Shown piece after piece: positions 1-38,522 of a stretch of 38,522 nt of DNA; position 1 is the stretch's first letter, and the number at the start of each line of letters is the position of its first letter. The DNA is from Campylobacteraceae bacterium. GTDB lineage: Bacteria; Campylobacterota; Campylobacteria; Campylobacterales; Sulfurovaceae. Under the pieces are notes generated by a model. That model did no database searches. It worked only from the letters and a program-made list of their open reading frames with translations, and was not told the origin of the DNA. The translations under genes and the position numbers were made by a program. Location: positions 1-38,522 of the forward strand of contig JAMOOX010000092.1 in NCBI GenBank assembly GCA_027065045.1, read 5' to 3'.

Positions 1-70
1 TTTTAGGGTTTTATTTATTATTCGTATTTTAGCCTAGTTTAGCTTAAAGTAGAATGATATATAGATTTAG

Positions 71-199
71 CTAGGCACTACAATAATTTAGAGCTTTAAC
101 TTTCCTTAGTGGGTGGGGATTTAGTCGTTGCTTAAGGAAGGTTTGGGGCGAAGTCGGGAAAACTAGTGGTTTTTTTCTGTAGGGTGGGTGAAACCCACC
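71..199. repeat. Dispersed intergenic repeat block with terminal hairpin
   Basis: The non-coding stretch downstream of dnaG contains three recognisable pieces. CTAGGCACTACAA at 71-83 is repeated exactly at 38456-38468. TTTGGGGCGAAGTCGGGAA at 142-160 occurs as its exact reverse complement at 38396-38414. A GGTGGGT-GAA-ACCCACC hairpin lies at 183-199. A further imperfect pairing (TTCCTTA 102-108 with TAAGGAA 133-139) suggests the block can fold. The hairpin has no T-run on the dnaG (minus) side, so it is not a convincing intrinsic terminator for that gene. Bases 1-70 and 200-227 show nothing I can assign. A REP/MITE-like identity is inference. Confidence 0.6.
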
Positions 200-227
200 A
201 TTATATTATATTAAAAATCCTTAATTA

Positions 228-1871
228 TCAAACCAACTCACCTTTTTTAAGTCTAGGTATTATATCTACTCTTAATTTACGAATTAAAAAACTCTTTTTA
301 TCATAAGCGATACTATTATCTCTTCCTATAGATATAATTTTTTGTTGGCACTCTTTTAGTTTGAGATTGATTAGGCTTTTTTGTAGTTCATCTTCACTCA
401 TTGTAGTAAGTTCTTCATCTATTAATAGTCCCATTAGATTAGGATTATCAAGTTCTCCTTTGAGGACAATATCTAATAAGTTTTTATGAGATATAAATAG
501 ATTACTAGAGATAGTATCTATTAGATTATCTATTAATGATGGTATCTCTATTAGGGTTTTAATTATACTAAGTTCTGTAATATCCTCTTTTTTTATTTTT
601 GTAATTTTGGGAGTATTTGAGGTCTCTTTTGGTATTTGATTTGTGATAATATTAGAAGAGATTGATAAAATAGATGCTACTTTTGGTAGATATGATTCTC
701 TTACAATTGGGCTAAGAGTATGTAAATATCTATTTATCTCATTAAATGCTTTCTCTTTTTCTATTGGATTATTTATATCATAATTTTGTGCCATCTTCTC
801 TATTACAAAACTTATAAACTTTTTGGGAGTTCTTAGGATTTTGGCTACTTCATCTGCTTTGCCATTGGCTATCATATCAGCAGGGTCTAACCCATCTCTA
901 AATAGTACTATTCCACCATCAAATCCACTAGCACTTAACATTTGAGATGCTCTAAAACCTGCCTCTAATCCTGCCTTATCTCCATCATAAGCCAATATAA
1001 TTTGAGGTTCTCCTTTTCTAAGAAGTGGGATATGTTCATTTGTAAGTGCAGTCCCTAGTGTGGCTACACTCTCTTTAAATCCTGCTTGATGAAACATTAT
1101 TACATCTAAATATCCCTCACATATAATAATTCTTTTATCTCTATATATTTTATCTTTGGCTCTGTGATAACCATATAAAACTCTTGATTTATTAAATAGT
1201 TTTGTTTGAGGAGAGTTTATATATTTAGCAGGGTGATTAGATATAGTCCTACCACCAAACCCAATTAGATTAGCATTTGATGAGTATATTGGAAATGTTA
1301 TTCGCTCAACTAATCTAGCATAAGGAGAGCCATTATCTCCAATAGCTACGACTCCTACATCTTGAGCTTTTGGAAGAGGTAGCATTGAGGAGTTTAAAAA
1401 GTTTATAACACTACTACTATTACCTACAAATCCCAATCCAAACTCCTCTATAGAACTACTATAAACTCCTCTATCTTGTAGATATTTTTTGGCATTTTTA
1501 TTTAAGTCTAAATTTTTGATATAAAATTTTTCAATTGCCTCTAATACTCTTTTGGACTCTCCAAAATCTCCTTGACCTTTGGTATATTCTAATGAGAAAT
1601 TATATGAAGATGCTAATTTTTCTATCGCTTCTGGGTAGTTTAACTTCTCATAATCCATCACAAATTTTATGCTATCCCCACCAACTCCACACCCAAAACA
1701 GTGAAAAATCTGCTTAGAGGGGCTTACCACAAAACTTGCTGTTTTTTCTCCGTGAAAGGGGCAGTTTGCTTTGAAATTTGCCCCTGCTTTTTTGAGTTCT
1801 AAATAGTTACCTATTACATCTACAATATCTAGGCTACTCTTAAGAGTCTCTATTGAGTTTTGAGAAATCAT
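228..1871 (-). CDS. dnaG: DNA primase
   Basis: DnaG synthesises the short RNA primers that start Okazaki fragments at the replication fork, working with the DnaB helicase. The 547-residue product has the N-terminal CHC2 zinc-binding domain (C37, H40, C58, C61) and a central Toprim catalytic domain with the EGYLDV motif (E252) and the acidic DGD motif (D296, D298). The C-terminal helicase-interaction region is weakly conserved. The length is slightly short of the E. coli protein (581) but normal for this phylum. The ATG overlaps the stop of the upstream 65-codon gene by one base (TAATG on the minus strand), so translation is probably coupled. Function is clear from motifs. Confidence 0.97.
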   Translation of the reverse strand: MISQNSIETLKSSLDIVDVIGNYLELKKAGANFKANCPFHGEKTASFVVSPSKQIFHCFGCGVGGDSIKFVMDYEKLNYPEAIEKLASSYNFSLEYTKGQGDFGESKRVLEAIEKFYIKNLDLNKNAKKYLQDRGVYSSSIEEFGLGFVGNSSSVINFLNSSMLPLPKAQDVGVVAIGDNGSPYARLVERITFPIYSSNANLIGFGGRTISNHPAKYINSPQTKLFNKSRVLYGYHRAKDKIYRDKRIIICEGYLDVIMFHQAGFKESVATLGTALTNEHIPLLRKGEPQIILAYDGDKAGLEAGFRASQMLSASGFDGGIVLFRDGLDPADMIANGKADEVAKILRTPKKFISFVIEKMAQNYDINNPIEKEKAFNEINRYLHTLSPIVRESYLPKVASILSISSNIITNQIPKETSNTPKITKIKKEDITELSIIKTLIEIPSLIDNLIDTISSNLFISHKNLLDIVLKGELDNPNLMGLLIDEELTTMSEDELQKSLINLKLKECQQKIISIGRDNSIAYDKKSFLIRKLRVDIIPRLKKGELV

Positions 1872-2068
1872 TAATCTTCTTGTGCTTCTAATTCTCTAAT
1901 TTTAGCTTTTGCACTCCGTACTCTTGTTTTATATAGTTCTATATCATCTTCAATTAATATCTCTTCGCTCTCATCAAAAGCATTTTCATACTCCTCTTGT
2001 GCCTTTTTATATTTAGCTAAATTTATTTGGGCATACTCTTTTAACTCTTCTAAACTCATATTTTGCAT
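1871..2068 (-). CDS. Small acidic coiled-coil protein coupled to dnaG
   Basis: I do not recognise a named family. The 65-residue product is highly charged and predicted helical throughout: it starts MQNMSLEELKEYAQ, has heptad-like spacing of Leu/Ile/Tyr, an acidic centre (EESEEILIEDD-like composition near residues 33-42) and a K/R-rich C-terminal helix, so a short coiled coil is likely. No signal peptide or membrane segment is visible. It has an AAGGAT ribosome site and its stop codon overlaps the dnaG start, so the two are co-transcribed and probably co-translated. A role linked to primase is only inference from this arrangement. Confidence 0.75.
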   Translation of the reverse strand: MQNMSLEELKEYAQINLAKYKKAQEEYENAFDESEEILIEDDIELYKTRVRSAKAKIRELEAQED

Positions 2069-2085
2069 ATATATCCTTTTTTGTT

Positions 2086-2091
2086 ATTATA
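2086..2091 (-). promoter_or_regulatory. Candidate -10 for the small gene-dnaG operon
   Basis: TATAAT on the minus strand lies 18-23 bases before the ATG at 2068, with an AAGGAT ribosome site between. No -35 match is seen at 17 nt. In so AT-rich a genome this hexamer occurs often by chance. Confidence 0.35.
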
Positions 2092-2123
2092 CTAACTTTT
2101 TTATTTTGAATTTAATATTTCTT

Positions 2124-2651
2124 CTAAAAGAGAGTAGAAAAATCCACACTTGTACTACACTCATTAGATAACTCAAATCTATATATATCATCTTTTGTAG
2201 CTTTTTTTATTAGTTGATACTCCCCATCAATAAGTCTAAATATATCACTTATTTCACTATTTGGTTCAAGTATAATATAAAACTCTACCCTCTCTTTTTC
2301 ATATAATTTAAATTTAGTTGTTACATCTTTAAAAGCAGTAGCTTTGAATAATACTTCTACTATAATAGGAGGAGTTTTTGAAAAAAACTGTTTATCTGTA
2401 TCTTCACAAAATATTGCTACATTTGGTTGGACAGTAGTATTATCATTGACTTTCCAATCAACAGGAGAGATATATACCTCACAATTTTTATCTAATTCTC
2501 TCCAAATATGACTTACTACTCTTTGATATTTTGGATATGGGGCTGGGGACATAGAGTAGGCTATCCCATCAATAAGTTCCCATCTTCCCTCCCACTCTTT
2601 ATAATCTTGATATGTATAGTGTTGAAAATTCTCATATTTTAAAATGGCCAT
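2124..2651 (-). CDS. Uma2 family (DUF820) endonuclease-fold protein
   Basis: The 175-residue product matches the Uma2/DUF820 family of PD-(D/E)XK-fold proteins, which are common in cyanobacteria and scattered in other bacteria and have no settled biological role. Family hallmarks are visible in order: the N-terminal WELIDG segment (about 24-29), the 'QPN' strand (75-77) that corresponds to the usual P-D pair, the PPIIVEV strand with the acidic E99, then D109, K113 and Y117, and the EFYIILEP strand. The family's catalytic Asp after Pro is Asn here (N77), so nuclease activity is doubtful. An AAAAGGAG ribosome site fixes the start. It is monocistronic and flanked by unrelated genes. Confidence 0.85.
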   Translation of the reverse strand: MAILKYENFQHYTYQDYKEWEGRWELIDGIAYSMSPAPYPKYQRVVSHIWRELDKNCEVYISPVDWKVNDNTTVQPNVAIFCEDTDKQFFSKTPPIIVEVLFKATAFKDVTTKFKLYEKERVEFYIILEPNSEISDIFRLIDGEYQLIKKATKDDIYRFELSNECSTSVDFSTLF

Positions 2652-2689
2652 AATATACTCCTTTTATAGTATTATATTATTTATTAGTT

Positions 2690-4132
2690 TTACAAAGCCT
2701 CTCTATCAAGCTCACCACTTTTAAGCTTTGCCATATAATCATCTAAATATCCTCTTACATCACCTGAAAGAATAAATAGTCCTAAAATATTAGGTAGTGC
2801 CATACTCAAAATCAACATAAAACTAAAATCTACCATAATATCTGTACTAACAACAGAAGCTACTATAATAAAGCTTAAAAACATTATTTTATATAAAATA
2901 GCACTTTTACTACCAAATAGATATATCCATGCTCTCTCTCCATAGTATGACCATGAGATAAGTGTAGAGAATGCAAATAGTACTATTGATATTGATAATA
3001 TTGCAGGAAACCAACTAATTACAGTACCATAAGCTACAGATGTAAGAGCCGCTCCTTGTTTTGCTTCTATTAATGCACCATATCCATTTACAGGATCATA
3101 AACGCCTGTAATAATGATAACTAAAGCAGTCATAGTACAGATTATCACTGTATCAATAAATGGCTCATAGAGTGCTACCATTCCTTGTCTTACGGGATAT
3201 TTTACTCTTGCAGGTGCGTGAGCGATTGGTGCTGAACCTAGTCCTGCTTCACTAGAGAATACTGCTCTTTGAAAACCTTGAATAATTACACCAACTACTC
3301 CACCTGTTACAGCAGTTGGATTAAATGCTTCGCTAAATATTAGATAAAAGGCATGTGGTATGTGTTGGAAATTAACTGCCAAAATCCAAAGAGATGCAGA
3401 TATATATATAATAACCATAATAGGAACGATTTTTTCAGTAGTATGAGCAATCCTATGAATTCCTCCAATTATTACACTTCCTGTAAGAATTACAAATATT
3501 ATTCCAAAGACTATTCCATTATCAGCAAAAAATGGTATTTCAGATGATACGGCACTAAGTGCTTGTGATACTTGAAATGTATTTCCTCCACCAATAGCTC
3601 CACCTATCATAAATATAGCAAAAACTATAGCTAATACTTTACCACTTTTAGCCCAACCTTTTGATGCTAATCCACGAGATAGATACTCCATTCCTCCACC
3701 CATTACAGTTCCATCTGGCAAAAAATTACGATATTGTAGTGATAATGTAACTTCTGTAAATTTGAGTGTCATTCCCAAAAATCCTGCAATAATCATCCAA
3801 AAGGTAGCACCTGCCCCACCAATTGATATAGCAATTGCAACTCCTGCTATATTTCCTAGCCCAACAGTAGCAGAGAGTGCTGTAGTAAGTGATTGAAAGG
3901 GTGTAATATCACCTTTATCATCTTTGGTTCTATATTTACCTTGAATAATTTTAAGAGAGTGAGAAAAAACTCTTACATTAATAAATTTCATTTTAATAGT
4001 AAGGTATAGACCACCAATTACCAACCAAGCTACCAAAAATGGTATAGTTGTATTAGCTACACTTCCAAATAGAATATCAAAAAAGAGAACAGATTCTAAA
4101 ACTCCTGTGATTGATTGAAAAAATTCATTCAT
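2690..4132 (-). CDS. Alanine/glycine:cation symporter (AgcS family)
   Basis: This 480-residue inner-membrane protein belongs to the AgcS (alanine or glycine:cation symporter, SSS-like LeuT fold) family, which imports D/L-alanine or glycine with Na+ or H+. The diagnostic segment SLTTALSATVGLGNIAGVA lies at 81-99, and a second signature (FQRAVFSSEAGLGSAPIAHA) lies mid-protein. About ten to eleven hydrophobic segments are visible, with a charged cytoplasmic C-terminus. Length fits the family. The ATG follows a GGAG ribosome site. The gene stands alone, just upstream of and divergent from the first tRNA cluster. The exact substrate cannot be decided from sequence. Confidence 0.93.
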   Translation of the reverse strand: MNEFFQSITGVLESVLFFDILFGSVANTTIPFLVAWLVIGGLYLTIKMKFINVRVFSHSLKIIQGKYRTKDDKGDITPFQSLTTALSATVGLGNIAGVAIAISIGGAGATFWMIIAGFLGMTLKFTEVTLSLQYRNFLPDGTVMGGGMEYLSRGLASKGWAKSGKVLAIVFAIFMIGGAIGGGNTFQVSQALSAVSSEIPFFADNGIVFGIIFVILTGSVIIGGIHRIAHTTEKIVPIMVIIYISASLWILAVNFQHIPHAFYLIFSEAFNPTAVTGGVVGVIIQGFQRAVFSSEAGLGSAPIAHAPARVKYPVRQGMVALYEPFIDTVIICTMTALVIIITGVYDPVNGYGALIEAKQGAALTSVAYGTVISWFPAILSISIVLFAFSTLISWSYYGERAWIYLFGSKSAILYKIMFLSFIIVASVVSTDIMVDFSFMLILSMALPNILGLFILSGDVRGYLDDYMAKLKSGELDREAL

Positions 4133-4211
4133 AAAAACTCCATAATTAGGTTATATTTAACATCATTTTATAAAAAAATAATCTTTTTTTGCTTAATCTC
4201 TATAAAAACTC

Positions 4212-4240
4212 TTGACTTTTTTATATTTTTTGATTATAAT
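4212..4240 (+). promoter_or_regulatory. Sigma-70 promoter of the first tRNA cluster
   Basis: TTGACT at 4212-4217 and TATAAT at 4235-4240 are separated by exactly 17 bases. The first tRNA (Pro) begins 28 bases after the -10 box. This near-consensus -35/-10 pair is unusual in a phylum whose promoters often lack a clear -35, and fits strong stable-RNA transcription of the five tRNAs. Confidence 0.85.
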
Positions 4241-4268
4241 TGCATTCCGATTTAGTAAAATCGTGTTT

Positions 4269-4345
4269 CGGAGTGTAGCGCAGTCTGGTAGCGCACCTGG
4301 TTTGGGACCAGGGGGTCGAAGGTTCGAGTCCTTTCACTCCGACCA
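4269..4345 (+). tRNA. tRNA-Pro (anticodon UGG)
   Basis: The full cloverleaf is readable: acceptor CGGAGTG pairs with CACTCCG, the anticodon loop is TTTGGGA giving UGG, and the TTCGAGT T-loop is followed by an encoded CCA (4343-4345). It is first in a five-tRNA transcript. Confidence 0.97.
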
Positions 4346-4385
4346 TTAAAATAATAATAAATAAGTAATAAACGCTAATGTCTGT

Positions 4386-4462
4386 GGTGGATGTAGCTCA
4401 GTTGGTAGAGCCCTGGTTTGTGGTGCCGGTTGTCGCGGGTTCGAGCCCCGTCGTCCACCCCA
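4386..4462 (+). tRNA. tRNA-His (anticodon GUG)
   Basis: Acceptor GTGGATG (4387-4393) pairs with CGTCCAC, with the histidine-specific extra G at -1 (4386) facing discriminator C73 (4459). The anticodon loop TTGTGGT gives GUG. CCA is encoded at 4460-4462. The G-1:C73 pair is the identity element for HisRS. Confidence 0.97.
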
Positions 4463-4482
4463 TAATAATTGGAACAGTTGGA

Positions 4483-4559
4483 GCGCTAGTGGCTCAACTG
4501 GATAGAGCATCAGACTTCGGATCTGAGGGTTAGGGGTTCAAGTCCTCTCTGGCGTACCA
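4483..4559 (+). tRNA. tRNA-Arg (anticodon UCG)
   Basis: Acceptor GCGCTAG pairs with CTGGCGT (with G-U pairs at the first and fifth positions). The anticodon arm TCAGA-CTTCGGA-TCTGA gives UCG. A discriminator A and encoded CCA end the gene. Confidence 0.96.
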
Positions 4560-4582
4560 TTTATTACTATTTAAAAATTTGT

Positions 4583-4659
4583 GCATCCATAGCTCAGCTG
4601 GATAGAGCATCGCCCTTCTAAGGCGAGGGTCTTAGGTTCGAATCCTAATGGATGTACCA
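4583..4659 (+). tRNA. tRNA-Arg (anticodon UCU)
   Basis: Acceptor GCATCCA pairs with TGGATGT. The anticodon arm TCGCC-CTTCTAA-GGCGA gives UCU, which reads AGA, by far the commonest arginine codon in the genes of this window. CCA is encoded at 4657-4659. Confidence 0.97.
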
Positions 4660-4704
4660 CTTAAGTTTTATTATGATATAATAAACTTTAACTTACAATT
4701 ATAT

Positions 4705-4789
4705 GCGGATGTGGTGAAATTGGTATACACGCCAGACTTAGGATCTGGTGCTTCACGGCGTGGAGGTTCGAGTCCTCTCATCCGCACCA
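4705..4789 (+). tRNA. tRNA-Leu (anticodon UAG)
   Basis: This is a class II tRNA of 85 nt with a long variable arm. Acceptor GCGGATG pairs with CATCCGC, the anticodon arm CCAGA-CTTAGGA-TCTGG gives UAG, and CCA is encoded. It ends the five-gene cluster. No terminator hairpin is visible in the 83 bases that follow. Confidence 0.97.
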
Positions 4790-4841
4790 ACTCAAAAATT
4801 AAACTTACAAATTAAAGTCAATCTATCTTTTTATAAATTTT

Positions 4842-4850
4842 TGTTATAAT
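4842..4850 (+). promoter_or_regulatory. Extended -10 promoter for the response regulator gene
   Basis: TGTTATAAT forms an extended -10 element (TGn plus a perfect hexamer) 22 bases before the ATG at 4873. No -35 match is seen. An AAAGGA ribosome site lies between. Confidence 0.6.
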
Positions 4851-4872
4851 ATATACTATAAAAGGAATAATT

Positions 4873-5763
4873 ATGAATGATGATTTAACCATTCTTTATG
4901 TTGAAGATGAAGATGGCATAAGAAAACAGTTAACACGATTTTTAGAATATTTTTCATCTTCATTATATTTAGCTTCTAATGGCAAAGAGGGATTGGAATT
5001 ATATAAAGAGTATAATCCTGATATAGTTATTTCAGATATTAAAATGCCAATTATGAATGGTATAGATATGGTTAAAAATATAAAAAATATAAATCCAAAA
5101 CAGCATATAATTTTTATAACTGCTCATAGTGAGAGTCAATTTTTTATTGATGCTATTGATATGCATGTTGATGGGTATATTTTAAAACCTATTAGCTTAG
5201 ATAAGTTAGAAAATAAATTAGAAGATATAAAAGAACATATAAAATTAAAAGAGTATTATATTGCACACCAGCAAGAGTTAGAAAATAGAGCATATAGAGA
5301 TGGACTTACACAAGTATATAATCGCAGATATTTTGAAGAAGCGTTTGATAGAGAGATAGCAAGGTATCAACGAGAAGATAGACCTTTGAGTATATTTATG
5401 TTAGATATAGATAAATTTAAAAATATCAATGATAATTATGGGCATCAAATAGGTGATGAGATATTAAAAGGATTGGTGCATATTATAAAAAATAATATTA
5501 GAGCAATAGATATATTTGCACGATGGGGAGGAGAGGAGTTTGTCTGTATCTTGCCAAATACAATACGCAAAGATGCTATATTAGTAGCCCAACATTTAAG
5601 AGAAATTATAGAAAAACATAATTTTATAGATAATATTAGTGTTACTTGCAGTTTTGGAGTAGCAGAATTTAATCAAGAAGATACTAAAGAGTCTATAGTT
5701 AAAAGAGTAGATAAAGCATTATATCTTGCCAAAGAGGGCGGTAGAAATAGAGTAGAGATATAG
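4873..5763 (+). CDS. Response regulator with GGDEF diguanylate cyclase output
   Basis: This 296-residue cytoplasmic protein is a two-component response regulator that should make cyclic di-GMP from two GTP when phosphorylated. The N-terminal receiver domain has the acidic pair near residues 11-13, phospho-acceptor D55, T83 and K105. A short linker helix leads to a GGDEF domain from about 140, with the intact active-site loop GGEEF at 219-223. An RxxD product-inhibition site (R210, D213) stands five residues before it, so feedback inhibition is likely. It is followed after three bases by a sensor kinase gene that is probably its partner. That kinase gene is interrupted, so the input may now be lost or altered. 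Confidence 0.95.
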   Translation: MNDDLTILYVEDEDGIRKQLTRFLEYFSSSLYLASNGKEGLELYKEYNPDIVISDIKMPIMNGIDMVKNIKNINPKQHIIFITAHSESQFFIDAIDMHVDGYILKPISLDKLENKLEDIKEHIKLKEYYIAHQQELENRAYRDGLTQVYNRRYFEEAFDREIARYQREDRPLSIFMLDIDKFKNINDNYGHQIGDEILKGLVHIIKNNIRAIDIFARWGGEEFVCILPNTIRKDAILVAQHLREIIEKHNFIDNISVTCSFGVAEFNQEDTKESIVKRVDKALYLAKEGGRNRVEI

Positions 5764-5766
5764 GCT

Positions 5767-7542
5767 ATGAATAAAAATATTATTATTTTGGTCATATTTA
5801 TTTTTCTTACTATTAATGGAGTAGTTTATAAAGTAACAAGTATAAATGCACAAGAGAGAATAGATATGGCAATTCATGATAGTATGAAAATGTTAAAAAC
5901 TCATTATGAGATACTTCTTCATACACAGAAATTAACAGCTAATGCATTATATAGTTTTACAGTTGAAGATGAAAAGTTTATAGATATATTATCACAAGCT
6001 AGATATGCTTCAAAAGATAGACAAAATACTCTTAGAGAAGAGATGAAAAAGCTTTTATACAAGAGATATGAGAGAGCAAAAATAAAAGGTGTATTACAGT
6101 ATCATTTTATTTTTCCTAATAATGTCGTATTTCTAAGAATGCATAAACCTAGTAAGTTTGGAGATGACCTCACATATATCAGAGATGATTTTAGATATAC
6201 AAATCAAACAAAAAAGGCTATAAGAGGATTTACACAAGGAAGAACATCCCATGGCTTTAGAAATACTTTTCCTATATTTGATAAAAATGGTACTCATATT
6301 GGAGCTATGGAAATATCTTTTAAGAGTGAAGATTTTCAAAATTATTTAACCAAAATAAGTCATATCCATACACATTTTTTAGTAAATAAAAGTATCTTTG
6401 ATTCTAAATCTTGGAAGAGAGATAGTATGATTTTGAAATATTCGCAAAGTGCAGAATATAAAGATTGTATGATAGCCATTACAAAAAACCACTCTAAAAA
6501 GCAGTGTATTGATAATAATATCAAAAGATTAAAAGAGATAAGAGATATTATAGATAGTGGTATTAAAAAAGGTGAAAATTTTAGTTCTTATATTACTGAT
6601 GATGATAGTACAATAATAGTATCATTTTTAGCAATTAAAAATATTAAACATAAAACAGTAGCATGGTTAGTATCTTATAAAGAGAATGAGTTTATAAAGT
6701 TTACTATTAATGCACTCTTTTATATTAGATTTTTTACTTTTATATTTACTTTGATTATCTTATATTTTATTATTTTACAGATAGAGGCAAAAGAGGAGTT
6801 GAAATCTCTACAAAAAGACCTTGAAAGAAAAGTAACTAATGCTTTAAAAGAAAATCTTAAACAGCAAGAGATACTACAATATCAAAATAAATTAGCATCA
6901 ATGGGAGAGATGATAGGTGCAATAGCTCATCAATGGAGACAACCTTTAAATGAGTTAGGGCTTAGTATTCAAAATCTAAAATATGATTATAAATCAAACT
7001 TAATAGATGAAAAGTTTATAAAAGAGTTTATATAGTATAATAAAAAAACAATAATGTTTATGAGTAGAACGATTGATGATTTTAGGAATTTTTTTAGGAT
7101 AGATAAAAATAGAGAGAACTTCAAAGTAAAAGATGCCACAAAATCTGTAATTATTATGTTATCAGCACAACTTAAAAGTAATGGTATAACTATTAATATT
7201 AATGGAGATGAGTTTTTATATAATGGACTTAAACGAGAATATCAACAAGTCATACTTAATATTATAAATAATGCAAAAGATGTACTTATCTATAATAAAA
7301 TAGAAAATCCTATGATAAATATAGAGTTAAATTCTAATAAAATAATTATATCAGATAACGCTGGAGGAATCCCAAAAAATATTATAGATAGAGTATTTGA
7401 ACCATATTTTACCACCAAAGAACAAGGTAAAGGTACAGGTATGGGATTATATATGTCTAAGATGATAATAGAAGATAATATGAATGGAGAATTAAGCGTT
7501 GTAAATAGTGATAATGGAGCTATATTTATGATAAAACTATAA
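5767..7542 (+). pseudogene. Dual-Cache sensor histidine kinase interrupted by an in-frame TAG
   Basis: One continuous reading frame of 592 codons is broken only by TAG at 7033-7035. Before the stop (422 codons) lie a membrane helix (about 4-22), an extracytoplasmic sensor resembling the dCache_3 domain (FLRMHKPSKFGDD and GTHIGAMEISF motifs), a second membrane helix (about 317-338), a coiled coil and the H-box AIAHQWRQPL with H388. After it, in the same frame, come the second dimerisation helix (FMSRTIDDFRNFF) and an HATPase domain with N, G1 (DNAGGIP) and G2 (GTGMGLY) boxes. The two parts together equal a normal kinase length. A nonsense mutation, readthrough, or an assembly error are all possible. 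The second part has its own ATG at 7054 but no clear ribosome site. Confidence 0.88.
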
Positions 7543-7577
7543 AAAATAAAAAAATATATTTATTTTTATAAAAACCC

Positions 7578-7606
7578 TTGACAAAACTTTTAAATTTGTA
7601 TATAAT
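7578..7606 (+). promoter_or_regulatory. Consensus sigma-70 promoter of the tRNA-tuf operon
   Basis: A perfect TTGACA (7578-7583) and a perfect TATAAT (7601-7606) are 17 bases apart, 39 bases before tRNA-Thr. This is the strongest promoter match in the window and suits a stable-RNA and EF-Tu transcript. Confidence 0.9.
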
Positions 7607-7645
7607 GCCACTCCATTTAGAGTTTGACTCTGAATTGGTAATGGT

Positions 7646-7722
7646 GCTGATGTAGCTCAGCTGGCTAGAGCAGCTGATTTGTAATCAGCAGGTCGGGGGT
7701 TCGAGTCCCTTCATCAGCTCCA
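7646..7722 (+). tRNA. tRNA-Thr (anticodon UGU)
   Basis: Acceptor GCTGATG pairs with CATCAGC. The anticodon arm GCTGA-TTTGTAA-TCAGC gives UGU. CCA is encoded at 7720-7722. It is the first of the Thr-Tyr-Gly-Thr set that precedes tuf in many proteobacteria (compare thrU-tyrU-glyT-thrT-tufB of E. coli). Confidence 0.97.
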
Positions 7723-7772
7723 TAAATATAATTATCAGTGTTTGACCAGTAAAATTAAAATCATAATGAATT

Positions 7773-7857
7773 GGTGGGTTACTCAAGTGGCCAACGAGGG
7801 CGGATTGTAAATCCGCTGACTACGTCTTCGAAGGTTCGAATCCTTCACCCACCACCA
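7773..7857 (+). tRNA. tRNA-Tyr (anticodon GUA)
   Basis: This is a class II tRNA of 85 nt with a long variable arm. Acceptor GGTGGGT pairs with ACCCACC, and the anticodon arm GCGGA-TTGTAAA-TCCGC gives GUA. Discriminator A and encoded CCA follow. Confidence 0.97.
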
Positions 7858-7863
7858 TTATTT

Positions 7864-7939
7864 GCGGGAATAGCTCAGTGGCTAGAGCCCCTGCCTTCCA
7901 AGCAGGATGTCGCGAGTTCGAATCTCGTTTCCCGCTCCA
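7864..7939 (+). tRNA. tRNA-Gly (anticodon UCC)
   Basis: Acceptor GCGGGAA pairs with TTCCCGC. The anticodon arm CCTGC-CTTCCAA-GCAGG gives UCC. CCA is encoded. It lies six bases after tRNA-Tyr, so the two are processed from one precursor. The 130 bases after it (7940-8069) hold nothing I can assign. Confidence 0.97.
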
Positions 7940-8069
7940 TAAGATTATAACTATTAACTGGAAGCTGTGTGAATTGTATTGATAACCTTCAAATAATTTT
8001 TACACACTTACAAAACAAATACTAATAAAACAAATATAAATATAATATACTGTCAATTTTAGACATTAT

Positions 8070-8144
<75 letters not shown>

Positions 8145-8150
8145 GATACT

Positions 8151-8192
8151 ATGGATATAAATTTTACTAGAAATAGTAAGATTTATATCCAT
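8151..8192 (+). other. 19-bp hairpin with GAAA tetraloop between tRNA-Thr and tuf
   Basis: Bases 8151-8169 pair with 8174-8192 without interruption. There is one G-U pair, and the stem closes on a GAAA (GNRA) tetraloop at 8170-8173. No T-run follows, so it is not an ordinary intrinsic terminator. It begins only six bases after the tRNA CCA. A processing site (for example RNase III) that separates the tRNA precursor from the tuf mRNA is a reasonable inference. Confidence 0.8.
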
Positions 8193-8228
8193 ATTGTTAT
8201 GGAGTCTAAAGTAACATTGAGAAAAAAC

Positions 8229-8237
8229 TGATATAAT
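8229..8237 (+). promoter_or_regulatory. Extended -10 promoter for tuf
   Basis: TGATATAAT is an extended -10 element (TGn plus a perfect hexamer) 46 bases before the tuf ATG. No -35 at 17 nt is seen. It would give tuf its own transcript in addition to readthrough from the tRNA promoter. Confidence 0.6.
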
Positions 8238-8283
8238 TTCAGTTATAATAACTAAATAACAATAAGCTAGGAGAGGATTTAAA

Positions 8284-9492
8284 ATGGCTAAAGAAAAATT
8301 TGAACGAACTAAACCACATGTTAACATTGGTACAATTGGACATGTTGACCACGGTAAAACTACATTAACAGCAGCTATCACAGCAGTACTTGCTACTAAA
8401 AATGATACAGCTCTTATGGATTATGATGCAATTGATAATGCACCAGAAGAGAGAGAAAGAGGAATTACTATTGCTACTTCTCATGTTGAGTATGAAACAG
8501 ACACAAGACACTATGCACATGTAGATTGTCCAGGTCACGCCGATTATGTTAAAAATATGATTACTGGTGCTGCTCAAATGGATGGTGCTATCCTTGTTAT
8601 CGCTTCAACTGATGGACCAATGGCTCAAACTAGAGAGCATATCCTTCTTTCAAGACAAGTAGGTGTACCTTACATTGTTGTATTCTTAAACAAAGAAGAC
8701 CAACTTGATGATGAAGATAAAGAAGAGATGTTAGAACTTGTTGAAATGGAAGTTAGAGAGCTTCTTGAAGAGTATGAATTCCCTGGTGATGATACTCCAA
8801 TTGTAGCTGGTTCAGCATTCCAAGCATTAGAAGAAGCAAAATCTGGTGTTCTTGGTGAGTGGTCAGCAAAAATTATTGCTCTTATGGACGAAGTTGATGC
8901 TTATATCCCAGAACCAGTAAGAGAGACTGAAAAAGATTTCTTAATGGCTATTGAAGATATTTTCTCTATCCAAGGTCGTGGTACAGTTGTTACTGGTAAA
9001 ATCGACAAAGGTAAAGTATGTATCGGTGATGCAGTTGAAATCGTTGGTATCAAAGATACACAAAAAACAACTGTAACTGGTGTTGAGATGTTTAGAAAAG
9101 AGATGGATTGTGGTGAGGCTGGTGATAATGCTGGTGTACTTATCAGAGGTATCGATAAAGAAGCAGTACAAAGAGGTATGGTTCTTTGTAAGCCAGGTTC
9201 AATCACTCCTCATACTAAATTTGAAGCTGAAATCTATGTATTATCAAAAGAAGAGGGTGGAAGACATACTCCATTCTTTAATAACTATAGACCACAGTTT
9301 TATGTAAGAACAACAGATGTAACAGGTTCAATCCAACTTCAAGATGGTACTGAAATGGTTATGCCTGGTGATAATGTTAAAGTTCAAGTAGAACTTATAG
9401 CTCCAGTAGCACTTGAAGATGGTACTAAGTTTGCTATCCGTGAAGGTGGTAGAACTGTTGGTGCTGGTGTTGTTAGTAAAATAATTGAATAG
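8284..9492 (+). CDS. tuf: Elongation factor Tu
   Basis: EF-Tu is the GTPase that carries aminoacyl-tRNA to the ribosomal A site. The 402-residue product has the P-loop GHVDHGKT (19-26), the switch I segment ERERGITI, the G3 motif DCPGH (81-85) and the G4 motif NKED (136-139), where many bacteria have NKCD. The SAF triplet (177-179) replaces the commoner SAL. Domains 2 and 3 are complete and the C-terminus is canonical. A strong AGGAGAGG ribosome site precedes the ATG. Base usage is less AT-biased, as expected of a highly expressed gene. It is followed by a UUCG hairpin and rpmG. Confidence 0.99.
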
Positions 9493-9497
9493 TTAAA

Positions 9498-9523
9498 TTT
9501 TTAAGAGGTTCGCCTCTTAAAAA
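9498..9523 (+). other. 11-bp hairpin with UUCG tetraloop after tuf
   Basis: TTTTTAAGAGG (9498-9508) pairs perfectly with CCTCTTAAAAA (9513-9523) around the loop TTCG. It starts six bases after the tuf stop. The following sequence (CTATTATTACTGG) has no T-run, so it is more likely a 3'-end stabiliser or partial terminator than a full stop. The rpmG ribosome site (GGAG) lies 12 bases further on. Confidence 0.75.
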
Positions 9524-9543
9524 CTATTATTACTGGAGATAAA

Positions 9544-9696
9544 ATGAGAGAAACAGTACATTTAGGTTGTGAAAAGTGCACAAGAAGAAACTATCACACT
9601 AATAAGAACAAAAGAAATACAACAGAGAAGCTTGCATTAAAAAAATATTGTAAGTGGTGTAAAGAGAGAACTATTCATAAAGAGATGAAACTGTAA
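9544..9696 (+). CDS. rpmG: 50S ribosomal protein L33
   Basis: The 50-residue product starts [17 protein letters not shown] and is L33, a small protein near the E site of the large subunit. It is the zinc-binding (C+) form, with two CxxC pairs (C9, C12 and YCKWC near 35-38). The start is set by GGAG at 9535-9538. Position between tuf and tRNA-Trp/secE is the usual one in this phylum. The stop codon sits in the loop of a hairpin (see 9679-9709). Confidence 0.97.
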
Positions 9697-9709
9697 AGTT
9701 TCGCTCTTT
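9679..9709 (+). other. Hairpin enclosing the rpmG stop codon
   Basis: AAAGAG (9679-9684) pairs with CTCTTT (9704-9709), and GAAACT (9687-9692) pairs with AGTTTC (9697-9702). A small asymmetric internal loop separates the two helices. The apical tetraloop is GTAA (a GNRA type), and its last three bases are the TAA stop of rpmG. A weakly T-rich tract (AATTATTTTAT) follows, then tRNA-Trp 11 bases later. It may act as a leaky terminator or a processing signal. Confidence 0.7.
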
Positions 9710-9720
9710 AATTATTTTAT

Positions 9721-9796
9721 AGGCGTATAGCTCCAATGGTAGAGCACCGGATTCCAAATCCGGGTGCTGGGGGTTCGAGTCCCTCTGCGCCTGCCA
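9721..9796 (+). tRNA. tRNA-Trp (anticodon CCA)
   Basis: Acceptor AGGCGTA pairs with TGCGCCT. The anticodon arm CCGGA-TTCCAAA-TCCGG gives CCA. Discriminator G (9793) is the TrpRS identity base. CCA is encoded at 9794-9796. It lies between rpmG and secE, as in many Campylobacterota and other bacteria. Confidence 0.97.
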
Positions 9797-9812
9797 CAAA
9801 AGAAGGTAAAAA

Positions 9813-9992
9813 ATGGAAAAAATTTCAAAATTTATAGCACATGCTAAAGAAGAGATACATAAAGTAATATTTCCAACAAAAGTACAAATAAGACAAGCAT
9901 TCATATCAGTTATTCTAGTAGTAACAGTTATATCAATATTTTTAGCATTAATTGATTGGCTTATGTCATCAATTGTATCTTCTGTAATTTAA
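9813..9992 (+). CDS. secE: Preprotein translocase subunit SecE
   Basis: The 59-residue product is the short, single-span form of SecE, which clamps the SecY channel in the inner membrane. It has an amphipathic N-terminal helix (MEKISKFIAHAKEEIHKV), the conserved FPTK turn at 20-23, and one membrane span (about 29-48). GAAGG supplies the ribosome site. It directly precedes nusG (10 bases), which is the near-universal bacterial arrangement. It is too short for many gene finders. Confidence 0.96.
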   Translation: MEKISKFIAHAKEEIHKVIFPTKVQIRQAFISVILVVTVISIFLALIDWLMSSIVSSVI

Positions 9993-10002
9993 GGAGATAT
10001 TT

Positions 10003-10533
10003 ATGGCTTATCAATGGTATGCAATACAGACTTATGCAGGTAGTGAACAATCAGTAAAAAAAGCTATTAAACAGCTTGTAATAGATTATAAAATTGAAGA
10101 AAAAGTAAAAGATATAGTTGTTCCTACTGAAGAAGTTATAGAAGTAAAAAACGGTGAAAAGAAGATAACAGAACGCTCTATATATTCAGGTTACGCATTT
10201 GGACATATAGATTTAGATACAGACCTTTGGCATAAAATCCAAAGTCTTCCAAGAGTATCAAGATTTATTGGAGAGCAAAAAACTCCAACAGCTTTAAGTG
10301 AAGCTGATATTAAAAAAATCTTAGAAAAAATGGAAAATAAATCTGCACCTCGTCCTAAAGTTGAGTTTGAAACAGGAGAGATGATTCGTATCATTGATGG
10401 TCCTTTTGCAAACTTTACAGGTATGGTAGAAGAGTATGATTTAGACCATGGTAAATTAAAACTAAATGTTTCTATCTTTGGTAGAAATACTTTAGTTGAA
10501 ATACTATATACACAAGTAGAAAAAATTATTTAA
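10003..10533 (+). CDS. nusG: Transcription termination/antitermination protein NusG
   Basis: NusG binds the clamp of RNA polymerase, aids processivity, and couples transcription to the ribosome or to Rho. The 176-residue product has the NGN domain (starting MAYQWYAIQTYAGSE, with the GYAFGHIDL strand near 63) and a C-terminal KOW domain beginning near residue 125 (GEMIRIIDGPFANFTG). Length is typical. AAGGAGAT precedes the ATG. It lies between secE and rplK. Confidence 0.98.
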   Translation: MAYQWYAIQTYAGSEQSVKKAIKQLVIDYKIEEKVKDIVVPTEEVIEVKNGEKKITERSIYSGYAFGHIDLDTDLWHKIQSLPRVSRFIGEQKTPTALSEADIKKILEKMENKSAPRPKVEFETGEMIRIIDGPFANFTGMVEEYDLDHGKLKLNVSIFGRNTLVEILYTQVEKII

Positions 10534-10546
10534 ATAGGAGAGATAG

Positions 10547-10972
10547 ATGGCAAAAAAAGAACAAGCTAGATTTAAATTGATGATTCCTGCGGGCTCAGCA
10601 AACCCTTCACCACCAGTTGGACCTGCACTTGGTCAAAGAGGTGTAAATATTATGGAATTCTGTAAAGCATTCAATGAAAAAACAAAAGATAAAATGGGTT
10701 TCAAGATTCCTGTAGAGATTACAGTTTATACAGATAGAAGCTTTACTTTTATTACAAAGCAACCACCTGCAAGTGATTTAATCAAAAAAGCAGCTGGAAT
10801 TAAAAAAGGTACAGATAATCCACTACTAAATAAAGTAGCTACTATTTCTCAAGAGAAATTAAATGAGATTGTTGAACAAAAAATAGAAGACCTTAATACA
10901 AATGATAGAGAGATGGCAGCTAAAATTATAGCTGGTTCTTGTAGAAGTATGGGTGTTGAAATAGCAGACTAA
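10547..10972 (+). CDS. rplK: 50S ribosomal protein L11
   Basis: L11 forms the base of the GTPase-associated centre with 23S rRNA and L10/L12, and is needed for RelA activation. The 141-residue product has the N-terminal proline-rich [17 protein letters not shown] segment (22-38) and the C-terminal rRNA-binding domain ending in [18 protein letters not shown] is the ribosome site. It is third in the secE-nusG-rplK-rplA series. Confidence 0.98.
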
Positions 10973-11033
10973 TCATAATAGACCACATAAATGATTTAAA
11001 ATATTGTGGGAGCAAAATAGCGGAGAGTTTTAA

Positions 11034-11738
11034 ATGGCAAAAAAAGTTAATAAAAAAAGAGAAGAGTTATTAAAGAAAATAGATGTTGCAAAAGCATACT
11101 CTATTGAAGAGTCAATGAATCTTATCAAAGATTTAAAGTCAGCAAAATTTGATGAGACTGTAGAAGTAGCATTAAATCTTAATGTTGATCCAAGACATGC
11201 AGACCAGATGATTAGAGGTTCAGTTGTACTTCCTAATGGTACTGGTAAAACTGTAAAAGTAGCAGTTTTTGCAAAAGGTGTAAAAATAGATGAAGCTAAA
11301 GCAGCAGGTGCTGACTTTACAGATACAGATGCACTAATTGAGCAAATTCAAGCAGGTAATATTGAATTTGATACAGTTATATCTACTCCTGATATGATGG
11401 GTGTTTTAGGTAAAGTAGCTAGAGTTCTTGGGCCAAAAGGATTAATGCCTAACCCTAAAACTGGTACAGTAACTATGGATGTTGCAACAGCGGTTAAAGA
11501 GTCAAAGGGTGGAAAAGTTAACTTTAGAGTTGATAAAAAAGGTAATATCCACGCAGGAATTGGTAAAGTAAGCTTTGATAAAGAGGCAATTGCAGAAAAT
11601 TTTGAGACATTTGTTAGAAAAATAAATAGATTAAAACCAGCATCTGCAAAAGGTAGATATATTAAAAATGCTGCTATCTCATTAACTATGAGTCCAGCAA
11701 TAAAGCTTGATAGTTCTGAACTATTAGATTTAAAATAA
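11034..11738 (+). CDS. rplA: 50S ribosomal protein L1
   Basis: L1 builds the mobile L1 stalk that moves deacylated tRNA out of the E site and, in many bacteria, represses its own operon. The 234-residue product shows the family signature around [17 protein letters not shown] (about 131-147) and the conserved KGRYIK tract near the C-terminus. A 61-base gap separates it from rplK. The gap contains a weak CCACA/TGTGG pairing, but I cannot confirm an L1 binding site there. Confidence 0.98.
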
Positions 11739-11763
11739 ATTTTTATTAATCTTAGGCTAGAGA

Positions 11764-11820
11764 TAACGGGGGCGAAAGCTTAAATAGGGGTAAAACTCTC
11801 TCTTTTGAGAAGCCCTGTTA
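11764..11820 (+). promoter_or_regulatory. Ribosomal protein L10 leader
   Basis: In the 101-base rplA-rplJ gap, TAACGGGG (11764-11771) pairs with CCCTGTTA (11813-11820). This long-range helix encloses a purine-rich GGGCGAAAGCTTAA stretch and a small TCTC-TTTT-GAGA hairpin. Position and shape match the L10 leader, where the L10(L12)4 complex binds a kink-turn and represses rplJ-rplL translation. Assignment rests on position and pairing, not on a covariance-model score. Confidence 0.65.
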
Positions 11821-11839
11821 GAAGTCGAAAGGAGAACGA

Positions 11840-12325
11840 ATGACAAGAACACAAAAAGAAGTATTAGTATCAGAAATGACAAGTGAATTTTCTGACGCAT
11901 CAGCAGTAATTGTTTGTGATTATAAAGGTCTTACTTGTAAAGAGTTAGAGAGTATTAGAATTTCAGCAAATGAAGTAGATGCAAAAGTAAAAGTTGTTAA
12001 AAATACTTTGGCATCTATCGCTTTAGAGAATGCTGGGGCAGATAAACTTGAAATAAAAGATACAAACTTAATCATTTGGGGAAGTGACCAAATATCTACT
12101 TGTAAAACAGCAGATATAGCAGCTACTAGCTTCAAAGATAAGTTTATTATTAAAAGTGGTCTATTTGAAGGTAAAGCTCAAGATGTTGCTACAATTAATG
12201 CAATGGCTAAGCTTCCTGGTAGAGATGAATTACTTGGTATGTTACTTAATGTTTGGAATGCACCAGTACAGAACTTTACTATTGGACTTTCAGCATTGGC
12301 AACTAAAAAAGAAGAAGAAGCGTAG
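11840..12325 (+). CDS. rplJ: 50S ribosomal protein L10
   Basis: L10 anchors the L7/L12 stalk dimers on the ribosome. The 161-residue product starts MTRTQKEVLVSEM, carries the conserved DYKGLT segment (29-34) and KVVKNTLA (52-59), and ends in the acidic-basic helix that holds L12 dimers. It is preceded by an L10 leader and an AAAGGAGAA ribosome site. It is followed after 58 bases by rplL. Confidence 0.98.
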   Translation: MTRTQKEVLVSEMTSEFSDASAVIVCDYKGLTCKELESIRISANEVDAKVKVVKNTLASIALENAGADKLEIKDTNLIIWGSDQISTCKTADIAATSFKDKFIIKSGLFEGKAQDVATINAMAKLPGRDELLGMLLNVWNAPVQNFTIGLSALATKKEEEA

Positions 12326-12383
12326 ATTTTAAATCTATCAAAAATTAATTACTATTTAATTATAGAGATGAAAAGGAAATATA

Positions 12384-12749
12384 ATGGCAACAACTAAAGA
12401 AGATGTATTAGAATTTATATCTAACCTATCAGTTCTTGAGCTTTCAGAGCTTGTAAAAGAATTTGAAGAGAAATTTGGAGTATCAGCTCAAGCAACTGTA
12501 GTTGCTGGTGGTGCAGTAGCAGAAGCAGTAGAAGAACAAACAGAATTTAATGTAGTTCTTACAGATGCTGGGGCTAAGAAAATCGCTGCTATTAAAGTAG
12601 TAAGAGCAATTACTGGTCTTGGTCTTAAAGAGGCTAAAGCAGCAGTTGAAGAAGTACCAACAGTACTTAAAGAAGCTGTTTCTAAAGAAGAAGCTGAAGA
12701 GATTAAAACACAAATTGAAGAAGCTGGAGCTAAGTGCGAACTTAAATAG
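12384..12749 (+). CDS. rplL: 50S ribosomal protein L7/L12
   Basis: L7/L12 forms the flexible stalk that recruits translational GTPases. The 121-residue product has the N-terminal dimerisation helix, an Ala/Val-rich hinge (about 36-50) and the C-terminal domain with the highly conserved [16 protein letters not shown] segment. The ribosome site AAGGAAA precedes the ATG. A strong intrinsic terminator follows within 17 bases of the stop. Confidence 0.98.
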
Positions 12750-12765
12750 TTCTTCTTTAAATTAT

Positions 12766-12794
12766 GGGCAACCCTCTTTGGGTTGCCCTTTTTT
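12766..12794 (+). terminator. Intrinsic terminator after rplL
   Basis: GGGCAACCC (12766-12774) and GGGTTGCCC (12780-12788) form a perfect 9-bp stem with a five-base loop, followed at once by six T residues. It is the best intrinsic terminator in the window and separates rplL from rpoB. Confidence 0.93.
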
Positions 12795-12845
12795 GGTTTA
12801 ATGGGTATAGTGATAAGCTATTTAGAGTTAATATTTACGCTCTAA

Positions 12846-12851
12846 TATAAT
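12846..12851 (+). promoter_or_regulatory. Candidate -10 in the rplL-rpoB gap
   Basis: A perfect TATAAT lies 52 bases after the terminator T-run and 181 bases before rpoB. No good -35 is seen. The gap (12795-13032) also holds an imperfect inverted repeat (around 12826-12845 against 12876-12896), which could be a folded rpoB leader. The need for a promoter follows from the strong terminator just upstream; this exact site is a guess. Confidence 0.35.
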
Positions 12852-13029
12852 GGTTTTTTGGTATATCTTAATATGCATTAACGCTAATATTTAAGAGGAT
12901 TTCTAATAATAACTCCTCATAATTTCTTGATATAGCTATTACAATGTAGATTTAGCACTATTTAAGTCAATTATGAGTATTTTATTAGAGATAATCTTTT
13001 TAACTAATAAAATAAATACTTAAGGTTGA

Positions 13030-21706
<8,677 letters not shown>

Positions 21707-21735
21707 TATGATGGGGATTAATCTCCCCCTCATAT
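21707..21735. other. Hairpin between convergent rpoC and dxs
   Basis: GGGGA (21713-21717) pairs with TCCCC (21724-21728), and flanking TATGA/TCATA can extend the stem past a bulge. Neither strand shows a proper T-run, so a bidirectional terminator role is plausible but weak. Confidence 0.4.
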
Positions 21736-21785
21736 AAATTAGATAAAATAGTTTTAATATCATTTATTTGCTTTTTGAAAGAGGT

Positions 21786-23591
21786 CTATTTAATAATTTT
21801 TGCCAACTGTTGAGGCAATAACCCTAACGACTCTTCTACTAATTTTGTATTTCCATGAGTTATAAACTCATCATTATATTCAAATATAACTACTTCTATA
21901 TCTTGAATTTTATGTTTACTAATAGCTTCTAATATTGTAGAACCTACTCCACCCATTGATGCACTATCACTAAATATAAACCATTTTTTATGGTTTTGGG
22001 CTAACTCTTTTAATAATTCTATATCAAGTGGTTTTACAAATCTTAAATCTACTATGGTTGGATTGATATTTTCTAATAATTTAGCAGTCTCTATTGCTCG
22101 TCCTACTCCATTTCCATATCCAATTAGAGCTATATCTTCTCCATTTTGGATTATATCACCTTTGCCTAGTTCAAACTCTTTTGCATCACAATCAGGGGCT
22201 ATAAATGCTCCTCTTGGGTATCTAAAGGCTGATGGTGTTTCAAATGTTGATACAAAATCCATTACTAATTTTAGAGTTGTATTATTATATGGGGCTAGTA
22301 GAGTCATATTTGGGATTAATCTTAGGAATGATATATCAAAGGTCCCTTGGTGGGTCTCTCCATCTTCTCCTACTATTCCTGCTCTATCTATGGCAAATGT
22401 TACTCCTACATTCATAAGTGCAATATCATGAATTATCTGGTCAAACCCTCTTTGTAAAAATGTAGAGTAGATTGTACAAAATGGTTTAAATCCCTCTTTT
22501 GCTAACGCACCCATTGATGTTACGGCATGTTGTTCTGCTATGGCTACATCCCAAAATCTCTCAGGATATTTTTCCATAGCTATATTCATACCTGTTCCTG
22601 TTGGCATAGCTGCTGTTACTCCTACTATCTTCTCATTTTGAGATGCTAATTCTAATAGTTTTTCTCCAAAAATAGTTGTAGCTGGTTTTAGACTACTTTT
22701 TTTATCTGATTTACCACTATTAATATCAAATGGACTTACTCCATGCCAGTGTTCTTTTGTACCCTCTGCTATCTCATAGCCTTTGCCCTTGGTTGTTTGG
22801 GCGTGAATTATAACTGGTTTGTTCATACCTTTGGCAACTTTAAGTGTCTCAATAAGTGATTTGATATTATGCCCATCAACTGGTCCAATATAATCAATTC
22901 CTAGCTCTTCAAATAAAATCCCAGGGGTAATTAGGTGAAGAGACTCTTCAAATTTCTTGGCTAGATAGATTGTACCCTCTGGGAAATGTTCTAAAAATTT
23001 CTCTGTTTTACTTTTGAGCTTTTGATAAAATGGACTTGCCATTGATTGAGAGAGCATTTTACTTAATGCTCCAATTGGTTTGGCTATACTCATCTCATTA
23101 TCATTTAGTATTATAATAGCAGGGTATTTTTTATCACCTAGTTCATTAAGTGCTTCATATACCATTCCTGCACTCATACTACCATCACCAATAAAAGCAA
23201 TTGGTACTCTATCTTTTTGGTTTTTAAGTTTAATTGCTTTAGCAGCTCCTACAGCTAATGATATAGAGGTTGAACTATGTCCTGCCATATAATAATCTTG
23301 ATTTGACTCTTTTGGTTTGGTATATCCACTCATACCTCCAAACTCTCGTAAGGTATCAAACTCTTCCCATCTATTAGTTAATAACTTATGGGCATAGGCT
23401 TGATGTGATACATCAAAAATAAATGGGTCTTTTGAAGCATCAAACACAAAGTGCATCGCAACAATTAAATCAGTTGCACCCAAAGTAGAGCTTAAATGCC
23501 CACCATTACTACTCACCGTCTCTAAAATTCTTTCTCTAATATCTTGTGCTAATTTTTCTAGCTCTTCTATTGAATGGTTTTTAATATTCAT
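21786..23591 (-). CDS. dxs: 1-deoxy-D-xylulose-5-phosphate synthase
   Basis: Dxs condenses pyruvate and glyceraldehyde 3-phosphate to DXP with thiamine diphosphate, the first step of the MEP isoprenoid pathway and a precursor for thiamine and pyridoxal. The 601-residue product has the GGHLSS segment with catalytic H32, the ThDP motif GDGSM...NDN (135-165), the VAIAEQHAVT motif with the catalytic Glu, and the C-terminal transketolase domain. It is a little shorter than the usual 610-640. It starts one base after the lspA stop, as the last gene of a long minus-strand operon. Confidence 0.98.
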   Translation of the reverse strand: MNIKNHSIEELEKLAQDIRERILETVSSNGGHLSSTLGATDLIVAMHFVFDASKDPFIFDVSHQAYAHKLLTNRWEEFDTLREFGGMSGYTKPKESNQDYYMAGHSSTSISLAVGAAKAIKLKNQKDRVPIAFIGDGSMSAGMVYEALNELGDKKYPAIIILNDNEMSIAKPIGALSKMLSQSMASPFYQKLKSKTEKFLEHFPEGTIYLAKKFEESLHLITPGILFEELGIDYIGPVDGHNIKSLIETLKVAKGMNKPVIIHAQTTKGKGYEIAEGTKEHWHGVSPFDINSGKSDKKSSLKPATTIFGEKLLELASQNEKIVGVTAAMPTGTGMNIAMEKYPERFWDVAIAEQHAVTSMGALAKEGFKPFCTIYSTFLQRGFDQIIHDIALMNVGVTFAIDRAGIVGEDGETHQGTFDISFLRLIPNMTLLAPYNNTTLKLVMDFVSTFETPSAFRYPRGAFIAPDCDAKEFELGKGDIIQNGEDIALIGYGNGVGRAIETAKLLENINPTIVDLRFVKPLDIELLKELAQNHKKWFIFSDSASMGGVGSTILEAISKHKIQDIEVVIFEYNDEFITHGNTKLVEESLGLLPQQLAKIIK

Positions 23592-23592
23592 A

Positions 23593-24042
23593 TTATTTCT
23601 TTAATTTTTTTTCTGCTATCCATGAACCAATTAATATCCATAAAATCGCAATATCAATCATTATATCAGCATAGTTAAATATAGCAAAATCAAATCCACA
23701 ATGCCATGCTACAAAATCTACTACACCCTCATGAATAAATCTATCATAGATATTACCAAATGCCCCACCAACTAAAAGTCCAAAAGCAAAAGGAAACTCT
23801 TTTATCACTCCATCATAAAAAATATATCCCAAAAGTAGAGTGATTATAGAGATTTGAAGCCATTTTACATACTCTCCAAGTGAAGCAAACATAGAAAATG
23901 CCACACCTTTGTTATAATGAAGTTCCAAAGATATACAATCACTATCCCAAAAGAAACCATTTACAAATATATCTTTGATATTTTGGTCAATTATAAATGT
24001 CCCTAGGGCTACTAAAAAAAATATACTTAATATTCTAATCAT
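23593..24042 (-). CDS. lspA: Lipoprotein signal peptidase (signal peptidase II)
   Basis: LspA cleaves the signal peptide of diacylglyceryl-modified prolipoproteins in the inner membrane. At least two lipoprotein candidates of this window (33369 and 36212) would be substrates. The 149-residue product has four membrane spans, the NKGVAFS segment (44-50), the [15 protein letters not shown] block with catalytic D109, and FNYAD with catalytic D126. Its ATG overlaps the glmM stop by 4 bases (ATGA). Adjacent glmM-lspA is common in Campylobacterota. Confidence 0.97.
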
Positions 24043-25373
24043 AATAGACTCTTAAAAAACTCTTTTGTCTTATCCATCATTTTATCTAATAAAATTTTAT
24101 CTTTAGACTCTAAAAGTAGTCTAATTTTACTCTCTGTCCCTGAGTATCTAAATAGGTATCTTACGCTATTTTTTTCTAAAGTTTTAACTAACTCATCATA
24201 ACCTTTGATACTCTTAAACTCTTTTTTTTGATTGATTGGAAGATTTACTAACTCTTGTGGATATGAGATATAAGGATTAAAAACTTCACTAGCTTTTTTG
24301 CCTATTGTAATAAGATAAGCTAATGCTTGTAATGCACTACTTATTCCATCACCTGTTTTGGCATAATCACTAAAAATTATATGTCCACTCTGTTCTCCAC
24401 CAAAATTTATACCTTTTGATTTCATTAGTTCTACCACATTTTTATCGCCTACATCACTTCTATATAGCTCAATATTATTAGATTTAAGATAATCATCTAA
24501 CCCTTGATTACTCATAACAGTAGCTACCATACCATTACCTTTGAGAGAGTTTTGTGATTTTAGATATAGTGCTAATACACCCATTAATTTATCTCCATTA
24601 ATTACACTTCCATTCTCATCAACAAGTACTAATCTATCAGCGTCCCCATCAAGAGATATACCAATATCAGCTCTATATTTAACTACTGCTTTGGCTACTC
24701 TCTCTGGGTGCATCGCTCCATATCCATCATTGATATTAAATCCATTTGGAGTATCACCAATAGTAATAACATCAGCACCAAGTTCTGATAATACAGATGG
24801 GGCTACTAAATATCCTGCACCATTGGCACAATCTACTACTACTCGCATACCTGAAAGTGAGAGAGATTTGGGAAATGAGTTTTTGATATGGACTATATAT
24901 CTTCCTATTACATCATCAATTCTTTTTGATTTTCCTATATCTTTATCTGTTGCTTGATGAGCCTCTATAAGTTCATCATCTCCAAAGATTTTTTCTATCT
25001 CTGATTCTATGGAGTTATCTAATTTATTACCATGGGCATCAAAAAATTTAATACCATTATCAAAAAATGGATTATGGGAAGCACTTATCATAATACCTGC
25101 ATCACATCTCATATTTTCAGTTAAAAATGCCACAGCAGGAGTAGGGAGAGGTCCAACTTGAATAACATCAAAACCAACAGCAGTAAGTCCTGAAACTATG
25201 GCATTTTCTACCATATATCCACTTCTTCTAGTATCTTTACCTACTAATATCTTATTTGTCTTGGCAAATTTTTTAAAATAAATTCCTGTTGCCATGGCTA
25301 ACTTTAGAGAGTTTAGAGCAGATATTTTTTTACCTGCTTTACCTCTTACGCCATCAGTACCAAAAAGTTTCAT
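24039..25373 (-). CDS. glmM: Phosphoglucosamine mutase
   Basis: GlmM converts glucosamine-6-phosphate to glucosamine-1-phosphate on the way to UDP-GlcNAc, for peptidoglycan and LPS. The 444-residue product has the N-terminal FGTDGVRG (4-11), the phosphoserine loop ISASHNP with S99, the metal loop DGDADR (mid-protein), and the C-terminal phosphate-binding RYSGTE segment. Length is standard. It follows the SNF2 gene by 14 bases and overlaps lspA by 4. Confidence 0.98.
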
Positions 25374-25387
25374 TCTATCTCCAGTTG

Positions 25388-28300
25388 TTAATTTTTCAGT
25401 AAATCTAATAGTTCTGTTGATGATAGTTTCTCATCAGTTGAGTTATTATATAGATTATCTTGTAACCGTTTTTTACTTTTTTGAAGCTCTATAATTTTCT
25501 CTTCAATAGAGTTTTGGACAATTAATTTATATACAAATACAGCTTTTGTTTGTCCTATTCTATATGCTCTATCTGTTGCTTGATTTTCTGTTGCAGGGTT
25601 CCACCATGGGTCATAATGAATTACTGTATCAGCTTCAACGAGGTTTAATCCCACTCCACCAGCTTTAAGAGAAATCAAGAATATATCACTCTTACCACTT
25701 CTAAACTCATCTATTACCTTATCTCTATTTTTGGTAGAACCTACAAGTTTGGAATATCTTACTTCTCTCTCTATCAAGGCATTTTCTATAATTTTGAGCA
25801 TTGATGTAAATTGAGAGAATACTAATATTTTTCTTCCCTCTTCTAAAAGCTCTTCAATTAGTTCTAAAAATAGCTCTAATTTAGCAGATACCTCTACATC
25901 AATTTTCTGTTTTAATTTTAGTAATGATGGATGACAACATACTTGTCTAAGTTTAAGAAGTGCATCTAAAATAGTGATATGACTACTCTCTACACCTTGT
26001 TTAGATATAAGGTCTCTCACCTCTTTTTCCATAGATACTCTAATAGATTCATAAAGTTGAGATTGTTTCTCATCAAACTCAACATATTTGATAATCTCTG
26101 TTTTATCAGGAAGTTCATCAATTACACTATCTTTGGTACGACGGAGCATAAATGGTTTAATTTTTCTATTTAATATATCTTGTCTTCCTGCTACATTCTC
26201 TTTTTCAATTGGATTTTGATAAAATCTCTTAAACATTGTAAGAGTGCTTAAAAACCCTGGCATTAAAAAGCTAAATATACTCCATAGCTCTCCTAAATGG
26301 TTCTCAATAGGAGTACCACTCATAGCTATTCTATAATCACTATTAAATGATTTTATAGCTATTGCCATCTTTGTTCGTGGGTTTTTAATCTTTTGAGCCT
26401 CATCTAATATTACATATAAAAAATCTATTGTTTCAAATATTTTTTCATCTTTTGAAGCAAGTTGATATGTAGTTAATATTATATCATAGTTATTTATCTC
26501 ATCTAAAAGCTCAAATCTATTTGAACCATATAGAGATAAAACTCTTAAATCTGGTGTAAATTTCTTGGCTTCACTTTTCCAGTTTCCAATAAGAGAAGTT
26601 GGCATTACTATTAGAGATGGTTTGGTAAGTTTACCTCTCTCTTTGAGATTTTGAAGATGTGATAATACTTGAAGAGTTTTACCTAGTCCCATATCATCTG
26701 CTAGTATCCCACTAAAATTATACTCATATAAGAAGTTTAACCACTCCAAACCTTTTTGTTGATAATCTCTAAGTTCAGCATTTAGATTTGTAGGTGGTTC
26801 TATCTCTTCAATTCCTTCAAAATTAGTTAATCTTTTAGATAATCCCAATAAATCTTTGTTTCCACTCCACTCAATATTGCTATCTTTAAAAGGCTCTATT
26901 AGGTGCATATTATACTGTTCTATCTCAATACTATCTTTTTTGTTATCTTTGATTGTATCAAATAGATTAAAAATAGTTTTAAGCATTGGTTCTACCGTTG
27001 ATGATTCTATCTTTATAAAATGATTTAGAGCAATCTCTACATTTATATATTTAGGAAGTTTTGTAATATCACTAACTTGTTTCATTAATGCACTAATAAT
27101 TGATAAAATTGGTATCTTTTTATCTCCAATTTCAATATTAAATGATAACTCTAACCAACTATTACTATTATTGCTAATATTAGCTACAATTCTATCTGGT
27201 TCATCAAATATAAGAGAGAATTTCTCATCAAATTCTACTGTCCAACCTTGTTTTTGTAATATTACTACCCCAATTTCTAAAAACTCTCTCCAAATATCAA
27301 GTGAGATTATCATACTACTATCAGTGGTAATTAGAGTAATATCTTTAGACTCCTGATATGGGCTAAATCCAATATTTTTAAGCTCATCTATATAAGTATT
27401 TTCTACATCAAAATCTCTCATAATATTAAGTGCATAACCATCTTTAAGCACTTTTTTAGACTCTACTAGAGGCTTATATGCTATCTTATTATCATCATAC
27501 TCAAAACTAAGCTTTAAAATATGTTCAATCTTGCCATCTATATCATCTACTGTGATATATAATTTTGGAGTGGGTTCTACATCTAATATTTTAATCTCAT
27601 AATGTGATGGTGGTTCAATATCAAGGTATGGAAGTTTGGTATCAATCTTTGATACAACCTCATCTAAATAGTAGTTTGGTATCTTTGGAGATATTAAAAT
27701 ATCACGCAAAAATGAATCATTATAATATGAGGAGAGTTCATATATAGTATTTAATTTAATCACTGAAATAGGTGTAGTATATAATATAAACTCATCTACA
27801 ATAGATGATACTAAAATAGTGTTATCATCATCTATATTACTCCATCTAAATGATAACTCCTCTTTCTCTCTTGATAGAGTTAGAGGTATCTCTCCACCAT
27901 CAATATAACATCTATTAGTAGATACCATATACTCTAATAGCTTTCTACCCATTTTACCACTAAGCTTTAGGGTATCTTGATGTTTTGGGGCTAGAGAGTT
28001 CATAATTTTTAGAATATCAATATCATCACTTGTTAAAAAACTATAATTATAATCATTATAAGCAAGACTTCTAATATCTACACTTGTACCCTTGCCTAGA
28101 GAACCATTTTTGATAATTTTAGTTTTATAACATTTAATATCATCTCTATTAGGATTACTACTTCGCACTATCTTATATGCCAAAAATAGCTCATTATCAT
28201 CTTCTGTTTTGGTTTGAGTAGATGATATTAATCTATTTACCCAACTATCAATATTGATAGTTGGGTCATTTTTAATCTCAATAGATATATTACTAGCACT

Positions 28301-28618
28301 CTCAATAGCCTCATTTTTATCATTGATATGTTGCATTATAACAGCTACAATATGCTCACAATTGATACAAGTCTCACAGCTACAACCACCATCAATAACA
28401 ATCTTATCATCATTACGATATATATTTACCTCTTGTTCGTAAGGTGTATCATCATCACTATCTTCTACTACTGATAATATTTTTATCTCTTTTCTTGATA
28501 CCCCTAAAGAGTCATACTCTAATACACGATTATGTGAAAATAACGCCTCTCCTAAAGAGAATATATCATCAGAAAAATTACCCTTTATATCATCTACACT
28601 AAAGTTAAAAAATCTCAT
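25388..28618 (-). CDS. SNF2-family helicase with N-terminal SWIM zinc finger
   Basis: This 1076-residue protein is a bacterial Swi2/Snf2 ATPase, a DNA translocase of superfamily II whose bacterial roles are poorly known; RapA-like polymerase recycling or DNA repair are possibilities. A SWIM-type zinc motif lies at C79, C81, C84/C87, H89. The middle (about 250-620) resembles the SNF2-associated region. The ATPase core has DDMGLGKT near 643, the DEAQ box near 739, and a helicase C lobe with AGGVGLNL and the motif VI region [10 protein letters not shown]. Its ATG overlaps the aroC stop by 4 bases. No nuclease or restriction partner is adjacent, so a defence role has no support here. Confidence 0.92.
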
Positions 28619-29688
28619 TTATAAATAGCCTTAATATGCTCCATTTTACTTCCCATATTTAATAACACCATATCAGCTAATACCAAAGACATCATAGCTT
28701 CACATACAATACTACCTCTAATAGCTACACAAGGGTCATGTCGCCCTTTAAGATTACAATCTACCTCACTATTATCTGTAGTTACTGTTTTTTGTGATTT
28801 AAAAATAGATGGTGTTGGTTTAAAGTGAGTTTTAACAACTATCTCATCACCATTACTAATCCCACCCAAAATTCCTCCAGAGTGATTGGTTAAAAATCCA
28901 TCACTACTAATCTCATCATTATTCTCATCACCTTTGAGATGACTACTCTCTATCCCATCACCAATCTCAACTGCCTTTACAGCATTAATACCCATCATAG
29001 CAGTAGCTAAAGCACCATCAAGCTTATCATATATTGGCTCACCTAATCCAATAGGTACTCCAATAGCCCTTGTAGTTACTACTCCACCTACTGAATTATG
29101 AGAGTTTTTAGCATCTAATACAGCCTTCTCTTGAAGAGCCTCTACACCCTTATCAAGAGCATATAATCGGCTTCCTTTAGCATACTCATAATCAAACTCT
29201 CTCCCCTCAATCCCATCAATAGCAGATACTCCACTCTCAACAGTGATACCAATTTGAGCCAAAATAAGCTTTGCAACTGCTCCACCTGCTACTCTACAAG
29301 CTGTCTCTCTAGCACTACTTCTACCACCACCTCTATAATCTCTAAGACCATATTTATAATAATATGTAAAATCAGCATGACCAGGGCGAAACATATCTTT
29401 GATATTAGAGTAATCACGGCTCTTTTGGTTGGTATTATATATTATCATACCTATTGAAGTCCCTGTTGATAATCCCTCAAATACTCCTGAAAGAATTTCT
29501 ACCTTATCAGCCTCTTTTCTAGCAGTCTCAAGCTCTGATTTACCAGGTTTTCTTTTATCAAGTTCTTGTTGAATAAAGTTTTCATCTATCTCTAATCCAG
29601 CTGGTACTCCATCTAATATACATCCAATGGCTACACCATGGGACTCTCCAAATGTTGTTAATACTAATTTTTGCCCAAAACTATTCAT
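28615..29688 (-). CDS. aroC: Chorismate synthase
   Basis: AroC makes chorismate from EPSP using reduced FMN, the last shared step of aromatic amino acid and folate synthesis. The 357-residue product has the conserved GESHG start (14-18), the RGGGRSSARET block with flavin contacts, and the GRHDPC motif near the C-terminus. Length is typical. It sits four bases after rnc and overlaps the helicase gene. The rnc-aroC neighbourhood is also seen in Campylobacter. Confidence 0.98.
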   Translation of the reverse strand: MNSFGQKLVLTTFGESHGVAIGCILDGVPAGLEIDENFIQQELDKRKPGKSELETARKEADKVEILSGVFEGLSTGTSIGMIIYNTNQKSRDYSNIKDMFRPGHADFTYYYKYGLRDYRGGGRSSARETACRVAGGAVAKLILAQIGITVESGVSAIDGIEGREFDYEYAKGSRLYALDKGVEALQEKAVLDAKNSHNSVGGVVTTRAIGVPIGLGEPIYDKLDGALATAMMGINAVKAVEIGDGIESSHLKGDENNDEISSDGFLTNHSGGILGGISNGDEIVVKTHFKPTPSIFKSQKTVTTDNSEVDCNLKGRHDPCVAIRGSIVCEAMMSLVLADMVLLNMGSKMEHIKAIYK

Positions 29689-29692
29689 ATAT

Positions 29693-30364
29693 TTATCCCT
29701 TTAACCACTCTAAGGCCTTCTTCGCCGCTTTTTGTTGAGCCTCTTTTTTGCTCTTACCTTTTGCAGATGATATACTCTCATCATTGACTATAATTGCTAT
29801 TTCAAACTCTTTTTTATGGTCTGGCCCTGTTGCACCAATAAGTTCGTAAGTTGGAGTTGTGCCATAAGTTGATTGGGTAAGTTCTTGAAGTGTAGTTTTA
29901 TAATCTCGTGAGAGTGTCTCTAAATCAATTTTGGGATGAACTTCATTTAATAATTTAATTGTTATATCTTTGACCTTATCCAATCCTGTTTCTAAATATA
30001 TAGCACCAATTACTGCTTCAAAAGCATTTGATAATAGAGATGGTTTGCTTCTACCATCATTATTCTCTTCAGCAATTGATATATAGATATATTCACCTAG
30101 ATTAATGCTCTTTGCAAGTAGTGTAAATCCACTCTCATTTACAAGTGATGCTCTAATCTTAGAGAGTACTCCCTCATCAGAATTACTAAATTTTTGAAAT
30201 AGAAACTCACCTACAATTAAATCAAGAACAGCATCACCTAAAAACTCTAATCTCTCATTATTATAAGGTTTTTTATAACTTTTATGAGTTAATGCCTCTA
30301 TTATAAGTTGTTTATTTACAAAGGTATAAGATAACCTCTCTTCTAGTTGAACATAACTATTCAT
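29693..30364 (-). CDS. rnc: Ribonuclease III
   Basis: RNase III cuts double-stranded RNA during rRNA and mRNA processing. The 223-residue product has the signature [14 protein letters not shown] with E37, E40 and D44, a second active-site helix at 112-118 and a C-terminal dsRNA-binding domain from about 153 to 222 (ending [16 protein letters not shown]). The residue that aligns with metal ligand D114 of E. coli is Asn here (N113, codon AAT), while E116 is kept. Everything else looks functional. It lies eight bases after the lapB-like gene. Confidence 0.97.
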
Positions 30365-30372
30365 TCTTGCTC

Positions 30373-31377
30373 CTATATTTTAATAACATTTGCTTCAATA
30401 CTTATACTATTAATACTCATACAATTTTGACACCTATAAAAAGATATAGGAAATCTATTTTGACACTTATTACATATATATGTAAATGATAAACCTCCAT
30501 CATCAAATCCCATACTCCTAGAGTTTGCTAACATCTCAATTACAAATATATTACTTGGAATTTTTGACTCTTGCAGATACCCTTTTGCATAGTATAATCT
30601 TTTTAATGATATGTATTTTGAAATTATATCTAAATCCACTTTTGATTTTGGCAACATCCATAATATATCTAATATATCAGATAATCTATCCTCATCAAAT
30701 AGACTCCATGCCTTTTGAAAATTACTTTTAAATAGATATAAGATAATATTACGATAGAGTGATGGATAGAGTAGTATCATATCTTCTAATCTATCTATCT
30801 TATTAACTATTTTTTTATCATAAATAAGAGTTTGAAATCTCAAAAACTCTTCTACTATATCTACATTTTGATATAGTACTCTAAGTGGTGTAATTACCTC
30901 TAATGCTTTATCATATAGATGTAACATCTCATATACAATAAGTAAATTATATAGAGTATCAGGGCTTCTTGGGGACTCTTTGAGAATTTCTAAAAATATA
31001 TTTTTGGCTCTCTCTAAAAATCCAGCATATAGATAAACCTCTCCTAATGAGTGCAAAAAATCTATTTTGGATATTTTGGTATCTGAATTTTTGATAAGAT
31101 AGAGATATATATCAATAGAACGATTATACTCTCCTCTCTCTTGATGAACTTTTGCCAAAATTTCAAGAGGTTTTATCATATTAGAATTAAAAATCCAATC
31201 CTCATCTATACTATTTATGCTATTAAACTTATCCAAAAATCCCTTTAGGTTTTCATCTCTTATATTTTGAGCATATAATCCCCAAATATAAGTGATTAAA
31301 GCCGTTAGAAGTATAAGAGTAATAATAAGTAATATACTAAAGAGTGGGTCTCTATATGATGGTAATATCTGTTCCAT
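30373..31377 (-). CDS. LapB/YciM-like TPR membrane protein with rubredoxin-type zinc end
   Basis: The 334-residue product has one N-terminal membrane helix (about 14-36), a run of degenerate tetratricopeptide repeats (about 60-260; for example [21 protein letters not shown]), and a C-terminal metal-binding finger with two CxxC pairs (CNKC and CQNC). This is the layout of LapB (YciM), which in E. coli tethers FtsH to degrade LpxC and so limits LPS synthesis. Sequence similarity is moderate, so the exact role is inference. It lies four bases after the pseudouridine synthase gene and eight before rnc. Confidence 0.8.
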
Positions 31378-31381
31378 TAAA

Positions 31382-32119
31382 CTATTTGTACTTATATATC
31401 TCTCTAGGTTCTTTAGAGGTAAAACTATACCCTAAAAGTGAGATTTGATATGCGTGAAGTAGTATTCTTTTAGCTTTTGTACGACTTCCATATAGCTCAT
31501 CTCCAACAATAGGATATCCTATATGAGATAGATGTATTCTAATTTGATGAGTCCTACCTGTAGCTATCTCAATTGATACTTTACTCTTTTTACCTTGAAT
31601 TTCAAGAGGTTTGATAGTAGATAGTGCCTTAGCCCCTCTAAGTTCATCAATTCTTGAGACTGCTTTACCTTTTCTACTTGTAACAATAGGTGCATCAACT
31701 ATAGTCTCTTCATAAAAAACACCCTCAATCCAAGCAATATATCTCTTTGTTACTCTTCTTGCTTTAAACTCTACAATAGCTTTTTCTAAAAATTTATCAT
31801 TTTTACTCAAAAGTAAAACACCTGATGTATCTCTATCTAATCTATGAATAAGTGTAGCCCCTTCAATAGCATCAGCAATATCATAACTATCTACAAATGA
31901 TGGTTTATCAACTGCTATAATATCATCATCTTCATAAATTACTTTAAATTCACCCACCTCTTCTACTCTAAACTTTGTATCTATATTAATCAAAGCCCTA
32001 GCAATCTTAACCTTATTATTACCCACATAAACAAGCCCCTTATCTATAAGCTCTTTAGCTTTATTATTAGATATATCCTCTTGTTGTGCTAATACTTTAT
32101 AAGCCTTATCTTTTTCCAT
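31382..32119 (-). CDS. RluA-family pseudouridine synthase
   Basis: The 245-residue product should isomerise uridine to pseudouridine in 23S rRNA or tRNA. It has an N-terminal S4-like RNA-binding segment (about 10-55) and the catalytic motif HRLDRDTSG at 92-100, with D95 as the nucleophile. GRTHQIRIHLSHIGYPIVGDELYG, the family's second signature, follows. Which position it modifies (RluC or RluD type) cannot be told. It begins the tight part of the operon. Confidence 0.93.
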   Translation of the reverse strand: MEKDKAYKVLAQQEDISNNKAKELIDKGLVYVGNNKVKIARALINIDTKFRVEEVGEFKVIYEDDDIIAVDKPSFVDSYDIADAIEGATLIHRLDRDTSGVLLLSKNDKFLEKAIVEFKARRVTKRYIAWIEGVFYEETIVDAPIVTSRKGKAVSRIDELRGAKALSTIKPLEIQGKKSKVSIEIATGRTHQIRIHLSHIGYPIVGDELYGSRTKAKRILLHAYQISLLGYSFTSKEPREIYKYK

Positions 32120-32185
32120 CTATATATTCCTTTAATTAGCTAATATTGTACCTAAAGTTAGCCAAAAATGACTTAATTATACTAC

Positions 32186-33265
32186 CTAAACCAACTTTCT
32201 TTTGGCAATCTCTTCTAAAAATGTAGTAGCATAAGAGCCTTTTGGAAGATAGAAACCAATAGTAAACTCTTTTGATTTTTCATTATAATTCATAGACAAA
32301 TCCTCTGCCCAAATCCATGCTAATCTTCTATCACCTTTTAAGGCATATAGTTCAGTATCATCAAAAGGCTCTTCTAAATGATAGGCATCACTAAGTGAGC
32401 GAATAGCCTTATCTCCACATAAAAGTCCTGTTGGAGATATTTGAGACTCTTTAAATAGCTTTGCACTACTACTCATATCTTTGACAAATGAGTTTCTGCC
32501 ATAGGGATATGGAATAGTTGTATCACCAATAAAAAGCTTAAAAAACTGTGGTTGTTTGGATAATACTTTTACTAACTCTTTGGGATATGAGAGTTTTTGA
32601 GAGGCTGTATCTATTGAGTTATTGCTAATTACTGAAGATATTTCAACCCTTTGAGATAACCAATTATTAAATAGATAACTTTGATATGATGCTACTAAAA
32701 GCTTCTCTTTTGCGCCTTTTAATCTCTTGCCACTTTGTGCTATCTCTTTGCCCTGTTCGTAGCTTAGAGAGTCCTCTCCAAATCTTTGATAACCAAAATA
32801 GTTTGGTATTCCATTTTTAGATAGTTTATTGGCTATATTTTTAATATCAATGGCATCTTTAGGAGATACTTTATGTAGTTTTATAACAAACTTATTACCT
32901 TTTAGTTGCCCAATTTTAATAGGTGCTTTACTATAATTTCGTTCTAAAATTTCTACTTTTTCTGTCGTAAGATTTTTATTAAGAAATTTTTCTACATTTT
33001 TGGGAATAGATATATATTGAATAGTTGTAGCACTCTTATCTTTGAGTCCTGCGTATCCTATATCTCTCTCTTTAAGTCCTGTAGCTTTGGCAATTACTGT
33101 TACTAATTTCCAGCTACTCATATCTTGTTTTTTGATTTTTAAGATTAAAAAGTTACCACTATTTGTAGGTTTGTATAGAGGTATCTCTTCTACAAAAAAT
33201 CTATCAATAGTCTGTTCAAAGTTAAAATTTATCGGTTTGTGATTATATGCGTAATTATTTTTCAT
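32186..33265 (-). CDS. truD: tRNA pseudouridine(13) synthase
   Basis: TruD makes pseudouridine 13 in tRNA-Glu. The 359-residue product has the DIGYAGLKDKSATT motif with catalytic D76, the RFGEDSLSYEQGKEI-type segment and the family's inserted TRUD domain. It is 66 bases upstream of the RluA-type gene and is the first gene of the minus-strand series. No ribosome site is visible, and a TGCTATACT element ends only 7 bases before the ATG, so the mRNA may be leaderless (see 33272-33280). Confidence 0.96.
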   Translation of the reverse strand: MKNNYAYNHKPINFNFEQTIDRFFVEEIPLYKPTNSGNFLILKIKKQDMSSWKLVTVIAKATGLKERDIGYAGLKDKSATTIQYISIPKNVEKFLNKNLTTEKVEILERNYSKAPIKIGQLKGNKFVIKLHKVSPKDAIDIKNIANKLSKNGIPNYFGYQRFGEDSLSYEQGKEIAQSGKRLKGAKEKLLVASYQSYLFNNWLSQRVEISSVISNNSIDTASQKLSYPKELVKVLSKQPQFFKLFIGDTTIPYPYGRNSFVKDMSSSAKLFKESQISPTGLLCGDKAIRSLSDAYHLEEPFDDTELYALKGDRRLAWIWAEDLSMNYNEKSKEFTIGFYLPKGSYATTFLEEIAKRKLV

Positions 33266-33271
33266 AAAAGA

Positions 33272-33280
33272 AGTATAGCA
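33272..33280 (-). promoter_or_regulatory. Extended -10 element abutting the truD start
   Basis: On the minus strand TGCTATACT is followed by TCTTTT and then the ATG of truD. A transcript starting the usual 6-7 bases after the -10 would begin at or next to the start codon. The absence of any GGAG-like site fits leaderless translation. This is inference from sequence only. Confidence 0.5.
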
Positions 33281-33368
33281 TAAGTTGATAAATATAACTC
33301 TATTTAAGTATAGTTGGAATATAATCCATACAAATTATATTTATAATATAAAATTATAAAGGACTTAT

Positions 33369-34094
33369 ATGAGAATAGTTAAAATAGGTTTGTATAGCAT
33401 TATATTAGTTGGATTACTAAATAGCTGTATGGATAATAAACCTAAAAAAAGTTTAGATGGTAAAGAGTTATTAACTCAAAAATGTGCTAAATGTCATAAT
33501 CTTGATATGCCTCCAAAGAGTTATGAGAATGAGATAGCACCAAGTATAATGGCAGTAACATTTCACCTCAAAGATTTTATTAAATCAAATAATCCATCAG
33601 AACATGAAGATAAAGTTGTAAATTTTATCAAAGATTATGTGATTAATCCAAGTAGAGAGAAATCGTTTTGTGATAAAGATAGTCTTGATAGTTATGGTGT
33701 AATGCCCTCTCAAAAAGGAAATGTAACTAAAGATGAATTAGATGCTATTGCTCACTATATGTATCAAACTTTTGATAATCAAAAATTACTAAAAATTATG
33801 GCAGAAAAAAGTAGATTAGCCAAAATGCCACTATATCAAAGAGTATTAGAGGTAAGTAGTTGTAAAAATTGTCATAGCATTAAAGAGGATAAAGTAGCCC
33901 CATCATTTGAGATGATAGCTTCAAAATATAGTATATCTGATAGAGACAATTTAATAGATAGTATCAAAAATGGAAGTAGAGGTAAATGGGAGGGTAAAAA
34001 AGTCCCTATGCCACCATTTAAAGAGATGAATAGTGATGATATTGAGGGATTTGTAGATTGGATTTTATCACTTAAAAAAAATATTAATAATTAA
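33369..34094 (+). CDS. Two-haem c-type cytochrome lipoprotein
   Basis: The 241-residue product has a lipoprotein signal (LVGLLNSC, lipidated C20) and two haem sites, CAKCH (39-43) and CKNCH (165-169), each in a class I-like domain. Met ligands are likely in VMPSQK (M112) and VPMPPF. It probably carries electrons in the periplasm, anchored to a membrane. The first domain resembles the separate single-haem cytochrome at 34993 (see findings). AAAGGA precedes the ATG. It leads a short group with the NFU gene 14 bases later. Confidence 0.9.
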   Translation: MRIVKIGLYSIILVGLLNSCMDNKPKKSLDGKELLTQKCAKCHNLDMPPKSYENEIAPSIMAVTFHLKDFIKSNNPSEHEDKVVNFIKDYVINPSREKSFCDKDSLDSYGVMPSQKGNVTKDELDAIAHYMYQTFDNQKLLKIMAEKSRLAKMPLYQRVLEVSSCKNCHSIKEDKVAPSFEMIASKYSISDRDNLIDSIKNGSRGKWEGKKVPMPPFKEMNSDDIEGFVDWILSLKKNINN

Positions 34095-34108
34095 AAAGGA
34101 TAAATAAT

Positions 34109-34402
34109 ATGATACCATTTTCAGATGAAGAGTTATATGAGGCAGTTAAAAATATTTTACCACAAGTTAGTGGATATGTAAATTCACATGGTGGAGGGAT
34201 TACACTATTAGGTATAAAAGATGGAGTAGTTTATATAGAGTTAATTGGGAGTTGTGGAGGTTGTTCCATGAGTTTAATGACTACTAATATGGTTATTAGA
34301 AGAGAGCTTAGAAAATTTATTCACCCAGAACTTTTTGTAATTAATGTAGATGGAACTCCTGAGAATATAGCACCAGATAATATTTTTAAAGGAAAAAAAT
34401 GA
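34109..34402 (+). CDS. NFU-type Fe-S cluster scaffold/carrier
   Basis: The 97-residue product is a stand-alone NifU C-terminal (NFU) domain. The GSCGGCSMS motif supplies C49 and C52, which hold a bridging 4Fe-4S cluster between monomers for delivery to apo-proteins. The family's DGGD-like turn is HGGG here (28-31). An AAAGGA site lies before the ATG. Its stop overlaps the next ATG by 4 bases (ATGA), so the flavoprotein gene is coupled to it. Confidence 0.93.
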   Translation: MIPFSDEELYEAVKNILPQVSGYVNSHGGGITLLGIKDGVVYIELIGSCGGCSMSLMTTNMVIRRELRKFIHPELFVINVDGTPENIAPDNIFKGKK

Positions 34403-34992
34403 TATTTAATTTATCAAAAGATAGCTCATTAAATGATACTTATAAACTTATGGCACAAACTATTCTACCTCGTCCAATAGCATGGGTAGTTACAGAAGAT
34501 AATAGAATAGTTAATATTGCTCCATTTAGTTATTTTATTGGATTATCTTCTAATCCTGCTACTGTTTTAATTAGTGTAGGTAAGAAGTCTGATGGAACAC
34601 CAAAAGATACTCTATATAATATTCGTAAAAATCAAAAATGTACTATATGTATGGTAGAAGAGAAAGATTTAGATATGATGCACTTTAGTTCTAAAGAGTT
34701 AAATAGTAATATTAGTGAAGCAGAGCTATTTAATATAAAGACTAAACAATTGATTGATGATTATCCACCCATAATAGATGGAGTAGTATCTGCTTATTTT
34801 TGTGATTTCAATCAAGAGATAAATTTAGGAGGAGATACCACACCTATAATTTTAAATGTAAAAGAGATATTTGTAGATGATAAAGCTATTGTAAATAAAG
34901 ATAAGCTAACAATATCATTTAAACCAGTAGCACGAATAGGCAAAAGTTATGCCTTTTTATCAAAAGATATTACTCCACCTAAAATTCCTTAG
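34399..34992 (+). CDS. Flavin reductase-like FMN-binding protein
   Basis: The 197-residue product belongs to the flavin reductase-like split-barrel family. The ILPRPIAWVVTED start of the barrel (22-34), the NIAPFSYFIGLSSNPATVLISVG core (with the SxxP-type FMN contact) and the KDTLYNIRKN segment are typical. It probably binds FMN and either reduces it or acts in a redox reaction not yet defined. It is coupled to the NFU gene and ends directly against the convergent cytochrome gene with no gap. Confidence 0.88.
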   Translation: MIFNLSKDSSLNDTYKLMAQTILPRPIAWVVTEDNRIVNIAPFSYFIGLSSNPATVLISVGKKSDGTPKDTLYNIRKNQKCTICMVEEKDLDMMHFSSKELNSNISEAELFNIKTKQLIDDYPPIIDGVVSAYFCDFNQEINLGGDTTPIILNVKEIFVDDKAIVNKDKLTISFKPVARIGKSYAFLSKDITPPKIP

Positions 34993-35334
34993 TTATTTTA
35001 ACCCTCCAAAATCATCATTTTCATATATGTATGTAGCAATTTTTTGGAGGGTATCTAAATCAAGTGCTAAATATGGCATAAGCTTATACTCTTTAATAGC
35101 ATTAGGCAAAAGAGAATTTTTTTTATTTGGATTAAGTAACCAAAGAGATATATATTTAATAAAATCCTCTTTTTTAGGGTATTTCATTATATAATATCCC
35201 TTAACTTCAGATAAATGAGGGGCAACTCTTTTACCAAAATCACCATGACAAGCAATACAGTTACCAAAAAACAGAGTTCTATTCTCATTGGCATTTAATA
35301 TAATAATAGTTAAAAGTAGTAATATTTTTTTCAT
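34993..35334 (-). CDS. Single-haem c-type cytochrome
   Basis: The 113-residue product has an N-terminal signal peptide (MKKILLLLTIIILNANENR), one haem site CIACH (26-30), and a likely Met ligand in YKLMPYL. It is a small soluble periplasmic electron carrier. The arrangement around the haem (VAPHLSEVKGYY, then a NP...MP segment, then IATYIYEND) is like the first domain of the 33369 cytochrome. It is the only minus-strand gene between 33369 and 38269. Confidence 0.9.
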   Translation of the reverse strand: MKKILLLLTIIILNANENRTLFFGNCIACHGDFGKRVAPHLSEVKGYYIMKYPKKEDFIKYISLWLLNPNKKNSLLPNAIKEYKLMPYLALDLDTLQKIATYIYENDDFGGLK

Positions 35335-35452
35335 ATTGAGATTTTAGTATAATTTACTTAAAAACTACTATTATTTATACAAGTTATAACTTATATAATT
35401 TAAGGTTATATAAATAGATAATAGATATAATCATATTTTAAAGGAGAGAAAT

Positions 35453-36199
35453 ATGTATGATTATCTAATTTATAGCACAATTACGCTTATATTATCAATT
35501 CTATTCTCAATGGGTGGTGCTGGTAGCGGAGTGGCACTTATTCCTATATTAAATATCTTAGGAGTTGATTTTACTTTAGCCAAAGCTGTGGGACTATTTG
35601 CTGGGGCATCTACTACAATTACATCAAGTATTATGAATATCAAAAGAAAAATAGTTGATTTTAAATTTGTATTTCCAATCGCTTCAATGATGTTAATTTT
35701 TGCTCCTATAGGTGCTTATAGCAGTCGTTTTATTGATGAGGATATTGTTAAGTTTTTATTTATGTTAATGCTATTTTATAGTGCCTCTATGATGATGTTT
35801 GGCAAAAAAAAGGCTCTTTTCCATATTCATAGTACTTTAGCCCTTTTTATAGTAGGCATTATTGTTGGATTTGTAGCAGGGCTTTTGGGAGTGGGTGGAG
35901 GAAATATATTGATACCTCTTTTAGCAATTTTAGGATTTGAACCCAAAAAAGTAGCGGTTGCTGTAAGTTTTGTAGTACCATTTTCTGCCCTTGGTTCATT
36001 TTTTACCTATGCTTCATATATAAATATTGATTTAATATTTCTTATTTTTATCGGGTTGTCAGCAATAATCGGTGGATATATTGGTAACTATATGATGCAC
36101 TTTAAATTAGAACAAATTCATATAAAAAGACTTATGGCTACAATCTTATATCTTTTAGCATTTAAACTTTTAATATATTTTTTATTATATAATATCTAA
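35453..36199 (+). CDS. TauE/SafE family anion exporter
   Basis: This 248-residue inner-membrane protein is a TauE/SafE (sulfite/sulfoacetate exporter) family transporter. Two inverted half-repeats each begin with a glycine-rich segment: GGAGSGVALIPIL near 20 and the canonical GLLGVGGGNILIPLLAILG near 145. Seven to eight membrane spans are visible. Family members move sulfite, sulfoacetate or related organic anions, probably with protons. Sulfur-anion export is inference from family and organism. GGAGAG is the ribosome site. Confidence 0.93.
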   Translation: MYDYLIYSTITLILSILFSMGGAGSGVALIPILNILGVDFTLAKAVGLFAGASTTITSSIMNIKRKIVDFKFVFPIASMMLIFAPIGAYSSRFIDEDIVKFLFMLMLFYSASMMMFGKKKALFHIHSTLALFIVGIIVGFVAGLLGVGGGNILIPLLAILGFEPKKVAVAVSFVVPFSALGSFFTYASYINIDLIFLIFIGLSAIIGGYIGNYMMHFKLEQIHIKRLMATILYLLAFKLLIYFLLYNI

Positions 36200-36211
36200 A
36201 AGGAGATAATT

Positions 36212-37051
36212 ATGAAACATATATACAATCTACTCTTAACTACCTTTTTATTAAGTTGTGGTGGTGGTGGAGATGATAGCAAAACAGATAATAGTGATGA
36301 AATATCTAATATTAGCAAAGCACTAAGCATATATAATCAAGCATATATAGAGAATTTTCAAGCTGATAAAATAGATGATATTCTAAATGAAGCCAAAAAT
36401 TCATATATATTATTAGATACTTTTAGCACCAAAATTGGTAGTGATATTATATCTCAAATGGTATCTAAAGGTAATGAAGTTGCTGGATATATGAGTATAG
36501 GCACAGGAGAGAATTGGAGAGATGATTATAGTGATATGAAGCCATATTTAGTAACTAAAAGTTGGGATGAGTGGCAAGGTGAATATTTTATCAAAGAGAT
36601 TAGTAGTGGATTAATTGATATTATGAAAAATAGAATTGATACTATGTATAATCTTGGTATTAAATGGGTAGAGTTTGATAATATGGATTGGGCTGATAGT
36701 GAAAGCTTATTTAATATATATAATTCATCTGTTACTCAAAAAGAGGCAATAGGGTATTATAATACATTATGCAATTATCTACACCAAAAAAATATGAAAT
36801 GTATGGCAAAAAATATAGTAGATAGTGCTTCTAGTTTTGATGGAGTAACTTATGAGTCTTATGATAATAATAAAAACTGGTGGGATATAGATGGGACTAA
36901 AAGCTTTTTGAATAATAATAAATTAGTAATAATTAATCACTATAATGAGAGTGATTGTGATAGTGTATATAAAGAATATCAATCTATATATGGAGATAAA
37001 ATATCTTTTATATGTGAAGATACAACAACAAAGAAATATATTCACTATTAG
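36212..37051 (+). CDS. GH114-like endo-alpha-1,4-polygalactosaminidase lipoprotein
   Basis: The 279-residue product starts with a lipoprotein signal (FLLSCGGGG, lipidated C16), a low-complexity Asp/Ser linker, and then a TIM-barrel domain like glycoside hydrolase family 114. Supporting motifs are SYILLDTF (64-71), AGYMSIGTGENWRD (91-104), the SWDEWQGE segment (118-124) and KWVEFDNMDW with E154 and D156. The family cuts galactosamine-rich exopolysaccharide. It lies 12 bases after the TauE/SafE gene, with AAGGAG before the ATG. It may act on this cell's own or a neighbour's matrix polymer. Confidence 0.85.
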   Translation: MKHIYNLLLTTFLLSCGGGGDDSKTDNSDEISNISKALSIYNQAYIENFQADKIDDILNEAKNSYILLDTFSTKIGSDIISQMVSKGNEVAGYMSIGTGENWRDDYSDMKPYLVTKSWDEWQGEYFIKEISSGLIDIMKNRIDTMYNLGIKWVEFDNMDWADSESLFNIYNSSVTQKEAIGYYNTLCNYLHQKNMKCMAKNIVDSASSFDGVTYESYDNNKNWWDIDGTKSFLNNNKLVIINHYNESDCDSVYKEYQSIYGDKISFICEDTTTKKYIHY

Positions 37052-37059
37052 TGCTTTTA

Positions 37060-37068
37060 TGCTATAAT
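37060..37068 (+). promoter_or_regulatory. Extended -10 promoter for rlmN
   Basis: TGCTATAAT is an extended -10 with a perfect hexamer, 20 bases before the TTG start of rlmN. No -35 match is seen. Confidence 0.6.
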
Positions 37069-37088
37069 AAAACAAAAAAGGTGATAAT

Positions 37089-38147
37089 TTGAAACCATCA
37101 ATAGAGGATTTTACACAAGATGAACTAAAAGATATTATTAAGCCATCATTTAGAGTAAAACAGATTTATAACTGGATTTATCATAAATATGTAGATAGTT
37201 TTGATGATATGAAAAATCTACCAAAAGCTATGAAAGAGGATTTAAAGAGTAGATACAGTATTAACCCATTAGAGCAAATCTTGGTTCAAGATAGTAGTGA
37301 TGGTAGTCGTAAATATCTTTTTAGATTACATGATGGACATACAGTTGAGGCTGTATTATTGCTTATGAAAAAAGAGCGGTTTCACGAAGATGGTGGAGTT
37401 AAACATCAAGCTAAATATACTGTTTGTATCTCTTCACAAGTTGGTTGTAAAGTTGGTTGTGCTTTTTGTTTGACGGCTAAGGGTGGATTTATTAGAAATC
37501 TTAGTGCAGGGGAGATTGTATCTCAGATATTGATGATTAAAAAAGATAACAGTATTGATGCTAATAGAAAACTTAATATTGTATATATGGGAATGGGTGA
37601 GCCATTAGATAATTTTGATAATATGGTAAAATCAATTAAGATATTTTCTGATAGTGATGGTATGGATATATCACCTCATAGACAGACAATATCAACATCA
37701 GGATTAAGTAGCAAAATAGCAAGATTAGGAAAACTTGATTTAGGTATTAATTTAGCAATATCACTCCATGCTGTTGATGATGAGTTAAGAGAGAGATTAA
37801 TGCCAATTAACAAAGCTTATAATATTCAATCAATTATAGATGTAGTCAAAGAGTTTCCAATTAATAGCCGTAAGAGGGTAATGTTTGAGTATCTTGTGAT
37901 GAAAGATTTAAATGATGATTTAGCATCAGCAAAAAAATTATTAAAAATTCTTGATGGGATTAAAGCAAAAGTAAATCTAATATATTTTAATCCTTATGAA
38001 AATACAGAGTTTAAACGCCCATCAAAAACTGATATGGATAAATTTCAAGAGTATCTAACTTCACGAGGATTACACTGTACCATTAGAGAGTCTAAAGGAC
38101 TTGATATTTCAGCAGCTTGTGGGCAACTTAGAGAACAAAATAAGTAA
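37089..38147 (+). CDS. rlmN: Dual-specificity RNA methyltransferase RlmN
   Basis: RlmN is a radical-SAM enzyme that methylates C2 of A2503 in 23S rRNA and of A37 in some tRNAs. The 352-residue product has the cluster motif CxxxCxxC (C120, C124, C127), the GEP motif (MGMGEPLDN) and the methyl-carrying Cys in ISAACGQL (C344); C113 is also conserved nearby. The start is TTG at 37089, supported by AAAAAAGGTG at the right distance and by the family N-terminus. Confidence 0.97.
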
Positions 38148-38167
38148 AATTCAAAAGGATAAGATAT

Positions 38168-38269
38168 ATGACAACAATAGATGAAGCAATGTTTTTATTT
38201 ATAGTATTAGTAGTAGGAGTTGGATTAGGTTGGTTTATTTATGATGCTAGAAGTGAAGATGAGAAGTAG
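38168..38269 (+). CDS. 33-residue single-span membrane peptide
   Basis: A small reading frame with a good ribosome site (AAAAGGAT, 38151-38158) encodes 33 residues. The N-terminus is short and polar (MTTIDEA), one hydrophobic span runs about 8-25 with GxGxG-like spacing, and the tail is charged (DARSEDEK). I do not recognise a family; it is CydX/CcoQ-like in size only. It lies 20 bases after rlmN and is probably co-transcribed. Its stop codon is inside the stem of a hairpin. Confidence 0.6.
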   Translation: MTTIDEAMFLFIVLVVGVGLGWFIYDARSEDEK

Positions 38270-38293
38270 AGATAGATATAAAGGTATCTCTAC
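38266..38293 (+). terminator. Possible terminator hairpin after the small membrane gene
   Basis: GTAGAGATA (38266-38274) pairs perfectly with TATCTCTAC (38285-38293) across a ten-base loop. The following AAATTAATTTT is only weakly T-rich, so termination efficiency is uncertain. Confidence 0.45.
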
Positions 38294-38314
38294 AAATTAA
38301 TTTTAAATAATATT

Positions 38315-38419
38315 TTATGGGATAATAGTCTCTATAATATCCCCTTTTCTCTGTAATAACATTACATTATTATCTAATGCCATATCTTTGACATCTTCCC
38401 GACTTCGCCCCAAAAAGCA
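38315..38419 (-). pseudogene. Possible 3' remnant of a minus-strand gene
   Basis: The minus strand carries 34 sense codons ending at TAA (38315-38317). The last 26 or so read like real protein (for example KDMALDNNVMLLQRKGDIIE). Upstream it runs into the dispersed repeat and meets TAG at 38420-38422, with no suitable start. It may be the tail of a gene broken by the repeat. I cannot name the family. Confidence 0.35.
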
Positions 38420-38479
38420 CTACACCCCCCTGCCTACCGAGTTTTCCTAAAAAATCTAGGCACTACAAATCACAATTTA
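38396..38479. repeat. Second copy of the dispersed intergenic repeat
   Basis: TTCCCGACTTCGCCCCAAA (38396-38414) is the exact reverse complement of 142-160, and CTAGGCACTACAA (38456-38468) is identical to 71-83. A second CACTACA copy is at 38419-38425, and GAGTTTTCCTA at 38440-38450 is similar to the reverse complement of 157-164. The rest of the window end (38480-38522) holds nothing I can assign. Confidence 0.65.
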
Positions 38480-38522
38480 CCCAAGATATAAGGAGTTAAA
38501 GAGTGCTTAACCTCCATAATAT

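Follow-up and report, generated by a model that had tools for sequence, protein, structure and literature searches.

A two-gene signaling locus lies between two tRNA clusters in the window, the whole 38,522-nucleotide stretch of DNA that was analyzed. Its first gene encodes a REC-GGDEF response regulator and its second a sensor histidine kinase whose frame is broken by one TAG codon. Upstream of the pair are a gene that, from its sequence, we take to encode a Na+:alanine-type symporter and the tRNAs Pro-His-Arg-Arg-Leu; downstream are the tRNAs Thr-Tyr-Gly-Thr and tuf, the gene for EF-Tu. The features are as follows, with the evidence in parentheses.

4269..4789, + strand: tRNA cluster Pro-His-Arg-Arg-Leu (synteny with the cluster beside REC-GGDEF and kinase genes in a genus-mate)
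4873..5763, + strand: intact REC-GGDEF response regulator, the likely partner of the kinase, ending 3 bases before the kinase ATG (Pfam, motifs)
5767..7542, + strand: sensor histidine kinase frame, 591 codons counting the TAG as one (frame, Pfam, codon usage)
5767..7032, + strand: part before the stop, with an N-terminal membrane helix, dCache_3-like periplasmic sensor, second membrane helix and DHp helix 1 with His388 (Pfam, H-box, model)
7033..7035, + strand: in-frame TAG at codon 423, in DHp helix 2; Glu at this column in the closest homologues (sequence, model)
7036..7542, + strand: part after the stop, with the remainder of DHp helix 2 and HATPase_c and no further lesion (Pfam, codon usage, conserved columns, model)
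7054..7542, + strand: ORF of 162 aa from an internal ATG, starting inside helix 2 (ORF list, sequence, model)
7646..8144, + strand: tRNA cluster Thr-Tyr-Gly-Thr, before tuf (synteny with another genus-mate, which lacks the pair there)

A perfect TTGACA-17-TATAAT promoter-like site is found at 7578-7606, just ahead of the tRNA-Thr cluster. Elsewhere in the window, a gene for an SNF2-type helicase of 1076 aa (25388-28618, minus strand) sits amid housekeeping genes, its neighbors encoding a phosphoglucomutase-type enzyme, chorismate synthase, and ribonuclease III.

The cyclase and the interrupted kinase

Both domains of the cyclase, PF00072 and PF00990, score above their cut-offs. The protein retains the phospho-acceptor Asp55 of the REC domain, a GGEEF motif, and an RxxD inhibition site (RAID) five residues ahead of it, and thus bears out an earlier description of this neighbor as intact, inhibition site included. 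The closest NCBIfam models are PleD and DgcR, both below cut-off. An adjacent REC-GGDEF gene followed by a kinase gene was also found in three other places (G001, L045, and G011). This recurrence supports a partnership between kinase and cyclase, and the two probably form a recurring two-component module, as judged from gene order.

The kinase frame runs from the ATG at 5767 to the TAA at 7540-7542 and comprises 422 codons, the TAG, and 168 sense codons. The TAG is the single break, and a second lesion is absent. Both sides of the TAG score as coding sequence in the same frame, with codon-usage log-odds per codon of +0.14 to +0.17 upstream and +0.15 downstream. For domain searches the kinase was treated as a read-through protein, with the TAG taken as a residue. 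Pfam then placed dCache_3 at residues 88-214 and HATPase_c (PF02518; 58.1 bits against a cut-off of 26.4) at residues 490-590, after the stop; a HisKA match reached 20.8 bits, below its cut-off of 26.9. The H-box reads A-H-Q-W-R-Q-P-L, and its histidine, residue 388, is invariant in 20 homologues. The gene is thus a conventional membrane sensor histidine kinase with a dCache_3-like sensor, a DHp domain with an HQWRQP H-box, and HATPase_c, except that the TAG at codon 423 keeps DHp and ATPase from sharing one uninterrupted frame.

An AlphaFold2 model of the read-through kinase, built with 20 homologues, has a mean pLDDT of 70, the sensor part being poor. In it, DHp helix 1 forms part of a long helix that ends at residue 409, DHp helix 2 spans residues 415-440, and the ATPase domain begins near residue 450; together with the sequence, the model also predicts two membrane helices in the part before the stop. 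Codon 423 would accordingly fall in the first half of DHp helix 2, 3′ of His388 and 5′ of the ATPase domain in the model. Solved kinases align with this region in both sequence and fold, and they likewise have the H-box before the stop position and the ATPase domain after it. The preliminary description, made from the letters of the window, had reported an open frame on either side of the TAG and a stop inside the phospho-acceptor domain, with the histidine before it and the ATPase domain after it; both observations are confirmed here, and the set of interpretations that it attached to them is partly supported.

Relatives and constraint downstream of the stop

The comparison covered five genomes in the genus, three of which have a tuf gene with about 82% DNA identity; all are too distant for a same-species comparison. 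Only one (G001, record JAMOOQ010000019.1) has the same locus, with the Na+ symporter, five tRNAs, REC-GGDEF, and kinase. At this syntenic locus (L125), the symporter is 90% and the REC-GGDEF 68% identical, the five tRNAs are present, and two intact kinases and a REC-kinase follow. Another genus-mate (G004) has the block from tRNA-Thr to tuf and lacks the REC-GGDEF/kinase pair there. In a family search of 175 genomes, the best full-length kinase homologue (47%, G075) is intact, and no in-frame stop occurs among the matches listed except that of the window. Among the homologous kinase matches listed from 41 genomes, in-frame stops are confined to the window and one other (G002:C265). No relative found shares a TAG at codon 423 or a split at that place. 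The TAG column is occupied by Glu in all three of the closest kinase cores, those sharing the stretch FIEYNxKTIMFMS; across homologues it is variable, and many residues are tolerated. Relative to its intact homologues, in the genus-mate and elsewhere, the gene carries the disabling lesion that marks a pseudogene.

The relatives being too distant for dN/dS, near-invariant columns were used in its place. Of 46 near-invariant core positions after the stop, one deviates in the window, a K-to-R change at residue 449, compared with 0 to 9 in intact homologues; the sequence after the lesion thus has no sign of relaxed constraint. That only this position deviates and a second lesion is absent leaves three possibilities for the stop: recent, not real, or tolerated.

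The kinase itself is a mosaic. Its sensor half (window 5767-6786) has as its nearest match the sensor of a G001 diguanylate cyclase (56%; L126:5000-6922), and its core is closest, at about 70%, to the kinases of the syntenic G001 locus, which bear other sensors. Sensor exchange seems to be frequent in this kinase family. The genome also holds an intact paralogous kinase (L124:2444-4072; G000:C152) with a periplasmic solute-binding-like sensor similar to the one carried by the second kinase of the syntenic G001 locus. The stretch following the H-box usually sets partner specificity. We considered rescue of the interrupted kinase by this paralogue and rejected it: the cores are similar, but the post-H-box stretches differ (TVFLG versus ELGLS), and crosstalk would be conjecture.

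Explanations for the in-frame stop

The reading that fits best, to which we assign a probability of roughly two-thirds, is that of a recent nonsense allele: ordinary loss of function has made the gene a nascent pseudogene and deprived the cyclase of its own kinase. It is preferred because the downstream part shows no decay, the relative keeps its syntenic kinases intact, and in-frame stops are rare in the family; among the interpretations offered earlier, a recent loss of signal input is the one that these data favor. The intact kinase probably phosphorylated the adjacent REC-GGDEF cyclase. A single substitution would then have turned codon 423 into a stop, so that translation would end in DHp helix 2 and yield a 422-residue membrane stump carrying the phospho-acceptor histidine. 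Such a stump, lacking the ATPase domain and part of the four-helix bundle, would be expected not to autophosphorylate, and the cyclase would lose its own input and either sit idle or be driven by another kinase. As a counterpoint, a sequence error or readthrough would equally leave the part after the stop undecayed.

Interruption of the frame exceeds chance, being rare both in a base-rate scan of the same genome and among the homologous matches listed from 41 genomes. The scan, for stops that split coding-like frames, covered 872 kb in stretches and recovered, besides the window site, only a handful of further sites, some of which lie in genes that look repeat-like or mobile. The other candidate single-stop split frames are L169:18250, L181:6539, L180:3700, and L172:1991 on the minus strand and L160:8026 on the plus strand. 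So few split frames suggest ordinary gene decay rather than many substitution errors, the other hits being candidates. The contig is assigned to this genome by its tuf, which is 82% identical to those of three genus-mates. In another reading the population carries an intact gene, and the TAG is an assembly or consensus error or an allele of a minority strain that entered the consensus; this would suit a draft genome of 164 contigs and a gene otherwise undecayed. A strain-specific state, another of the readings raised earlier, would look the same as such an error in these data. We nevertheless consider an error or minority allele unlikely, given that the site lies deep in a 38.5 kb contig, far from its ends, that the codon adjoins no repeat or long homopolymer, and that so few comparable split frames were seen, which speaks against frequent substitution errors. 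When nonsense loss, readthrough, and split function are taken together, the stop is likely a real allele.

If real, the stop might lower rather than abolish kinase production, with UAG readthrough giving a low level of full-length protein. Belinky and colleagues report that in-frame stops followed by conserved coding sequence are widespread in conserved bacterial genes and propose readthrough for many of them, yet for the majority they assume no functional recoding (PMC7918605). The many residues tolerated at the TAG column would also permit it. Either a suppressor tRNA or a stop conserved among relatives would mark a readthrough gene, and neither was found. A CUA anticodon is absent from all 36 tRNA genes identified in the genome, and a suppressor tRNA was rejected on that ground; reassignment of TAG was rejected too, since in 412 kb scanned it terminates 48 of 151 long ORFs. 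UAG is an ordinary terminator here, ending both tuf and the cyclase gene. Low-level readthrough, suggested in the preliminary description, therefore lacks specific support, and we regard it as very unlikely; the idea of a stop tolerated as a regulatory state, in which trace full-length kinase made by readthrough supplies a low, noisy c-di-GMP input, is highly improbable.

A further suggestion was that a free ATPase fragment could be made from the ATG at 7054. This ATG does exist in frame, 18 bases past the stop, so reinitiation is conceivable; it is codon 430, midway through DHp helix 2, and would give a product of 162 residues. A working fragment is nonetheless unlikely because the start lies inside helix 2, the first half of which would be missing, and because the bases ahead of it, TATAATAAAAAAACAATA, contain no Shine–Dalgarno-like sequence. 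Promoter-like matches in the region do not exceed those in shuffled sequence (26 versus 22, sd 4.8). The intact paralogue, whose kinase core is 59% identical, offers a conceivable target for halves made as separate proteins, the sensor-DHp stump and the ATPase fragment acting in trans or interfering with a paralogous kinase; with such a start, the unremarkable promoter count, and no same-place split in any relative found, this is scarcely credible. A phase-variable state, also raised earlier, is without support: the change is a codon in nonrepetitive sequence, where inspection by eye found no repeat tract able to switch it, the nearest tract being seven A residues 3′ of the stop.

Relation to known systems and significance

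The interrupted kinase is an ordinary member of the known cases of kinase loss, by nonsense or frameshift, beside a surviving regulator. Kinase pseudogenes beside intact response regulators are known in Francisella (PMC7082314), and the likeness lies in a kinase gene with a disabling lesion and a regulator gene left intact; here, by contrast, the regulator makes c-di-GMP rather than binding DNA, and there is only one fresh lesion. The lone stop in an otherwise constrained-looking frame recalls the in-frame stops of PMC7918605, although the main example there is a stop common to several species and no relative found shares this one. The locus also resembles REC-GGDEF regulators of the DgcR/PleD type with an adjacent kinase in its REC and GGDEF domains, its intact GGEEF motif and inhibition site, and the kinase gene directly downstream, and differs from them in that the kinase is interrupted in this genome. 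Arcobacter butzleri RM4018 has 37 sensor kinases and five annotated pseudogenes (PMC2147049), numbers that make the loss of one kinase among many unremarkable. This species is probably distantly related, since the nearest loci found bear the labels Arcobacteraceae or Campylobacterales.

The finding matters mainly for correct annotation of this genome and as a caution on draft sequence, and no new mechanism is indicated. If the nonsense allele is real, this would be another bacterium that has dropped a sensory input to c-di-GMP signaling and kept the output enzyme, before further decay.
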